DNA of 64,000 nucleotides from Tumebacillus sp. BK434. GTDB taxonomy: Bacteria > Bacillota > Bacilli > Tumebacillales > Tumebacillaceae. The DNA is taken from NCBI RefSeq assembly GCF_004340785.1, contig NZ_SLXS01000009.1:1-64000 (forward strand), read 5' to 3'. Positions 1 to 64,000 of the stretch are shown here, one piece after another. Below the pieces are notes generated by a model. The model was not told the origin of the DNA. It was given only the letters and a program-made list of their open reading frames with translations, and ran no database searches. The stretch's first letter is position 1; each line of letters opens with the position of its first letter. The position numbers and the translations under genes were made by a program.

Positions 1-92
1 CCGCCTACATCAACTACTATAACAACTCACGTTTCCAAACTAAATTAAGCGAGCGCTCCCCCGTTGAGTACCGGAAAGCGCTCGCTGCATAA
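1..92 (+). pseudogene. IS3-family transposase OrfB, C-terminal end (cut by window edge)
   Basis: An open frame from the first bases to a TAA at 90-92 encodes a tail with YINYYNNSRFQTKL and SPVEYRKALAA. This matches the C-terminal end of IS3/IS150-type OrfB (DDE integrase), where a YI.YYN.R...L...SPVEYR pattern ends the protein. Only the last 29 residues are visible, so it cannot be told whether the gene is intact upstream. It converges on the tetR gene. Confidence 0.75.
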
Positions 93-105
93 TACATGTC
101 CTTTA

Positions 106-750
106 TTACTGTCTACTTGACGGGGCTACGACCAAACGGGGAGTGTCTTTTTCGATCGGCAGGATGCCAAGGCTGCGCATCGGGCCGTGGCGGGCGAGAT
201 GAAAGAGGTTGGTGACGAGGTAGCGCGGCGTATAGGGCATGTCGTGTTTCAGCCACCATGTCAGCACGCCGATCAGCGCGGACGTGATGTACTGAACGGC
301 GAGGTCTTTTGGCACCATCAGCTGATCGTCCGAAGCGACGAGCGACTGCATACCGTGCCGGAACTTGGTGTGAAACTCCTCCAAGAGGCGATTGGAGAAG
401 TTCAAGTCGCCTTTTTTGACCAGCATCACTTGGAAGAAGCGGGCATGCACGGCGATCTGTTCAAAAAAATGCACGATGTGCGGGGGCGGGGTGGTGGTCA
501 AAATCACCTCGGGTGTGATCTTCACGTCTCCCATCAATTCGGTCAAAATCTCATCGGTGCTCTGGTCGAGCAGGTCCTGCTTGTCTTTGAAATGCAGGTA
601 AAACGTAGCCCGGTTCAGCCCGGCGCGCTCGGCGATCTCCTGCACGGTGACTTTGTCATAGTCTTTCTCCTCGATCAGCGACACGAGGGCATCGCGCAGC
701 AGCAGGCGGGAGCGTTTGATGCGCGGATCGATCTTTTTTTCACTCGACAT
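106..750 (-). CDS. TetR/AcrR family transcriptional regulator
   Basis: A 214-residue regulator with the N-terminal TetR DNA-binding helices at about residues 12-60 (AERAGLNRATFYLHFKDKQ is the recognition-helix region) and a variable ligand-binding C-terminal half. The frame is open further upstream, but the ATG at 750 is preceded by AAGGAG at good spacing and begins directly before the conserved fold, so it is taken as the start. It is divergent from the YhgE-like membrane protein, about 175 bp apart, and most likely represses that gene. The ligand is unknown. Confidence 0.85.
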   Translation of the reverse strand: MSSEKKIDPRIKRSRLLLRDALVSLIEEKDYDKVTVQEIAERAGLNRATFYLHFKDKQDLLDQSTDEILTELMGDVKITPEVILTTTPPPHIVHFFEQIAVHARFFQVMLVKKGDLNFSNRLLEEFHTKFRHGMQSLVASDDQLMVPKDLAVQYITSALIGVLTWWLKHDMPYTPRYLVTNLFHLARHGPMRSLGILPIEKDTPRLVVAPSSRQ

Positions 751-925
751 GGACGTGCTCCTTGCTGAAGTTTGGCGGGATTTTCGACAGATTCGTGCCT
801 GATGTTGACTACGCGACACGGCGCTCGATGTTGTTGGTTGCGTCTCCTCCGCTTTGCTTTTAGCATACTCAACAGAGGGTCGACTAATCAACATCGTGTT
901 AAATAAGTGTTGCAGGGGGGAGAAG

Positions 926-2083
926 ATGAAAAGCTTCGCGCATGTCTTTACGCAGAAATTTTTCTATATCGGATTAGCGGTCGTGCTGCTGGTCGGCACG
1001 ATCATGGTGTTTGCCAACATGGGCTCGACGGTCAGCCCGACGCCAACCGACTTGCCGGTCGCGCTCGTCGTCGAGGATGAAGGCCAGTTCGGGCAGATGA
1101 TGGCAGAAAAGATCCAAGGGGTGGAAACGCCGCTGAAGTGGACGCTGCTGGACAGTGAACAGGCGGCGCTCGATGCGCTGGACCGCGAGGAGTATTACGC
1201 GGCGGTCGTGCTGCCCCAAGCGCTCAGCGGGCAGTTGGCGACGCTGCAAACGCCTGCGCCCAAGCAGGCTGAAGTCAAGGTGTACATCAACCAGGGCAAA
1301 AGCCTCACCGCCGCCAATCTGGCGAACGGCGTGATCGAAAAAATGTTCACCGGCGTCAACGCCCAGCTGCGCGAACAGACGCTGGCCGCCGTGAAACAGC
1401 GCGGCAACATGCTGTCGACCGAACTGGCCGCTGTGCTCGCCGCTCCGGTCAAACTGACCAGCACGCCGCTGCACCCGGTCGGCAGCCACAGCGCCAACGG
1501 CAACGCACCGGCCGTGCTGACCCAGCTCGTCTGGTTCTGCTCGATGATCGGCGCGGTGCTGATGTTCCTCGCCGCTTCGAAAAACGCGGAAGGCAAAAGC
1601 CGCTTCGCCGTGCTGCTCGGCCAGATGCTCGCCGGGATCTTCGTGATCGTCGTCGGCGTGCTGACGGTGCTCGGCCTTGCGACCGGGATCTTGGGGCTGG
1701 AGCTGTCCGATTTCTGGCAGGTCGCTCTGTTCTTGATGTTTGCAGGCTATTGTTTCTTCCTGCTGCAGACGACGCTGCTGTCGTGGATCGGACTTGGCGG
1801 CATGCCGATCTTGGTCCTCATGTTCTTCTTTGGCGCTCCGGTGCTCAGCCTGCCCAAAGAGATGCTGCCTGTGATCTCGCAAGACTGGCTCTATTCCTGG
1901 CTCCCGCTGCGCTTCAGCGTGGACGGTCTGCGCGACATCCTCTATTTCGGCAACGGCGACAATCTGGCCGATCCGATGTGGACGCTGGGCTGGATCGGAG
2001 CTGCCGGTGTTGTCCTGATTCTGGCTTCTTCCATCAAAAACGGGCTTGCGAACAAGCGAGCCGATCTGGTATCCTCGAAGTAA
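926..2083 (+). CDS. YhgE/Pip-like ABC-2 type membrane protein
   Basis: A 385-residue protein with one N-terminal membrane segment (about residues 12-30), a roughly 160-residue extracytoplasmic region, and five or so membrane segments from about residue 198 to the end. This is the topology of YhgE/Pip and ABC-2 type permeases (DUF3533 group), which act in export or envelope stress and, in some phages, as receptors. The ATG at 926 follows a GGGGGGAG ribosome site and replaces a longer in-frame start at 854. It has no ATPase next to it. The divergent TetR gene probably controls it. The substrate is unknown. Confidence 0.7.
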   Translation: MKSFAHVFTQKFFYIGLAVVLLVGTIMVFANMGSTVSPTPTDLPVALVVEDEGQFGQMMAEKIQGVETPLKWTLLDSEQAALDALDREEYYAAVVLPQALSGQLATLQTPAPKQAEVKVYINQGKSLTAANLANGVIEKMFTGVNAQLREQTLAAVKQRGNMLSTELAAVLAAPVKLTSTPLHPVGSHSANGNAPAVLTQLVWFCSMIGAVLMFLAASKNAEGKSRFAVLLGQMLAGIFVIVVGVLTVLGLATGILGLELSDFWQVALFLMFAGYCFFLLQTTLLSWIGLGGMPILVLMFFFGAPVLSLPKEMLPVISQDWLYSWLPLRFSVDGLRDILYFGNGDNLADPMWTLGWIGAAGVVLILASSIKNGLANKRADLVSSK

Positions 2084-2139
2084 CTGTAAGGGAAAGGTGG
2101 ATTGGTTTTACGGACATGGACACTTTGTTTGTATTCTAA

Positions 2140-2331
2140 TAGCCCCGCATGAAGGAAACATAGGGTGTAGAATGCAAACGCGGCCTGCGAAAACGGCAGG
2201 CGGCGAGTAAGGGAGTAGTCTGTCTACTTTCGGAGACTCGCAGTGTGAACCATGTGCCGACGAACCGATTCGCCTTGCAACGGGGAATCTGTCTGTTTTG
2301 CCGTGGGCGCATCTGCACCCACGGTTTTTTT
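2140..2331 (+). promoter_or_regulatory. Leader with intrinsic terminator (putative attenuator) before the ABC-F gene
   Basis: About 240 bp of structured non-coding DNA precedes the ABC-F gene. It ends in a CCGTGGG/CCCACGG hairpin (2301-2324) followed by seven T, placed 52 bases before the start codon, where it would stop transcription of the gene. An ACGGCA at about 2195 can pair with TGCCGT at 2299-2304 and so compete with the hairpin. Antibiotic-inducible terminator leaders are known for ABC-F resistance genes such as vmlR. Attenuation here is inference from position. Confidence 0.5.
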
Positions 2332-2382
2332 GTATGTAGGGCTCTGTTGTCAAATCTGCCAAACAGGGAGTGACCTACAGCA

Positions 2383-4140
<1,758 letters not shown>

Positions 4141-4202
4141 CAGGGCTTGAACTTAGAACGGCGAATCAGTACGGGCAAGGGGTAAGATTTTGGAGGTGCA
4201 CG

Positions 4203-5822
4203 ATGAAACAGAAAGTGGGTGCGGCACTGTTAGCCGCGCTGATGCTCACCGGCGTGCCGACTGCGGCCGGCGCTGCCGATCCCGGCGTTGCGCCGAGCAC
4301 GCAGACGGTGCTGGGCCGGACGGTGCAGCTGGTGTATATCAACCTGAACGATCCGAACCTTGAAGTCAAAGCGGTCTCGGCAGAAAACAAAGTCGGCGAG
4401 ACCGAGCCTTTGTCCGCGCTGGCCACTCGCAACGGCGCATTGGCGGCGATCAACGGCGGTTACTTTAACGCCTATTCGGACGGACAGCCGCTTACGGTGG
4501 TGCGCACGAACGGGAAGTTTGTGCACAACGGCAGTTTTGGCGCGGTGTTTGGCATCAATGCGCTAAACAAGCCGTTTTTCGGCCGGATGTACCCGACGAT
4601 CGAAGGCAGCACGGGCGGCTCGTGGAGCTGGCCGAACAACTGGACGGCGTGGGGCATCAACCACTACTATGACAACGCCAGCGCGATCTCGATCCTGACG
4701 CCCGACGCGAAAAAACGCACGCTGCCGGCCAGCGGCAAGACGGTGGTCGTGCAAAACGGCGTGGTCAGCAAGATCGTCAGCGGCGACACTGCGATCCCGG
4801 CGAACGGCTATCTGGTGCATTTTGGCGCCAATGTGCTGTCGTCGGCCAATGCGTTCAGCGTGGGGGAGCAGGCGTCGTACAAGATCAGCTACCGCAGCTC
4901 GGCGGGCAAACCGATGAACGTCGATGCGGTCGGCAACATGATGGGCGGCGGCCCGCTGCTCGTTTCGGGCGGGGCGGTGGTGGTCGATCCGGCTGCCGAA
5001 AAGTTTACCGATCCCAAACAGACGTCGCGCGACTCCCGCTCGACCCGCACCTTTATCGGCTGGCGTTCTGACAACCGCCTCGTCTTCGCCACGGTGCCCA
5101 ACGTGTCGGTCTACGAGCTGGCCGATGTCGCCAAAGCGCTGAACATGACGCATGCGGTCGGCATGGACAGCGGCGCGACGGCCGGCCTCTACGCCAACGG
5201 CAGTTATCTGACCACGCCGGGCCGCGAAGTGCCGAATGCGGTGGTCGTGCGCAAACGCGACGCGTCATCGGTCAACATGTCCGGCTATGTAGACGTCTTC
5301 CAGGACCACTATGCGTATCAGGCGATCGCCAACCTGAAACAAAAAGGCGTGATGGGCGGCGAAGTCGTCGGCACGTCGCGCTTCTTCAACCCGAGCAAGA
5401 CGATGACCCGCGCCGAGCTGGCCGCGGTGCTGACCCAAGCGTTCGCCTTGCCTGCAGGCCAGCATGCGTTCCGCGATGCCAAAGGCGCGTGGTATGACAG
5501 CTTTGCCGGTGCGGTCGTCAGCGCCGGGTACATGGCCGGTTATTCGGCAACTGAGTTTGGCGGCAATGACGCGGTGACGGAGGAGCAGGTGATCGCCATC
5601 CTTGCCCGCATCCTCGCCAAACACGGCGTCCCGGCCACGCAAAAAGACCTCTGGCTGCAAAATCCCCCCAGTTCCTGGGCGGAAAAAGACGTGCACCTCG
5701 CGATCAAGCAGGGCCTGCTCGTCGATGCGTTCGGCGACAAAGCGTTCCTGCCGAAAGACCAGGCACAGCGCGCCGGCGTTGCGGTGCTGCTCGACCTCGC
5801 GATGAAAAAGATCGGCAAATGA
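4203..5822 (+). CDS. Secreted phosphodiester glycosidase (NAGPA/DUF2233) with SLH domains
   Basis: A 539-residue exported protein. Residues 1-27 form a signal peptide ending at AAGAA. Residues about 35-350 carry the NAGPA-type phosphodiester glycosidase fold, with AINGGYFN (about 82) and GMDSGATAGL (about 320), the conserved Gly-rich and Asp/Ser motifs. From about 360 to the end are SLH-type repeats (FQDHYAYQAIANLKQKGVM and following), which would anchor the enzyme to the cell-wall polymer or S-layer. The start at 4203 has GGAGGTG upstream. Enzymes of this fold cleave sugar-1-phosphodiesters, for instance in wall glycopolymers or exopolysaccharide. It stands alone with its own terminator. Confidence 0.8.
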   Translation: MKQKVGAALLAALMLTGVPTAAGAADPGVAPSTQTVLGRTVQLVYINLNDPNLEVKAVSAENKVGETEPLSALATRNGALAAINGGYFNAYSDGQPLTVVRTNGKFVHNGSFGAVFGINALNKPFFGRMYPTIEGSTGGSWSWPNNWTAWGINHYYDNASAISILTPDAKKRTLPASGKTVVVQNGVVSKIVSGDTAIPANGYLVHFGANVLSSANAFSVGEQASYKISYRSSAGKPMNVDAVGNMMGGGPLLVSGGAVVVDPAAEKFTDPKQTSRDSRSTRTFIGWRSDNRLVFATVPNVSVYELADVAKALNMTHAVGMDSGATAGLYANGSYLTTPGREVPNAVVVRKRDASSVNMSGYVDVFQDHYAYQAIANLKQKGVMGGEVVGTSRFFNPSKTMTRAELAAVLTQAFALPAGQHAFRDAKGAWYDSFAGAVVSAGYMAGYSATEFGGNDAVTEEQVIAILARILAKHGVPATQKDLWLQNPPSSWAEKDVHLAIKQGLLVDAFGDKAFLPKDQAQRAGVAVLLDLAMKKIGK

Positions 5823-5844
5823 TGAAGAACTGAAGTTTGTTGCA

Positions 5845-5876
5845 GCCACCCGCTCCGTTTCGGAGGGGTGGCTTTG
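5845..5876 (+). terminator. Intrinsic terminator after the SLH protein gene
   Basis: A GC-rich hairpin (GCCACCC..CTCC paired with GGAG.GGTGGC) closes the preceding gene. The following 180 bases up to the rhs gene are strikingly AT-rich and hold no gene. They probably contain the rhs promoter, with a TTTACC/TGTTAT pair 17 bases apart near 5977-6005. Confidence 0.7.
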
Positions 5877-6061
5877 TTCATATATCGAAATGATAGATAC
5901 AACATCTAAAGGTTTTTCGGAAAATGGAAATGATTTAGAAAATAATCAAATTTTACTGTTGTCAAAAGGTGCTTCGATTTACCTATCGAAAGAATAGTAC
6001 TGTTATCCTAAATTTAACTTCTCGATCCGGGAAAATAGTTTGAAAAGGAGACAGGAGACGC

Positions 6062-9000
6062 ATGGGTAAAAAGAAGTGGGCACGCAAGCTGACATCGCTT
6101 GTCCTGAGTGCCGCAGTGCTCGTCTCGCCGCTTGTACCGGACAGTTCCGGGCAAGTTCAGGCAGCTTCTGCCGCGGAGTGGGATCCGCTGCTGGAATGGC
6201 TGCCTGGGAACGGGCAGAATTTCGACCCGGCTACGCAGTTGCAGCGCGGGTTGCAAGGACCGGGGCAGGCGATGGACAATCTGGCCGTCTCGCCGGTCAC
6301 GGAAGCGGAAGACATGCAGCCGACTGCGCCGGAAGACCCGGTTGATGTGACGACCGGGGCGCTGATTTTGAAAGAAGTCGATTTTGCCTATTCGACATTC
6401 GGGCCGCCGCTGACGCTTGAGCGCTCGTACTCGACGAAACTGGCCGGGACCCGGTCGATTTTCGGACATGGGTGGTCGATTCCGCAAGACCGCTATTTGC
6501 AGATGTACGATGAATTTGCCATCGCCGACGTGCACGGGAACGGGACGCGGGAGAACTACAAGTTTACCAAATCCAATCCGGATATCGAGTTCGTTGAAAG
6601 CTACGACGACGATCCGAAAATCTACTATCCGCTGCACCTCGGCAGTTATGCCCCGGCCGATGCGGACAGCCAAAAAGAGCTGCGCCGCCGCGGTCCGACC
6701 GACTACCTGATCTGGGACCCGGAGAATGGGTACGCCTACGCGTTCCACGGGTACAAAGCCCCGTGGCGCGACGGGCAGTCTCCGAAAGCGGGCAAACTGA
6801 TGCGCTATGCGGACCGCACCGGTTTGACGATGTGGATCGATTATGACGAGCAGGGACGGCTGAAAAGTTTCAAGGGCAACACGCCGCCCAAGCTGACCTT
6901 TGGCTATACCGGGAACAGCCCGCTCGTCACTTCGGTCAGCGACAACGGAGGGCTGACCTCTCGTTACTCTTACGACGGAGCGGGCAATCTGACCGGAATC
7001 ACCCGCCCGGACGGCTCGACGCTGCAAATGACGTATGACAGCGAGCACCGCATGACCTCGCGCTCCGAAAACGGCGTCAAGACCGTGTACGTGTACACTG
7101 GAGGCAAAGTGACGGCGATCAAAGACGGTCTGGACCGCACGATCTACTCCTACCGCAATGAAAGCAACAAAGTCACCCGCACCGATGCGGATGGCAACAC
7201 GCTCGTCTACACAGTCGAAGGAGGCAAAGTCAGCCAGACCGTTGACTCCAAAGGTGTGCAGATGACATTCAACGCGGAAGGAAAAGTCGCTGCCATCAAA
7301 ACGAACAAAGGGACGACCACCTTTGCCTATCAAGGCGATGTGACGCTGCGCACCGACCCGTTAGGCCGCGTGACGCGCATCGAGAACCACCCCGTTTTTG
7401 AAAAGCCGACCCGTGTCGTCGAACCGGGCGGCGCGGAGTGGCGCTACACCTACAATGAAAAGGGAACGTTGACCTCGGTCACCGATCCGAAAAACCGTGT
7501 CACCCGCCATGAGCTCGACCCGTTCTGGCAAGTGACGATGAAGACCGTCGACCCCTCGGGGCGCGGGATGCAGTATGACTACAACAACCCGTTTGCCAAA
7601 GTGTCCGAAGTCGTCAACGCCAAAGGCGAGATGACACGGTACACGTACGACAACTCGATGCGCCTGACCCGCGTCGACTACCCGGGCGGACGCAGTGTTC
7701 TCGTGGAGTACAGCGGAGGCAGCCGCAACCCGTCGAAGGTCCGCGGGCCGCTTGGCAGCGAGAAGCGATTTGTCTATGACAAAGGGCGCCTGATGGAGAC
7801 GATCGACGAGGCGGGGGAGGGCACGAAATATCGTTACAACGCCTTGGGCCAGGTCAATCAGATGACCGCACCGGGCAACCTTGTCACCTCCTACACCTAC
7901 ACGGCGATGGGAAATATCGCGAGCATCACCTACCCGGACGGACGGCAGGTGCAGTACGACTGGGCACAAGGACGCCTGAAATCGAAATCGGGCAAAGGCA
8001 TCGCATCGGCTGAGTATCAGTATGATGCGTACGGGCTGGTCACCGGCGTCAAGACAGCAGCAGGCACCACCGTCTACGAACGCGACGCAATGGGGCGGGT
8101 GATCGGCGTCACCACACCGGGGCAGCACAAGACCCAGTATGCGTACAACGCAGCCGGCCACGTGGAAAAGGTTACCGACGCGCTGGAGCGCAGCGTCACC
8201 TATACGTACGACGTGTACGGTAACGTGCTGACCAAAACCGACCCGCTCGGAGACATCACCAAGTACGCGTATGACGAATGGCAGCACCTGTCCTCGGTCA
8301 CCGATCCAAAGGGGCGCGTTACTTCGTACACCTACGATGTATTGGGGCGCGTATTGACCGTCACCGACCCGGAGGAGCGCATCACGGAGTATGCGTATGA
8401 TCCGATGGGCAACGTGCTGGAAGCAAAGAACGGAACGCTCGTCACCACCTACCAATATGACGAGGCGGGGCGTCTGATCACCCAAACCGACCCTGCAGGC
8501 GGAGTCACGGGGTACAAGTATGACAAAAAAGGCAGGGTCGTTGAAAAAATCGATCCGGGCGAGAAATCAACCACCTATACCTATCATCCGACCGGGCTGC
8601 CGGCGAGCAAGACCGATACGCTCGGCAGAACCTACCAGTTTCAATACGATCCGGCCGGCCGACTGATCGAACTGCTCGATCCGCGCGGGCACAGCACCTT
8701 GTTCCGCTACGATTTAGAAGCGCGCACGGCGGAAGTGATCCGCGACGAAGGCATTTCGAAACTGCACCGCTATAATGCGGCAGGCAACCTGATCGAAGTC
8801 ACCGATGAAAACGGGCATGCCACACAGTACACCTACGATGCTGACCAGCGGCTGACGCAGGTGGAGACACCGCTTGGCAAGACGCAGTACCGTTACGACG
8901 CGCTGGGCCGGTTGACGGAGGAGATCGACCCGCTCAACCATGCGACCGCCTACGCCTACGATCCGTTGGGCCGCGTCACCGACGTTACCGATCCGTCCGG

Positions 9001-12000
9001 TGCGGTGACTTCCTACAACTACGACCCGCTCGGGCTGTATGTGGAAGAAAAGCTGCCGAACGGGAAGACGAACCGCTATGAGTACAACAAAGTGGGCGAG
9101 CTGCTCTCTTTCCGCGACGCAGAAAATGGCGTGACCTTGTACAAATATGACGAATTGGGCCGTTTGCTGGAAAAGACCAACCCGCGCGGCCACACAGCCA
9201 GCTACGAATATGACAAGTTGGGACGGCTGACCACCCTGACCGATCCCAAAGGCTATACAACCACCATGACCTACGACAAAACGGGCAACCTGCTCACGCG
9301 CACCAACGCGCTCGATCATGTGTGGAGCTACACCTACGACGCAGCGGGCCGCCTGACCACCGTCACCGACCCGATGGCGCAAACGACAGCTTATGCGTAT
9401 GACGAAAACGACAACCTGACCGGGATCACCGACGTGATGAAGCGTCAGACTTCGTTTGCGTATGACGTTTTGAACCGCCTGATCGAGCAAACCGACACCG
9501 GCGGCACCAAAACGCGCTACGTCTATGACAAAGTGGACAACCTGATCCAAGAGATCGACCAAGCAGGCGATCCGGTCCTCTACGCCTATGACGAGCTGAA
9601 CCGTCTGGTCAGCATCACCGACCGTGAAGGGAATACGACGACGACCGTATACGACGCAGCAGGCCAAGCTGTCGAAACCACCGACGCCAACGGTGCGAAA
9701 ACGCGCTATGGCTATGACGCATCCGGACGTCTGACCCAAGTGACCGATGCGTTGGAAAAAGTGACATCCTACCGCTATGATGCGATGGGCAACGTGCTCG
9801 AGCAGACCGACCCGCTCGGCCACACCATGTCCTGGACATTTGACGGCTTGTCCCGCGTGACCTCGGAGAAAGACGGGCTGGGCAACACCACATCCTTCCG
9901 CTACGACGGGGCGGGCAACCTGACCACCCGCATCGACGCGGCAGGCGAGAGCACCACGTATGTCTACGATGAGCGCCAACTGCTCACCGGCATCAACAGC
10001 CCGAGCGGCACCGCCAGCTTTGCTTACGATGTGATCGGACGCCTGACTGGCGCGTCGAACCGGGCTTCTGAAGAAACGTTTGCTTACGACAAATTGGGGC
10101 GCATCACCTCGGTGACCAACAAGCGCCTTGGCAAATCGATTTCCTACGCGTACGATGCGATCGGCAACAAAACTGCCATGACCGACTCCGACGGCCGCAC
10201 GACATCCTACACCTTTAACGAGCGCGATCAGGTCCGCACCGTCACCGATCCGGAAGGTTTTGTCACGAGTTACGAATACAACCCGTTCGGACAGGTGCAA
10301 AACATCCGCGGCGGCGATCTGACCACGACCGCATATGAATATAACAAAAACGGCTTCGTCACCAACATTCATACCACGAATGCGAATGGCGTCTTGGAGA
10401 GCCTGAGTTACACCTACGATCGCCTGGGGAACCTCCTGAACCAAACCGAAGCGGACGGGGCTGTCACGAAGTTTGCCTACGACGAGCTGTCCCGCCTTGT
10501 GGAAGCCGTCTACCCGATTGAAAAAATCGAAGCGATCCGCGACACCTACTACACTCCGCCGCTCAACAAACTGGTTCCGTCCGCAGCCAAAGGCGGCAAC
10601 GGGAACGGCAATGGCGGAGAGGTCAAAACGCCGGGCAACGGAAATGGTAATGGCAACAATGGCAACAATGGCAACAATGGCAACAATGGCAACAATGGAA
10701 ATGGCAATGGCAATGGCAATGGCAATGGCAATGGCAATGGCAATGGCAATGGCAATGGCAATGGCAATGGCAATGGCAATGGCAATGGCAATGGAAAAGG
10801 CCCGCAAGACAAAGGCCCGGGCAAAGGAAACGGCTATGCGTATGGCAAATACAAGAACAGAAGCAACAACACGTACGAACCGGAGACCCTGCAAGAGCTT
10901 GGCTATCCGCCGAACTACGTGCCGGAAGATCCCGATTTCTTCCTGAATCCGGTGGAGCGCGTCACCTACACCTACGATGCGGCAGGCAACCGCACCACGA
11001 TGACCGACGACTACGGTCAAGTGACCTACCGCTACGATGCGGCCAACCGCCTGATCGAAGCGGACGGGGAAACGTACTCGTATGACGCCAAAGGCAATCT
11101 GACCTCGAGAACGACCGAACACGGTCCGGTCAACTACGCCTACAACGCGGACAACCAACTGACCAAAGTGTCGTATGCGGATCAGACGTATGTCCAATAC
11201 GACTACGACGCCTTTGGCCGCAAAGTCTACCGCCAAGAGCAGTTCTACGACCTGAACGGCCCCGGAGCTTCGATGGGCGGAAACAACGGAGCAGCAACCG
11301 GCAAAGAGAAAAATCCCAACCCGGGCAACGGCAAAGGCAACGCCTACGGACACGACAAGAACCAAGGCAGCGAAGGCAATGGTGGAGTGATTAAAAACTA
11401 TCACCTCAAGCAAGAGACCACCCGCTACCTCTACGACGGGCTTGCCCTGCTCAACGAGTACAACGGCAGCGACAACGAGCTTTTCGCCTACTATGCGCGA
11501 GGCGAGCAGGATCAGGTGATCTCCCGCAAGATGTTCGGCTTCCAAGGGCGCAAAGAGCAAGGGTACTTAGGCAACCTGCGCGACCGAGGACACCAGCTGT
11601 TCTACCACTACGATGTGGCGGGCAATGTCACCGACCTGACCGACCACACGGGCAGCGAAGTGCTGAAATACCGCTACGACGCATTTGGCGGGGTGTTCAC
11701 CCAGCTGTGGAACCCGTACAACCAAGTCGGTCTCACCGGCAAGACCTACGACATCAAAGCCAGCCTGATGGACTACAGCGCCCGCTGGTACAGCCCGGTG
11801 AACGGACGCTTCACCACGCAGGACACCTGGCCCGGGTACCTCGACGACCCGCAATCGCAAAACCGCTACATCTATACCGTGAACAACCCGCTCAAATACG
11901 CCGACCCGACCGGCCACATCTTCTGCAGCATCCAAATCGGAGACTGCGACATGAGCATTGAAGACCCTCCACCGCCCGCATCCGGAGGTGGAAGTGGAGG

Positions 12001-12898
12001 TGGAGGTGGAACGGGAGGCGGGGGCAACCCCGGAGGCGGAGGCATCTTCGATCCGGTCGACCCGGACCCGATCCCCGATGAAGAGCTGGAAAGAATCATC
12101 CGGGAGCAGATCCGGCAACAGCGAATCAATGACTATGCGAGCAGTTCAGGCTCCATACCGCTCGAAAGCATGTCCCGAACCGAGAAGCTCACGATGCTCT
12201 ACCTGTTGACAGCATCGGGACAGTACAACGGTAATCTCTCGATGCAAGACAACATGGAGGCAACTGGCCTTTATCTCAACCAATCGTTCGGCAACTACGA
12301 CGACCGCACGATCCAAAGAGCGATCGGCCTGCAGATGGAAGCGAACGAGCGCCAGCAATACTGCCAATCCGGCCCGGGACTCAGCACCCAAGAATGCCAG
12401 TTCTACAACGGCATGCAACTGATGATCGGCGTCCAAGGAATGCAAGCTTCCGGCGCAGGGAATCTGTCGCCCCGCACCTACCAACCGCCCGACCCAACCC
12501 CGATTCAGCCGGATGCGAAGACAAGGGTGCTCAAGCCGGCTGCTCAGCCTGTTGGGGGGACACCAAAAGCTGGGGCAGGAAATCTTATTAAGGATAGTTC
12601 TAGCTATAAGGAATTAGCTAAAAACCATAGTGCAGAAGATCTGATTAGAAATTTAGAGAAAAATGGATGGACAAAAGTGGTTGATCCTCCGAGAAGTGCA
12701 AGAAGCGGTGAAGCAATAAAATTTACTAATCCTGAAAATGGAGACGCAATACGAATTATGCCAAATCCCGCAGACGGAAAGCCATATTTTAAGGTTCAAA
12801 ATAAGGGTGGGGGATGGCTTGATGAGTTTGGTAAATTCCCATCAAATGCGACAAAACAAGAATTAAGAGATTTAACGCACTTTTATTTTGGCAAGTAG
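6062..12898 (+). CDS. Secreted RHS/YD-repeat polymorphic toxin
   Basis: A 2278-residue protein. Residues 1-36 are a signal peptide (KKK then a hydrophobic stretch, cut near VQAASA). A DUF6531-type segment (PVDVTTGALILKEVDF, about 95) opens the RHS shell, followed by dozens of YD repeats of the TDPLG..T.Y.YD type to about residue 1480. A Gly-Asn tract (about 1520-1578) interrupts it. The RHS core ends with YSARWYSPVNGRFTTQD and NNPLKYADPTGH (about 1950). After a Gly/Pro linker and an alpha-helical region comes a C-terminal domain of about 100 residues (2175-2278). Its DNA from about 12580 is sharply AT-rich, as in exchangeable toxin tips. The toxin activity is not recognised. A probable immunity gene follows. 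Confidence 0.92.
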   Translation: MGKKKWARKLTSLVLSAAVLVSPLVPDSSGQVQAASAAEWDPLLEWLPGNGQNFDPATQLQRGLQGPGQAMDNLAVSPVTEAEDMQPTAPEDPVDVTTGALILKEVDFAYSTFGPPLTLERSYSTKLAGTRSIFGHGWSIPQDRYLQMYDEFAIADVHGNGTRENYKFTKSNPDIEFVESYDDDPKIYYPLHLGSYAPADADSQKELRRRGPTDYLIWDPENGYAYAFHGYKAPWRDGQSPKAGKLMRYADRTGLTMWIDYDEQGRLKSFKGNTPPKLTFGYTGNSPLVTSVSDNGGLTSRYSYDGAGNLTGITRPDGSTLQMTYDSEHRMTSRSENGVKTVYVYTGGKVTAIKDGLDRTIYSYRNESNKVTRTDADGNTLVYTVEGGKVSQTVDSKGVQMTFNAEGKVAAIKTNKGTTTFAYQGDVTLRTDPLGRVTRIENHPVFEKPTRVVEPGGAEWRYTYNEKGTLTSVTDPKNRVTRHELDPFWQVTMKTVDPSGRGMQYDYNNPFAKVSEVVNAKGEMTRYTYDNSMRLTRVDYPGGRSVLVEYSGGSRNPSKVRGPLGSEKRFVYDKGRLMETIDEAGEGTKYRYNALGQVNQMTAPGNLVTSYTYTAMGNIASITYPDGRQVQYDWAQGRLKSKSGKGIASAEYQYDAYGLVTGVKTAAGTTVYERDAMGRVIGVTTPGQHKTQYAYNAAGHVEKVTDALERSVTYTYDVYGNVLTKTDPLGDITKYAYDEWQHLSSVTDPKGRVTSYTYDVLGRVLTVTDPEERITEYAYDPMGNVLEAKNGTLVTTYQYDEAGRLITQTDPAGGVTGYKYDKKGRVVEKIDPGEKSTTYTYHPTGLPASKTDTLGRTYQFQYDPAGRLIELLDPRGHSTLFRYDLEARTAEVIRDEGISKLHRYNAAGNLIEVTDENGHATQYTYDADQRLTQVETPLGKTQYRYDALGRLTEEIDPLNHATAYAYDPLGRVTDVTDPSGAVTSYNYDPLGLYVEEKLPNGKTNRYEYNKVGELLSFRDAENGVTLYKYDELGRLLEKTNPRGHTASYEYDKLGRLTTLTDPKGYTTTMTYDKTGNLLTRTNALDHVWSYTYDAAGRLTTVTDPMAQTTAYAYDENDNLTGITDVMKRQTSFAYDVLNRLIEQTDTGGTKTRYVYDKVDNLIQEIDQAGDPVLYAYDELNRLVSITDREGNTTTTVYDAAGQAVETTDANGAKTRYGYDASGRLTQVTDALEKVTSYRYDAMGNVLEQTDPLGHTMSWTFDGLSRVTSEKDGLGNTTSFRYDGAGNLTTRIDAAGESTTYVYDERQLLTGINSPSGTASFAYDVIGRLTGASNRASEETFAYDKLGRITSVTNKRLGKSISYAYDAIGNKTAMTDSDGRTTSYTFNERDQVRTVTDPEGFVTSYEYNPFGQVQNIRGGDLTTTAYEYNKNGFVTNIHTTNANGVLESLSYTYDRLGNLLNQTEADGAVTKFAYDELSRLVEAVYPIEKIEAIRDTYYTPPLNKLVPSAAKGGNGNGNGGEVKTPGNGNGNGNNGNNGNNGNNGNNGNGNGNGNGNGNGNGNGNGNGNGNGNGNGNGNGKGPQDKGPGKGNGYAYGKYKNRSNNTYEPETLQELGYPPNYVPEDPDFFLNPVERVTYTYDAAGNRTTMTDDYGQVTYRYDAANRLIEADGETYSYDAKGNLTSRTTEHGPVNYAYNADNQLTKVSYADQTYVQYDYDAFGRKVYRQEQFYDLNGPGASMGGNNGAATGKEKNPNPGNGKGNAYGHDKNQGSEGNGGVIKNYHLKQETTRYLYDGLALLNEYNGSDNELFAYYARGEQDQVISRKMFGFQGRKEQGYLGNLRDRGHQLFYHYDVAGNVTDLTDHTGSEVLKYRYDAFGGVFTQLWNPYNQVGLTGKTYDIKASLMDYSARWYSPVNGRFTTQDTWPGYLDDPQSQNRYIYTVNNPLKYADPTGHIFCSIQIGDCDMSIEDPPPPASGGGSGGGGGTGGGGNPGGGGIFDPVDPDPIPDEELERIIREQIRQQRINDYASSSGSIPLESMSRTEKLTMLYLLTASGQYNGNLSMQDNMEATGLYLNQSFGNYDDRTIQRAIGLQMEANERQQYCQSGPGLSTQECQFYNGMQLMIGVQGMQASGAGNLSPRTYQPPDPTPIQPDAKTRVLKPAAQPVGGTPKAGAGNLIKDSSSYKELAKNHSAEDLIRNLEKNGWTKVVDPPRSARSGEAIKFTNPENGDAIRIMPNPADGKPYFKVQNKGGGWLDEFGKFPSNATKQELRDLTHFYFGK
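10639..10796 (+). repeat. In-frame tandem repeat (GGCAACAAT then GGCAAT units) in rhs
   Basis: Five units of the nine-base GGCAACAAT give way to about seventeen six-base GGCAAT units, encoding Gly-Asn-Asn and then Gly-Asn repeats. Both unit lengths are multiples of three, so slippage changes linker length without shifting frame. The tract lies between YD-repeat blocks of the RHS protein. Confidence 0.95.
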
Positions 12899-12911
12899 AG
12901 GGGGTAATGTA

Positions 12912-13316
12912 GTGATTATTGCAAATGGTTTTGGCGAGATATTCGATACTTTAGACTTTACGGATAGCATAGTTGAGCAAATAAGCTGGGAAAACGATTT
13001 ACTAGATTTAGTATTAACTGTCGATTATTACTTCGATAGTGGTGAATGTAATTTATTGAAGATTAGGTTTAAAGACTGTCTGAAAGCTGATTTTTTGCTG
13101 ACAGATAACTTGTTAAGTATTCAGGAGGAGGAAAAGCGCTCATACAGCATGAGTTGGTATACCATTCAAAATTACAGACTTGTCAAGGATAGTGACTTCA
13201 TAAAAAAATGTAACAGACCAGATTTATTGCACATTGAAATCTATACAGTAGACCAAGAGGTACCATGGCTTTCGATTGTTAGCAAGGGAGTAACAGTAGA
13301 GAAATTTAGTGAGTAA
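12912..13316 (+). CDS. Probable immunity protein for the RHS toxin tip
   Basis: A 134-residue acidic, soluble protein starting at GTG 12912, which follows an AGGGGGT ribosome site. An in-frame ATG upstream overlaps the toxin stop and has no such site. It begins 13 bases after the rhs stop codon and shares the low GC content of the toxin tip, unlike the GC-rich shell. In polymorphic toxin systems the gene immediately after the toxin tip encodes the cognate inhibitor. No family is recognised, so the role rests on position and composition. Confidence 0.65.
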   Translation: MIIANGFGEIFDTLDFTDSIVEQISWENDLLDLVLTVDYYFDSGECNLLKIRFKDCLKADFLLTDNLLSIQEEEKRSYSMSWYTIQNYRLVKDSDFIKKCNRPDLLHIEIYTVDQEVPWLSIVSKGVTVEKFSE

Positions 13317-13421
13317 AAACTACTCAATTTATTGATGGTGTATGCCAGAACATAGGTGGGCGAAGTCACCTTTATACCAAAATTTCAACAAATTTCATGT
13401 ATTGTTAATTTTTTAACCACC

Positions 13422-13469
13422 AACACCTCAAGAAGCAAATTGCTACTTGAGGTGTTATAACTTTTTTTC
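13422..13469 (+). terminator. Terminator of the rhs-immunity unit
   Basis: An 11-bp perfect stem, AACACCTCAAG with CTTGAGGTGTT, is followed by a run of seven T. It sits directly before the displaced RHS fragment. Confidence 0.75.
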
Positions 13470-13472
13470 AAA

Positions 13473-13830
13473 ACCAGCCTGATGGACTACAGCGCCCGCT
13501 GGTACAGCCCAGCGAACGGCCGCTTCACCACGCAGGACACCTGGCCAGGGTACATCGACGACCCGCAATCGCAAAACCACTACATGTATACAGTGAACGA
13601 CCCGCTCAAATACGCCGACCCGGACCCGATTTCCGATGAAGAGCTGGACCGAATGATCCAAAATGCTTACGATGGCCTACTTGTTCATCGCACCAGGCAT
13701 TTACCTCAACCAACCACTCGTCAATGACCGAGTACCAGAAATAAGTAATGAGTACGTAAGGTTTTATACGATCAACTCCTGGAAGTATCTCGGCAAAGAC
13801 AAACCAAACTATCCCTATCGTTTCCACTAA
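13473..13830 (+). pseudogene. Orphan RHS C-terminal fragment (displaced tip)
   Basis: From 13473 the DNA repeats about 145 bases of the rhs core (copy at 11758-11905), encoding DYSARWYSPANGRFTTQD and NDPLKYADP. It then joins straight to DPISDEELDR, skipping the Gly/Pro linker of the intact gene. The frame then shifts: one frame ends at 13727, while an ATG at 13672 opens a second frame of 52 residues (MAYLFIAPGIYLNQPLVND... ending at 13830) whose IYLNQ resembles LYLNQ in the main protein. No start or ribosome site serves the fragment. It is a leftover tip, typical of RHS loci that swap toxin ends by recombination in the core. Confidence 0.8.
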
Positions 13831-13848
13831 ACGCAGAGCCATAAAAAG

Positions 13849-13880
13849 ACCCCCGCCACAGCGAATTGGCGGGGGTTTTC
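13849..13880. terminator. Bidirectional terminator between the rhs fragment and hcp
   Basis: A 10-bp stem ACCCCCGCCA/TGGCGGGGGT with T-rich flanks on both strands. It can end transcripts of the rhs region (+) and of hcp (-). Confidence 0.8.
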
Positions 13881-13928
13881 AAGATGGAAAAAGGAAAGTG
13901 GTGGTGCTCGTGTTGCGGTGGTGCTATG

Positions 13929-15221
13929 TTACTGGACCATCGGGAGCATTTCCAGCAGGTCCTGCTCCGGAGTGGTCACAAGCTTCAAACCAAAGTTGTC
14001 GACCAGCACGTTCATCACGCCTTCGGAGATGAACTCCGGCGGCTTCGGACCGATGCGCACGTCTTGGATGCCGAGCGAGAAGAGGCCGAGGAGAATCGCG
14101 ACCGCTTTTTGCTCGAACCAGGAGAGCACGATCGAGACCGGCAGTTCATTGACCGGCACGCCGAACGCATCGGAGAGGGCGAGCGCAATTTTCACGGTCG
14201 AGACCGAGTTGTTGCATTGGCCGAGGTCGATGTAGCGCGGGATGGTGCCGTCGATGGTGCCGAAGTCGATGTCGTTAAAGCGGAACTTGCCGCAGGAAGT
14301 GGTCAGGATGACCGTGTCTTGCGGGAGGCTCTGTGCCAGTTCCCGATAATAATTGCCGCCCGGGCCCGGTGCGTCACAGCCTGCGATGACGAAGAAGCGG
14401 CGGATCTTGCCTGCTTTGACCGCTTCGATGATCTCCGGGGCGAGACCGATCACAGTTTCATGATGGAAACCGGTTGTCAGCGTGAGATCAGATGCGATGT
14501 CCGCCGGCGCGAGCGAAAGCGCTTTTTCAATCAGAGGAGAGAAGTCATCGTTTTCGATCTTTGCAACGTTTTCGAGACCGGCCACTTCGTAGGAGAAGAA
14601 GCGGTCCGCATAGGTGCCGCGGATCGGCATGACGCAGTTGGTGGTTGCAAGGATCGCGCCGGGGAACTCTTCGAACAGTCGGCGTTGGTCGTACCAGGCT
14701 TTGCCGATGTTGCCTTTCAGGTGGGTGTATTGTTTGAGCGCCGGATAACCGTGCGCGGGCAGCATTTCCGAATGGGTGTAGATGTTGATGCCGGTGCCTT
14801 CGGTCTGCTTGAGCAGCTCTTCGAGCGCATACAAGTTGTGGCCGGTCACGACGATCGCGTGGCCTTCGATCTTGTTTTGCGAGACGGTGACCGGCTCTGG
14901 AATGCCGAAGTGCTTGGTGTGCGCTTCGTCGAGCATTTCCATCACGCGGATCGCCGCCGAGCCGACTTTCATCGCCATGTCGATGTGCTCTTGCAGGTTG
15001 AAGTTGGAGTTGGTCAAGGTCATGTAGAGCGCTTCATGGGTGATGCGGTTGACCTCTTCATCATAATAGCCAAGCTGGCGGGCATGAGTGGCGTACGCTG
15101 CGATGCCTTTCAGCGCAAAAATCATGGTGTCTTGCAAGGATGCGATCGCTTCGTTTTTGCCGCAGACGCCGATAACTTTGCAACCGCCTTTTGCCGTTTG
15201 TTCACATTGGTGGCAGAACAT
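13929..15221 (-). CDS. hcp: Hydroxylamine reductase (hybrid cluster protein)
   Basis: A 430-residue hybrid cluster protein. The N-terminus has Cys3, Cys6, Cys14 and Cys20 (CX2CX7CX5C), ligands of the [4Fe-4S] cluster. Conserved motifs of the hybrid Fe-S-O cluster follow: GHNLYALEELLKQ, ATTNCVMP, AGCDAPGPGGNYY, TTSCGKFRFND and LGQCNNS. The family reduces hydroxylamine or acts as a nitric-oxide reductase and S-nitrosylase under nitrosative or anaerobic stress. At 430 residues it is shorter than the 550-residue enterobacterial type, mainly in the N-terminal helical domain. ATG 15221 follows GGGAGG. It stands alone. Confidence 0.93.
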   Translation of the reverse strand: MFCHQCEQTAKGGCKVIGVCGKNEAIASLQDTMIFALKGIAAYATHARQLGYYDEEVNRITHEALYMTLTNSNFNLQEHIDMAMKVGSAAIRVMEMLDEAHTKHFGIPEPVTVSQNKIEGHAIVVTGHNLYALEELLKQTEGTGINIYTHSEMLPAHGYPALKQYTHLKGNIGKAWYDQRRLFEEFPGAILATTNCVMPIRGTYADRFFSYEVAGLENVAKIENDDFSPLIEKALSLAPADIASDLTLTTGFHHETVIGLAPEIIEAVKAGKIRRFFVIAGCDAPGPGGNYYRELAQSLPQDTVILTTSCGKFRFNDIDFGTIDGTIPRYIDLGQCNNSVSTVKIALALSDAFGVPVNELPVSIVLSWFEQKAVAILLGLFSLGIQDVRIGPKPPEFISEGVMNVLVDNFGLKLVTTPEQDLLEMLPMVQ

Positions 15222-15293
15222 GGTGTGCAGCCTCCCGTCGTTGTTTTCTTTGATGTCTTCAGTATAGGAGCCGGACGGGTCGATTCGGTATCG

Positions 15294-15325
15294 GGAGATT
15301 CCCCGAAATGAGGGAGGAGATTCCC
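15294..15325 (-). promoter_or_regulatory. Direct repeats upstream of hcp
   Basis: On the plus strand GGAGATTCCC occurs at 15294-15303 and 15316-15325, exactly 22 bases (two helical turns) apart and 73-104 bases upstream of the hcp start. Such phased repeats suggest an activator site. The regulator is not identified. Confidence 0.4.
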
Positions 15326-15367
15326 TGAACGATTTGTCTGGAGGAGATTGACAGAAAGAATGGATTT

Positions 15368-15393
15368 GAATATTATCTAATTAGACAATATTC
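15368..15393. promoter_or_regulatory. 26-bp near-perfect palindrome upstream of the MFS gene
   Basis: GAATATT.TCTAATTAGA.AATATTC is symmetric except for one position pair. It lies 38 bases before the MFS start and 147 bases from hcp, so it more likely controls the exporter. The form fits a dimeric winged-helix or TetR-type repressor. No such regulator gene is adjacent. Confidence 0.5.
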
Positions 15394-15430
15394 GAATTAG
15401 ATGCGTATCAAATCTGTGAGGTGAGGAAAG

Positions 15431-16666
15431 ATGCAGACGGATTGGCGGATTCCTTTTCAAAACAGGGGCTTTGCCTGGCTGTTCGGCGGACAGTTGATCA
15501 CAGCGCTGGGGACGTGGTCGAGTTACATTTTGATCCCGCTGCTGGTCTACCGGATGACCGGCGACCCGGTGGCGGTGGGGATCTTGATCTCCTGCCGGCT
15601 GTTGCCGTTGATCGTGCTGGCCCCGCTGGTCGGGAAGGTGATCGGGCAGCGCTCGCTGCTGCGGGTGATGATCGAGTCCGATCTGGTGCGGGCGGTGGCG
15701 ATGCTGGGGTTTTTGTGGATCGACACGCCGCTGTACATGTACCTGCTGACGATCGTGATCTCGTCGGCGACAGCGTTTTTTAATCCGGGGAAGTTCGCCT
15801 TGATCCCGTCCTTGGTGCCGCAGGAGGTGCTGGCCCGGGCGAACTCGTACATCGGCGCGGCGAATCAGCTGATGATGCTGATCGGGCCGGCGCTAGGCGG
15901 CGTGACGTTTGCGTTCTTCGGGATGCAGGCGGGGATCGTGTTCAGCGCGCTGACCTTTCTGGTCTCCGCGCTGATGCTGATGCGGATCAAGGTGCGAAAG
16001 GCACCTTCTGCTGAGATGGAAGGAGAAGAGCGGCAGAAGCGGACGTGGCGGCAGCAGGCAGCGATCTTACAGAAGCTGTGGAGCCGCAAGATGCTCTTCT
16101 TTCTCTTGCTGGGGACGATGATCTCGAACTTGGGGTATGGCGGGGCGCTGAATGCGCTGTTTCCGGTGCTGGCGGAAGATCTGTATGCGGATGCGGAGAT
16201 CGCCTATGGCTACATCATGTCGGCGCTTGGCGGTGGCTTGATGCTGGGGACGCTGCTCGGACCGAATCTGCAAAAGCGCTTTGCGCCGCTGCGGGTGTAC
16301 GCAGTAGCGATGGTGGCCGCTTCGATGTGCGTGCTGGGCTTCGGCTCTGCACAGACGCTGTGGGCGGCGCTCCCGCTGGTCTTTATGCTGGGGATTGGCA
16401 ACGGGCTGGAGGATAACGCGTCGGTGACGTACGTGCAGCAGGAGACGGCAAGCACGGGGGATACGGCCGATGTGTTTTCGGTCGATCAGGCGCTGGCTTC
16501 GATCGGCACGATCACCGGCATGGCCTTGGCGACGACGTTTGCGGCGCTGTTCGATGCGCATCAGGCCGTGCAGATGCTCAGCCTGTGTCCGTTTGCGATC
16601 GGGATCTTGATCGGGCTGTTGCAGTTGATGCCAGATCGCGCCATAAAAAAGAACCTTGGACAGTAG
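15431..16666 (+). CDS. MFS transporter (MFS_3-type exporter)
   Basis: A 411-residue integral membrane protein with about 11-12 hydrophobic segments in two halves, split by a charged loop near residues 190-210 (MEGEERQKRTWRQQ). The N-terminal WRIPFQNRGFAWLFGGQLITALGTW and the first cytoplasmic-loop region fit the exporter branch of the major facilitator superfamily (macrolide/enterobactin exporter-like). ATG 15431 follows GTGAGGAAAG. The promoter region holds a 26-bp palindrome, implying repressor control. Substrate unknown. Confidence 0.85.
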   Translation: MQTDWRIPFQNRGFAWLFGGQLITALGTWSSYILIPLLVYRMTGDPVAVGILISCRLLPLIVLAPLVGKVIGQRSLLRVMIESDLVRAVAMLGFLWIDTPLYMYLLTIVISSATAFFNPGKFALIPSLVPQEVLARANSYIGAANQLMMLIGPALGGVTFAFFGMQAGIVFSALTFLVSALMLMRIKVRKAPSAEMEGEERQKRTWRQQAAILQKLWSRKMLFFLLLGTMISNLGYGGALNALFPVLAEDLYADAEIAYGYIMSALGGGLMLGTLLGPNLQKRFAPLRVYAVAMVAASMCVLGFGSAQTLWAALPLVFMLGIGNGLEDNASVTYVQQETASTGDTADVFSVDQALASIGTITGMALATTFAALFDAHQAVQMLSLCPFAIGILIGLLQLMPDRAIKKNLGQ

Positions 16667-16680
16667 CCAAGGTTCTTTTT
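16646..16680. terminator. Bidirectional terminator between convergent genes
   Basis: AAAAAGAACCTTGG and CCAAGGTTCTTTTT form a 14-bp perfect stem overlapping the MFS stop codon and ending just before the stop of the convergent PLP-enzyme gene. It can serve both strands. Confidence 0.85.
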
Positions 16681-16682
16681 GT

Positions 16683-17813
16683 TTAGCCTAAAGCCTGTTC
16701 GAGGTCGGCGATCAGGTCGTCGGCGTGCTCCAGCCCGACCGACACGCGGAGCAGGTTGCGGGGCGTTTGGCTGTGCGGGCCTTCGATAGATGCGCGGTGT
16801 TCGAGCAGGCTTTCTGTACCGCCAAGCGAGGTGGCGCGGGTGAAAATCTGCACGTTCGCCGCCACGTTCATCGCCGCTTCGGCACCGCCTGCGATCTGCA
16901 CAGACAGCATGCCGCCGAACCCTTTCATCTGCCGGGCGGCGACCTCATGGCCCGGGTGGTCGGCGAGTCCGGGGTAAAAGACGCGCTCGACGCGGGGATG
17001 CCCGTGCAGATAAGCGGCGACCCGCGCAGCGTTATCAGAATGGGCGCGCATGCGCCAGGGCAGGGTCTGTATCCCGCGCAGCACCAGCCAGCAGTCGAAC
17101 GGCGACGGCACGGCGCCGCCCGCGCCTTGGAGAGTTCGGATACGGGCGGTGAACTCATCTTCGGCATTCGCGACCAATACGCCGCCCAGCACATCGCTGT
17201 GCCCGCCGAGATACTTGGTGCTGGAATGCAGGATCAGATCGGCCCCCAGCAAAAAAGGCGACTGGAGCAGCGGCGTGGCCCAGGTGCTGTCGACGATCAC
17301 GCGCGCCCCGGCCTGATGCGCGATGGCGGAGACGGCGGCGATGTCGGTGATCTTCATCAGCGGATTGGACGGGGTCTCGATCCAGACCAGTTGCGTGTTC
17401 GGGCGCAGCGCCGCCTGCACCGCGTCCAGATCGCTCAGGTCGAGGAAGCTCGCTTCCAGCCCCCAGCGGGCGAAGAGGTCTTGCAGCTGCAGTTTCGTAC
17501 CATAATACACGTCTTCCGGCGCGATCACATGGGCGCCGGGGGCGAGCGCCTGAAACACGCTCATTGTCGCCGCCGAGCCGGACGCAAAGGCGATGGCGGC
17601 GGCACCTCCTTCTAACGAACAGAGACATGCTTCCAGCGCCGCGCGATTGGGGTTGGCGCTGCGTGAATAGATGTACCCCGACGGGAAGCTTCCGTCCGCT
17701 TCCCGCTCAAACGTTGTCGACAGATAGATCGGCTGAGCGACCGCGCCGGTCGCCGCATCCGCCTTGCGCCCCGCATGCACCGCCCGCGTTTCGAAACGCA
17801 GCTCCTCTTTCAC
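16683..17813 (-). CDS. Cys/Met metabolism PLP-dependent enzyme (cystathionine gamma-synthase/lyase family)
   Basis: A 376-residue fold-type-I PLP enzyme. Landmarks: TRAVHAG at the N-terminus, AQPIYLSTTFE, YSRSANPNRAALE, ASGSAATMSVF for phosphate binding, IETPSNPLMKITD, and HSSTKYLGGHSDVLGG with the PLP-binding lysine at STK. The family carries out gamma- or beta-elimination/replacement on homoserine esters, cystathionine or methionine; the sequence alone does not separate synthase from lyase. The GTG at 17813 is preferred because GGGAGGAAC precedes it and the family N-terminus starts there. It is 16 bases downstream of the J-domain gene and probably co-transcribed. Confidence 0.9.
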   Translation of the reverse strand: MKEELRFETRAVHAGRKADAATGAVAQPIYLSTTFEREADGSFPSGYIYSRSANPNRAALEACLCSLEGGAAAIAFASGSAATMSVFQALAPGAHVIAPEDVYYGTKLQLQDLFARWGLEASFLDLSDLDAVQAALRPNTQLVWIETPSNPLMKITDIAAVSAIAHQAGARVIVDSTWATPLLQSPFLLGADLILHSSTKYLGGHSDVLGGVLVANAEDEFTARIRTLQGAGGAVPSPFDCWLVLRGIQTLPWRMRAHSDNAARVAAYLHGHPRVERVFYPGLADHPGHEVAARQMKGFGGMLSVQIAGGAEAAMNVAANVQIFTRATSLGGTESLLEHRASIEGPHSQTPRNLLRVSVGLEHADDLIADLEQALG

Positions 17814-17829
17814 ACTAGTTCCTCCCTCA

Positions 17830-18414
17830 CTACAGATAGCGCGCATCCAGCACTCGATAGGCGCGCTGCACCGCTTTGAACACAGCCGCATCGCCGCCTT
17901 GGTCGGGGTGGTGCTGCGCGGCCAACTCCCGATACTTCTTTTTCACATCCGCCCAGGAGGCGCTCGCCGTCAGACCCAGCACATCGTAGGCGAGCAGGCG
18001 GTTCTCTTCCGCATCTTCCCGCTCTGAGGTCGTGCGGCGCACTTCGGTGTGGGAGATCGCCATCTCGAGGTCGGCGATCCGTTCCGCCCGCCGTTCCGGC
18101 GACATCCGCGCCCACAGCCGCACCACGTCGGGGTTGTCGATCTCGACGAGCAGCATCAGGTGAGACAGGGCAGGGAGGCTTTTCAACAGTTCGGCCGTCA
18201 AGCGTCCGCCTTTGATCAGCAGGCGGATCGTGCGGGCGTCTTCCGGGGGCAGTTGCTGCCACCACTTCGCGGCGCGCCGGTCGGCCACATCTTCCAGCAG
18301 GTGCTGCAGGTCGCCCTGCCACTGCAGCAACTGTCCGTGCAGCTTGAGCAGCTCGGAGTCGGACAACGCCTCCAGATCGGTGTTCGCCAACTTGCGTAAG
18401 GATTCATCCAGCAT
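17830..18414 (-). CDS. J-domain (DnaJ-like) protein
   Basis: A 194-residue protein with an Arg/Leu-rich helical N-terminal part of about 135 residues and a C-terminal J domain (about 140-194) bearing the HPD motif in AAQHHPDQGGDAAVFK. J domains stimulate the DnaK ATPase. A C-terminal J domain behind an unknown helical region is unlike canonical DnaJ, which starts with it and carries zinc fingers. The partner or client is unknown. It precedes the PLP-enzyme gene in the same direction. Confidence 0.8.
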   Translation of the reverse strand: MLDESLRKLANTDLEALSDSELLKLHGQLLQWQGDLQHLLEDVADRRAAKWWQQLPPEDARTIRLLIKGGRLTAELLKSLPALSHLMLLVEIDNPDVVRLWARMSPERRAERIADLEMAISHTEVRRTTSEREDAEENRLLAYDVLGLTASASWADVKKKYRELAAQHHPDQGGDAAVFKAVQRAYRVLDARYL

Positions 18415-18508
18415 GAGCTGCGGCTCCTCTCCGTTCTAAGAACTTTCCATTATCTTACCACAGGGCGGCATAAGTTTCGAATGGAGGGACAAAGAATAGA
18501 TTTTATAG

Positions 18509-18537
18509 TTGACTTTAAGTAAAACCACTGGTATAAA
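18509..18537 (+). promoter_or_regulatory. Sigma-A promoter for the nucleotidyltransferase operon
   Basis: TTGACT (18509-18514) and TATAAA (18532-18537) are separated by exactly 17 bases in an AT-rich stretch, about 110 bases before the start codon. This is one of the best vegetative promoters in the window. Confidence 0.75.
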
Positions 18538-18649
18538 TATTTTCACAGGTTAAATTATGTTTATAATTATACGTAGATATAAATGTTCAAGGTCAATTGC
18601 GTAAATATCTTGCAAAGAATTGGCAAACCAAGACCCAGGAGGGACTCTC

Positions 18650-19831
18650 ATGACCGCACCGCATGACGTATGTAAGAACTCCGTCTTCCTGAGCGAAGAC
18701 GTCAAATCGGAACTCAACCGGACGCTGCACGACTATTTTGCGATCATCCGCAGCCTGTTCCAAGCACAAAACATCCCGGCCGTCGTCTACACCGGCGGTT
18801 CGCTGGCCCGCCGGGAGCCGTCGGTCAGATGGACGGAAGACGGGGAGCTGCGCTTGTTCTCCGACATCGATTTTGTCGTGCATACACCGCTTGAGCATCA
18901 GCAAGATCTGTGGCTGAAGCATCTGGAGTCGTATTTGAAACAGCACTATCCGCAGTTCAACTCGACGGTGGCGCTGGTCTCCGATCTCAGCAACGCCAGC
19001 GGCTTTTTCGCGCGCGACATCCGCTTGGCGCAGAGCTTCCCGATCTATGCGTCGTTTCAGGTCGAGCCGGTCGACCGGGATGCGTTCGACCCGACGCAGA
19101 TGTTTAACGTGATGGTGCATCAGATCTCGAACACGTTCCTGCACCCGCAGTGGAGCGGGCTGAGCAAAGGGGCGTATTTCCGCCCGGAGGCGCGCTATCA
19201 CTACATCAAGCTGATCCTCGAATGCCTGCGCACGCAGTTCCGCAGCGCGGAGGACGGGGTGATCGGCTACTACAGCGTCTACCACAAGCGGCACGATCCG
19301 CGCCTGGCGCACATCCTCGATCCGGAGACGATCGCCACGCTGACCGCGGCGCGCGAGCAGTTCGGCACGGTGGAGATCCCGGAGCTGGACATCATCCGCA
19401 TCCTGCGGGCGTCGATGCTCGTCCACCTTGGATTTGACCGCACCGAAGTCACGAATGAGGAGCTGCTGGCGCGGCTGGAAGAGCGGTCGCTTTTCTCGCA
19501 GCACATTTTGCCGTCCTACCGCTTCGCCTTGCTGGCGCTGATGTTCTCGCTCGGCGAAGACCGCGACGGTCAGCAGGCATTCCTGCAGCTGTTCTCGGCG
19601 ATCCTGCGCCGCATGGAGACAACGCATCTCATCGCGGCGAAAGACGACCTGCACATTCTGACCGACAACACGTGGAGCGAGCACTTGACGCTGCACAACG
19701 ACGCTTTCCGCGAGCTTTTGAAAACGGTGATCCTGCTGCGCCGCGACTATGTCCGCCAATGGCGCAGACAAGTGACGGGCGAAGACAAAATTCCTGACCT
19801 CTACAACGACCTGCTGCCGGCAAAGGGGTGA
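18650..19831 (+). CDS. Nucleotidyltransferase-fold protein
   Basis: A 393-residue soluble protein. Near residues 42-75 it has the polymerase-beta-type nucleotidyltransferase motif: VVYTGGSLARREPS followed by FSDIDFVV, the GS and DxD elements that bind NTP and metal. The long C-terminal part is alpha-helical and has no recognised family. ATG 18650 is preceded by AGGAGGG at good spacing; a longer in-frame start at 18620 lacks one. A strong promoter lies upstream and a dehydrogenase gene follows 6 bases after its stop, so the two form an operon. The substrate is unknown. Confidence 0.7.
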   Translation: MTAPHDVCKNSVFLSEDVKSELNRTLHDYFAIIRSLFQAQNIPAVVYTGGSLARREPSVRWTEDGELRLFSDIDFVVHTPLEHQQDLWLKHLESYLKQHYPQFNSTVALVSDLSNASGFFARDIRLAQSFPIYASFQVEPVDRDAFDPTQMFNVMVHQISNTFLHPQWSGLSKGAYFRPEARYHYIKLILECLRTQFRSAEDGVIGYYSVYHKRHDPRLAHILDPETIATLTAAREQFGTVEIPELDIIRILRASMLVHLGFDRTEVTNEELLARLEERSLFSQHILPSYRFALLALMFSLGEDRDGQQAFLQLFSAILRRMETTHLIAAKDDLHILTDNTWSEHLTLHNDAFRELLKTVILLRRDYVRQWRRQVTGEDKIPDLYNDLLPAKG

Positions 19832-19837
19832 AATGGC

Positions 19838-20851
19838 ATGACCAAGCACAAGATCAACACCGAGCCACACGTGTACCTGGAAAATGGAGCCGATCACCAA
19901 GGCGCGCCTGCAGGCGCTGACGATGAGCAGGCGGAGCGTCCGACCGTCACGGTGCTTGGTGCGGGCATGATGGGCAAGGGCATGATCCACAATCTGCAAC
20001 AGGCGGGCTTTCCGCTCCGGCTCTACAATCGCACGCTGCAAACGCTGCACGGGCTGGCGACGGAGCAGGACGTGATCTGTGCCACGCCGTGCGAAGCGGC
20101 GCAGGGGGCGGAGGTCATCTTGTCGGTGATCACCGATGACGCGGCCCATCAGGCGGTCTGGTTCGGCCCGCAGGGGGCGATACACGGCGCGGCGGCAGGC
20201 GCGGTCGGGCTGGAGTGTTCGACGCTGTCGGTGCCGTGCATCGAAGCGTGGCGGGACGCGCTGCACGAGCGCGGGCTGATCCCGATCGACAGCCCGACCA
20301 CCGGCAACCGCGCCGGGGCGGAAGCGGGGACGCTCAACCTGTTCCTCGGCGGCGACCCGGATGCGATCACCGCGATCCGCCCCGTGCTCGCGGCGATCTC
20401 CTGCCAGCAGTTCCACTTCGGGCCGACCGGCTCCGGCACCCGGTTCAAGCTGCTCTACAACCTGTTCACCGGCACGATGCTCGTCGCGCTCGGCGAAGCG
20501 GTAGGCATGGCGCAAACGTTCGGGCTCGACCTGCAGCAGGTCGTCGACACGATGGAAGCGACCGGCTTTGCCATCCGCAACCTGAAAGACAAGGGTCAGA
20601 AGATGATCGACGGCCGCCATGACGAAGTGTTTTCCAAACTGAGCATCCTGCACAAAGACATGGCCTGCGCCATCCAAAGCGCCGACCCGCAGGCGAGCTT
20701 TCCCGTCGGCGAGCAGGCGGCCGAACGACTGCGCCAAGCGGTTCATTCCGGCTTTGGATCGCTCGACGTCTCCGCCACGTCGCTTTTGTACCTGCCCGAC
20801 AGCCGTTTTAAGAAGATTGTCTCTATTCCAAAGAAACGGATGCCGTTATAA
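19838..20851 (+). CDS. NAD(P)-dependent 3-hydroxyisobutyrate dehydrogenase-family oxidoreductase
   Basis: A 337-residue beta-hydroxyacid dehydrogenase. After a poorly conserved 33-residue N-terminal extension, the Rossmann fold shows VTVLGAGMMGKGMIHNL. The family substrate motif is recognisable as DSPTTGNRAGAEAGTL, and the catalytic-lysine region as GSGTRFKLLYNL. Members oxidise beta-hydroxyacids or reduce the matching semialdehydes; some are imine reductases. It is tightly coupled to the upstream nucleotidyltransferase gene, an uncommon pairing that hints at a dedicated small-molecule pathway. No terminator separates it from the M20 gene. Confidence 0.85.
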   Translation: MTKHKINTEPHVYLENGADHQGAPAGADDEQAERPTVTVLGAGMMGKGMIHNLQQAGFPLRLYNRTLQTLHGLATEQDVICATPCEAAQGAEVILSVITDDAAHQAVWFGPQGAIHGAAAGAVGLECSTLSVPCIEAWRDALHERGLIPIDSPTTGNRAGAEAGTLNLFLGGDPDAITAIRPVLAAISCQQFHFGPTGSGTRFKLLYNLFTGTMLVALGEAVGMAQTFGLDLQQVVDTMEATGFAIRNLKDKGQKMIDGRHDEVFSKLSILHKDMACAIQSADPQASFPVGEQAAERLRQAVHSGFGSLDVSATSLLYLPDSRFKKIVSIPKKRMPL

Positions 20852-20903
20852 TTTGACACATACACATGTACCAGAAACGACACAAAAATGGGAGGGTCTG
20901 CCC

Positions 20904-22079
20904 GTGCAAGCAGTCAAGGTCAACCAACTGGTGGACAGCGTCAAAGAGCAAGTCATCTCCTGGCGCCGCTACCTGCACCAACACCCGGAGTTGTCTTTTC
21001 AGGAAGAAAAAACGGCCCAGTGGGTCTACGAAACGCTCCAGACGTTTCCCAACCTCGAGCTGTCCCGTCCGACGCCAAACAGTGTCATGGCCCGTCTGAT
21101 CGGCGCCAAGCCGGGCAAAGTCCTCGCCATCCGCGCCGACATGGACGCGCTGCCGATCGAAGAGGCGAACGAAGTCGGATACAAATCGCAGAACCCCGGC
21201 GTCATGCACGCCTGCGGTCATGACGGGCATACCTCGATGCTGCTCGGCACCGCGAAGATTCTGGCGGAGCTGCAAGACGAGATCCGCGGCGAGATCCGCT
21301 TTCTCTTCCAGCACGCCGAAGAAGTTGCGCCGGGCGGGGCGGAAGACATGGTCAACGCAGGCGTGATGGAAGGCGTGGATCTAGTGATCGGCCAGCACCT
21401 CTGGTCGTCGATGGACACCGGCAAAGTCGGCATCTCCTACGGCCCGACGATGGCCGCACCCGACACGTTCTGGATCACGATCCACGGCGTCGGCGGTCAT
21501 GCCGCCGTGCCGCAGCAGACGGTCGACTCGATCGCGATCGGGGCACAGGTGGTCACCAACCTGCAGCACATCGTCTCCCGCTACACCGACCCGCTCGACA
21601 ACCTCGTCGTCTCCGTCACCCAGTTCCACGGCGGCACGACGCACAACGTCATCCCCGGCACCGTCGAGATGCAAGGCACCGTGCGCAGCTTCGACCCGAA
21701 CCTGCGCGCCGAAGCGCCGAAGCTGATGGAGCGCATCATCCGCGGCATCTGTGACGCGCACGGCGCGACCTACACCTTCCGCTACGAAAACGGCTACCGC
21801 GCGGTGATCAACGATGACAACGTCACCCGCGTGATCGAAGAGACGGTGCGCGAAGTGTTCGGCGAGGAAGCGATCGACCGCGTCCGTCCGAGCATGGGCG
21901 GTGAAGACTTCTCCGCCTTCCAGCAAAAAGCGCCCGGCTGCTTCTTCTACACCGGCTCCGGCAACGCCGAAAAAGGCACCGACTTCCCGCATCACCACCC
22001 GAACTTCAACATCGACGAAGATGCGTTGGAGCGCGGGGTGAAAATGTTCGTCAGCGCCGCTTTCAAGCTGTTGGCGTAA
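20904..22079 (+). CDS. M20 family amidohydrolase (N-acyl amino acid/hippurate hydrolase type)
   Basis: A 391-residue metallopeptidase-fold amidohydrolase. Metal-binding motifs are visible: RADMDALP, HACGHDGHTSMLLG, and EEVAPGGAEDM with the catalytic glutamates, then the HxPHHHPNF region near the C-terminus. The lid domain spans about 185-300. Such enzymes remove acyl groups from N-acyl amino acids. GTG 20904 follows GGGAGGG; longer frames upstream run into the previous gene. It ends at a strong terminator. Confidence 0.9.
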   Translation: MQAVKVNQLVDSVKEQVISWRRYLHQHPELSFQEEKTAQWVYETLQTFPNLELSRPTPNSVMARLIGAKPGKVLAIRADMDALPIEEANEVGYKSQNPGVMHACGHDGHTSMLLGTAKILAELQDEIRGEIRFLFQHAEEVAPGGAEDMVNAGVMEGVDLVIGQHLWSSMDTGKVGISYGPTMAAPDTFWITIHGVGGHAAVPQQTVDSIAIGAQVVTNLQHIVSRYTDPLDNLVVSVTQFHGGTTHNVIPGTVEMQGTVRSFDPNLRAEAPKLMERIIRGICDAHGATYTFRYENGYRAVINDDNVTRVIEETVREVFGEEAIDRVRPSMGGEDFSAFQQKAPGCFFYTGSGNAEKGTDFPHHHPNFNIDEDALERGVKMFVSAAFKLLA

Positions 22080-22083
22080 CAGC

Positions 22084-22119
22084 AAAAATACCTCTCACTT
22101 TTCGGTGGGAGGTATTTTT
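22084..22119 (+). terminator. Intrinsic terminator after the amidohydrolase gene
   Basis: AAAAATACCTC.CAC pairs with GTG.GAGGTATTTTT around a TTTTCG loop, five bases after the stop codon. Confidence 0.85.
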
Positions 22120-22201
22120 ATTTTCTGGGAAATAAACGCCGGTCTACTCTATCACCCCCGTTCATAGGATGGAGTAAGAGAGTTCGAAGGGGGAAACTAC
22201 G

Positions 22202-23314
22202 TTGCGCAAGATTCTGCTGTTTTTCACGCTGCTTCTGATCCTGACCTGCTCCTTCAACACGGGTGCCCATGCGCAGACCCAAGCGGAGTACGTCGCCATC
22301 GCCTACAACGACAAACTGGTGCGCTTTCCCGACGCGCTGCCCGAAGTGGTCAGCGGCGTCACCTATCTGCCGGTGCGCTTTTTTGCTGAAGCGATGGGCG
22401 CCCGCGTCGAGTACAACTCGGCCCGTGAAACGGTGCGCATCGAAACGGGCAGCCAAACGGTGCTGATCGACATCCTGCAGCACAAGATCACCATGCCGGG
22501 CGGCGAGACGAGATCGGTCGCTGTTTACATGAAGCAAGGCCGGGTGATGGTGCCGTTTCGTTTGATCGGCGAGACTTTCGGATATGAGATCACCTATCTG
22601 GCCAAAGGCCCGCTGGCCCGCGCCATCGACAGCCGGGCACGTCTGACCGATGAGCAGTTCTACACCGCCAACAAACAGACCATTCTCGCGGAGAAAGCGA
22701 AACTTCCCGATAAGATTGCCTATTTGACATTTGATGACGGTCCGAACCAATACACCGCGCAAATTTTAGATACATTGGCCCGCTATCAGGCCAAAGCCAC
22801 TTTTTTCATGCTGTCCGGGCAGATCGAAAGCTACCCGGCGCAGGTCAAGCGCATGGCCCAGAGCTTCCATGGCCTCGCGCTGCATGGGGTGACGCACAAC
22901 GCTAACAAGATCTACGCTTCGCCGCAGACGGTCGTGGGAGAGATGGAAGCGTGCAACGCTGCGCTGACCCGTGTCACCGGCCTGCGCACGAACATGGTGC
23001 GCGTCCCGTACGGCAGCATTCCGTGGATGACGCAGAGCTATCGCGATGCGCTGGTCAACGCCGGGTACCGCATGTGGGACTGGACGGTGGACAGCTTCGA
23101 TTCACGCAGCACCAACCCCGACCCGGATGACATCGTGCGGGAAGTCGCTTCACAGACGGCCGGGCAAACCGCGCCGGTGATTCTGCTGCATGACCGACAA
23201 GCCACGCTGGCAGCTCTGCCGCGCATTTTGCAGCAGCTGCAGCAAATGAAATACGAGCTGCGCCCGCTGCAAGGCAGCATGAGACCGCATAATTTTTGGA
23301 ATGACCGCAGATGA
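22202..23314 (+). CDS. Secreted polysaccharide deacetylase with copper-amine-oxidase-N domain
   Basis: A 370-residue exported enzyme. Residues 1-24 form a signal peptide (LLFFTLLLILTCSF then AHA). Residues about 30-130 are a copper amine oxidase N-terminal-like domain (LPVRFFAEAMGARVEYN, VMVPFRLIGETFG), a common wall-associated module in Bacillales. Residues about 175-360 are a NodB deacetylase domain with TFDDGP (metal Asp) and HGVTHN (metal His), ending with ILLHD. It probably deacetylates peptidoglycan or exopolysaccharide. The start is TTG 22202 after GAAGGGGGAA. Confidence 0.88.
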   Translation: MRKILLFFTLLLILTCSFNTGAHAQTQAEYVAIAYNDKLVRFPDALPEVVSGVTYLPVRFFAEAMGARVEYNSARETVRIETGSQTVLIDILQHKITMPGGETRSVAVYMKQGRVMVPFRLIGETFGYEITYLAKGPLARAIDSRARLTDEQFYTANKQTILAEKAKLPDKIAYLTFDDGPNQYTAQILDTLARYQAKATFFMLSGQIESYPAQVKRMAQSFHGLALHGVTHNANKIYASPQTVVGEMEACNAALTRVTGLRTNMVRVPYGSIPWMTQSYRDALVNAGYRMWDWTVDSFDSRSTNPDPDDIVREVASQTAGQTAPVILLHDRQATLAALPRILQQLQQMKYELRPLQGSMRPHNFWNDRR

Positions 23315-23323
23315 GCGACAGGG

Positions 23324-23356
23324 AAACCATCTGGAAAATTTCAGGTGGTTTTTTGC
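23324..23356 (+). terminator. Intrinsic terminator after the deacetylase gene
   Basis: AAACCATCTG and CAGGTGGTTT form the stem, followed by a T-run that merges into the promoter region of the GntR operon. Confidence 0.75.
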
Positions 23357-23367
23357 TTGCTCCTCAA

Positions 23368-23390
23368 GTGTACCACATGATATAGTACAC
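23368..23390 (+). promoter_or_regulatory. YtrA-type operator and promoter of the GntR-ABC operon
   Basis: GTGTAC (23368-23373) and GTACAC (23385-23390) form an inverted repeat with an 11-base gap, overlapping a TATAGT -10 element. A further GGTACAC follows at about 23402. YtrA-subfamily regulators bind GTRTAC..GTAYAC sites in their own promoters, so this is probably the autorepression site of the gene below. Confidence 0.65.
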
Positions 23391-23427
23391 ATATGACACA
23401 CGGTACACGTAAGAAAGGAGGAGCCGC

Positions 23428-23826
23428 ATGTGGTTTAACATCGACCCGCGGTCGAGCGTGCCGATCTATCAGCAACTGATCGAAGGGGTCAAAGGGGCGG
23501 TGGCCAAAGGGACGCTGACGCCGGGGGAGAAGCTGCCTTCGGTGCGCGAGCTGGCCGGACAGATCACGATCAACCACAACACGATCGCCAAAGCGTATCA
23601 GGAATTGGAGCGCGAAGGGATCATTGAGACACTGCGCGGGCGGGGCACGTTTGTCGCCGAGCAGCAGCAGACGATGTCGAGAGAGGAGCGGAAACGGGTG
23701 ATCAAAGGAATGCTGGAACGAATGCTTGTCGAAGCGCATTACCTGCAGCTGGAGGAAGAGGAGCTCCTGGAGATCCTCGAGGAGTCGGTGCGGGAATGGT
23801 ACCGTGAACGGAGGGAGCAGTCATGA
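23428..23826 (+). CDS. GntR family regulator, YtrA subfamily
   Basis: A 132-residue protein with an N-terminal GntR winged helix (about 10-75: PIYQQLIEGVKGAV, GEKLPSVRELAG, NTIAKAYQELEREG, GRGTFV) and only a short helical tail, the hallmark of the YtrA subfamily. These dimers repress operons of ABC transporters that respond to cell-wall antibiotics. It overlaps the ATPase gene by four bases (ATGA), which shows co-translation. A matching operator lies in the promoter. Confidence 0.9.
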   Translation: MWFNIDPRSSVPIYQQLIEGVKGAVAKGTLTPGEKLPSVRELAGQITINHNTIAKAYQELEREGIIETLRGRGTFVAEQQQTMSREERKRVIKGMLERMLVEAHYLQLEEEELLEILEESVREWYRERREQS

Positions 23827-24743
23827 GCGGATATGCGTTGGAAACGCGCGGTTTGACGAAAGTGTTTGACGGCGAGCGGGCGCTCGATCGCTTGAGTCTG
23901 GTCGTGCCGCACGGCAGCATCTTCGGCCTGATGGGGCCGAACGGGGCCGGGAAGAGCACGCTGATCCGCCTGCTGCTCGGGGTGTTGCAGCCGACGGCAG
24001 GTGACGCGACGGTGCTCGGACGCAGCATCGCCGACCCCTCCGGCGTCTGGCGGCAGGAGATCGGCTATGTGGCCGACTACCAGAACTTCTTCCCGCACTA
24101 CAAGGTCGGCGAACTGCTCGCCTTTTGCGCCAAGCTCTACCCGAACTGGGATGACAAGCGATGCCGGGATCTGCTTGACTTGTTTCAGATCCCGTCCGGC
24201 AAGCGGGTGCGGGCGCTTTCCAAAGGCATGAAAACGCAGCTCGCCCTGATCATCGCTCTCTCGATGCGGCCACGGATGCTCCTGCTCGATGAGCCGACGA
24301 GCGGGCTCGACCCGGTGATGAAGCACCACTTCAAACAACTCGTGCTGCAGGCGGCGGCGAGTGGCGACACGACAGTCTTCTTCTCCACGCACAACTTGAA
24401 CGACCTGGAGCAGATGGCCGATCATGTGGCCGTGCTGATGAAAGGGAAACTGCTCTTCACGCGCTCGCTCGATGAGCTGAAAGAAAACACTTGCAAGATC
24501 CAGGCGGTATTCTCCGAAGGGCTACCCGATGCGATCCGCGAGGCCCCCGGCGTGCTGAGCGTGCAGGAGCAGGGCAAGGTGTCGACGATCATCGTGCAGG
24601 ATCACACAGCTGCCTTGATGGGCATGATCGAAGCGCACCGGCCCGATTTTGTGGAGACGCTCGATCTCTCGTTGGAGGAGGTCTTCATCCAGACGATGGG
24701 GAAGGAGGGATATGCGCATGACCCGGCGTTTCGGCTTGAATAA
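23823..24743 (+). CDS. ABC transporter ATP-binding protein (YtrB-like)
   Basis: A 306-residue ATPase: Walker A GPNGAGKST (about 39), Q-loop region VADYQNFFPHY, signature LSKGMKTQ (about 134), Walker B LLLDEPTSGLD (about 154), H-loop STHNL. The C-terminal 80 residues are the variable domain common in ABC-2 exporters. It lies between a YtrA-type regulator and a permease and overlaps both genes, so the three act as one export or envelope-stress unit. Confidence 0.9.
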   Translation: MSGYALETRGLTKVFDGERALDRLSLVVPHGSIFGLMGPNGAGKSTLIRLLLGVLQPTAGDATVLGRSIADPSGVWRQEIGYVADYQNFFPHYKVGELLAFCAKLYPNWDDKRCRDLLDLFQIPSGKRVRALSKGMKTQLALIIALSMRPRMLLLDEPTSGLDPVMKHHFKQLVLQAAASGDTTVFFSTHNLNDLEQMADHVAVLMKGKLLFTRSLDELKENTCKIQAVFSEGLPDAIREAPGVLSVQEQGKVSTIIVQDHTAALMGMIEAHRPDFVETLDLSLEEVFIQTMGKEGYAHDPAFRLE

Positions 24744-25602
24744 AACGCTGCTCTACAAAGAGTGGCGCGACCACCGCTTTCTGTTTCTCGTCTATTTCTG
24801 CCTGATCAGCATTCCGGCAATCACCTATCCGATCATCTTTTGGCTGACGCTGCCAACGAAGTACAACGAACTGGACTGGACGCAGATGACGTGGCTGCGG
24901 GATGCTCAGCAAATGCTCAGCGGTGGCGAACCGTTCAGCATCATCATCTCGATCTTTATTGCGATCGGGGTTGGCGCGATGATGCTGACCAATGACCGCG
25001 TCACGAACACGCTGGAGTTCCTCGCCGCGCTGCCGGTCAGCCGCCGGGAGATCGTGACCGCCAAATATGCGGTCGGCACGCTGTTCTTCCTCGTTACGGT
25101 CGCGCTGAACGTGCTGGCCCTGCTGTTCTGGAAACTGCTGTTTGGCGATGTCCGGTATGAGGCGGTCGAGGCTGTGGAGTGGGGCGTGCAGTTTGCCGGC
25201 GTGCTGTTGGCTTTGTACAGCGTGAGTTTCCTGATGTCCACCATCGCCGGCAATCGGATGGCGGCAGGGATGCTGGGCTTAACGGCGACGCTGGGCCTGC
25301 ATGTCTTCATCGGGGTGCTGGACGAGGCGATCACGCCGAATTTCCCGTATGAGAAGTCGTGGCTGCAGCACCTCTCCCTTCTCAACTACCTGCCGTCTGT
25401 CTCTCATCCGTTCGGCAACGAACAGCCTTATCTGATCTTCCTCGGCCTGGCCGCCTTTTCATTGCTTTGCTGGTTCCTGTCTGTCAAGCTGTTCCAAAGC
25501 AATCCGTTTGAGAATCATGGACGGTTCCTCGTGTACAAACGATTGACGCTGCCGATGATCGCTCTGTTTGTGATCAGTTTGTTCCTGTGGTTTTCCAGAT
25601 AG
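24718..25602 (+). CDS. ABC transporter permease (ABC-2 type)
   Basis: A 294-residue protein with six hydrophobic segments, the first at about residues 22-45, and the cytoplasmic motif TNTLEFLAALPVSRREI typical of ABC-2 permeases. ATG 24718 is chosen because GAAGGAGGG lies 8 bases upstream; it overlaps the ATPase end by 26 bases. It is the membrane partner of the preceding ATPase. Confidence 0.85.
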   Translation: MTRRFGLNKTLLYKEWRDHRFLFLVYFCLISIPAITYPIIFWLTLPTKYNELDWTQMTWLRDAQQMLSGGEPFSIIISIFIAIGVGAMMLTNDRVTNTLEFLAALPVSRREIVTAKYAVGTLFFLVTVALNVLALLFWKLLFGDVRYEAVEAVEWGVQFAGVLLALYSVSFLMSTIAGNRMAAGMLGLTATLGLHVFIGVLDEAITPNFPYEKSWLQHLSLLNYLPSVSHPFGNEQPYLIFLGLAAFSLLCWFLSVKLFQSNPFENHGRFLVYKRLTLPMIALFVISLFLWFSR

Positions 25603-25606
25603 CAAC

Positions 25607-25637
25607 AAGCCTCCCGCTCAGGTCGGGAGGCTTTTTA
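25607..25637. terminator. Bidirectional terminator
   Basis: AAGCCTCCCG pairs with CGGGAGGCTT and is followed by TTTTTA on the plus strand. It separates the ABC operon from the convergent methyltransferase gene and overlaps the latter's stop codon. Confidence 0.8.
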
Positions 25638-26399
25638 TCGTTTGCGGGCGATCAGGTGGTTGAACATCGCCATCTCTTTGTACGGGGAGCGCGTGCTGAG
25701 CACCAACTCCATCTGCAAGGCGTTTTGGTGCCACGCCGGGTCAGATTTTGGCTCGTTGGGGATCAGGTCATAGACGGTGCGCACGCCGTAGTGCTCGAGG
25801 ACGTCGAAGCCGCAGAAGTTCAGCCAGTTCGCCGCTTCGGCCAGCGTGTAGTTGCGGGCGGTGGCGTTCATCATCTCAAAATGGAACTCGCGCCGGTCGA
25901 GCAGTTCCAGTGCTTTCAAGGGATCTTGCCCCTGCACCGCCGCTTTCAGGACTTTGTTCACCGGGTTGTGCAGCACCAGGGACAGCTTCCCGCCCGGCTG
26001 CAGCCACGAGGCCAGATTGGCGACGGCAAAATCGGGCATGGCGACATACTCCAGCACGTTGTGGCAGACGATCAGGTCGAACTGCTCCTCCATCGTGCCG
26101 GTCAGCACATCGTGCACCTGATAGTTGATCGCAAGCCCCGCTGCATCCGCTTTTTGCTGCGCATAGGCGACCATCGCCGGGGCGACATCGGTGCCGGTCA
26201 CTTGCAGACCCCGCCCGGCCAGCCAGCGGTCAAGCGTGCCGAGGCCGCTGCCGACGACCAATGCCGTTTGGGTATCGGCATCGAGCTGGTTGCCGAGCTG
26301 TGCGTACAGGATGTCGTAAAACATCACGCCCCACGGCTCGCTCATCTTGGCTTCGTAAGCGCTGACGTATTGTTCAAAAGATCCGGCTTGCGCTGACAT
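25635..26399 (-). CDS. Class I SAM-dependent methyltransferase
   Basis: A 254-residue protein with SAM-binding motif I VVGSGLGTLDRWLAGRG (about 57), motif II TGTDVAPAMVAYA, and FDLIVCHNVLEYV as the post-I/II strand (about 120). It resembles SmtA/UbiE-like small-molecule or tRNA-modification methyltransferases. ATG 26399 has GGAGGT seven bases upstream. Monocistronic, with its own terminator. Confidence 0.85.
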   Translation of the reverse strand: MSAQAGSFEQYVSAYEAKMSEPWGVMFYDILYAQLGNQLDADTQTALVVGSGLGTLDRWLAGRGLQVTGTDVAPAMVAYAQQKADAAGLAINYQVHDVLTGTMEEQFDLIVCHNVLEYVAMPDFAVANLASWLQPGGKLSLVLHNPVNKVLKAAVQGQDPLKALELLDRREFHFEMMNATARNYTLAEAANWLNFCGFDVLEHYGVRTVYDLIPNEPKSDPAWHQNALQMELVLSTRSPYKEMAMFNHLIARKR

Positions 26400-26581
26400 A
26401 AAAAGACCTCCGTTTGTACAATTCATTTCGCGAGTACACTTCTACTATATACAGTTTGTGGATTTCCGGGGAGGGGGGCAAGCTACAGCAAGTGCCCAGC
26501 CGGAGCAATTTTTATGCAGGGAATTCCAGACGGGCTGTCGAAGTCTTCTTTCTAAGCAGGGAATGGAAAAGGGGGTTTCCT

Positions 26582-26896
26582 ATGCCTGACTTCCACAAAG
26601 ATATGGACATCACCAAGAACATTCGCATGATCGAATGGCTGAAGGCCGAACTGCTCGACAATGTGTCAGGCCTGTTTCGCGGATTCTTAAAAGGCACCGA
26701 ATCGGTATTGCTCGAACACTTGGCGAACATCGTGGTGCTCACGTACATGCTGGCCCGCCGCTGCGGGATCGATTTTCACGAGCTGGAACGTTCCGTCGTC
26801 GAGAAGGTCGATCACGGCATCGAGACCGGTCACCAGTCCGAGACGTGGTACGGCGACCTCAGCGGGTTAAAAGAGCATATGAAACGGAGACGCTAA
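26582..26896 (+). CDS. MazG-like family protein
   Basis: A 104-residue all-alpha protein. The N-terminal DMDITKNIRMIEWLKAELL and the middle LLEHLANIVVLTYMLARRCGI match the MazG-like family of Bacillales (PF12643), small relatives of nucleotide pyrophosphohydrolases. ATG 26582 follows AAAGGGGG. It lies upstream of rplI with a separate leader. The substrate is unknown. Confidence 0.7.
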   Translation: MPDFHKDMDITKNIRMIEWLKAELLDNVSGLFRGFLKGTESVLLEHLANIVVLTYMLARRCGIDFHELERSVVEKVDHGIETGHQSETWYGDLSGLKEHMKRRR

Positions 26897-27049
26897 TCCA
26901 AGCAGATGTAATTTCTTCATCTGCTTCTATTTTCTTTTGAAAGCGTTTAGGAGCGGAAAATGGTATAACTAGTGATAAGATAGCTACACGCAGATATCTG
27001 GTCCTGGACACTGCTTCTGAACTCCTAATCGGAATTGGAGGGTGTTGAC

Positions 27050-27496
27050 ATGAAAGTAATTTTCTTACAAGACGTAAAAGGCCAAGGAAAAAAAGGCGAA
27101 GTCAAAGAGGTATCTCCGGGCTACGCACAAAACTTCCTTTTTTCAAAGAACCTTGCCGTCGAGGCGACCGCTGAAGCGATCAACCGCCACAAGCAGCAAG
27201 CGGCGGGCGAAGCGCGCAAGGCGGCAGGCTTGCTGCAGGAAGCCAAAGACTTGGCAGCAGTTCTGAAAGAGACCACCGTCGTGCTGAAAACCAAAGCGGG
27301 CGACGGCGGCCGCGTGTTTGGCGCGATCTCGACCAAGCAGATCGCCGATGCGCTGAAAGAACAAAAGAAACTGAACATCGACAAGCGTAAAATTCTTCTG
27401 GACGAGCCGATCAAAGCGCTTGGCACGACCGTGGTCACCTTGAAGCTGCACCCGGAAGTGACGACCGAAATGCGCGTCCAGGTAGTTGCGGAGTAG
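27050..27496 (+). CDS. rplI: 50S ribosomal protein L9
   Basis: A 148-residue protein with the L9 N-terminal RNA-binding domain ([20 protein letters not shown], then [11 protein letters not shown]), the long central helix rich in Ala/Lys, and the C-terminal domain ([16 protein letters not shown]). The length is that of Bacillus L9. It heads the rplI-lonC-dnaB run, six bases before lonC. L9 binds 23S rRNA near the L1 stalk and limits frameshifting. Confidence 0.97.
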
Positions 27497-27501
27497 CCCT
27501 A

Positions 27502-29454
27502 ATGCTGAAAAAACTGCTTAAGAAACTCAATCGAATCCCTGGCAGCAAGCTGCATGAGAAGTTGGACAACGAAGAAGCGGTGCGCCGTCAGGTCACCGCA
27601 TTGTTTGGGATTCTGAGCAGTATCTATGGACCGGATAAGCTGGTGCTTCGCGCAGGGAAACTCGATGCTTTGTCGCTGATGCGCTCCTCCGTCGTGGAAG
27701 ACCGCGTCATTGCGCTGCAGCGCATCGTGTTTGAGAACCCGACCATTGAAGAACGCCCGACCCCGGATCGCATCCCGGAGATCTTGAACGAAGTGGAAGA
27801 GGCGATCGCCAACTTCGTGGCGAGAAAAACGGTGGAAGAAGATCTGGAGAAGCGCGTCAATGAGCGCATGCAGGAGAAACACGAAGAATACATCAAGGAC
27901 ATCCGCACGCAGATGGTCAAGGAGCAGTCCGGGCCGGAAAACGCGCAGACCTTGAAGAAATTTGCCCAGTTGGAAAAATTGGAGACGGTCAAGCTCTCCA
28001 AGTCGACGTATGAGCTGGTCCGCCCGCAGCAGATGGACCAGATCATCGGCCAGGAGCAGGCGAAGCGCTCGCTGCTCTCGAAGCTGGCGAGCCCGTTCCC
28101 GCAGCACATCCTGATCTACGGCCCGCCCGGCGTCGGCAAGACGACGGCCGCCCGGATCGCGCTGCAGGAAGCGGCGCAGCTCGCCTCGACCCCGTTTGCG
28201 CAGGAAGCACCGTTTGTGGAAGTGGACGGCACGACGCTGCGCTGGGACCCGCGCGACATCACCAACCCGCTGCTCGGCTCGGTGCACGACCCGATCTACC
28301 AAGGCGCGCGCCGCGATTTTGCCGACACGGCAATTCCGGAGCCGAAGCCGGGTCTGGTCACCGATGCGCACGGCGGCATTTTGTTTATCGATGAGATCGG
28401 GGAATTAGACCCGGTCTTGCAAAATAAGCTGTTGAAAGTCTTGGAGGACAAGCGCGTTCGCTTCGAGTCTCCCTATTATGATCCGGACGATCAGAACGTA
28501 CCCAAGTACATTCAGAAATTGTTCGAGGAAGGCGCGCCGGCCGATTTCATTTTGATCGGCGCGACCACCCGCGACCCGTCGGAGATCAACCCTGCCCTGC
28601 GTTCGCGCTGTGCGGAGATCTATTTTGAGCCGCTGGTGCCGGAGCAGGTTGAGGAGATCGTGGCGGGTGCGGCGGAGCGTCTGCAAGTCAGCCTGGAGCC
28701 GTCTGTCGCCAAGACGATCGCCAAGTACACGATCGAAGGGCGCAAAGCGGTCAACCTCTTGTCGGACGCGCACGGCCTCGCGGTGTACCGCGCTGGCGGC
28801 CATGCCGAAGAGCCGGTGGTGATCGTGGAGCACGACATCGAAGAAGTGCTGCGCATGAACCGTTTGGTGCCGTATGTGAAAGACAAGGAGCAGGATGACG
28901 CGCCGTCCGAGATCGGCAAGATCTACGGTCTTGGCGTGGCGGGCTTCCTCGGTTCCACCATCGAGATCGAAGCGGTGGCGTTCCCGGCGGCCGAAGCGGG
29001 CAAAGGGCGTCTGCGCTTTAACGATACGGCAGGTTCGATGGCGAAAGACTCGGTGTTCAACGCCGCGGCGGTCTTGCGCCGCATCGCCGGCAAGGACATC
29101 GCCGACTATGACGTGCACGTCAACGTCGTCGGCGGCGGGCGCATCGACGGCCCGTCGGCCGGTGTGGCGATCACGCTGGCGATCTACAGCGCGATGCTCG
29201 GCAAGCCGATCCCGCAGGATGTGGCGATCACGGGCGAGATTTCGATCCAAGGCAAGGTCAAGCCGGTCGGCGGCGTGTTTGAGAAGATCTTCGGCGCGCG
29301 CCAGGCGGGGATGAACCGCGTGTTCGTGCCGTACGACAACCGCCGCGATGTGCCGAGCGACACGGAAGGCATCACGGTGCATATCGTGAAGACGATCGAC
29401 GAAGTGCTCGGGCTGGTGTTCGAGGAGTCGGTCGAGACGATTGCAGCCAGCTAG
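27502..29454 (+). CDS. lonC: ATP-dependent protease, Lon family (spore-former LonC type)
   Basis: A 650-residue protease. A helical N-terminal region (to about 180) replaces the substrate-binding LON domain. The AAA+ module has Walker A GPPGVGKTT (about 209) and Walker B ILFIDEIGELD (about 293), plus ATTRDPSEINPALRSRC as sensor/arginine-finger region. The C-terminal Lon protease domain has DGPSAGVAI with the catalytic Ser (about 553) and KVKPVGGVFEKI with the catalytic Lys. The architecture is that of the spore-former Lon subfamily (LonC) rather than LonA. Its place between rplI and dnaB suggests co-transcription. The LonB/LonC assignment is not certain. Confidence 0.85.
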   Translation: MLKKLLKKLNRIPGSKLHEKLDNEEAVRRQVTALFGILSSIYGPDKLVLRAGKLDALSLMRSSVVEDRVIALQRIVFENPTIEERPTPDRIPEILNEVEEAIANFVARKTVEEDLEKRVNERMQEKHEEYIKDIRTQMVKEQSGPENAQTLKKFAQLEKLETVKLSKSTYELVRPQQMDQIIGQEQAKRSLLSKLASPFPQHILIYGPPGVGKTTAARIALQEAAQLASTPFAQEAPFVEVDGTTLRWDPRDITNPLLGSVHDPIYQGARRDFADTAIPEPKPGLVTDAHGGILFIDEIGELDPVLQNKLLKVLEDKRVRFESPYYDPDDQNVPKYIQKLFEEGAPADFILIGATTRDPSEINPALRSRCAEIYFEPLVPEQVEEIVAGAAERLQVSLEPSVAKTIAKYTIEGRKAVNLLSDAHGLAVYRAGGHAEEPVVIVEHDIEEVLRMNRLVPYVKDKEQDDAPSEIGKIYGLGVAGFLGSTIEIEAVAFPAAEAGKGRLRFNDTAGSMAKDSVFNAAAVLRRIAGKDIADYDVHVNVVGGGRIDGPSAGVAITLAIYSAMLGKPIPQDVAITGEISIQGKVKPVGGVFEKIFGARQAGMNRVFVPYDNRRDVPSDTEGITVHIVKTIDEVLGLVFEESVETIAAS

Positions 29455-29491
29455 ATTTTTTTGATATTTCGAGGGGAGGCGACGTGACACA

Positions 29492-30838
29492 ATGGAAGAA
29501 GAACTCGTGGAGCGGGTGCCTCCACAGAACGTGGAAGCGGAACAGGCGGTGCTCGGGGCTGTTTTGATCTCCAATGAGGCCCTGATCACCGTTTCGGAGC
29601 TGCTGGCTCCTGAAGATTTCTACCGCAAGACGCACCAGATGATCTTTGAAGCGATCTTGCGGATTGCGGAAAAAGGCAGCCCGGTCGACATGGTCACCTT
29701 GACGACCGATCTGCAAAATCAAGGACTGATCGACGAAGTGGGCGGGGTGCAATACCTCGCTTCTTTGTCGCACTCGGTGCCGACGGCTGTCAACGCCGAC
29801 CACTACGCGACGATCGTCAAGGAAAAGTCGGTCATGCGTCGCCTGATCAACACGGCGACGAAGATCGCGGCGACCGGCTACACCGGTGCCGACGTGACCG
29901 AAGTGATCGACGAAGCGGAGCGCAGCATCCTGCAGATCTCGCAGGCGGGGAGCGTCAGCAAGGGCTTCACGCATGTGAAAGATGTGTTGTTGAACACGTT
30001 TGAACGGATCGAGTTTTTATATAACAACAAAGGCGGGGTGACGGGGATTCCCTCCGGCTACCCCGATCTGGATAAGATGACCTCCGGCTTTCACGGGTCG
30101 GAATTGATCATCCTCGCCGCCCGTCCGGCGGTCGGGAAGACGGCGTTTGCGCTGAACGTGGCGCAGAACATCGCCGTCCGCGCGGGAGAACCGGTGGCGA
30201 TCTTCTCGCTGGAGATGGGCGCCGAGCAGCTGGTGCAGCGGATGCTGTGTGCGGAAGCGAACATCGACGCGGGGAAGATGCGGACCGGTTTTCTGGACGA
30301 GGACGACTGGCCGAAGCTGACGATGGCGGTCGGCACACTGTCCGAAGCGCCGATCTTCGTCGACGACACGCCGGGGATCACGGTGACCGAGATCCGCGCG
30401 AAGTGCAGACGTTTGAAAGCGGAGCAGGGCGGGAAGCTGGGGATGGTCATGATCGACTACCTCCAGCTGATCCAAGGCCGGGGCCGCGGGGACAACCGTC
30501 AGCAGGAGGTCTCCGAGATCTCGCGTACCTTGAAGCTGATCGCGCGTGAGCTGAACGTGCCGGTCATCGCCCTGTCGCAGCTTTCGCGTTCTGTCGAGTC
30601 GCGTCAGGACAAGCGCCCGATGATGTCCGACCTTCGCGAATCCGGCTCGATCGAGCAGGACGCCGACATCGTTGCGTTCCTGTACCGCGACGACTACTAC
30701 AACCCGGAGTCTGAGCGGAAGAACATCATCGAGATCATCATCGCCAAGCAGCGTTCCGGTCCGACGGGGACTGTCGAGCTCGTCTTCCTGAAAAACTTCA
30801 ACAAATTCGTCTCCTTAGAGAGAGCACCGGGAGCCTAA
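29492..30838 (+). CDS. dnaB: Replicative DNA helicase DnaB (DnaC in Bacillus)
   Basis: A 448-residue hexameric helicase. The N-terminal domain (VPPQNVEAEQAVLGAVLI, about 9) binds primase and loader; the C-terminal RecA-like core has ARPAVGKTAFALNVAQ (Walker A, about 210), FSLEMGAEQLVQRM, MVMIDYLQLIQG (Walker B) and QDKRPMMSDLRESGSIEQDAD. It unwinds DNA at the replication fork. ATG 29492 follows GGGGAGG. Position after rplI and near purA is the classic order near the origin. Confidence 0.97.
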   Translation: MEEELVERVPPQNVEAEQAVLGAVLISNEALITVSELLAPEDFYRKTHQMIFEAILRIAEKGSPVDMVTLTTDLQNQGLIDEVGGVQYLASLSHSVPTAVNADHYATIVKEKSVMRRLINTATKIAATGYTGADVTEVIDEAERSILQISQAGSVSKGFTHVKDVLLNTFERIEFLYNNKGGVTGIPSGYPDLDKMTSGFHGSELIILAARPAVGKTAFALNVAQNIAVRAGEPVAIFSLEMGAEQLVQRMLCAEANIDAGKMRTGFLDEDDWPKLTMAVGTLSEAPIFVDDTPGITVTEIRAKCRRLKAEQGGKLGMVMIDYLQLIQGRGRGDNRQQEVSEISRTLKLIARELNVPVIALSQLSRSVESRQDKRPMMSDLRESGSIEQDADIVAFLYRDDYYNPESERKNIIEIIIAKQRSGPTGTVELVFLKNFNKFVSLERAPGA

Positions 30839-30843
30839 GTACG

Positions 30844-31644
30844 ATGAGCCGCTTCGATAACACCGAATACCAACCCGGCATGCCCCTGCCCAGCCGCAAG
30901 GAAACCCATGCCCGCAAAAAAGGAAAAAGCAAAAAGCGCGACGAGCTGAAAGCGCAAGAGCAACAGCGACTGCAGGAGCAGGAAAGGTTGCAAGAGCAGC
31001 AACGATTGCAGGAGCAGCAGCGATCGCAAGAGGAACCGCAACAGGCTGAGCCGGACCAAGCGGCTCACTTGCGTGAACTGCAGACAGCTCGGGAGGAGTC
31101 GCGCCAGCAGGATCTGAAGGCGGAACGGGATGCCGCCCAACTGCAGCAGCTGAACGCCATCCGCGCCGAGACCAGACGCCAGCTTGAGCTCCAATCGACC
31201 CAAGAAGCCGCCCCGCGGCAGGAGCTCCAAGCGGCCGAGGAACAGGTCGCAGCCGTGACCGCTGTCCTCACTCCGACAGACGTGCCAGTTGACCCTGACG
31301 TTGAAGAAGAGGAAACCGAACCTGTCATCGGCAAATGGACCTACCGCCTGCTGCTGACCTTTGTGCCGATCCTTCTGCTACTCGTCATCGCATACGGCAA
31401 ACTCGGCTATGTCCACCAAGTGCCCGACCTCGTCCGCGAGAACGTCTCAGCCTACGAACAAGGCGAAGGATTCCTCATCCTCAAACCCTGGTGGTTCGGT
31501 CCGCCCGTCTACAAGCTCGACTCCTACATGAGCGGGCCCGACACGACCTTCCCGCAGTACCAGCTCAAGCTGCACGACTTCTCCGCCATCGTCGATCAGC
31601 CGATCGTGCTCTGGCGCTTCCAAAACGACTTTTTGCAACCCTAA
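30844..31644 (+). CDS. Uncharacterised coiled-coil membrane protein
   Basis: A 266-residue protein starting six bases after dnaB. Residues 18-35 are Lys/Arg-rich; residues about 35-130 are a Gln/Glu/Arg coiled coil built from LQEQ(E/Q)R-like repeats; a single membrane segment (YRLLLTFVPILLLLVIAYG, about 165-183) is followed by an outward domain of about 80 residues with conserved-looking Trp/Pro (WWFGPPVYKLDSYMSGPD). The predicted form is a cytoplasmic coiled coil tethered to the membrane. No family is recognised. It is probably co-transcribed with dnaB and ends at a strong terminator. Confidence 0.7.
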   Translation: MSRFDNTEYQPGMPLPSRKETHARKKGKSKKRDELKAQEQQRLQEQERLQEQQRLQEQQRSQEEPQQAEPDQAAHLRELQTAREESRQQDLKAERDAAQLQQLNAIRAETRRQLELQSTQEAAPRQELQAAEEQVAAVTAVLTPTDVPVDPDVEEEETEPVIGKWTYRLLLTFVPILLLLVIAYGKLGYVHQVPDLVRENVSAYEQGEGFLILKPWWFGPPVYKLDSYMSGPDTTFPQYQLKLHDFSAIVDQPIVLWRFQNDFLQP

Positions 31645-31645
31645 T

Positions 31646-31681
31646 ACCCGGTCACTCCCTCAAGGAGTCACCGGGTTTTGT
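31646..31681 (+). terminator. Terminator of the rplI-dnaB operon
   Basis: A 13-base arm ACCCGGTCACTCC pairs with GGAGTCACCGGGT around a CTCAA loop, followed by a T-rich tail. It separates the replication genes from purA. Confidence 0.85.
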
Positions 31682-31747
31682 TTTTCTCAAATCTGGCAGT
31701 TCGGTATTAAATTTTTCTACATTCCCCAAAAATGGTAAATGACTTTC

Positions 31748-31796
31748 ATAAATACGAACAATTTATATCGAAAGAATCACCAACGTTCGGAAATTT
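31748..31796 (+). promoter_or_regulatory. Pair of inverted PurR boxes upstream of purA
   Basis: AAATACGAACAAT (about 31750-31762) and, on the other strand, AAATTTCCGAACGT (31783-31796) match the Firmicutes PurBox core CGAAC in AT-rich surroundings, facing each other as in B. subtilis pur control regions. They sit just upstream of the -35 element of purA. PurR repression relieved by PRPP is the expected control; here it is inferred from the boxes. Confidence 0.65.
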
Positions 31797-31798
31797 CA

Positions 31799-31827
31799 TT
31801 GACATCACAAATGATCCTTGCTACACT
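31799..31827 (+). promoter_or_regulatory. Sigma-A promoter of purA
   Basis: TTGACA (31799-31804) and TACACT (31822-31827) with a 17-base spacer, immediately downstream of the PurR boxes and about 55 bases before the purA start. Confidence 0.75.
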
Positions 31828-31886
31828 CATTATGCTGAGTAAGTCACGCTCTTCATGAGCATGTTAATATGTGGAGGTGTTGTCGT

Positions 31887-33179
31887 GTGGCAACAGTAGT
31901 CGTTGTCGGAACCCAATGGGGCGACGAAGGGAAAGGTAAGATTACGGACTTCCTGGCGGAGAAAGCAGGGGTTGTAGCACGCTATCAAGGGGGCAACAAC
32001 GCCGGGCATACCATCTGGATTAACGGAATTGAATATAAACTGCACCTGATCCCGTCCGGGATCTTCTATGAAGAAAAAATCTGCGTGATCGGCAACGGCA
32101 TGGTCGTCAACCCGGCCGCGCTGGTCAAAGAGCTGCAATACCTGCATGACAAAGGCGTTTCGACCAAAGGCCTGCGCATCTCGGACAAGGCGCACATCGT
32201 GCTGCCGTATCACCTCAAGCTCGACGTGCTCGAAGAAGAGAGTAAAGGCGACGCGAAGATCGGCACCACCAAAAAAGGCATCGGGCCGGCCTACATGGAC
32301 AAAGCAGCGCGCATCGGCATCCGCATGATCGATCTGATGGACGGAGAAGACTTTGCCGAGATCCTCAAGCGCAACCTCAAACAGAAAAACGAAGTTCTGA
32401 CCAAGCTGTACGGCGCAGAACCGTTCACTTTTGAAGAGATCTACGACGAGTACATGGGCTACGCAGAAGTGCTGCGCCCGTACGTGACCGATACGTCCGT
32501 CGTGCTGAACGAAGAGATCGACAGAGGCACCGACATCCTGTTCGAAGGCGCACAGGCTTCGATGCTCGACATCGACCAAGGCACCTACCCGTACGTCACC
32601 TCGTCCAACCCGGTCGCAGGCGGCGTCACCATCGGCTCCGGCGTCGGCCCGACCAAGATCGACAAAGTCATCGGTACGGTCAAGGCGTACTCGACCCGCG
32701 TCGGCGACGGTCCGTTCCCGACCGAGCTGCTCGATGAGACCGGCGAGTTCATCCGCACCCAAGGCCGCGAGTTCGGCACCACCACAGGTCGTCCGCGCCG
32801 CTGCGGCTGGTTCGACGCGCTCGTCGTCCGCCACGCGCGCCGTGTATCGGGTCTCGACGGCATGGCGCTGACCCGCCTCGACATCCTGACCGGTCTCGAA
32901 GAACTGAAAGTCTGCGTCGCTTACAACTACAAAGGCGAGACCCTGACCGAGTTCCCCACCGCCTTCCGCGTGCTCAAAGACTGCGAACCGGTCTACGAAA
33001 CCTTGCCGGGCTGGACGGAAGACATCTCCGGCGTGCGCTCCTTCGACGAGCTCCCGGAGAACGCGAAAGCTTACGTCCGCAAGCTCGAAGAGATCACTTC
33101 CGTGCCGCTGGCAATCCTCTCCGTCGGCCCGGGTCGTGAACAGACGATCCCGGTCGTCGAACTCTACGAAGGCCGTTAA
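31887..33179 (+). CDS. purA: Adenylosuccinate synthetase
   Basis: A 430-residue enzyme that joins IMP and aspartate using GTP, the first step from IMP to AMP. Signatures: [14 protein letters not shown] (P-loop, about 8), [47 protein letters not shown] cut into its known parts, and [10 protein letters not shown]. The start is taken as GTG 31887 because GGAGGTG lies eight bases upstream; the upstream in-frame ATG 31869 overlaps that ribosome site. PurR boxes and a promoter precede it, and a terminator follows. Confidence 0.97.
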
Positions 33180-33189
33180 AACACCACCC

Positions 33190-33221
33190 AAGCCATCTCC
33201 CGCAGCGGAGGTGGCTTTTTG
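33190..33221 (+). terminator. Terminator of purA
   Basis: AAGCCATCTCC pairs with GGAGGTGGCTT and is followed by TTTTTG, ten bases after the purA stop codon. Confidence 0.8.
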
Positions 33222-33244
33222 TTAATATCGTCTCTAAACCGCAC

Positions 33245-33272
33245 GAAAAAGCCCTCTGCCAGCGGCAGAGGG
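33245..33272 (-). terminator. Terminator of the convergent small gene
   Basis: CCCTCTGCC/GGCAGAGGG is a perfect 9-bp stem with a three-base loop. On the minus strand it is followed by CTTTTTC, so it ends the gene at 33280-33660. Confidence 0.75.
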
Positions 33273-33279
33273 ATTCATT

Positions 33280-33660
33280 CTAATGTTGTCCTTTGTTCCG
33301 CTCGACGACCTGCAGCGCCTGCTGCACCTTGTCGGTCGGGCAGACGATGGTCATCAGCACATCAAGGCCGGTGATCATGCCGTCCCCGTCCGTCATGCCC
33401 GATACTGCCGGGTCGGAGCCAAGCAGCGGCCCGACGCTGTCGTTGGACGGCGCCACATTTTCGATCAGCGTCTCATGTCCGCCGAAATTGGCGGTGATCG
33501 GGTTGAGCACCTGCTCGGTCGCTTCACCGGGCTGTGCGCTGACACGGTCGATCTGACATTCCTCATCCTTCAAATCCAGTTGCTGCACAAGCTCCTGTTT
33601 CGCTTTTTCAGCCAAATCTTCGGAGTTGAAATAGGCGAGAATCGCTTGCGTCTTGGCCAT
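33280..33660 (-). CDS. Hypothetical protein, possible general-stress-like fold
   Basis: A 126-residue protein of unknown function. It starts [24 protein letters not shown], resembling the start of ferredoxin-like stress proteins that hold a strand and then a helix, continues with a Gly/Asp-rich middle ([20 protein letters not shown]) and ends [17 protein letters not shown], another strand-helix element. ATG 33660 is preceded by AAAAGGGGG. Monocistronic, divergent from walR. Confidence 0.6.
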
Positions 33661-33783
33661 GAAAGCAGACCCCCTTTTCCTCCTGTAGTGTTTCCCAATC
33701 CCGAGAAACTAACCAGATTCCCACCCGTCCGTGTTACAATAGAGGGTGATACCTTCACATCCCTTACCAAAGAGGTGAGTCGA

Positions 33784-34482
33784 ATGGACTATAAGATCTT
33801 GGTGGTCGATGACGAACTGCCAATTGCCGATATTCTCAAGTTCTCCTTGGAAAAAGAGAACTATGGAGTCGTGCTCGCCCACGACGGCCAGGAAGCGGTC
33901 GACAAAGCGACGGCCGAGCAGCCCGACCTGATTTTGCTCGACGTGATGCTTCCGAAAAAAGACGGGTTCGCCGTCTGCCGCGAAATCCGCGCCTTCTCCA
34001 GCGTCCCGATCATCATGCTCACCGCCCGGGACAGCGAGATCGACAAAGTGCTCGGTCTCGAAATCGGCGCTGACGACTACGTGACCAAGCCGTTTTCCAA
34101 CCGCGAGCTGATGGCGCGCGTCAAAGCCAACCTGCGCCGCCAACAGCAGCCGGCCGATACCAAGTCGGCCGCCGAGCAGAAGCCGAAATACACCGTCGGT
34201 GAACTCGTGATCGACACCGCGACTTACGAGGTCAGCAAGCGCGGTGCCGACATGGGACTTACGCACCGCGAATTTGAACTGCTCGTGTACCTGATCAAAC
34301 ACCGCGGCACCGTGCTCACCCGCGAACAGCTCTTGCAGGAAGTCTGGGGCTACGACTACTACGGCGATGTCCGCACCGTCGATGTCACCATCCGCCGCCT
34401 GCGCGAGAAGATCGAGGACGATCCGAGCAACCCGGAATACATCCTGACCCGCCGCGGCGTTGGCTACACGCTGAGGAGGTAG
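33784..34482 (+). CDS. walR: Response regulator WalR (YycF)
   Basis: A 232-residue OmpR-family regulator. The receiver domain has DDE (about 9-11), the phospho-acceptor Asp in [13 protein letters not shown] (about 54) and the K in [10 protein letters not shown] (about 103). The C-terminal winged helix ends [15 protein letters not shown] and [10 protein letters not shown]. WalR controls wall hydrolase genes and is essential in most Firmicutes. ATG 33784 follows AGAGGTGAGTCG. A TACAAT -10 element lies at 33735. It heads the conserved walR-walK-yycH-yycI-walJ operon. Confidence 0.97.
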
Positions 34483-34488
34483 GGACGC

Positions 34489-36267
34489 TTGCTCAAAAGC
34501 ATCCAGTGGAAGCTCGTCCTGATGTACCTGCTGGTGATCCTCGTTGCGATGCAGGTGATCGGCTTTTACTTCATCCAGCGGGTCAACGCCCACTTCATCA
34601 ACTCGTTCCAGGAAAAAGTCTCCGGCCAGCTCCTCGTGCTCGCCGACGTCCTGCCGCCGTACCTCAGTGACAACCGGCAGAAAAGCAACCTGCAAAATGA
34701 CATCGGGTTTCTCGCCGACTCGTTTGCCAGTGCCGCCGGGGCGGAGATCAACATCATCAACAACCAGCAGATCCTCATCGCCACCTCCGGCAATGAGAAC
34801 TATTTGGAGCAGAAAAGCATCCAGCCGGAAGTGACCCGCGCCTTGCTCGGCAGCCAGGCGGAGTCGATCAAAGTCGACCCGAAAGACGAGCAGCGCTATC
34901 TCTACCTCGCGATCCCGGTCAAAGAAGGCAACGCTGTGCTCGGCGCTGTCTATTGCGTCGCGCCGCTGTCGTCCGTCTACCAGACGATCCACGACATCAC
35001 GGTGATCTTCTACACCGGCACCGTGATCGCCGTCCTGCTTACGGCCGGTCTGATCATCCTGCTCTCGCGCACGATCACCAACCCGATCGTCGAAATCACC
35101 AAAAAAGCAGGCATGATGGCCCGCGGCGATTTTGACCAGACGGTGACGGTGCGCTCCGATGACGAGATCGGCCAGCTCGCCGAAATGTTCAACACCTTGC
35201 GCGTCCGGCTCCGGGAAGCGTTGACAGAAAATAAGCAAGAGCAGGACAAATTGGAAGCGATCCTCCAACACATGTCGGACGGGGTGCTGGCGATCGACCG
35301 CGACGGCGGCATCATCCTCGCCAATCCGGCGGCGGCCAAAATGCTCAACGCGGAAACGGTGGATGAGCTGCTCGAACGCTCGCTGGACTCGGCGATCATC
35401 TTCGGCGAAGAAGGCAACACCGAACTCCTGCTCACCGCCGTCTCCGAATTCACGTTGGAGGGTCCGTCCGGCCGCATCGTCCAAGCATACTCCGTGCCGT
35501 TTCGCGGGGAGAGCGGCGAAGACGGCGGCGCGGTGGTCGTCTTGCGCGACGTGACGGAAGAAGAGTACGCAGACCGCGCCCGCCGCGATTTTGTTGCCAA
35601 CGTGTCGCATGAGATCCGCACGCCGCTGACGACGATCAAAAGCTACATCGAAGCGCTCGAAGACGGCGCCATCGAGTCGCCCGACCACGCCCGTCGCTTC
35701 CTCTCCGTCATCCACGGCGAGACGGAGCGCATGACGCGGCTGGTCAGCGACCTGTTGCAGCTGTCGCGCCTCGACTCCAACCGCGACAACTTGCGCACCG
35801 CGCCGCACGTCCTGCGCGACTTGGTGCAGACCGCCTGCTTCCGCTTCACGATGCATCTGCAGCGCGAAGAGGTCTCCTTGTCCTTCGAAGTGCCGGCCAA
35901 TCTGTCGGTCAACGTCGATGCGGACAAGCTCGATCAGGTGTTTGACAACCTGATCTCCAACGCCGTCAAATACACGCAAAGCGGCGGGCGCGTCCGGATT
36001 CGGGCGCATCGCCCCAGCGGCAAATTCATACTTGTGCAGGTCATCGACACCGGAATGGGCATTCCCAAGCATGACCTGCCGCTGATCTTCGACCGTTTCT
36101 ACCGCGTTGACAAAGCCCGTTCCCGCGCCCAAGGCGGCACCGGGCTCGGCTTGTCGATCGCCAAACAGATCATCGAGATGCACGGCGGGCAGATCCAGAT
36201 CGACAGCGAAGAAGGAGTTGGGACGACCGTTTCCTTTACGCTGCCGGCTGCGACGGGAGGTGCGTGA
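34489..36267 (+). CDS. walK: Sensor histidine kinase WalK (YycG)
   Basis: A 592-residue kinase. Two membrane segments (about 9-30 and 168-190) enclose an extracellular sensor domain; HAMP (about 192-245), a PAS domain (about 255-365) and HisKA follow, with the phosphorylated His in VSHEIRTPLTTIKSYIEAL (about 370). The ATPase domain has the N box (DNLISNAVKYT, about 487), DTGMGIP, and GTGLGLSIAKQI. It starts at TTG 34489 behind GGAGGT lying in the end of walR. It senses wall synthesis state and phosphorylates WalR. Confidence 0.97.
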   Translation: MLKSIQWKLVLMYLLVILVAMQVIGFYFIQRVNAHFINSFQEKVSGQLLVLADVLPPYLSDNRQKSNLQNDIGFLADSFASAAGAEINIINNQQILIATSGNENYLEQKSIQPEVTRALLGSQAESIKVDPKDEQRYLYLAIPVKEGNAVLGAVYCVAPLSSVYQTIHDITVIFYTGTVIAVLLTAGLIILLSRTITNPIVEITKKAGMMARGDFDQTVTVRSDDEIGQLAEMFNTLRVRLREALTENKQEQDKLEAILQHMSDGVLAIDRDGGIILANPAAAKMLNAETVDELLERSLDSAIIFGEEGNTELLLTAVSEFTLEGPSGRIVQAYSVPFRGESGEDGGAVVVLRDVTEEEYADRARRDFVANVSHEIRTPLTTIKSYIEALEDGAIESPDHARRFLSVIHGETERMTRLVSDLLQLSRLDSNRDNLRTAPHVLRDLVQTACFRFTMHLQREEVSLSFEVPANLSVNVDADKLDQVFDNLISNAVKYTQSGGRVRIRAHRPSGKFILVQVIDTGMGIPKHDLPLIFDRFYRVDKARSRAQGGTGLGLSIAKQIIEMHGGQIQIDSEEGVGTTVSFTLPAATGGA

Positions 36268-36269
36268 TT

Positions 36270-37634
36270 GTGAAAGAAAAACTGAAAACGCTGCTCCTCA
36301 CCGTGCTTGTCATCACCTCGCTGCTTCTGTCGCTTGGCATCTGGAGCATCACGCCGCAGTATGAAGCGATCGACGGTCCGCAGTTTGCGTCGAACACGGC
36401 GATCTCCGACCCGAGCTTTGAGCGCACGCTGAACAACGTGCTCGGCCCGCGCTCGATCTTGCTGCACGGCGGGGAGGAGAAGCATCAGGTTTTATTTCCT
36501 GGGCAATCAGGCTATGAGTCGGGGATGGAACTGCTGACGCTGGCCACATTTTTCGACATCAAGCTCGCCACAGGCTTCCAGGACGATGACTGGAAGAAGC
36601 TGATCAGCACCGGTCCGAGCCTGCAATATGATTTCGATGCGGTGGTGCCGATCACGCTGCTCAACGAGTCGGAGCTCCTGCACTTCACTTCGCGGCTGGA
36701 GCCGTTCATGAACGTGAAGACGTTCTACCTGTTCCCGAGTGGCGGCAACGAATTCCGGGCTGTCTTTGTGGCCAATGCCGACATGATCTACAGCGCCAGC
36801 GTCGTGCTGCCGCAAGAGCCGTTCAAGCGCCTGTTCGAAGCGGAAAAAGAGGCGCCGCTCTACAAGCTGTACGGCACGGCGCTGTTGCACCATTTTTACC
36901 TGCCGATCCTCAAGCCGAAAGTGTACAGCTACTCGATCGACGTCAACCGCGGGATCGAGACGGAGCGGCTGGTCGATTCCTTCTTCCTCGACAAGTCGCT
37001 GACCCGCCGCGTCGTCGAGCGGGCCGGCTCCGAGATCGTCACCGACGGCAACCGCATCGTGCGCATCGACGCGCTCGGGCAGCTGATCCAATACCGCAAC
37101 TTGAACTTGGAGGAGTCGCGCTTCAACCAGTTGGAAGAAGACACGGGGATTCCGAACGCGCTCGACTTCGCCAACGCGCACGGCGGCTTTGTGGGCAGCG
37201 TCGCGGTCCATCAGGTGCGTTCGATCCGGCCGACCGAGATGGTCGGACGCCAATTTGAGTTCCGTCCGCTCGTCGAAGGGTTGCCGGTGATCGGCGATCT
37301 GTCATCCGTCGCGGTGCAGGTCGTCAACAACGATGTGGCGGCGATGCGCCGCTCCCCGCTGCTGACCGGCGCGAAACCGGTGCGCGGGCCGCTGATCACA
37401 GTCTTGTCCGGCGCCGAAGTGATCGCCTTGGTGGAACAGAACGCCTTGCTCAAGACCAACCGCGTGACCGACATCTACCTGGCCTACCTGATGGGCGACC
37501 TGCGCGGCGATGCTGCGCAATTGCGTCCGGTGTGGGTCGTGGAGCAGGCCGGGGATTACCGCGAAGGGATCTTCGATGCGGTGACGGGCGAAGAGTTGCG
37601 CAGTGAGGAGGGGACGATTCGTGGATTGGAGTAA
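36270..37634 (+). CDS. yycH: WalK regulator YycH
   Basis: A 454-residue protein with one N-terminal membrane segment (LLLTVLVITSLLLSLGIWSI, about 8-27) and a large extracellular part, as for YycH, which modulates WalK through the membrane. The GTG at 36270 has GGGAGG nine bases upstream; GTG 36264, overlapping the walK stop, is the alternative. It overlaps yycI by 14 bases. Identity is supported mainly by position and topology, with conserved short motifs such as FYLF and IQYRNL. Confidence 0.9.
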   Translation: MKEKLKTLLLTVLVITSLLLSLGIWSITPQYEAIDGPQFASNTAISDPSFERTLNNVLGPRSILLHGGEEKHQVLFPGQSGYESGMELLTLATFFDIKLATGFQDDDWKKLISTGPSLQYDFDAVVPITLLNESELLHFTSRLEPFMNVKTFYLFPSGGNEFRAVFVANADMIYSASVVLPQEPFKRLFEAEKEAPLYKLYGTALLHHFYLPILKPKVYSYSIDVNRGIETERLVDSFFLDKSLTRRVVERAGSEIVTDGNRIVRIDALGQLIQYRNLNLEESRFNQLEEDTGIPNALDFANAHGGFVGSVAVHQVRSIRPTEMVGRQFEFRPLVEGLPVIGDLSSVAVQVVNNDVAAMRRSPLLTGAKPVRGPLITVLSGAEVIALVEQNALLKTNRVTDIYLAYLMGDLRGDAAQLRPVWVVEQAGDYREGIFDAVTGEELRSEEGTIRGLE

Positions 37635-38502
37635 AGCGAAGACCTATCTGATCCTGACCTTCCTGCTGCTCGACCTCGTGCTCGGCTATCAGTATTACAC
37701 CTCGCAGCAGGAAGCGCTCGGCTATGTGCAGTCGTTCGACACGCAGCTCGATGAGCTGAAAGAAGTCCTGCACGAACGCAAGATGATGCTCGTCACCGAT
37801 GTGCCGAAAGAGACGCCGGTGATGAACTTCATTCAGGTCGGCCACCCCAAAGAGCCGATCCAGCAGATCGCCGAAAGGATGCTGCAGGAGGACCGGCTGA
37901 TCGAAAACGACCAGAGCAAAGGCACGATGAAGTTCCGCTCGCTGGAAGGGGAGTTCGAAGTGACCCCGGACGGCTTTTTCCGGCTCCGCTTCGAGCCGGG
38001 TCTGATGAAAGCGGATAGAGACCTCGGCACCAAGCGCGGCCAGTATGCTTTGCAGCGCATCGCTCCCTATGTCTGGCACGGCGCGATGTACAAAGAAGAC
38101 GTCGCCGTGAACAATTTTGCCAAAGGGACGACGACCTTGCGCTATCTGCAGAGCTATGAGCGCTATCCGATCTTCTCGGCGGTGCTGGAGATCAACCTTC
38201 AAGATGCTGAGATCATCAGTTATAATCAAAAGGCGCTGGAAGTTGGCGAACAGGAAGAGCGCGGCCAGCGCGTCATCTCGGCGATCGGGGCCATCCGCAC
38301 CGTCGCGGAGACGCAAGACCCGGCCGAAGTTGCCGATCCGTCCGGGATCACGACGATCCATGATGTCAAACTGGGCTATTACTCACAGAACTACGTCGGT
38401 GCCGACGTCTGGTACCTCGCGCCGATGTGGCGGATTGTGACCGATCATAAAGTATTCTACGTGAACGCCTTGACAGGCCAGTTGGAGGACAACGGAGCGT
38501 GA
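37621..38502 (+). CDS. yycI: WalK regulator YycI
   Basis: A 293-residue protein starting DWSKAKTYLILTFLLLDLVLGYQY, the conserved N-terminus of YycI: a short cytoplasmic DWSK(A/T)KT motif leading into a single membrane helix, then an extracellular domain. YycI works with YycH on WalK. GTG 37621 follows GAGGAGGGGA and lies within the end of yycH. Next gene is walJ. Confidence 0.93.
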   Translation: MDWSKAKTYLILTFLLLDLVLGYQYYTSQQEALGYVQSFDTQLDELKEVLHERKMMLVTDVPKETPVMNFIQVGHPKEPIQQIAERMLQEDRLIENDQSKGTMKFRSLEGEFEVTPDGFFRLRFEPGLMKADRDLGTKRGQYALQRIAPYVWHGAMYKEDVAVNNFAKGTTTLRYLQSYERYPIFSAVLEINLQDAEIISYNQKALEVGEQEERGQRVISAIGAIRTVAETQDPAEVADPSGITTIHDVKLGYYSQNYVGADVWYLAPMWRIVTDHKVFYVNALTGQLEDNGA

Positions 38503-38533
38503 GATCGTTTCGAGTAGTTGAGGGGGAAATGTT

Positions 38534-39337
38534 TTGATTCGCTTTAGCGTGTTATGCAGTGGCAGTACGGGGAACTCCATCTTTGTTGAAACCGACCAGA
38601 CCAAAATCTTGATCGATGCCGGCGTTTCCGGCAAGCAGATCACGTCCTCGCTGCAGGAGATCGGCGTTGATGCGAACGATCTCGACGCGCTGCTCGTCAC
38701 CCACGAGCATTCTGACCACGTGCGCGGCGTCGGCGTCATGGCCCGCAAATGCAAAAGCCTCGACGTCTACGCGACGGCCGGGACGTGGACCGGCATGCAA
38801 AAGCATGTCGGCGACATCGCCGAAGGGAAGCGCCACGTGTTTGGCGTGGACGACGCGCTCGATTTTGGCGACTTGCGCATCGAGCCGTTCCCGATCTCGC
38901 ACGACGCGAACGACCCGGTCGGCTTTTGCTTCTACAGCGGCACGAGCAAGCTCGCCTTGGCGACCGACCTCGGCTATGCGAGCAGCCGCGTCAAACAGTC
39001 GATCCAAGGCGCCGACGCGCTGATCTTCGAAGCCAACCATGACACCGAGATGCTGCGCATCGGGCCGTACCCGTGGAGCGTGAAAAAGCGCATCCTCGGC
39101 GACAAAGGGCACCTCTCCAACGAGACGGCGGGCGATGTGCTGTCCGAAGTGCTCTGCGGCGATTCGAAAGACGTCTACCTGGCGCACTTGAGCCCCGACA
39201 ACAACATGCCGGAGATCGCCGAGATCACCGTGCGCGGCGTGTTGACGCAAAACGGCTACGACGTCGGCAAGGACGTTGTGCTCCACGACACCTACCGTGA
39301 CAAACCGACGCCGCTGAAGACGATCAAGCGGATGTAG
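38534..39337 (+). CDS. walJ: MBL-fold hydrolase WalJ (YycJ)
   Basis: A 267-residue metallo-beta-lactamase-fold nuclease-type enzyme. SVLCSGSTGNSIFVE opens the fold; the metal-binding THEHSDHVRGVG is at about 57, followed by PISHDANDPVGF, LATDLGYAS (third motif) and SPDNNMPEIAE. WalJ is the fifth gene of the wal operon and is linked to replication/division coordination and 5'-exonuclease activity. The start is TTG 38534 after GAGGGGGAAA. A terminator follows. Confidence 0.95.
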   Translation: MIRFSVLCSGSTGNSIFVETDQTKILIDAGVSGKQITSSLQEIGVDANDLDALLVTHEHSDHVRGVGVMARKCKSLDVYATAGTWTGMQKHVGDIAEGKRHVFGVDDALDFGDLRIEPFPISHDANDPVGFCFYSGTSKLALATDLGYASSRVKQSIQGADALIFEANHDTEMLRIGPYPWSVKKRILGDKGHLSNETAGDVLSEVLCGDSKDVYLAHLSPDNNMPEIAEITVRGVLTQNGYDVGKDVVLHDTYRDKPTPLKTIKRM

Positions 39338-39358
39338 CGGACGATAGACAAAAAAAGG

Positions 39359-39392
39359 ACCCACTTCCCGTAGCCATGCGGGGGTGGGTTTT
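39359..39392 (+). terminator. Terminator of the wal operon
   Basis: ACCCAC..CCCG pairs with CGGG..GTGGGT and is followed by TTTTC, about 20 bases after the walJ stop. Confidence 0.7.
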
Positions 39393-39435
39393 CAATAAAA
39401 AAGAAGGGGGAGACAAAAGCAAGCTGGCTCACAGC

Positions 39436-39654
39436 TTAGTTGGCATACAGCGAACGATCATCCGCCTCGAGGGAGATGTCGGCATCGAGCTGCCGTGCCT
39501 TGTGAATGACTTCCTTGCGGTCGAGAATTCCCTTCTCGACGAGCAGTTCCACCAGCGCGGTGAGGACCAAAGTGTTCTTGTAGTCCACTTCCTTCAGATC
39601 GGCCAGTTGGGCGATCAGGTCCACTTCCACGGGCAGTCCGTTCAGCCGGTTCAT
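39436..39654 (-). CDS. Small hypothetical protein (72 aa)
   Basis: A 72-residue helical, acidic protein (MNRLNGLPVEVDLIAQL at the start; LVLTALVELLVEKGILDRKEV in the middle). The LTALVELLVEKGI..R.E pattern resembles small oligomerising proteins in which a helix-turn-helix follows a two-residue break. ATG 39654 has GGAGGG six bases upstream. It is divergent from htrA. Function unknown. Confidence 0.6.
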   Translation of the reverse strand: MNRLNGLPVEVDLIAQLADLKEVDYKNTLVLTALVELLVEKGILDRKEVIHKARQLDADISLEADDRSLYAN

Positions 39655-39825
39655 CGGGCATCCCTCCAAGCTTGTTTCGTTCGTGCCTAGGAAACAGTTT
39701 TGACCAGTTGTCGCCCAAATAAACACATTCCGGCAAAAAAGCTGCGTTTTACCTCAAGAGGAAGTTATTTGTGAAGAATTTTCAAATAACTATTTGAACG
39801 AATTTTGACAGACGCGTCGAAGCCC

Positions 39826-39855
39826 TTGAGGAGCAGAAAATATCCTCTGTATAAT
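39826..39855 (+). promoter_or_regulatory. Sigma-A promoter of htrA
   Basis: TTGAGG (39826-39831) and a perfect TATAAT (39850-39855) with an 18-base spacer, 40 bases upstream of the htrA start. Confidence 0.75.
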
Positions 39856-39894
39856 AAGGGTACACTGATACGTACATTGAGGGAGGTTTTGACC

Positions 39895-41073
39895 ATGGGG
39901 TACTATGATGATTTCGATACAAAGCCGAAGAAAAGCAACAAAGGCAACTTTGGCACCTGGATCGCCGTATCGCTCGTGTCTGCCCTGATCGGCTCGGCGA
40001 CCACCGTCGCGCTGGTTCCGACGATGATCAAGTCGAACGTGATTGAAACCAAATCCGCTTTTGCAGATAACGGCAACAACACGACGAGCGGCGCGAAAGA
40101 AACGATAAACGTCAACGTCCAGACCGGCGTTGTCGAAGCGGTCAACAAAGTCAAGCCGGCGGTGGTCGGCGTGTTGAACCTGCAGAAGAGCCGCGACTTC
40201 TTCGGCCGCAGCACCGACGAGCAGACGGCCGGCACCGGCTCGGGCATTCTGTTTGACGACAAAGGCCACATCATCACCAACAACCACGTTGTCGAAGGGG
40301 CGGATACGGTCGAAGTGTCCCTCCAAGACGGCAAGCGGATCAAAGCGAAAGTGCTGGGCGCCGACGCGATGACCGACCTGGCCGTGCTGGAAGTCGACCC
40401 GAACGATGTCAAAGACATCACCCCGGCGAAATTCGGCAACTCCGAGTCCCTGAACATCGGCGAACCGGCGATCGCGATCGGCAACCCGCTGGGCCTGAAG
40501 TTCGCCCAATCGGTCACCGTCGGCGTCATCTCGGCGACCAAGCGTGAAATGCCGATCTACGACCAGGCGGGCAACGAAGTGTTCACGCAGAACGTGCTGC
40601 AGACCGACGCGGCGATCAACCCGGGCAACTCCGGCGGCGCGCTGGTCAACATCAAAGGCGAGCTGATCGGCATCAACTCCGCGAAGATCTCGTCGACCGG
40701 CGTTGAAGGGATTGGATTTGCGATCCCGATCAACGAAGCCGACCCGATCCTGCAGCAGCTGATGGAAAAAGGCGAGATCGTGCGCCCGGTGATGGGCATC
40801 TCCCCGGTCGCGCTGTCCGAGGTCCCGGAAGGCTACCGCAGCGGCGTGCCGGTCGAAGCGGGCATCTACGTGTACCAAGCGCATGAAAACGCGAAAAAGG
40901 CAGGCCTCGCAGCGGGCGACGTCATCGTGAAAATCGAAGGCGAAAAGGTGGAAGACCCGATCCAGCTGCGCAAGATCCTCTACAAGAAGAAGCCGGGCGA
41001 CAAGATCAAGGTCGAGTTCTACCGCAACAAAGAGCTGAAGACTGTGGAAATGACCCTGTCCAAACCCGAATAA
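39895..41073 (+). CDS. htrA: HtrA/DegP-like serine protease (YycK position)
   Basis: A 392-residue S1C protease. A short cytoplasmic N-terminus leads into one membrane segment (about 18-40). The protease domain has His in ITNNHVVEGAD (about 131), Asp in AMTDLAVLEV (about 163) and Ser in NPGNSGGALVN (about 245). A PDZ domain follows from about 295. It degrades misfolded proteins at the outer face of the membrane. In B. subtilis an HtrA paralogue sits at the same place after walJ, often counted with the wal cluster. It has its own promoter and terminator. Confidence 0.95.
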   Translation: MGYYDDFDTKPKKSNKGNFGTWIAVSLVSALIGSATTVALVPTMIKSNVIETKSAFADNGNNTTSGAKETINVNVQTGVVEAVNKVKPAVVGVLNLQKSRDFFGRSTDEQTAGTGSGILFDDKGHIITNNHVVEGADTVEVSLQDGKRIKAKVLGADAMTDLAVLEVDPNDVKDITPAKFGNSESLNIGEPAIAIGNPLGLKFAQSVTVGVISATKREMPIYDQAGNEVFTQNVLQTDAAINPGNSGGALVNIKGELIGINSAKISSTGVEGIGFAIPINEADPILQQLMEKGEIVRPVMGISPVALSEVPEGYRSGVPVEAGIYVYQAHENAKKAGLAAGDVIVKIEGEKVEDPIQLRKILYKKKPGDKIKVEFYRNKELKTVEMTLSKPE

Positions 41074-41083
41074 AGGCAAGCAT

Positions 41084-41118
41084 ACAGCGGCTGATCCAGA
41101 TCAGCCGCTGTTTTTTTG
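41084..41118 (+). terminator. Terminator of htrA
   Basis: ACAGCGGCTGA and TCAGCCGCTGT form an 11-bp perfect stem followed by seven T. Confidence 0.9.
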
Positions 41119-41178
41119 GACAAAAACGGGGGAGACTGCTAGTATAAAGTCACCAACAGCAGACGAGGTGGAACCCTG

Positions 41179-41349
41179 ATGTACGTGGTGTGCAAAGAAC
41201 ATGTGGAAATGGCGCTCGATGATTTCGTCGAAGAATACGAAGGCCAAGCCCCCGACGTTCACAAGCTGGACGACCTCTCCTTCACCGCCTGGCAAGCCCC
41301 GGCGAAGTGCGAATACTGCGACCAGCACCCGAAGTATTTAGTGGTGTAG
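41179..41349 (+). CDS. CxxH/CxxC motif small protein (YyzF/BA5709 family)
   Basis: A 56-residue protein, MYVVCKEHVEMALDDFVEEY to CEYCDQHPKYLVV. It carries a CxxH motif (Cys5, His8) and a CxxC motif near the C-terminus, probable zinc ligands, matching the Bacillales CxxH/CxxC family coded immediately before rlmH. ATG 41179 follows GAGGTGGAAC. It ends 27 bases before the rlmH start, so the two are likely co-transcribed. Function unknown. Confidence 0.88.
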   Translation: MYVVCKEHVEMALDDFVEEYEGQAPDVHKLDDLSFTAWQAPAKCEYCDQHPKYLVV

Positions 41350-41376
41350 GGCGAGGGTGGAAGGGAGTTTTTAGAC

Positions 41377-41856
41377 GTGCAGATTAATCTGCTTGCCGTC
41401 GGCAAGCTCAAAGAAAAATACTGGACCGGAGCCGTCGACGAATATGCGAAGCGGCTCTCTTCATATTGCAAAGTGAACATCGTGGAAGTCCCGGACGAGC
41501 CGACCCCGGACAATGCGTCGGCCGCACAGGAAGAGGTGATTAAGAAGAAAGAAGCGGATAAGCTGCTTGCGAAGGTTGGGGAGCGGGACTATGTGATCGC
41601 GCTGGCGATCCAAGGGAAGAGTGTGACGTCGGAGGAGTTCGCGGAGCATTTGGATAAGATGGCGACGCAGGGGTACAGCACGTTTACGTTCGTCATTGGC
41701 GGGTCGCTTGGACTGCATGAAGATGTGTTGAAGCGGGCGAATTATAAGCTGTCTTTCTCGAAGTTCACGTTTCCGCACCAAATGGTGAGGGTAATTCTGC
41801 TCGAGCAGGTATATCGGGCGTTTCGGATTCAGCGGGGGGAACCTTACCACAAATAG
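41377..41856 (+). CDS. rlmH: 23S rRNA (pseudouridine1915-N3)-methyltransferase RlmH
   Basis: A 159-residue SPOUT methyltransferase. It has KLKEKYWTGAVDEYAKRLSSY near the N-terminus, FVIGGSLGLHEDVL (SAM-binding trefoil knot, about 108) and ends HQMVRVILLEQVYRAFRIQ then RGEPYHK. The length equals that of Staphylococcus OrfX/RlmH. GTG 41377 follows AAGGGAG. The 3' end is the integration site of SCC elements in staphylococci, and several diverged copies of this same end lie downstream. Confidence 0.97.
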   Translation: MQINLLAVGKLKEKYWTGAVDEYAKRLSSYCKVNIVEVPDEPTPDNASAAQEEVIKKKEADKLLAKVGERDYVIALAIQGKSVTSEEFAEHLDKMATQGYSTFTFVIGGSLGLHEDVLKRANYKLSFSKFTFPHQMVRVILLEQVYRAFRIQRGEPYHK

Positions 41857-41858
41857 CG
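41836..41858 (+). repeat. SCC-like att site at the rlmH 3' end (copy 0)
   Basis: GGGGAACCTTACCACAAATAG encodes G-E-P-Y-H-K-stop, the end of rlmH, and matches in position and sense the SCC attachment core of Staphylococcus orfX (E-A-Y-H-K-stop there). It is the reference for the copies at 50351, 51517, 52042, 54982, 56002 and 58763. Confidence 0.75.
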
Positions 41859-41888
41859 CATGTTTTTGGTGCGGTTTAGCAAAATAAG

Positions 41889-41930
41889 GAGCCCGTAGAT
41901 CGAGAGGAGTCGGTCTACGGGCTCATTTTT
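41889..41930 (+). terminator. Terminator of rlmH
   Basis: GAGCCCGTAGA pairs with TCTACGGGCTC, followed by ATTTTTG. It lies 33 bases after the rlmH stop and therefore inside the inserted side of the att site. It may also end the convergent gene at 41933. Confidence 0.8.
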
Positions 41931-41932
41931 GT

Positions 41933-42589
41933 TTATTCCACACGAACGCTACCATTTTCTGAAACCCAAAAGATTTCAAAAGGCATCGTCTGCTTTAGCC
42001 ATTCGACTCTAGGGGATAGGTTTGCATAGGTTGTGAAACCTTCAGGAAGAGCTAGAGCGAGCTTGGCAGTAGAGCTTGTTCCACGGTAAAGGATGAGGTC
42101 AAAGATAACCTGTGAGAACCAATGGCGGGCTTGTACGTGCTGACTTTTTTCTGGATAGCCTTTTACGCTGATCCATAGTTCGTTTCCGTCAGGTTCAAGA
42201 GCAACAATATCTTTTCCCTGTTCTCGTGACGTAGTGTTTGCTACGCTACGGATTGTATAGCCCTTCTGGACGAGGTAACTCACCACTTTTCCCTTAACAT
42301 TGCCTTCCCAGTACCATGCATTCGTTCCATCAGGTTCAATCTGCATAGGCTTCTTGGATACAGCTGTCTCGACATTGGAGCGGGCGTTATCGGGTACTTG
42401 GCTGACAATTTTATTTTTGCGGCAACGTTTACAGATACCTTTGTAGCGGAGGATGAGAGATGATTCTGATAACTGACTACACACTTGATAGATTGTTTGT
42501 CTCGGGTGAACACCAGATAGATCAGAAAGGCAATCATCACAAATTTCCGCAGTGGTCATCACAGATAGAATTCGATCTTTATTGGTCAC
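41933..42589 (-). CDS. Zinc-ribbon protein with PD-(D/E)xK-like nuclease domain
   Basis: A 218-residue protein. The N-terminal part has CDDC (about 17-20) and CKRC (about 50-53), a likely zinc ribbon. From about 90 to 170 is a restriction-endonuclease-like core: VVSYLVQKGYTIRSV, then GKDIVAL, then LWISVKGYPE, in which Asp and the Lys of VKG fit the D...(E/Q)xK active site of Mrr/PD-(D/E)xK proteins. GTG 42589 is chosen because GGAGGCC lies upstream. It is the first gene inside the island. A defence role is possible but not shown; transposon-end nuclease functions are the alternative. Confidence 0.55.
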   Translation of the reverse strand: MTNKDRILSVMTTAEICDDCLSDLSGVHPRQTIYQVCSQLSESSLILRYKGICKRCRKNKIVSQVPDNARSNVETAVSKKPMQIEPDGTNAWYWEGNVKGKVVSYLVQKGYTIRSVANTTSREQGKDIVALEPDGNELWISVKGYPEKSQHVQARHWFSQVIFDLILYRGTSSTAKLALALPEGFTTYANLSPRVEWLKQTMPFEIFWVSENGSVRVE

Positions 42590-42696
42590 GATGGGCCTCC
42601 AGTAAGGGATCACTTTTCAACATTCTACCATATTCAATATGTGAGAATAGTCAAGATCGTCTACTTTTAGCAGTCCCCTCGTCATTGTAACGACCC

Positions 42697-43167
42697 CTAG
42701 CTTCCCTCCTCAAGTACCCGCCTTGCGATCTCATAGCAGTCCTCCACATGGGAGTTTCCGACATACCACATTGCGCTAAATCCAACAACTGCTGATGTTG
42801 CTTGTCCGACAAAAGGGATATACTTGACGATCTGCTTGGTTGTATAGCGAAGGCCGACCTTTTTCAGAATTTGAAGGATGACTTGTTCCGTGACGAGTTT
42901 CCCGATGAAACGACTACCTGCCGCTTGGATGAGTCGTAGGACGAGTGCCTTTGTATGTGGGTCGAACTGGTTGATCTGCTCCTTGTCGAGGCCGAACCGC
43001 TTGCTGATGGCAGGGATGAGTTGAAGGAGCATCCCAACATCGGCAGCGATGTCAGTTCCCGGAATGGGAATCAGGGAGGCTGAGCCGGATACGACTGCTC
43101 GAACTGCTACCATGCAGTAGCAGTCCTTTCGGATGTGGTCGAGTTCTTCCAGAGTTTTGGGCAGCAT
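42697..43167 (-). CDS. DUF697-like membrane-associated protein
   Basis: A 156-residue protein with two hydrophobic helices. The segment SGSASLIPIPGTDIAADVGMLLQ (about 27-50) shows the IP.PG.D pattern of DUF697/YcjF-like domains often linked to dynamin- or Ras-like GTPases, and a second hydrophobic helix lies at IPFVGQATSAVVGFSAMW (about 120). No GTPase is fused or adjacent. ATG 43167 follows AGGAGAG; the recombinase gene ends 14 bases before it, so it is probably in the same transcript. Confidence 0.5.
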   Translation of the reverse strand: MLPKTLEELDHIRKDCYCMVAVRAVVSGSASLIPIPGTDIAADVGMLLQLIPAISKRFGLDKEQINQFDPHTKALVLRLIQAAGSRFIGKLVTEQVILQILKKVGLRYTTKQIVKYIPFVGQATSAVVGFSAMWYVGNSHVEDCYEIARRVLEEGS

Positions 43168-43180
43168 GAGAATCTCTCCT

Positions 43181-44812
43181 TTAGATGGCGATGGTGAATG
43201 GACGAATCATGCCGATCCAGTCGGCTCTCTTTCTAGGCATACGAAAAGCCCCTCCCGCGTTAGCAGAAGGGGCTTGGCCCAGGAAATACGTTTGCACTTC
43301 TTCATCGAAGCAGAGCTCGATGCTCTCGATCTTTCGTCGGTCTTTCTTGATCGTGATCTTCTTAATGATGAGCCGCAAGAGTGCCTTTTGTTGCTCAGGT
43401 GGAGCAGAGCGAAGGAGCTTGTCAAACTGGGTGAGAACAGACTGGACGAACGAGTAGGCGATCGGGTTACGGTTTTGGTCTTGGAGTTGCGGCGAAATCT
43501 CTTCTTTTCGCGCCTCTAGCTTCGCGTACTCGTCCTTTAGAGCATCAAACCGTTTGCTCAGATCATCCTTGTCGATCAGGTCGTCTTCGTAGAGTTTGAA
43601 CAGCTTTTGCTTCTTTGCGTCGATGCTGGTTAAGGATTTGTCGATGCCACGAAGCTCGTCTTCTAGTGGTTTAATCTTGCCGGACATCGTGGCGTTGATC
43701 TTTTTGACGACATCTTCGAGAATGCTGGGTTGCAGAATCACCTCCTTCAATCGCTTGATTACGTAGTCTTCCGCGACTTCTTTACGGATGGTGTTGGCCT
43801 TGCAAACGGCAGAGCCTTTGTTTTTGAAGGCCCCGCAAGTGTAGTAGAGTAGCGTCACATTTCCTGTCTTCCGTCGGCTGGTGTTTCGTTGCATGACCAT
43901 CCCCGCGCCGCATTGCAGGCATCTCAAAAGTCCTGTGAGGAAGAAATCGTTGTCGTGAACTCGCTTTTGCTTCCCGCCCTTGCTCTGAATGAGCTTTTTC
44001 ACCTGTTCCCATAGCTCTTCCGAGATGATGGGTTCGTGCTGGCCGTCTACGATGATCGGGTCGGGGTTCCTTCCCTTGCGGCGTTTTTCGTTCCAGTCCA
44101 CACGAACGTTGTACCGAATCTTGCCCATGTAGAGCGGATTTTTCAGGATGCCTTCGATGGAATTGATACCGAAAGGCTTGCCCCGCTTGGTTTGGTGTCC
44201 TTCGTGGTTCAAGAGGTTGGCAATCGCCTTGTAGCCTCTGCCTGATGCGTACAGTTCAAAGATGCGCGTGACTAAGGCGGCTTCTGCGGGGACGACCTGT
44301 AAAGTGTCGTCCACCGTTTGATACCCAAGCACGGTACCACCGTTCCATTTCCCTTGTCGCGCTCGTTGCTTCATGCCGAGCTTTACATTGTCTACGATCG
44401 TGTTGCGTTCGAGTTCACCGACCGCCCCCAGCATAGTAAAAAGGAACTTGCCTGTAGGGGTGGTGGTTTCGATGTTCGGCTCGCTGTAGCTTCGGAAGCC
44501 GACGTTGTTTTTGTTGAGGTGGTCAACGATGTTCAGCAGATCGACCTGATTGCGGGCGAGACGGTTGATCTTCCAGACGATGACCTCGTCAAATTCGCTA
44601 TTAGCGGCGGCCTCAAGCATCGCTTGCAGTTCAAGGCGACCTTTCATTGACTTGCCGGATACACCCCGGTCTACATTCTTCTGGACGACGACTTTCTGAG
44701 TGGCTTTGCAGTAGCTCTCAAGCGTCTCGATTTGAGCGTCGATGCTGAACCCGTGTTCGGCTTGTTCTTCGGTGCTAACACGGGCGTAGATGGCGACTCT
44801 TTGCAGATCCAT
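43181..44812 (-). CDS. Large serine recombinase, Ccr-like
   Basis: A 543-residue site-specific recombinase. The catalytic domain starts at RVAIYARVSTEEQAEHGFSI with the nucleophile Ser13 and continues with VWKINRLARNQVDLL and GELERNTIVDNVKLGM. A recombinase domain (about 165-270), a zinc ribbon (CLQCGAG near residue 300 with two later Cys) and a long coiled-coil region (about 370-460) follow, the order found in CcrA/B/C and in phage integrases. Length matches Ccr proteins (about 540-560). ATG 44812 follows GGAGGTC. Its place near rlmH, the rlmH-end repeats and the Cch-like gene upstream favour a Ccr role; a prophage integrase is less likely since no phage genes are present. Confidence 0.85.
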   Translation of the reverse strand: MDLQRVAIYARVSTEEQAEHGFSIDAQIETLESYCKATQKVVVQKNVDRGVSGKSMKGRLELQAMLEAAANSEFDEVIVWKINRLARNQVDLLNIVDHLNKNNVGFRSYSEPNIETTTPTGKFLFTMLGAVGELERNTIVDNVKLGMKQRARQGKWNGGTVLGYQTVDDTLQVVPAEAALVTRIFELYASGRGYKAIANLLNHEGHQTKRGKPFGINSIEGILKNPLYMGKIRYNVRVDWNEKRRKGRNPDPIIVDGQHEPIISEELWEQVKKLIQSKGGKQKRVHDNDFFLTGLLRCLQCGAGMVMQRNTSRRKTGNVTLLYYTCGAFKNKGSAVCKANTIRKEVAEDYVIKRLKEVILQPSILEDVVKKINATMSGKIKPLEDELRGIDKSLTSIDAKKQKLFKLYEDDLIDKDDLSKRFDALKDEYAKLEARKEEISPQLQDQNRNPIAYSFVQSVLTQFDKLLRSAPPEQQKALLRLIIKKITIKKDRRKIESIELCFDEEVQTYFLGQAPSANAGGAFRMPRKRADWIGMIRPFTIAI

Positions 44813-45234
44813 TTGCTGGACCTCCTCTGGTTTGATGAGTTCTGGTGTTTGGGCTTTGAAAGTTCGTTAGGATGTTGCTCCGTGTATGTCGTAACCAAAA
44901 TTGAAAGCATGTTGATGAAGAGCGAATATAACTTTTTGCTGGATTTGTCCATTTCATCTGGCCTCCATTTGCTAGTTCAGAGTGCTCGACAACATACTTA
45001 GACCGAGTAATACTTGAGAATCGGATTTCCTCGAGAAGGCAAAAGATTTCGATATCCGCATAGCCGTTCATTTTGTTCAGTTCCCCTATTCCCCTGCTCA
45101 TTTGAAAGACAGCTAGAGAACAAACAGTTCGACTTGTTCTTTCACTGATTCAGATACAGGGGAAGGAGGGGAAGAAATTGAATTTATGTGAGAGTTCTTA
45201 GGCTTACTCCCCCATAACAAAGGGGGAGAGAGTA
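44813..45234. other. Non-coding stretch between cch-like fragment and recombinase gene
   Basis: No convincing gene. A minus-strand frame from 44952 (MDKSSKKLYSLF...) runs 140 bases into the recombinase gene and lacks a good ribosome site. An inverted repeat AGAACAA/TTGTTCT lies at about 45116-45139, a possible operator or replication-protein site. Confidence 0.4.
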
Positions 45235-46050
45235 TCATTCGCGGGCTGACTCATTTTGCAAAAGTACGACGTGAACCCGTGTGTGGAGGGAGCCCGATTC
45301 TAGGGTTCTCTTTTTTGTGAACTCATCTTTATCACAATCGAGCCAACCGCGAGTAGCCCAGTTTTTCAGGATGACTTGATGAGAGTCTCCAAAGCCGCCT
45401 GCTTCTAAGATTTTTTTGAATTGTATCGGCAGAATGAGCACTTCATGGGGGTGTCCGTTCTTGCGTTTAATCAGTACCCAGAATTCTCTTCCCCTCGTGG
45501 TGAAATTGTCGCTGTGCAGTAACACAGTTTGCTTGAAGTATTCGAGGGCACGCTTCCCAATGTCACGTTCCTCGCTGTTTTCCTGAATCTGCTGGAGGAG
45601 CAGTTCACGTATTTTTTTGCGATCAATGGCAAGGCCAAGAGCTTTTTTTGCATAATAGGCGGTGACAAGAAGAATGGCGAATTTATCTGTAATCCGGTTC
45701 GTGAACCTGTCGGCATTTTGAATCTTTTGACGAATGAATTGACAGTAGTATTCCCACTTTCTGTACAATCGCTTAAACGGAAGTTTCAACAGGAACTGCA
45801 CGAATTCAGGCCCGGCATGTCCGTAGTTCTGGAGTAGCCTGCGTTTGAGCGAGTCAGCGTTTTGTGCCGATGTTGTCCATGCGATGTTTCCAAATTCGAA
45901 GAGACGCATTCGAATCCCGACGTTTGGGGAGCTTTTCGTCAATAGAGAATGCTCACCGTTCGAAAGTAGCACACCATTCCAGTTACCGTTTGCAGTTAGC
46001 TGTGCCTCCTTGTTTAGTCGAGTAAAACGAGAAAAAGGATTTGTTTTGAA
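45235..46050 (-). pseudogene. DUF927/Cch-like helicase, 5'-truncated
   Basis: The frame codes for the C-terminal part of a DUF927 protein: FKTNPFSRFTRLNKEA and WNGVLLSNGEHSLLTKSS (the conserved S.GE box), MRLFEFGN, then NYGHAGPEFVQFL and a helical tail. DUF927 proteins in SCC elements (Cch) are AAA+/MCM-like self-loading helicases coded upstream of ccr in the same direction, as here. Homology-like sequence starts at 46050 behind a stop codon; the ATP-binding N-terminal half is missing, and the restriction-modification genes lie where it should be. The first ATG is 45972. Loss of the helicase would stop element replication but not recombinase action. Confidence 0.7.
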
Positions 46051-46231
46051 GGGGAGTTACAAATGAAAGTATTCGAGTAGGACAAATGATGTCCGAGGCG
46101 GGACAAAATATATGGAAATAAACTTATCATAGAACAAAACCTATGAAGAGTGATACACTATAGATGAAAAAGGCAAACATTTGATCGTATCAGTGTTTCC
46201 GAAATTTACATATAAATAAGGAGGAATAACT

Positions 46232-47119
46232 ATGACTATCCCACATCCTATACCTTATCAAGGGAGCAAACGACAATTAGCAGAAAAGATTCTTCAGTAT
46301 TTCCCGTCGGAAGTAGAAACTTTGATCGAACCTTTTGCGGGATCTGCTGCGATCACATTGGCTGCGGCTCAGAAATCTTTAGCAAAACACTTTGTTATTA
46401 ATGACATTAACCAACCCCTTATGGAACTTTGGAAGGAAATTATTCAAAATCCTTCTCAGATTGCAAAATGTTATGAGGAAGTTTGGAACGAACAACTTGG
46501 GAAGGAACGCGATTATTATGATCTTGTACGAGTCAGATTTAATAGATATCACCAGCCCACTGACCTACTCTATCTATTAGCACGGTGCGTCAAAGCGGCA
46601 GTCAGATACAATTCAAAAGGTGAGTTTAATCAAGGAGCAGACAACAGAAGGAAAGGGAGAATGCCCTCAAAAATGAAAAAGGACATATTAGAAGCATCTA
46701 AACTATTGTATGGGAGAACGGTTATCCATTCGTTGAATTTCCTTGAAGTGGCTATGATGGCGAATGATAAAGATTTGGTCTATATGGACCCTCCGTATCA
46801 AGGGGTAAATAAGGGAGCTAGTCATCGATATATTAGTGGATTGGATTCATGTGAATTTATTGATGCGTTGGATATGTTGAATAAAAACAACATTTCGTAT
46901 ATTTTGAGTTATGATGGACGAACTGGAACGAAGGTGTTTGGAGAAATGTTGCCTAGTCACCTAGAGTTAATGCATGTTGAGATAGAGGCTGGTACGTCAT
47001 CTCAATCAACTTTGTTGGGGAAGAATGACATAACATTTGAGTCTCTCTATCTCTCTCCTGCTTTAATCAAGAGAATGGACCAATCAGAATATCAAAAACA
47101 GTTACAATTGTCTCTATAG
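46232..47119 (+). CDS. D12-class N6-adenine DNA methyltransferase
   Basis: A 295-residue Dam/DpnIIA-type methyltransferase. IPYQGSKRQLAEKILQYFP starts the SAM-binding part; LIEPFAGSAAITLAA is the FxGxG motif; VYMDPPYQGVNKG carries the DPPY catalytic motif (about 185); ILSYDGR is near the end. D12-class enzymes methylate adenine. ATG 46232 follows AAGGAGG. An HNH endonuclease gene follows 130 bases later on the same strand, so the pair is a type II restriction-modification unit. Both are AT-rich relative to the chromosome. Confidence 0.9.
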   Translation: MTIPHPIPYQGSKRQLAEKILQYFPSEVETLIEPFAGSAAITLAAAQKSLAKHFVINDINQPLMELWKEIIQNPSQIAKCYEEVWNEQLGKERDYYDLVRVRFNRYHQPTDLLYLLARCVKAAVRYNSKGEFNQGADNRRKGRMPSKMKKDILEASKLLYGRTVIHSLNFLEVAMMANDKDLVYMDPPYQGVNKGASHRYISGLDSCEFIDALDMLNKNNISYILSYDGRTGTKVFGEMLPSHLELMHVEIEAGTSSQSTLLGKNDITFESLYLSPALIKRMDQSEYQKQLQLSL

Positions 47120-47249
47120 GCCACGACTTACAAATGTTCACAAGAGCCTCCCAATATGATAAGCTATGAGGGTCAACAATGCTCTTAAAGCTAAATGAAA
47201 TACAAATGCGATAACTTGCGCATTTGTATTTCTTTTTGGGGGAATAATC

Positions 47250-47966
47250 GTGAACAAAGAAGATTTGAGTCCGGAGTTTTTGGAGTTGCTGAAAAGCGTT
47301 ACAGAAAAAAGACCCAAACAGGTAATTGATCACATTTTAGAACACGGATATATAACTCAAGAAGACTTACAGGAGAAATATGGTTATACACACGGTCCAA
47401 GGGCTGCGAAGGATGTTCGAGATAAAGGAATTCCACTTGAGACATTTCGTGTTAAAAGTTCAAATGGTCGTAGTATAGGAGCTTACCGTTTTGGCGACTT
47501 CTCAAAAGTTCGAAATGGGGTTTTAGGTGGCAGGAAAGTCTTTTCAAAGGAATTTAAAAAAGAATTACTCGATATTTCGGGGGAAAAGTGCAATATTTGT
47601 CATACATGTTATGAAGAGCGTTACCTCCAAATAGATCATCGAGTACCATATGAGGTAAGTGGGGATGAAAAGGACTTTAATGATACGAAAAAATACATGT
47701 TGGTCTGTGGTACCTGTAATCGTCAGAAATCATGGTCTTGCGAACACTGTGAGAACTGGAATAATGAAAAAGACCCAGATGTTTGCAAAACTTGTTACTG
47801 GGGATCTCCCGAGAAATATAAACATATCGCACTAAGGGAAATGAGAAGAGTGAACTTAGTTTTCGAAAGAGATGAAATAGAATTATATAAAAAGTTGAAG
47901 AAAGGTGCCGAAAAAGATTCGTACCCTATTGATGAGTATATAAAAAATATATTGAGGAGCAAATAA
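47250..47966 (+). CDS. HNH-type restriction endonuclease
   Basis: A 238-residue protein. The N-terminal third is a helical, possibly winged region (DHILEHGYITQEDLQEKYGYTH). The HNH nuclease core follows: CNICHTCYEERYLQIDHRVPYEVSGDE in its known parts has CxxC and the IDHRVP catalytic His (about 132), then LVCGTCNRQKS closes the zinc site, and CEHC..CKTC makes a second ribbon. GTG 47250 follows GGGGGAA. Its partner is the upstream adenine methyltransferase. Target sequence unknown. Confidence 0.8.
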   Translation: MNKEDLSPEFLELLKSVTEKRPKQVIDHILEHGYITQEDLQEKYGYTHGPRAAKDVRDKGIPLETFRVKSSNGRSIGAYRFGDFSKVRNGVLGGRKVFSKEFKKELLDISGEKCNICHTCYEERYLQIDHRVPYEVSGDEKDFNDTKKYMLVCGTCNRQKSWSCEHCENWNNEKDPDVCKTCYWGSPEKYKHIALREMRRVNLVFERDEIELYKKLKKGAEKDSYPIDEYIKNILRSK

Positions 47967-48026
47967 AAATAAGTTGGATACAACAAACAAAAATTACATC
48001 TGTCGTATTACAACTACATAGAATCT

Positions 48027-48065
48027 AAAGATCGCAGACTCCATTATTTGGAGTCTGCGATCTTT
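48027..48065 (+). terminator. Terminator of the restriction-modification genes
   Basis: A perfect 16-bp stem, AAAGATCGCAGACTCC with GGAGTCTGCGATCTTT, 60 bases after the HNH gene and 23 bases before the IS21 left end. Confidence 0.85.
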
Positions 48066-48152
48066 AATCTCTTTAGTTCTGTGCTAAGTGTCAACGCCGG
48101 GGTTAAATTGACCCACTATCGCCGTTTCGAAAATGACCCCCCCCCCGGCGAT

Positions 48153-48926
48153 TTATTGGTCCACACTCTTTGGCATCCCGTAAGCACCAGACTTCATCTT
48201 TTCCCGTAGGCGATAGCTGTTCCCACGAATATTCACGATGTGAGCATGGTGTAGTAGACGGTCGAGAATCGCTGTGGCTAGTATCGAATCCCCGATAAGC
48301 TCTCCCCATTCCCAAAAGTTCTTGTTACTCGTCATAATGATGCTCCCACGTTCGTATCGAGCACTAATCACTTGAAAGAAGAGATTCGCTGCCACTCGAT
48401 CCATCGGCAGATAGCCCACCTCATCGATGAGAAGGAGTTTGGGCCGAGTATACACTCGTAGACGCTTGTCTAATCGGTTTTCCTCGTGCGCTTTACGTAG
48501 GTCTTCAATGAGATGCGAAAGCGTGACGAAATATACGGATAGACCATGAGTGATCGCTTCCATAGCTAACGCCACCGACAGATGGCTTTTGCCGACGCCT
48601 GGCGGCCCAAGGAAGAGGATGTTTTCTGTGCGTGTTGCAAAGCTCATGGTGGCTAGTTCACGTATCAGCCGTTCATCAATGCTTGGCTGAAATGAAAAAT
48701 CAAATTCGTCAAATTTCTTGCGATAGGGGAGGTGGGCAAGTTTGGTACGCACCTCTAAGTTACGTTGCTGACGTTGTGTGATCTCTTGACCCAGAAGGTC
48801 ATTCAGGAATCCGATATAGGTAGGTTGCTCTCGCGTTGCACGTTCGAGGCAAGCATCCAAGGCGGCAGCCCCTTGATGGATTCCGAGATCTTCAAGTCGA
48901 GCGCGGACTTGTTCCAACTCGATCAT
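48153..48926 (-). CDS. istB: IS21 helper ATPase IstB
   Basis: A 257-residue AAA+ ATPase related to DnaC/DnaI: Walker A LGPPGVGKSHLSVAL (about 107), Walker B LLLIDEVGYLPMD (about 168), and SNKNFWEWGELIGD near the end. IstB assists the IstA transposase at target DNA. Its ATG overlaps the istA stop as ATGA, the usual coupling in IS21. It appears intact. Confidence 0.95.
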   Translation of the reverse strand: MIELEQVRARLEDLGIHQGAAALDACLERATREQPTYIGFLNDLLGQEITQRQQRNLEVRTKLAHLPYRKKFDEFDFSFQPSIDERLIRELATMSFATRTENILFLGPPGVGKSHLSVALAMEAITHGLSVYFVTLSHLIEDLRKAHEENRLDKRLRVYTRPKLLLIDEVGYLPMDRVAANLFFQVISARYERGSIIMTSNKNFWEWGELIGDSILATAILDRLLHHAHIVNIRGNSYRLREKMKSGAYGMPKSVDQ

Positions 48927-50138
48927 GCTCCCACCTCCACCAGTTGCTCATACACATCGAGTGATCGTACCACGACCTGTTCGGATGAAACCTGTATAGC
49001 CGTTGGTTGAGGATATGTCCTGCCGTTGGCAGCGGAGAGACCGGCATACTGTTTGGGACAGTTGCGAATGGCTCGTGAACGGTGAACGGCTTCATGTCTG
49101 GCGACTTGAAGGTGATCGACCCAAATCTCGATCCAACCATTACAGTCTCGGACTGCCACTTCACGCCCACTGTATTGCCAGGGCACACCGTAGCGAACAC
49201 TATCATAACTTACGAAACCGTCCCGACTAACACGTCGGGCTTCTCGACGGTACTTGGCCCAACGATCGTTCGAGGGAAGGGACTGAAGTTCCTCGCTGGA
49301 AAGTCGATCGCAGGGACGTTCGCCGGTCGTACCATGAATACGACGATTGACCTCTTCACACCAGACTCGTGCTTGTCGGTTCAGATCGCCAATATCAACA
49401 AACTGACGCCCCGGAATGAAGTTCTCCTTTACGAAGCGGACGGCTCGTTCAACCTTTCCTTTCGTCTGCGGTCGACGTACGCGGCATACTTAACCCGATG
49501 CTTGCAGCGAAATCCTCGTAGAGCGGGTGCCAGCGTGGCTTTTTGTCATCACCCATCCCAAGAATGACCGTCTTCATGTGATCGGTTAGCATGACGCGAG
49601 GAATACCATTGAAGTACTCGAAGGCATGAATCATGCAACGCAAGAAACTATGAATGTCGCAACGTTTCGTGAATTCGATGTACGTGGATCGCGAGTAACC
49701 TAGCACCATAACGAAAACGGCAACCTTACGCCTCTCTCCGTTCTCTTCCACGTAATCACACAGCCCCCAGTCTACTTGCGCATGTTCACCCGGTTTGGTT
49801 TCGTAACGTAGAACGGCTTGCGCCTGTCTAGGCGGGCGATAGCCGCGTACATAGTCCTTGAGTATTGTTCTGCCCCCGTCGTATCCTTTCTCACGTAAAA
49901 GACGCAGCAATACTTCGCAATTGTAGATTCCGTTCGTAAAACACTGCTGCAAAAAGGGCATGAACGGGTCAAGTTTCGACGGCCGTTCCGCAGTATCCTT
50001 AGATCGCGGAAGTTCGCGATCTCTCAGGTACTTTCGGATTGTATTACGCGAGAATCCCGTTTCTCTGGCCATGGCTCGAATGCTCTTGCCCATAGCCTTC
50101 ATTTCGTGTAAATTGATCACAGTCCCACCTCTTAGCAT
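48923..50138 (-). pseudogene. istA: IS21 transposase IstA, frameshifted
   Basis: The frame starts MLRGGTVINLHEMKAMGKSI with a GGGGAG site upstream. It has a helix-turn-helix (IRAMARETGFSRNTIRKYL) and a DDE core start (AQVDWGLCDYV, and LTDHMKTVI). At about 49476 it runs into a stop (ending GLSMPRTS..). The homologous RPQTKGKVERAVRF continues in another frame, so bases have been lost at the junction; the rest, GRQFVDIGDLN to the TGA at 48923, is open. Single lesion, so decay is recent. Confidence 0.88.
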
Positions 50139-50245
50139 TTGGATGTCTCCCCTCGATGACTTGGCCGTTTTCGAGGAGATATTCGCTATTTGGTGGGTCA
50201 TTTCTTTTTCGGCTATGCCGGGTCAATTATACTCCGGCGGTGACA

Positions 50246-50642
50246 CTAAGAAACATCTATCACTGATGTGTCTTTTAGTAGTTTATAATTTATTTCAAAT
50301 TTCCCTTTGTATGAGTGTTGTAGATAAAGAACATGCGCTAACACCGATACGGTGAACCGTATCATAATTAACGGCGAGAAATGTTGATTGTGGGGATGGC
50401 GAGTAGAGTTGGCGGGCATGAGGAATAAAGTAGAATTTATCCCCTACAACCTTTGGGTTTAGAGGTTTTTGCTTTGAAAGGAGAGAAATATTGCGCTATA
50501 TATTTCCAGCTTGTGGTATCATAAAAGGATCGAGATTTTAATCTCAGGGGCGAAGCTAACGCATAGGAATTTGCGAAATTCGTGAATGATACATTGTGTG
50601 AAATATCCGCAAGTTCAAAAATAATATGTAAGAGGTGTACAA
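50246..50642. other. AT-rich intergenic stretch with att copy 1
   Basis: No gene seen besides the att repeat. Upstream of the next gene, TTGCGC and TGTGGTATCAT (extended -10) near 50490-50522 may form a promoter, but the spacing is about 20 bases, so this is weak. GATTTTAATC follows, an interrupted palindrome. Confidence 0.35.
50349..50377 (+). repeat. SCC-like att repeat (copy 1)
   Basis: GGTGAACCGTATCATAATTA at 50351-50370 codes in the rlmH frame for G-E-P-Y-H-N-stop. It closes the 8.5-kb recombinase-bearing section. It is almost the same as copy 2, sharing ACGGTGAACCGTATCATA and TAACGGCGA around it. Confidence 0.7.
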
Positions 50643-51233
50643 ATGTTAACCTACGAACAGATTACAAGCCAAATACTTGATTCGATGAAAGATGCAGGAA
50701 TTAATCCATATCTTATTAGACATAAACTTGAGTTGGTTACTCTTATGAAAGAATTTGAATGTTTGTGTGTCGTGAAAAATAAGAAATCCCCCTATATTAC
50801 AAGAGCAGAGATTAGTTTCAGTTGGGAAAGTATCATGACGGCTGAATCGATTTACGGAGGAGATTGTTGCGCTCTATTCCATGATGAAACTGAAGATTGT
50901 TTACATGATGATGAGAACAGGGAAGCAGTATTGGAACTGGAAATTAAATATAACATAGAGGCCAAAGAAGAGTTCAAGGAAGAGACGAATCTAATCAATA
51001 CAGAATTACTGACAGTTATTAACGCAGTAATGGAACATCAAAATAAACCACAAATAACATGGGTGATAACTCTTAATAATAATGGAGCACACTTTATAAG
51101 TGATGTAAAATTGCAACATTACTGGAACATAGAAATCAAAGATGAAGATTTAGAATTAACTGAAATTTTTGAAGAAGTGCATGAAATGCTAGTAAATATT
51201 GATAGATTGCCCTTTGTTAAAGACGAATTCTAA
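50643..51233 (+). CDS. Hypothetical acidic protein of the 1.2-kb att-bounded cassette
   Basis: A 196-residue very acidic soluble protein of unknown function. It starts MLTYEQITSQILDSMKDAGINP, contains Cys-rich GGDCCALFHDETEDCLHDDEN (about 78-98) and ends with a hydrophobic/acidic segment. ATG 50643 follows AAGAGGTG. DNA is AT-rich and unlike the chromosome. It is the only gene between att copies 1 and 2, like an immunity or orphan gene carried as single cargo. No family recognised. Confidence 0.65.
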   Translation: MLTYEQITSQILDSMKDAGINPYLIRHKLELVTLMKEFECLCVVKNKKSPYITRAEISFSWESIMTAESIYGGDCCALFHDETEDCLHDDENREAVLELEIKYNIEAKEEFKEETNLINTELLTVINAVMEHQNKPQITWVITLNNNGAHFISDVKLQHYWNIEIKDEDLELTEIFEEVHEMLVNIDRLPFVKDEF

Positions 51234-51270
51234 GTTACTCAAGAAGGTGGATACATCACATAAAACATAT

Positions 51271-51351
51271 TCACGCATCGAGCCCAAAGATGACCACAGT
51301 GACCAATGAGCCAAAAGCAATCATGACAGTGAGCATTTAATATTCTGACAT
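51271..51351 (-). pseudogene. Broken holin-like type I toxin gene
   Basis: From ATG 51351 the frame reads MSEY then a TAA, then MLTVMIAFGSLVTVVIFGLDA and stop (51271). MS.YE.L..MI.FG.LV is the pattern of small Firmicutes holin-like toxins, so codon 5 (expected Glu) has become a stop and the Lys-rich tail is lost. Its upstream 190 bases are homologous to those of the intact copy at 51760-51879. No antitoxin remains beside it. Confidence 0.7.
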
Positions 51352-51540
51352 ACCGATCTCCCCCTCTTTCGTGAGGGGATGAGCCGACCACTCTTGAGGA
51401 GCCTTATTCAATGTGTTGTTTGTATTAGCATAGCGGAATGTAAGTGAGAACTGTTGTTTATTAGATTGTGATAAAAAATTTATGAATTGGCATGGGTTTG
51501 TGCTTACTGCCGTTACGGTGAACCGTATCATAGGTAACGG
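51352..51540. repeat. Duplicated toxin leader plus att (copy A)
   Basis: From the toxin start outwards this DNA matches 51880-52061: CTTTCGTGAGGGGATGAGCC, CTTGAGGAGCC, the minus-strand promoter TATGCTA, and at the end GTTACGGTGAACC with the rlmH-like core. Toxin leader and att site therefore form one duplicated unit. Confidence 0.75.
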
Positions 51541-51543
51541 CGA
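51515..51543 (+). repeat. SCC-like att repeat (copy 2)
   Basis: GGTGAACCGTATCATAGGTA at 51517-51536 codes for G-E-P-Y-H-R-stop in the rlmH frame. Flanking CCGTTAC (left) and GTAACGG (right) make an inverted repeat around the core, as expected of a recombinase site. Confidence 0.7.
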
Positions 51544-51587
51544 AGAACACGAAGCAAATGAAACTTTGTCTAACTTGGTCGATGTTA

Positions 51588-51617
51588 TTGAGGTCAATAA
51601 ACGCTCTATGTTAGAAT
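51588..51617 (+). promoter_or_regulatory. Promoter of the antitoxin RNA
   Basis: TTGAGG (51588-51593), 18 bases, then TAGAAT (51612-51617) with an upstream TG (extended -10). It points toward the 3' end of the convergent toxin gene. Confidence 0.6.
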
Positions 51618-51622
51618 GAACT

Positions 51623-51776
51623 TGCAGAGCTTGCATAAAATAAAAAAGACCATAGGTGCTTGAACACCTACGGTCGGTTGACACAACTGATACCTTGCAA
51701 GGGTGTCGGCTCATAGGTTTGCAAAATAGATCGCCGGAGCTACCAACTCGAAGGGCGATCTATTTCTTTTTATTTT
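51623..51776 (+). ncRNA. Antisense RNA antitoxin (RatA/SR4-like), predicted
   Basis: About 150 nt from the promoter at 51588-51617 to a 12-bp terminator stem AAATAGATCGCC/GGCGATCTATTT (51724-51765) with a CTTTTTATTTT tail. It includes a second hairpin GACC.TAGGTG/CACCTA.GGTC near 51650-51675. It overlaps the toxin stop, so the two RNAs pair at their 3' ends, as for txpA/RatA and bsrG/SR4 of B. subtilis. The RNA is inferred from promoter and terminator. Confidence 0.6.
51697..51766. repeat. 70-bp repeat (copy 1), antitoxin/toxin terminator
   Basis: GCAAGGGTGTCGGCTCATA and the terminator hairpin recur with few changes at 62634-62704. This copy is the 3' end of the antitoxin RNA. Confidence 0.85.
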
Positions 51777-51879
51777 GATTGTCCAACATATGCTTAATGA
51801 TTGTCACCACCAGAGTCAAAGCTGCTACGAGGAACAGCCCAAACTGGAGCATGAGTGAAATCATTTCATGTGTCGACAT
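51760..51879 (-). CDS. Holin-like type I toxin (39 aa)
   Basis: A 39-residue peptide, MSTHEMISLMLQFGLFLVAA then LTLVVTIIKHMLDNQNKKK: a short N-terminus, one membrane helix (about 8-29) and a basic tail. This is the putative holin-like toxin family (Hol_Tox; TxpA/BsrG-like) of Firmicutes, which insert in the membrane when not repressed by antisense RNA. ATG 51879 follows GGGGGTGAG. The stop lies inside the antitoxin terminator hairpin. It is the only protein between att copies 2 and 3, so it could help keep the cassette in the genome. Confidence 0.8.
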   Translation of the reverse strand: MSTHEMISLMLQFGLFLVAALTLVVTIIKHMLDNQNKKK

Positions 51880-51948
51880 TCTCTCACCCCCTTTCGTGAG
51901 GGGATGAGCCGATCACCCTTGAGGAGCCTATTCAGTTGTGTTGGTTGT

Positions 51949-51977
51949 ATTCTAGCATAGGAGAATCAAATTCGGAA
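51949..51977 (-). promoter_or_regulatory. Promoter of the type I toxin
   Basis: On the minus strand TTCCGA (51977-51972), 17 bases, then TGC-TAGAAT with TAGAAT at 51954-51949, an extended -10. A leader of about 60 nt would precede the toxin start. Confidence 0.5.
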
Positions 51978-52039
51978 CGCTTGTTCTTTAGAGTGTGGTG
52001 GAAATTTTATTTTTGCTGATCGTTTGTGCCGCGGCTGTT

Positions 52040-52061
52040 ACGGTGAACCTTACCACAAGTA
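52040..52061 (+). repeat. SCC-like att repeat (copy 3)
   Basis: GGTGAACCTTACCACAAGTA at 52042-52061 codes for G-E-P-Y-H-K in the rlmH frame and differs from the rlmH end itself at two positions over GAACCTTACCACAA.GTA. It is the closest match to the resident rlmH end. Confidence 0.75.
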
Positions 52062-52081
52062 TTGACATCGTTTTGAGGATT

Positions 52082-52130
52082 GGGAGAAGGGTCAAAGACA
52101 AGCGTGATGTCTTTGACCCTTCTCCCTTTG
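52082..52130 (+). terminator. Terminator hairpin downstream of att copy 3
   Basis: An 18-bp perfect stem GGGAGAAGGGTCAAAGAC/GTCTTTGACCCTTCTCCC followed by TTTG. No plus-strand gene ends here. Its place about 20 bases beyond an rlmH-end copy mirrors the rlmH terminator. Confidence 0.75.
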
Positions 52131-52146
52131 ATGTTTTCGGAGGGAA

Positions 52147-52374
52147 TCAGGGTAGCAACTCTTGGACTTGATCAAATGAGACTTCTTCGATAGAGGTGGT
52201 GTACAGTTCGCGGACAAACTGTTCACTTTTCCCTATCATATTAAAGAATAATTTATGGTTTTCTTTTGACTCTAACTGCACCATGATGTAATAATTAGGA
52301 TACCAGCCAAAGCTGTCCCAATACACGTCCGCAACCACATTTGAAAAGCCTGAAGAATAAAACGTCGAACGCAC
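52147..52374 (-). pseudogene. Possible truncated gene fragment
   Basis: A minus-strand frame (RSTFYSSGFSNVV, YWDSFGWYPNYYIMVQLE, LYTTSIEEVSFDQVQELLP) has protein-like composition and a stop at 52147 but no ribosome site; its only candidate start (GTG 52374) is beside the pepE promoter. It may be the 3' end of a gene lost in recombination. No family recognised. Confidence 0.3.
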
Positions 52375-52395
52375 ACAAAGACGAGGAGATGAGTT

Positions 52396-53058
52396 ATGAA
52401 ACTTCTGCTTACAGCTGGAGGCATCAGTAACAAAAGCATACATAACGCATTGGTTGACATGCTGGACAAACCGATTGCCGAGTCAAGCGCCCTCGGCATA
52501 ACCACTGCATCGTACGCATTACGCGGTGGTGCAGGTCTCGCATGGAACTTCTTCAATGGACAAGACGGCGCACCGATGACTGAGTTGGGCTGGAAGTCCA
52601 TGGGGGTGCTGGAGCTAACTGCGCTGCCCAGCATCGATCAAGAGCTTTGGGTTCCAATGCTCAAGGAGACTGACGTTCTACTGGTGAATGGCGGTGACCC
52701 GTTGTTTTTGTCTTACTGGATGAAGCAGTCCGGACTGGCAGACCTCTTGCCGTCGCTGCGGTTAGTCTATGTAGGAATGAGTGCCGGGAGCATGGTGATG
52801 GCACCAAACATCGGGGAATTCTTCGTTGGCTGGACTCCACCCACCGGTGGTGATAAAACGCTGGGTCTGGTCGATTTTGCGATGTTCCCGCATCTGGATC
52901 ACGAGATGCTGCCGTATAACACGATGGCGAATGCAGAGAAATGGGCAGCCGGGATGCAGGGTCCGGCGTATGCAATGGATGATGATACCGCCATCAAAGT
53001 GATCGATGGAGAGGTCGAAGTTGTATCCGAAGGGCATTGGAAACTGTTTACGCCCTGA
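52396..53058 (+). CDS. Peptidase E-like S51 family protein
   Basis: A 220-residue protein with the class-I-amidotransferase-like fold of S51 peptidases: MKLLLTAGGISNKSI, LLVNGGDPLFLSYW (about 100), and the nucleophile Ser in VGMSAGSMVM (about 131), followed by DFAMFPHLDHE with the catalytic His. PepE cleaves Asp-X dipeptides; cyanophycinase is a relative. ATG 52396 follows CGAGGAGATGAG. It is alone between the att copy and the GGDEF gene. Confidence 0.85.
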   Translation: MKLLLTAGGISNKSIHNALVDMLDKPIAESSALGITTASYALRGGAGLAWNFFNGQDGAPMTELGWKSMGVLELTALPSIDQELWVPMLKETDVLLVNGGDPLFLSYWMKQSGLADLLPSLRLVYVGMSAGSMVMAPNIGEFFVGWTPPTGGDKTLGLVDFAMFPHLDHEMLPYNTMANAEKWAAGMQGPAYAMDDDTAIKVIDGEVEVVSEGHWKLFTP

Positions 53059-53291
53059 TGCACTCGGTGGTCATTTCATAAAAGTGCATCCCTTAACATG
53101 TCATTGGCGATTCCAAGGGAGTCGCCTTTTTGTTGTGTGTAGATGGTCGGTGCCGTATACAGGAGGAAAAGAAAAGGGAACGGACGAAAGCCCGACCCGT
53201 GTGCCGTTTGCCGTGAACATTTCACTATCTTTGATGTTCAAGAGTGTTAAATCTGCGTGGAGGAGTTGCTGTAGGGCATCGCGGCGTGAAA

Positions 53292-54380
53292 TTACCCCAC
53301 GAGCTCCCCATGAATCGCAATCCGGTTGGTGCCGGTGGACTTGGCGAGATACATCGATTCGTCCGCCGCGCGAATGAGATCGAGCTCCGTCTTGCCCTCT
53401 GCCCATAGCGTACAGCCGACGCTGGTGGACATCGGCAGTTGAAACTCCTTAATCCGCATCGGCGACTCTAGTTGACCGATCAATTTCTTGGCAACCTTCA
53501 TCAAGCCGTCGTAGCCGCTATTCAGCCATGCCGCGACCACGAACTCATCTCCGCCTACGCGCGCGACCAGATCGGATTCGCGAACCGCTTTCTTGATGCG
53601 ATTCGCGAATTCTACAAGCACGAGATCGCCGACCTCATGTCCGTACGTATCATTGCATTGCTTGAATTTATTCAAGTCGAGGTAGAGCACCCCAAATAAG
53701 CCTTCCTCTCGACTGGCCCGATTCATCCAGCCTTGGATTCGATCGCTAAAGCCTCTACGATTCAGCAATCCCGTCAGAATGTCGCGCTCTGTCAATTGAA
53801 TAAGCTCGCTCTCCAGTTTTTCGCGTCTTTCAATTTCGGCTCTTAATTGAACCAATAATTGCTCGTAATCGTTTAGAATCCGAATTTTGGCGTCGTAGTT
53901 AATTTGCTTGCCTAGCTCCGAGCCCAGGGCGAGCGATAACAACTGCAGCGTCTCGATGTCGCGGCTGGAGAAAGCATCGGGACGGCCGGAGATGACTTTC
54001 AACACGCCGACGGCGTTGCTCGATTCGAACAGGGGAACGCAGACCATGCTCCGCGCGCCGACCTTCATACACGCTTCCTTGTTGACGCGATCGTCCTGTT
54101 GCGTATCTGGCGAATACAAGATTTCCTTCACTGTAACGCACATGCCCGACAAGCTGCCGTTCTTATTGATTCGAATGCCGTGATGAGGCTGCAAGGTGCC
54201 GCTGACGGCGGCATACACCATTTCATCGCCCGCCAGCATCTCGATGGTAGAACCGTCGGCATCGGTTAATAGGCACATCCGATCGCAGATCGTCTGCATA
54301 AACAGCTTCAAATCAAAGTTAGATAACAGGATCTGCTGTTGGATTTCCATTATGACTTTAAGGTGAGGGTTCTCAAGCAT
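53292..54380 (-). CDS. GAF-GGDEF diguanylate cyclase
   Basis: A 362-residue signalling enzyme. A GAF domain (about 15-165: MCLLTDADGSTIEML, SMVCVPLFESSNAVGVL) is joined through a coiled coil (about 165-195) to a GGDEF domain (about 200-360). The active motif GGDEF is intact (ARVGGDEFVVA), with a product-inhibition I site R-E-S-D five residues before it. It should make cyclic di-GMP from GTP. ATG 54380 is preferred over 54404 because GGAGGAG precedes it. Its input is unknown. A solitary cargo gene. Confidence 0.9.
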   Translation of the reverse strand: MLENPHLKVIMEIQQQILLSNFDLKLFMQTICDRMCLLTDADGSTIEMLAGDEMVYAAVSGTLQPHHGIRINKNGSLSGMCVTVKEILYSPDTQQDDRVNKEACMKVGARSMVCVPLFESSNAVGVLKVISGRPDAFSSRDIETLQLLSLALGSELGKQINYDAKIRILNDYEQLLVQLRAEIERREKLESELIQLTERDILTGLLNRRGFSDRIQGWMNRASREEGLFGVLYLDLNKFKQCNDTYGHEVGDLVLVEFANRIKKAVRESDLVARVGGDEFVVAAWLNSGYDGLMKVAKKLIGQLESPMRIKEFQLPMSTSVGCTLWAEGKTELDLIRAADESMYLAKSTGTNRIAIHGELVG

Positions 54381-54575
54381 CGTCCCAACTCCTCCATGAT
54401 TCACATAGTAATCTGTCGGCCATCATTTGTTAATATGCTAGCACTTTTAACTAGGTTTGTCAGCCAAGCTCCGAACTTTGGGGACAGTAGGAGGAGTTGC
54501 TGCGGTAAACCAATGCTTGTAATGTTCAAAACCAAATACTAGGATCATACTATGATACGGAGGTGTCACAACTTT

Positions 54576-54998
54576 ATGAAACCGCGAATCACAGTACTTA
54601 CATTGGGTGTCGATGATTTAGAAAGATCGTTGCTGTTCTATCGCGATGGACTTGGTTTCCCAACACAAGGTATCGTTGGCACAGAATTTGAACATGGCGC
54701 CGTTGCCTTTTTCGACTTACAAGCAGGCGTAAAGCTCGCGATTTGGAAACGCAAAGATATCGCTCATGATGCAAGGATTCAACAGACCGCATCAAGTCCT
54801 ACTGAATTTACCATTGGTCACAATGTGAATAGCAGGGAGGAAGTTGATCAGGTCATGGAACAGGCAAAAAATGCGGGTGCAAGTATCACGCTTCCAGCGC
54901 ACGACACGTTTTGGGGTGGATACTCGGGCTACTTTCAGGACCCAGATGGCCATTTGTGGGAAGTAGTCTGGAATCCACAGTGGGAGATCTTATCATAA
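54576..54998 (+). CDS. Glyoxalase/bleomycin-resistance VOC family protein
   Basis: A 140-residue VOC protein with two beta-alpha-beta repeats: TVLTLGVDDLERSLLFYRDG (about 5), FTIGHNVNSREEVDQVM (about 75) and GYFQDPDGHLWEVVWNP with the metal-binding Glu (about 127). VOC proteins bind metals and act as lyases, dioxygenases or drug binders. ATG 54576 follows GGAGGTG at 10 bases. The last codons overlap an rlmH-like att repeat. Confidence 0.85.
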   Translation: MKPRITVLTLGVDDLERSLLFYRDGLGFPTQGIVGTEFEHGAVAFFDLQAGVKLAIWKRKDIAHDARIQQTASSPTEFTIGHNVNSREEVDQVMEQAKNAGASITLPAHDTFWGGYSGYFQDPDGHLWEVVWNPQWEILS

Positions 54999-55003
54999 GT
55001 AGC
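54982..55003 (+). repeat. Candidate att repeat (copy 4, diverged)
   Basis: GGGAGATCTTATCATAAGTA (54982-55001... read GGG-AGA-TCT-TAT-CAT-AAG-TAG) codes for G-R-S-Y-H-K-stop in the rlmH frame and overlaps the stop of the glyoxalase gene. The right half TTATCATAAGTA is as in copy 5; the left half differs. The match to rlmH is 17 of 23 bases. A terminator hairpin follows 25 bases later. Confidence 0.45.
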
Positions 55004-55027
55004 GCCTATATTGGGATATTGAGAAAG

Positions 55028-55075
55028 AAGAAGCATCGAAGACGAGTTCAATGTCTTTGATGCTTCTTTGTTTTG
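55028..55075 (+). terminator. Terminator after the glyoxalase gene
   Basis: AAGAAGCATCGAAGAC pairs with GTCTTTGATGCTTCTT (one G-T pair), followed by TGTTTTG. Confidence 0.75.
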
Positions 55076-55170
55076 GGTGGGAGGATGCTGAAAATACGAT
55101 AATTATTTATTGTAAAACGATAAATCGCGTGCTAGAATCAAAATGCGAATCACTAATGGAGGTGCATTGT

Positions 55171-55650
55171 ATGAAACGCGAAACACTTTTTTTAAAGGCA
55201 GCAGTTATTCTTATGGGTGTTCCTGTTCTTGCTTTGTGTATATTTTTTGTACCTGCCATCTCGAATTTTATGGCAGAATTATATCCTGAGGCAGCTTATC
55301 TGCAATATCTTCTTATGATCGGGTTGTATGCAACGGCGATCCCGTATTATATTGCTTTGTATCAAACTTTTAGACTGTTAACCCATATGAATCGGAACAA
55401 GTCTTTCTCAGAATTATCCTTCCAAGCTTTAAAGAATATAAAATACTGTGCCACTGCAATCAGTATGTTGCATGTGCTAAACCTGCCGCTGTATTACCTC
55501 ATGGCGAAGCGAGTTGACCCGCCAATTATCATGCCAGTCGGATGGGGCTTGATTTTTTCCGCACTTGTGATCGCAGTCTTTGCTGCTGTTCTTCAAAAGC
55601 TAGTAAAACATGCCATCGATATAAAATCAGAAAATGATTTAACGGTCTGA
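55171..55650 (+). CDS. DUF2975 membrane protein
   Basis: A 159-residue protein with four membrane segments (about 8-30, 45-65, 92-112, 122-145). The layout, with FLKAAVILMGVPVLALC first and the SF..LSFQALKNIKYCATAIS loop, matches DUF2975 (YoaS-like). ATG 55171 follows GGAGGTG. The next gene, nine bases on, codes for a small XRE-type regulator, the standard partner of DUF2975 genes in Firmicutes. Function unknown. Confidence 0.8.
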   Translation: MKRETLFLKAAVILMGVPVLALCIFFVPAISNFMAELYPEAAYLQYLLMIGLYATAIPYYIALYQTFRLLTHMNRNKSFSELSFQALKNIKYCATAISMLHVLNLPLYYLMAKRVDPPIIMPVGWGLIFSALVIAVFAAVLQKLVKHAIDIKSENDLTV

Positions 55651-55659
55651 GGTGATAAC

Positions 55660-55884
55660 ATGGCAATTATTATCAATATTGATGTGATGCTGGCGAAGCG
55701 GAAAATGAGCGTAACAGAACTTTCGGAGAGGGTTGGAATCACAATGGCTAACCTTTCGATATTGAAAAATGGAAGGGCAAAAGCTATTCGGCTTTCAACT
55801 TTAGAGGCAATTTGCAAAGCATTAGAATGCCAGCCCGGGGATCTATTAGAGTACAAAATTGAAGAAGGCACTGATGGGGAATAA
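55660..55884 (+). CDS. Small XRE-family HTH regulator (YozG-like)
   Basis: A 74-residue helix-turn-helix protein: IDVMLAKRKMSVTELSERVG, ITMANLSILKNGRAKAIRLS and LEAICKALECQPGDLLEY. It is the YozG type that pairs with DUF2975 membrane proteins in one operon. Probably an autoregulator. Confidence 0.88.
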   Translation: MAIIINIDVMLAKRKMSVTELSERVGITMANLSILKNGRAKAIRLSTLEAICKALECQPGDLLEYKIEEGTDGE

Positions 55885-55999
55885 CCACAAATACGGAGTG
55901 ACAAATACACCATTTCTTGAGAATGGTGTCTTTACACATCTGCTGGAGATCAAACCATGGTCCGCACCTTCCGATCAAACACGATGTGCTAGAGCAGTT

Positions 56000-56022
56000 A
56001 CGGTGAGCCTTATCATAAGTAA
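56000..56022 (+). repeat. SCC-like att repeat (copy 5)
   Basis: GGTGAGCCTTATCATAAGTA at 56002-56021 then A codes exactly for G-E-P-Y-H-K-stop, with codons different from the resident rlmH. GTTAC precedes it as in copies 2 and 3. Confidence 0.75.
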
Positions 56023-56088
56023 TTGATCAATGAGACCTTGTGAGGCGGCCTCGCCAACTGTACTAGCGGTTCTCCATTTCCCAATCCT

Positions 56089-56412
56089 CTAAAAGAAGTA
56101 ACGTAAAGCCATGATCGAAACCATCCCCGCAACTACCGTTCCGAGCAGGCTTTTCGTTTTCATCGCGACGAGAACCGCAGGGATCGCGGCCAGCAGCTCG
56201 ACATCGTTTAACAGGGAGAACTGCCCATCCTGAACGAAAAGCTCCTGTCCAATCAAAGCTGCCATGACAGCGATGGGAACATTGTTCAACCAGCGAATTC
56301 CCCATTCCGGGAGTTCCATCCGACTCAATACCATAAGCGGCAATACCCGCGGCAAGAATGTCACGAAGGCAGAGCCGAGAATAATCAAGAAGACATCCCA
56401 TCTCACTTCCAT
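56089..56412 (-). CDS. azlD: Branched-chain amino acid exporter subunit AzlD
   Basis: A 107-residue protein with three to four membrane helices. RWDVFLIILGSAFVTFLPRVLPL at the start, then WGIRWLNNVPIAVMAALIGQEL and a C-terminal MVSIMALRYFF, typical of AzlD. Its ATG 56412 lies inside the end of azlC, so the two are translated together. AzlCD exports branched-chain amino acids. Confidence 0.88.
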   Translation of the reverse strand: MEVRWDVFLIILGSAFVTFLPRVLPLMVLSRMELPEWGIRWLNNVPIAVMAALIGQELFVQDGQFSLLNDVELLAAIPAVLVAMKTKSLLGTVVAGMVSIMALRYFF

Positions 56413-57137
56413 TTCTCGATCACCATCCCAATCGTAGAAGCGATTACCGTTGCTACAATAACCCCCGCATTTCCCGGATAAACAACCGCTACTCCTACCG
56501 CAATGATCACCGCACAAGTAGCCACCATGACATCGAGCTTCACTTTTTTACGACCGGCAATCGCCAGGATCAACAAACCGATAAACATGGCAGGCAGAGC
56601 ATAATCCAGTCCGAACTTTTCCGGGTCTGTAATCCATTGTCCAAAATAGGCACCTGCGAGATTGGCGAAAATCCAGTTGAGATAAGCGGTCAGATTTAAC
56701 CCGTGCATCCATTTTTCATGGAGCCGGTTTCTTTGCGCTGCTTCATGAATGGCCACGCCAAATGTTTCATCCGTCAACAGAGAGCCGATCAGCATATTTT
56801 TAAACGGTGTCAGATGCCGAAAATAGGGGGATAGCGCCGCACTGAGCAGAAGATGCCGTGAATTCACAAAGAAGATCGTGATCAGGATCGCGGTTACCGA
56901 ACTCCCCGCGGCAATCATTCCGGCTGCAATAAACTGTGCAGAGCCTGCGTATAGCAATACGCTCAGAAGGATGATTTCCAAGATGCTCAGACCCGCGGTC
57001 TTTTCCAAAACACCCGCTGCAAAACCAATGCTCAGATACCCGAGCAAGGTCGGAATACAATCCTTCACTCCCTGCAGAAAGCTGCCTTCCTCTCTTGGAG
57101 TCGCAAATGTTTTTATTCGAAGCCCTTCTTGACTCAT
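56403..57137 (-). CDS. azlC: Branched-chain amino acid exporter subunit AzlC
   Basis: A 244-residue membrane protein of the AzlC family: GVKDCIPTLLGYLSIGFAAG at the start, SAQFIAAGMIAAGSSV, NSRHLLLSAALSPYF and LIGSLLTDETFGVA are the family motifs. Seven or so membrane segments. ATG 57137 follows GAGGGAGA. The regulator gene 83 bases upstream on the same strand may control it. Confidence 0.92.
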   Translation of the reverse strand: MSQEGLRIKTFATPREEGSFLQGVKDCIPTLLGYLSIGFAAGVLEKTAGLSILEIILLSVLLYAGSAQFIAAGMIAAGSSVTAILITIFFVNSRHLLLSAALSPYFRHLTPFKNMLIGSLLTDETFGVAIHEAAQRNRLHEKWMHGLNLTAYLNWIFANLAGAYFGQWITDPEKFGLDYALPAMFIGLLILAIAGRKKVKLDVMVATCAVIIAVGVAVVYPGNAGVIVATVIASTIGMVIEKWK

Positions 57138-57219
57138 TTTTCTCCCTCTTCTCCAATTTTTTCTTTAGATGTTAGAATGATAACGACTATGAAAAAGGGG
57201 AAGAAAATACGGTTCACAT

Positions 57220-58029
57220 CTACATGAACCGTTTTCCTGTTACCACATGATAGAGATCCGGTTTGTTTCTCCAAAGAGCTTCTACTTTTTCCGGGCCAAG
57301 CACCTTGGTTACCTCAGCAAACATGATATCGTGGCGAATGTATTCGATGGCTACGAGGACAAGTGCCGGGTCTTGGGTTTTGATTGCCCACGCTACTCGA
57401 TTCGGTCCGAAGTTGGCGATCAAGACTTCTTCTTTGTCCCTTGCCACGATGGTCAGATGACCGCCCATTCGCTCTTCTGCCACTTCCGGAGCCATATAAT
57501 CGTGATGGTAGGTGGTCCCCAGCTGTGTTTCTGCTTTTCCAAACAGCACGGAAAAGACAGGGATTCCCTCGTGTACGCGTCGGTCAATCCGCTCCTGGAT
57601 AAATCCGACCTGCGGTTCCCAAATGGAGAGCCAGAGCTCTTCTTTGGCTTCCTCGATCATTTCGTTGATTTCCATGAGGACGTGCTCGTCGCTGCTGATT
57701 CGTCTGATGAGGTCTACTTCTTGTTCGCTTTCCAGTGCGGAGAGGTTTTTTTCCAAGTAATCAAAGGATTGTTCAAAGTTGTTGCGCAGTCTCCCGATCA
57801 AGTCCTTGGCTGGCAGCGGTGCGTACGTGACCGGCTCTGAAGGTACGGTATAGATCGCCCCTTTGTCGAGCAGCTTGCCGATCACTTCATAAATCATGGA
57901 GCGCGGTACGCCTGAGCGCTTGCTGATTTCGTAGCCTGTGATTGGAGAGATCTTCAACAAACTGATGTAGGCTTTGCATTCGTATTGGGAAAAGCCAAGC
58001 TTTTGCAACTCTTTAAAGATTTCTTCCAT
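57220..58029 (-). CDS. TrmB-family transcriptional regulator
   Basis: A 269-residue regulator. The N-terminal TrmB winged helix (LQKLGFSQYECKAYISLLK, ITGYEISKRSGVPRSMIYEV, about 5-60) is followed by a coiled coil (about 85-110) and a C-terminal phospholipase-D-like effector domain (about 110-265). ATG 58029 follows AGGTGGG; a longer in-frame start has no such site. It lies upstream of azlC on the same strand and may sense amino acids or sugars. Confidence 0.85.
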   Translation of the reverse strand: MEEIFKELQKLGFSQYECKAYISLLKISPITGYEISKRSGVPRSMIYEVIGKLLDKGAIYTVPSEPVTYAPLPAKDLIGRLRNNFEQSFDYLEKNLSALESEQEVDLIRRISSDEHVLMEINEMIEEAKEELWLSIWEPQVGFIQERIDRRVHEGIPVFSVLFGKAETQLGTTYHHDYMAPEVAEERMGGHLTIVARDKEEVLIANFGPNRVAWAIKTQDPALVLVAIEYIRHDIMFAEVTKVLGPEKVEALWRNKPDLYHVVTGKRFM

Positions 58030-58177
58030 AAGAACCCACCTAGTAGTTGTTATACTTACTACGCTCACTATATAGTGCTGTGATCTTGATGTCAATCGGG
58101 TGTCGATAAAAGCATGACGGGAACAATATGGTTGTTTAGAATGTATATAATAGTTCATGTTTGAGGAGGCTGGTCAG

Positions 58178-58693
58178 ATGAATGTTGTGGTGAAGGAATA
58201 CAACGATCATTGGAGACAAATGTTCAGCGAGGAAGCTCAAAAAATTAAAGATGTTTTTGGCGATGAGTTACTTGAGATTCATCATATTGGAAGCACCTCT
58301 GTTCCAGGATTACACGCCAAGCCCATTATCGATATCATGCCCGTCGTAACAGATATTGAAAGGGTCGATTTGTATAACGAACAAATGAATGGCCTTGGTT
58401 ACGAGTGTATGGGCGAGTTGGGCATGAAGGGCAGAAGGTACTTCAGAAAAGGCGGAGATGATCGAACACATCATGTCCATATCTTTCAGATCGATAACAA
58501 GGAAGATATTTATCGCCATTTGGCTGTAAGAGACTACCTCCGTGCGCATGTCGAAGAGGCAGTGAAGTACGGGAATTTGAAAGCAAATCTTGCAATAAAA
58601 TTCCCTAAGAATATCGAAGCTTATATGGATGGTAAAGACGAATTTGTCAAAGAGTTAGAAAGAAAAGCGCTGGATTGGTATATGAATCGTTAA
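58178..58693 (+). CDS. GrpB/UPF0157 family nucleotidyltransferase-like protein
   Basis: A 171-residue protein. VKEYNDHWRQMFSEEAQKI, the nucleotidyltransferase-like LEIHHIGSTSVPGLHAKPIIDIMP (GS..D.D region, about 33-55), RYFRKGG and HVHIFQ and RDYLRAH are GrpB-family landmarks. ATG 58178 follows GAGGAGG. Function unknown. The last gene before att copy 6. Confidence 0.88.
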   Translation: MNVVVKEYNDHWRQMFSEEAQKIKDVFGDELLEIHHIGSTSVPGLHAKPIIDIMPVVTDIERVDLYNEQMNGLGYECMGELGMKGRRYFRKGGDDRTHHVHIFQIDNKEDIYRHLAVRDYLRAHVEEAVKYGNLKANLAIKFPKNIEAYMDGKDEFVKELERKALDWYMNR

Positions 58694-58762
58694 GCAACTA
58701 ACACTCTGGCGCTGTTAGATGGCAAGACTCAGGCATGCCAGGCTTGTCCTTGATACGGCATA

Positions 58763-58782
58763 GGTGAACCGTACCGCAAGTA
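58763..58782 (+). repeat. SCC-like att repeat (copy 6)
   Basis: GGTGAACCGTACCGCAAGTA then G codes for G-E-P-Y-R-K-stop in the rlmH frame. It is the last copy seen in the window. The flanking left DNA differs from the other copies (GGCATAGGTG instead of GTTACGGTG). Confidence 0.6.
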
Positions 58783-58850
58783 GGGAAACCGTTTCATGAG
58801 CCGCGAATAAACAAGTGGAGAAGTCCGATCCCCTCGGTGAGATTTTACTC

Positions 58851-58900
58851 TAGACAAGACACCAAATGGTGTCATATAATCAAAGCGTCACCAAATGGTG
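58851..58900 (+). promoter_or_regulatory. Promoter with two identical operators before the arsR-family gene
   Basis: TAGACA (58851-58856), 18 bases, TATAAT (58875-58880). The palindrome CACCAAATGGTG fills the spacer (58860-58871) and recurs at the start of the transcript (58889-58900), centres 29 bases apart. This fits autorepression by the gene product below. Confidence 0.75.
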
Positions 58901-58986
58901 TCCAATCAGTTTGGTACCATGATGTGAAGGAACACAGCCCCGAGGAAAAATAATTGCTGAGTGGCCGCAGACTTTTGGGGTGGTGA

Positions 58987-59325
58987 GTGGGTGTTGTGAG
59001 TGAGAACAAACAATTGCGGGATGTGTTTGATGCGATTGCAGATCCAACGAGGCGCCAACTGATCCGTCTGTTGGCAGAGTCGGAGGAGGTACCGCTGCAT
59101 GAATTAACGGCACAGTTTGCAATGGGCCGTACAGCGGTATCTAAGCATTTGACGATCCTGAAAGAGGCCGGACTGGTACTTGACCGAAAAGTCGGCAGAG
59201 AAACCCGATATCGGCTCAACGCCTCTCCGCTCAGAGAAATTCAAGATTGGGTGGCTTTCTACAACCAGTTCTGGACTACGAATATGTTGCGCTTGCACAG
59301 ACTGTTGGAGGACGAGGAAGAATGA
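58987..59325 (+). CDS. ArsR-family transcriptional regulator
   Basis: A 112-residue winged-helix protein: LRDVFDAIADPTRRQLIRLL, VPLHELTAQFAMGRTAVSKHL, KEAGLVLDRKVGRETRYRLN. No Cys metal site in helix 3, so it belongs to the group that pairs with SRPBCC/AHSA1-like genes rather than metal sensors. The GTG at 58987 is taken; GTG 58996 is possible. Two operators lie in its promoter. Next is a gene of unknown function on the same strand, probably its target. Confidence 0.9.
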   Translation: MGVVSENKQLRDVFDAIADPTRRQLIRLLAESEEVPLHELTAQFAMGRTAVSKHLTILKEAGLVLDRKVGRETRYRLNASPLREIQDWVAFYNQFWTTNMLRLHRLLEDEEE

Positions 59326-59379
59326 TTGCAAGCGAACCGTTTGCAGCTTAGGAAAAAAGAGATAAGAGGAGCGATACAA

Positions 59380-59841
59380 ATGTCCTATATCGTTGATTTC
59401 AAAAACGTGTCTACGGTTGGCTTAGAATCATCACCTGTAGCAGAAGCGCTGGCTGGTTTGCGTGCGAATGAAGCCCGGTACCACATGAACAAATACAAGC
59501 ATGAATTTACGGTTGTACCGGCTAGCGAAAGTCAGGAAGCACTGGATTATGTGAACCGAATTTTGAAAGAACGTGACATTGAGTTTTCGGCCAAACCTTT
59601 AGAAACATCGAGTTTTCAAGTGGAAAATATCAAAATGACCTACGTCTTTTATGAGGATGGCCTTGGGCTCAACGTCATGTATACGGTTGATGACGGTAAG
59701 AAGCGGGCCGTTGGTTTTAAGCTTTCTGAGGGGATGGAAGTACCCAAGGAGTTAGAAGGAAAGTTTAAGTTTGCCAGACAGAAGTCGAAACTTGCTGGAA
59801 CCATTCGGGGCTCGTTCTTTGTGATCAAAGGAGAATATTGA
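59380..59841 (+). CDS. Uncharacterised protein downstream of the ArsR regulator
   Basis: A 153-residue soluble protein of alternating strands and helices. It starts MSYIVDFKNVSTVGLESSPV and has Lys-rich C-terminal parts (FKFARQKSKLAGTIRGSFFV). ATG 59380 follows AAGAGGAG. It lies 54 bases after arsR with no terminator between, so it is the likely regulated gene. It is not an AHSA1 domain by eye. Function unknown. Confidence 0.65.
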   Translation: MSYIVDFKNVSTVGLESSPVAEALAGLRANEARYHMNKYKHEFTVVPASESQEALDYVNRILKERDIEFSAKPLETSSFQVENIKMTYVFYEDGLGLNVMYTVDDGKKRAVGFKLSEGMEVPKELEGKFKFARQKSKLAGTIRGSFFVIKGEY

Positions 59842-59873
59842 AGGATCATCTTGCTCCTTATTTGTACAAGGAA

Positions 59874-59903
59874 GAAAGACAAGCTATGAATAGCTTGTCT
59901 TTC
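59874..59903. terminator. Bidirectional hairpin between convergent genes
   Basis: A 14-bp perfect stem GAAAGACAAGCTAT/ATAGCTTGTCTTTC with a two-base loop between the plus-strand gene ending at 59841 and the minus-strand gene ending at 59913. Confidence 0.7.
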
Positions 59904-59912
59904 CCTGCATAG

Positions 59913-60377
59913 TTATGCAGTTGTTGTTGTTGTTGTTGTGCTGCGCTCGATGACTTTGCCACTGAGGTTGATCGGCCCGACAACTTGTGCTGTCGAATTC
60001 GCAGTCGCGTTTTCGACGGTCAAGGTGTAGGAATGAGTGCCGGCGCGCGGGTTCAAGTCGATTGCTTGGAGAGCAACCGTGTAGAACTGTTCGGACCCGG
60101 TCGACTCCACGCCTTGTTGCGTGCGGAAGATCTCCACATTGTCCCGCAATACGCGAAACACCAGTTGCGCGATGTTACGAACGCCTTTTACGCCGACGGT
60201 TGCCAACAGCTCCACCGTGTTACGGCGTCCGGTCGTCGTTCCGCTTGGTACGGTCAGACGAATCGTGGCCAGACGCAGCCGACGCGGAGCACGCGGAATC
60301 GCAGTTGCAGTTCCGGTATTCGTACGGCTCCGCGGCTGGACAGCTTGGTAATCGCGAATTTGAACTTTTCTTGCCAT
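59913..60377 (-). CDS. Exosporium/spore-surface-like beta protein
   Basis: A 154-residue protein. A basic N-terminus (MARKVQIRDYQAV, then RTNTGTATAIPRAPRRLR) leads to a beta-rich domain (VELLATVGVKG, FRVLRDNVEIFRTQQGVES, GTHSYTLTVEN) like the jelly-roll tips of ExsF/BxpB exosporium proteins, and it ends in seven Thr coded by an ACA run. ATG 60377 follows GGAGGTGAA. No signal peptide, which suits a protein assembled on spores from the mother cell. The link to spores is inference from pattern. Confidence 0.5.
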   Translation of the reverse strand: MARKVQIRDYQAVQPRSRTNTGTATAIPRAPRRLRLATIRLTVPSGTTTGRRNTVELLATVGVKGVRNIAQLVFRVLRDNVEIFRTQQGVESTGSEQFYTVALQAIDLNPRAGTHSYTLTVENATANSTAQVVGPINLSGKVIERSTTTTTTTA

Positions 60378-60511
60378 GGTAAACTTCACCTCCTGCAAAC
60401 AGGGTATGAGGAGGGGCGAGTTTCGGTGTGGACAAGTATCGAACGTGATTCGTCTATTTTATTGGTTTGATGGTTTTTGATTTCGATTCCGACAGCTGGG
60501 GAGTGGCACGA

Positions 60512-61114
60512 ATGGGAAACACCGACATCTTTGAAATGATGGCGAAGCGGTATGACACTTCTGAACGAGTCCACATTGCGAAGGTAGCATCAGATGCCAT
60601 TCGTGAATATGTAGTGGATGCAAAAGACAAGAACGCGATAGATTTTGGGTGCGGAACGGGTCTTGTTGGAGTGAACTTATTAGATGACTTCAACTCGATT
60701 CTTTTTCTGGATACCTCACAAAATATGATCAATGAAATGAACCAAAAAATCACCGAATTTGAGATCCGGAATGCAGAGACGTTATGCTTTGATTTCGAAA
60801 AAGAGGGTCGATCTGATTTACATGCTGACTACATTTTCATGGCTCAGGTTCTCCTCCATATTGATCATATTGAAGTCGTGCTGTCGAGGCTGTATGAGGT
60901 TCTAAACGCAGGAGGGCATTTGCTGATCGTAGATTTTAATAAAAACGAAAACGTAGCCTCCGACAAGGTCCATAACGGATTTGATCAAGAAAACCTGATC
61001 GAACTGATGAGTAAGATCGGTTATCGAGAAATACAATCCAAAACGATCTATTCGGGAAGTAAAATATTCATGAACCACGACGCATCTTTGTTTGTCCTTG
61101 ATGCTCGAAAATAG
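60512..61114 (+). CDS. Class I SAM-dependent methyltransferase
   Basis: A 200-residue methyltransferase. Motif I is NAIDFGCGTGLVGVNLL (about 41), then SILFLDTSQNMINEM (motif II, about 62), ADYIFMAQVLLHIDHIE (motif IV) and AGGHLLIVDFNKNE. Small-molecule type (UbiE/Tam-like). ATG 60512 follows GGGGAGTGG; a longer frame from 60467 has no ribosome site. It lies 31 bases ahead of the DUF6157 gene. Confidence 0.85.
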   Translation: MGNTDIFEMMAKRYDTSERVHIAKVASDAIREYVVDAKDKNAIDFGCGTGLVGVNLLDDFNSILFLDTSQNMINEMNQKITEFEIRNAETLCFDFEKEGRSDLHADYIFMAQVLLHIDHIEVVLSRLYEVLNAGGHLLIVDFNKNENVASDKVHNGFDQENLIELMSKIGYREIQSKTIYSGSKIFMNHDASLFVLDARK

Positions 61115-61145
61115 AGCAAGAGGGTGTAAGGAGGATACTTCTAGC

Positions 61146-61556
61146 GTGAAAGACATGAACAACTACAACACTTTTATCGAAGTGGCTGCAGACTGCCCGG
61201 TTGGAGTGGCTCAGATCCCAGTGACAAAGGGTGAGACGAAGACCATTCCCGTATTACAATACGAGTTGATTGCGAACCATCCTTACAAATACACACAAGA
61301 GGATGTACTATTTGAAGTATATGCTCTGCGCAATCAGATACCAGATGAACAAAGGCAAGCAGCGCGCGAGAAGTTTTTCTCCAAAGGGCAGCCTTGTCTT
61401 CGTACCTCGTCTTTATGTAAGCGCTACGGGTGGGGGATTCATCATGATGCACAGGGCAAAGTGGCCCTGTACGCTGTCGAGTCTGATGAGTACAAGGAGT
61501 TCGTGAACGACAACGGGATAAAAAACGTCAAAGCAATGCGCTCTAGCCGCGCATAA
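61146..61556 (+). CDS. DUF6157 family protein
   Basis: A 136-residue protein: NNYNTFIEVAADCPV at the start, YELIANHPYKYTQEDVLFEV in the middle, and FSKGQPCLRTSSLCKRYGWGIH near the C-terminus, the landmarks of DUF6157, a family common in soil bacteria near regulators. GTG 61146 follows AAGGAGG; ATG 61155 is the alternative. Function unknown. Confidence 0.75.
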   Translation: MKDMNNYNTFIEVAADCPVGVAQIPVTKGETKTIPVLQYELIANHPYKYTQEDVLFEVYALRNQIPDEQRQAAREKFFSKGQPCLRTSSLCKRYGWGIHHDAQGKVALYAVESDEYKEFVNDNGIKNVKAMRSSRA

Positions 61557-61558
61557 CG

Positions 61559-61595
61559 AGATCTCCTTCGGCCATGTGCAAAGGAGGTCTTTTTC
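61559..61595 (+). terminator. Terminator after the DUF6157 gene
   Basis: AGATCTCCTT pairs with AAGGAGGTCT (one G-T), followed by TTTTC. Confidence 0.7.
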
Positions 61596-61711
61596 AATTT
61601 GAAAGGGTTTCGTAGAAGGAAGGCCGCACCAACCTGACAGTTTGGTGCAGGAGATGCACGGCTCACTTCTGAAGAATGCAATATAGTGAAGACGAGAGGG
61701 TGATCGTGAGG

Positions 61712-62566
61712 ATGGATTGGGTAGCGCGAATGAATGAGGCGATTCGTTATATCGAAGAGCGGATCACGGAGGAAATCGAGTACGCCGAAGCAGCCAAAAT
61801 CGCATGCTGCTCCACGTATCATTTCCAACGGATGTTTTCCTTTCTTACAGAAGTTTCGCTGTCCGAGTACATTCGCAGACGGCGGCTCACGTTAGCGGCT
61901 TTTGAACTGCAGAGCAGCGATGTCAAGGTGATCGATCTGGCGCTCAAGTATGGCTATGACTCCCCCGAGGCCTTTACCCGTGCGTTTCAAAAAGTACATG
62001 GCACCACGCCGACGGCCGCCCGCAGCGCGGGGACGAAACTCAAAGCCTACCCGCGAATGTCCTTTCAACTCTCAATCAAAGGAGTTGCGGAAATGGATTA
62101 CAGAATCGAAGCATGCGGTCCGTTCTCAATTGTCGGCATCAAGAATCGTGTCAACACGGAACAGGCTTTTGACGAGGTCCCCAAGATCTGGGCAAGTGCA
62201 GGGGAGAGGGGGATTTTCGGGCAGCTCTGGGAGGTCCGCAATGCTGACCACATGATGCGGGGCATTTTGGGTGTCTGTGCGAATGGGGAATTTGGAAAGA
62301 ATGAAGAATTTGACTACATCATGGCGATCGCTTCTGAACAAGCACCACCGGAAGGGATGGTCAGAATGGAGTTTCCGGAAGCGACTTGGGCGGTTTTTGA
62401 AGCGCCTGGATCTCCAGATCAACTTCAAGACATCTGGAAACGTCTGTACACGGAGTGGGTGCCCGTCTCCGCCTATGAGCTTGCTTACTTGCCGGCCATC
62501 GAATGCTACCTGCCCATCGAGGAAAATAAGAACGAGTTATGGGTGCCGGTCGTAAAAAAACGGTGA
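61712..62566 (+). CDS. AraC-family regulator with GyrI-like effector domain
   Basis: A 284-residue protein. An N-terminal AraC double helix-turn-helix (about 8-105: MNEAIRYIEERITEEIEYAE, AKIACCSTYHFQRMF, YGYDSPEAFTRAFQKVHG) is followed by a GyrI/BmrR-like ligand-binding domain (about 125-284: YRIEACGPFSIVGIKNRVN, and YLPIEENKNELWVPV at the end). Such regulators sense hydrophobic cations. ATG 61712 is chosen; GTG 61700 is also in frame. Confidence 0.85.
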   Translation: MDWVARMNEAIRYIEERITEEIEYAEAAKIACCSTYHFQRMFSFLTEVSLSEYIRRRRLTLAAFELQSSDVKVIDLALKYGYDSPEAFTRAFQKVHGTTPTAARSAGTKLKAYPRMSFQLSIKGVAEMDYRIEACGPFSIVGIKNRVNTEQAFDEVPKIWASAGERGIFGQLWEVRNADHMMRGILGVCANGEFGKNEEFDYIMAIASEQAPPEGMVRMEFPEATWAVFEAPGSPDQLQDIWKRLYTEWVPVSAYELAYLPAIECYLPIEENKNELWVPVVKKR

Positions 62567-62633
62567 GCGTCGAAGCTCTGACATTCATGAGGTGTGAAGA
62601 TTGTCACAAGCAACGCACACGCTAAATTACCCG

Positions 62634-62704
62634 GCAAGGGTGTCGGCTCATAACTGTTGCGAAATAGATCGCCGGAGTTAGCAACTCGTAGGGCGATCTA
62701 TTTC
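62634..62704. repeat. 70-bp repeat (copy 2) acting as terminator
   Basis: Nearly identical to 51697-51766: GCAAGGGTGTCGGCTCATA and AAATAGATCGCC/GGCGATCTATTT (62662-62703). No toxin gene accompanies it. It now lies 12 bases after the stop of the LytTR regulator, where it can end that transcript. Confidence 0.85.
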
Positions 62705-62715
62705 ATTTCAGTTGA

Positions 62716-63438
62716 TTAGAAATTGATTCGCTTATAGAATTGCGTAATCATGTTGCGGCTCACATAGGCAACTTCCGGCAAGCCGTCAAATGTCACCATG
62801 TAGGTTTGACCTGATGGCGAGATCGTTTTGACATGATTTAAGTTGATCAAAAAACTTCGATGAGAGCGGAAGAAGATCGAGCGATTCACGCGTTCTTCCA
62901 ACGTTTTCAACGTTTCAAATACTTGAATCTGTTTCCTTGGACCCTCTTTCAGATAAATCGTCGACGCTTTGGAGTCTGCCGCAATGAACCCGATCTGATT
63001 TTGATCGATTAACTCGATTCCCCGGTTGGTCTTGATCCCCAATCGGCTTGTCTCCGCTTGTTGCATGGAATCTTTCATCCGTGTCTGTTCGATTTTCCGT
63101 AGACATTTATAAAGCCTTTCCTCACGAAAGGGTTTGATCAGATAGTCTGTCGCATCCACATCATACGCTTGTGAGCCATAGTCTGTAGAAACGGTGATAA
63201 ATACGATGCAAAGTTCGGGGAATACATGGCGCAACTGTTTGGAAGCGGTAAGGCCGTCCCCGTCGGGCATGTCAATGTCGAGAAACAATACATCTGGTCG
63301 AAGCGATTGAACACGTTCTTTTGCTTGCTTGCCGGTTGCTGCTTCAGCTACGACATCCATCAGATTTTCGTTCAAAAATGCTGCCAGTTCGCTGCGGACT
63401 TTTGGATCGTCATCGGCTACTACCACTTTTAGAGACAT
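62716..63438 (-). CDS. LytTR-family response regulator
   Basis: A 240-residue regulator. Receiver domain with DDD (about 8-10), phospho-acceptor in VLFLDIDMPDGDG (about 54) and YLIKPFREERL (about 102); the C-terminal LytTR DNA-binding domain (about 145-240) has IFFRSHRSFLINLNHVKTI and MVTFDGLPEVAYVSR. LytTR regulators bind direct repeats and control virulence, natural product or autolysis genes. Its kinase gene lies 12 bases upstream. Confidence 0.93.
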   Translation of the reverse strand: MSLKVVVADDDPKVRSELAAFLNENLMDVVAEAATGKQAKERVQSLRPDVLFLDIDMPDGDGLTASKQLRHVFPELCIVFITVSTDYGSQAYDVDATDYLIKPFREERLYKCLRKIEQTRMKDSMQQAETSRLGIKTNRGIELIDQNQIGFIAADSKASTIYLKEGPRKQIQVFETLKTLEERVNRSIFFRSHRSFLINLNHVKTISPSGQTYMVTFDGLPEVAYVSRNMITQFYKRINF

Positions 63439-63450
63439 CAGGCACCTCCA

Positions 63451-64000
63451 TTACGTGATGATCGGCAAGAACAGGTAAATCGTTGTGCCTTCGTTTCGCG
63501 CACTTTCTACTTCGATCTGACCTTCATATTTTACTGACAGCCGCTTTACGATCGATAAGCCAATTCCAGTATGATCTTCTTTCGAGGTATGTCCCTCAAG
63601 AAATATCGCATCTCTGTCCTGCTCAGAGAGAAACGAATTTGCGTTATAGACCTTAAAAACCACCATGCTCTGTAACAGACGCTCCACAGAAAGTTTTATA
63701 TATCGCTTCTCCACCTCCGCTTTTCTCTCTTCCTCGATCGCATTGTCCACTAAGTTCCCAATGACCTGAATTAACTCATACGATCTCATCTGCATCTGAG
63801 GGATTGTCGTCTGCACATCGAATTCGAGCTGAATCCGGGATTGATTGGCAAGCTCAGCTTTTGCTAACAACAAGCAAGCTAAGGGTAGGTGGCCAATATT
63901 TACTAGATTTTGTGCAAGGCGAACTTCTACGGAATATTCTCTCAGGTACTCAATCGCTTCTTCAAACTTTTGCTCTTGCAAGAGATTGGAGACGACATAG
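63451..64000 (-). CDS. GHKL sensor histidine kinase (N-terminal part beyond the window)
   Basis: The visible 183 residues are the C-terminal part of an AgrC/CitS-type kinase. LLQEQKFEEAIEYLREYSVEV is the dimerisation region, GNLVDNAIEEE the N box (about 85), and HTGIGLSIVKRLSVKYEG the G2 box. The frame is open to the window end, so the membrane sensor part lies outside. It pairs with the LytTR regulator in one operon. Confidence 0.9.
   Translation of the reverse strand, partial: YVVSNLLQEQKFEEAIEYLREYSVEVRLAQNLVNIGHLPLACLLLAKAELANQSRIQLEFDVQTTIPQMQMRSYELIQVIGNLVDNAIEEERKAEVEKRYIKLSVERLLQSMVVFKVYNANSFLSEQDRDAIFLEGHTSKEDHTGIGLSIVKRLSVKYEGQIEVESARNEGTTIYLFLPIIT

Follow-up and report, generated by a model that had tools for sequence, protein, structure and literature searches.

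The SCC elements of staphylococci carry cch1 together with the recombinase genes ccrAB, and they are inserted at rlmH with inverted repeats at the element ends, as described in the available part of PMC10061031. An SCC-like element at rlmH outside the staphylococci is the ECC of Enterococcus, which has ccrAB and the att motif TATCATAA according to the available part of PMC6222049. Bacillus and Paenibacillus, among others, have islands with Pol-SSB primases at rlmH, which carry a large serine recombinase and restriction-modification cargo and some of which are tandem composites where the rlmH end is repeated; these islands were chosen for their Pol-SSB primases and few had a DUF927 helicase (PMC10061031, same part). 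Since SCC-like elements are thus known in Enterococcus and rlmH islands in other Bacillota, as far as the available parts of PMC6222049 and PMC10061031 go, the kind of element described below is already known.

The window analysed here, i.e. the whole stretch of 64,000 nucleotides from Tumebacillus sp. BK434, has rlmH, the target gene of SCC, as the left neighbour of the element, a neighbour that, like the att sites, the first-pass annotation had not mentioned. The predicted features establish a layout with insertion at rlmH, a whole solitary CcrB-like recombinase, a halved Cch1-type helicase and a row of cassettes. Reading these together, we consider it probable that 41857-50370 is a cassette-chromosome element of the SCC kind at the rlmH 3' end, which would be excised by its CcrB-like recombinase and would have lost replication, and that small cassettes may have been moved by this recombinase or its kin. 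The insertion lies at the 3' end of rlmH with an att core within the last codons, the large serine recombinase belongs to the Ccr group with CcrB as the top model, direct att repeats stand at both ends (41836-41855 and 50351-50370), and the element ends are inverted repeats with 20 of 32 mirrored positions. The element of approximately 8.5 kb, which contains ccr, half of cch, a restriction-modification pair and an IS21 insertion, is composed as follows.

41377-41856, plus strand: rlmH (orfX), the target gene (Pfam SPOUT_MTase, 204.6 bits)
41836-41855, plus strand: left att core, the final rlmH codons (repeat family D2)
41857-41930, plus strand: element left end, GCGCATGTTTTT arm and terminator-like hairpin (41889-41924); same left end in genomes G003 and G006
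41933-42613, minus strand: 226-aa ORF, no assigned function; 78% identity to a T. flagellatus element protein
42697-43167, minus strand: 156-aa ORF, no assigned function; T. flagellatus has DNA of 92.6% identity, without a corresponding picked ORF
43181-44812, minus strand: ccr, CcrB-like large serine recombinase, full length by profiles and pairwise identity
45235-46029, minus strand: C-terminal half of a Cch1-type helicase with HTH domain, by profiles; frame open to 46050
46232-47119, plus strand: D12-class adenine DNA methyltransferase (Pfam, 136.4 bits; PADLOC MTase_II, 273.9 bits)
47250-47966, plus strand: type II restriction endonuclease (PADLOC REase_II, 179.1 bits; no Pfam family above cut-off)
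48089-50245, minus strand: IS21-family insertion, ends read by eye; IstB at 48153-48926, IstA-like frame at 49449-50201 apparently interrupted
50327-50343, plus strand: element right arm, mirroring the left arm at 20 of 32 positions about a shared GA
50351-50370, plus strand: right att core of the ccr element, from the repeat search

The Ccr-like recombinase that had been proposed at 43181-44812 is indeed there, with 543 residues and the Resolvase, Recombinase and zinc-ribbon domains in that order, and its best NCBIfam model is SCCmet_CcrB with 396 bits, followed by CcrC with 326, XisF with 160 and CcrA with 97. Since the equivalog for staphylococcal CcrB (NF047343) demands at least 900 bits and the protein falls short at 396, we file it as CcrB-like and not as CcrB. 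Its identity to an S. epidermidis CcrB amounts to 43% over 413 residues, versus 24% over 357 residues to the CcrA adjacent to that CcrB, and its identity to the counterpart in T. flagellatus is 95-96%. The RVSTEEQ region and the four zinc-ribbon cysteines, which we take to hold the catalytic serine and to be the zinc residues, respectively, are kept in the full-length protein. The top-ranked phage matches reach 31-34% identity, and in the plasmid collection the matches listed, which were capped at 5000 records, are led by staphylococcal recombinases at approximately 42% together with a gene of Paenibacillus cellulosilyticus that is split and reaches 40%. Staphylococcal SCC elements have a ccrA and ccrB pair; searching the source genome with the recombinase of the window as query returned this single recombinase and no second one. 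CcrC acts alone. In the recombinase tree, which has no CcrC row and whose other rows were picked as best CcrB matches, the backbone is without resolution, and kinship to staphylococcal CcrB is not settled by it.

When 398 genomes of the phylum were surveyed with the CcrB profile, 241 had a match and none was above the cut-off, and the recombinase of the window was the strongest match with at most a few candidates scored per genome. Among the next three strongest, genomes G447 and G104 have the CcrB-like gene beside rlmH, and in G093 there is no rlmH within the 20 kb examined. Within the 20 kb examined in G447 and G104, a search of little power did not bring out another copy of the rlmH end. 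Two Bacillota loci other than the window in which a CcrB-like recombinase directly adjoins rlmH are L087 (6586-8316) and L089 (9574-10956); in one of them the gene overlaps the rlmH end, and in the stretches examined there a further att was not found.

The neighbouring fragment (45235-46050, 271 open codons) had been described as a DUF927/Cch remnant, and the Cch part of this label holds, while the DUF927 part does not. The Pfam profile HTH_56, named 'Cch helix turn helix', matches the fragment with 74.5 bits (E 8.8e-21, cut-off 26.2) over model positions 1-110 of 111, so the C-terminal domain of a Cch helicase is present; the NCBIfam model SCCmet_Cch1 (NF047345) adds 103 bits over positions 271-515 of 542, and by sequence the fragment matches PDB entry 5dgk with an E-value of 1.7e-17. 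By profile and sequence comparison the similarity to Cch is thus far beyond chance. Full membership of Cch1 demands a whole-model score of 700 bits or more, which neither the fragment with 103 bits nor the intact relatives with 229 and 220 bits attain. The S.GE and NYGHAGPEF stretches pointed out by the first reading are present and align with the intact copies. The Pfam DUF927 profile, on the other hand, covers the lost half and has no match to the fragment, and we rejected it as a label: in the intact T. flagellatus Cch it spans residues 26-292, and since the homology of the window begins at residue 280 (52-53% protein identity), the remnant lies almost wholly downstream of it.

The absence of the ATPase half was also borne out. 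The GDSTQGKTT and FDEAS segments of intact Cch, presumably Walker A and Walker B, precede the start of the homology and are both absent from the fragment, and with the intact protein as query the fragment itself was the single match in the source genome at E ≤ 0.001. As the assembly of this genome consists of 32 contigs and is 97.85% complete, a gap could hide the lost half. At the break sit the D12 methyltransferase and the type II restriction enzyme, as had been noticed, with the IS21 insertion after them. The whole-fragment structure model has a mean pLDDT of 53 and its usable part is approximately the last 110 residues. The suggested structure comparison showed that this HTH part resembles the SCCmec Cch 5dgk (Z 10.7, rmsd 3.3, 96 aligned residues) and equally a relaxosome protein (5vfy, Z 10.2) and the SaPIBov1 Rep (8tch, Z 10.1), and because these tie with 5dgk the HTH fold alone is not specific for Cch. 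Cch 5dgk and SaPIBov1 Rep 8tch are sequence relatives of the fragment as well as fold relatives of its HTH part, but their chains include the ATPase part, which the copy in the window is without.

The Cch HTH domain was found in 15 of the 398 phylum genomes and in 3 of 61 relatives, with the source genome included in both counts. Intact cch-ccr pairs, which had been recommended as a check, were found in two relatives, G003 and T. flagellatus (G006), with Cch proteins of 615 and 542 residues, respectively, both having DUF927 followed by the same HTH domain, and in G003 the pair lies directly behind rlmH. These pairs and the family profiles agree with the reported order, in which the fragment is upstream of the recombinase on the same strand as in cch-ccr; the same order is found in an S. 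epidermidis record, where a DUF927 protein is followed by two recombinases. Two further loci with a full Cch, from Brevibacillus panacihumi and Cytobacillus firmus, were set aside as they have no ccr and no rlmH among the ORFs picked in the stretches examined. The neighbours in these two loci resemble tyrosine recombinases as judged by eye.

From the left end through ccr the DNA is 84.3-92.6% identical to T. flagellatus, whereas the alignments of the six neighbouring core genes on the left reach 70-79%, and the match stops near the start of ccr, leaving the cch fragment without a DNA match there. It therefore looks as if the recombinase and its own end were exchanged as a unit apart from the helicase. 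As the ccr element of T. flagellatus is on another contig than rlmH, rlmH may not be its sole site.

For the att sites we rely on the repeat search, the symmetry of the ends and the homology endpoints, since a crude test with 25 unaligned rlmH-end bases has little power (best match 19/25 in the window and 16/25 in G003, versus 20 and 17 for the best shuffled query). In an unbiased repeat search, the last 20 bases of rlmH were found to recur at 50351, 52042, 56002 and 58763, and a longer repeat includes 51517. At 41836 and 50351, the arms that face into the element are near-palindromic about a shared GA, with 20 of 32 positions mirrored compared with a random mean of 8.1, and none of 20000 placements reaches 20. 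All three ccr elements examined show such symmetry, G003 with 24/32 (0 of 20000 placements) and T. flagellatus with 17/32 (8 of 20000). Serine recombinases cross over at a central dinucleotide, and arms mirrored about it are the expected layout of their sites. The ECC att motif TATCATAA is found at the 50351 and 56002 sites, and the rlmH end has TACCACAA. This end layout agrees with the SCC ends in the available part of PMC10061031 and with the ECC ends in that of PMC6222049.

Matches to an att pattern built from staphylococcal sites were absent from the window. A pattern taken from the window gave 28 matches with at most one mismatch in seven genomes of the family, versus 2 for the reversed control, and 20 of the 28 are at most 40 kb downstream of rlmH on the rlmH strand, 6 of these 20 being the rlmH ends themselves; these counts are partly circular, since they rest on a pattern derived from the window, with one position relaxed once the relatives had been seen. 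More independent than the pattern counts is a test of homology endpoints between genomes that leaves out HSPs running through rlmH. Here, among 597 distinct endpoints, 34 are no more than 12 bp away from an att site (null mean 1.7, maximum 8 in 2000 shuffles), and 18 of the 24 att sites away from rlmH have an endpoint (null mean 1.42, maximum 6 in 2000 shuffles), with the reservation that the genomes are related and the endpoints are not independent. The remaining 6 of 24 without an endpoint include the right att of the ccr element at 50351 as well as 56002 and 58763.

Past the ccr element the att cores delimit a row of cassettes, which carry a 196-aa ORF, a 0.5-kb BsrG unit, a peptidase S51/GGDEF/glyoxalase group and an AzlC/TrmB-type/GrpB group. 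The features are the following.

50643-51233, plus strand: 196-aa ORF carried by the next cassette, without a family match above cut-off
51517-51536, plus strand: att core (repeat family D1)
51651-51942, minus strand: type I toxin-antitoxin RNA of the BsrG type, including a 39-aa Hol_Tox peptide and flanked by att cores on both sides (Rfam RF01412, Pfam Hol_Tox)
52042-52061, plus strand: att core (repeat search)
52153-52217, minus strand: 65-bp remnant, 3' end of a second CcrB-like recombinase gene, longer in G003 (86% identity)
56002-56021, plus strand: att core (repeat search)
58763-58782, plus strand: att core, last found in the window (repeat search)

As judged from this remnant, the cassette at 52042 is a second ccr element that has lost its recombinase here. 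Over its first 114 bp, the cassette starting at 52042 matches the beginning of a G003 cassette with 89% identity, and the remnant matches the CcrB-like recombinase of that cassette (L009, 105-1478). The peptidase S51 gene (52396-53058; L009, 11162-11824) recurs as cargo in the arrays of G001, G002, G005 and G006, in some of them in several copies. A stretch resembling the left end of the ccr element is found on the same contig (C9, approximately 66558; L011), some 8 kb beyond the last att site that was found, and the island may therefore extend past the window. Elsewhere in the source genome (contig C3, 466702-472954; L004), away from rlmH, att-like cores form a second cluster, with one BsrG unit between two of them.

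The 0.5-kb unit at 51537-52041 scores 81.8 bits with Rfam RF01412 (gathering score 55) and its small hydrophobic peptide, the predicted toxin, 35.8 with Hol_Tox (cut-off 23.3), which classifies it as BsrG-type. In the seven genomes there are 38 BsrG matches, 30 of them above the gathering score; 11 are at most 40 kb downstream of rlmH, and since 8 have an att core of no more than one mismatch at a distance of 73-108 bp, most of the 38 are away from a clear att site. Out of 11 units examined, 10 encode a hydrophobic peptide of 38-44 residues, of at least two kinds, and the one on contig C3 of the source genome yielded no such peptide. Other BsrG-type units of approximately 0.5 kb are found beside or between att cores in G006 (C2:234207-235496, in tandem), G004 (C4:147134-147371) and the source genome (C3:466823-467121). 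A stabilising role is what we infer for these toxin-antitoxin units.

In the mechanism we propose, the CcrB-like recombinase would join the att sites at 41836 and 50351 across the GA, upon which the element would leave as a circle and rlmH would be restored. Without the ATPase half the circle would not be unwound by a helicase of its own and would be diluted out, unless it re-integrated or was served by another helicase. The recombinase of the ccr element, or close relatives of it, could also have moved the smaller att-bounded cassettes downstream. The suggestion in the first-pass annotation that replication was lost while excision was kept may well be right, as it fits the anatomy, where the Walker segments are gone, the recombinase is full length and att sites are present on both sides. 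A bolder and quite tentative idea, to which we give considerably less credence, is that the rlmH end in the Tumebacillus family is an integron-like platform, where one or more solitary CcrB-like recombinases would shuffle recombinase-less att-bounded cassettes, down to 0.5-kb toxin-antitoxin units keeping the array by addiction, and where the studied element, having given up its own replication, would be the resident engine.

Of the other explanations, the one that survives best, unlikely as we find it, is that the element is dead, with a recombinase gene that is still readable in an immobile cassette, and with the Cch fragment, the restriction-modification pair and IS21 as successive steps of decay and insertion in a fossil island. 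The loss of half of cch, the interrupted look of the IS21 frame and the remnants of a second recombinase next door would all be expected from such decay, but a full-length recombinase with 95-96% protein identity to that of T. flagellatus and two ends that have retained their symmetry argue against it. It appears still more doubtful that the Cch fragment is in use by itself as a DNA-binding protein, retained on account of its HTH domain, e.g. for regulation of the element or recruitment of a host helicase. Such a use could account for a frame that is open over 271 codons and for an HTH domain that is complete by profile (1-110 of 111) and is the confidently modelled part, yet the open frame offers no start codon before a GTG at 45972, which already lies inside the homologous region, and about half of the Cch1 model is missing. 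That an ordinary phage-type serine integrase adjoins an unrelated DUF927 gene by chance is hardly credible: serine recombinases with some CcrB-profile match are common (the 241 of 398 genomes above), but the gene in the window is the strongest of those scored in that survey, the same pair recurs intact in two relatives, and rlmH, the symmetry of the ends and the breakpoint statistics agree, which together contradict chance neighbours.

We return to the reading of the locus as a cassette-chromosome element that probably lost replication. Compared with SCC with its cch1 and ccrAB, the element is alike in the insertion at the 3' end of rlmH, the Ccr-group recombinase, the position of Cch upstream of ccr on one strand and the end repeats, but it belongs to another bacterial family, its CcrB-like recombinase is single, with no CcrA partner turning up in the genome, and its helicase is halved. 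With ECC, as described in the available part of PMC6222049, it shares an SCC-like character at rlmH outside the staphylococci and a related att motif, whereas ECC has ccrAB and the present element has a single recombinase with a Cch1-type helicase and is followed by small cassettes in a row. The Pol-SSB rlmH islands, in the available part of PMC10061031, are likewise serine-recombinase islands behind rlmH with restriction-modification cargo, some of them tandem with rlmH-end repeats, but they were selected by their primase and few have a DUF927 helicase. Among the literature matches listed, none combines a solitary CcrB-like recombinase with a Cch1-type helicase and with toxin-antitoxin units bounded by att sites, and no open-licence paper was found that has both 'Tumebacillus' and 'cassette chromosome'.

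The SCC-type toolkit, with the rlmH target, a Ccr-like recombinase, a Cch1-type helicase and end repeats, is thus present in a family far from the staphylococci. The purpose of replication is not known even for the SCC elements, according to the available part of PMC10061031, and near relatives that have the helicase either whole or naturally halved make this purpose directly testable. The minimal att-bounded toxin-antitoxin units suggest, in addition, how cassettes without a recombinase might persist.
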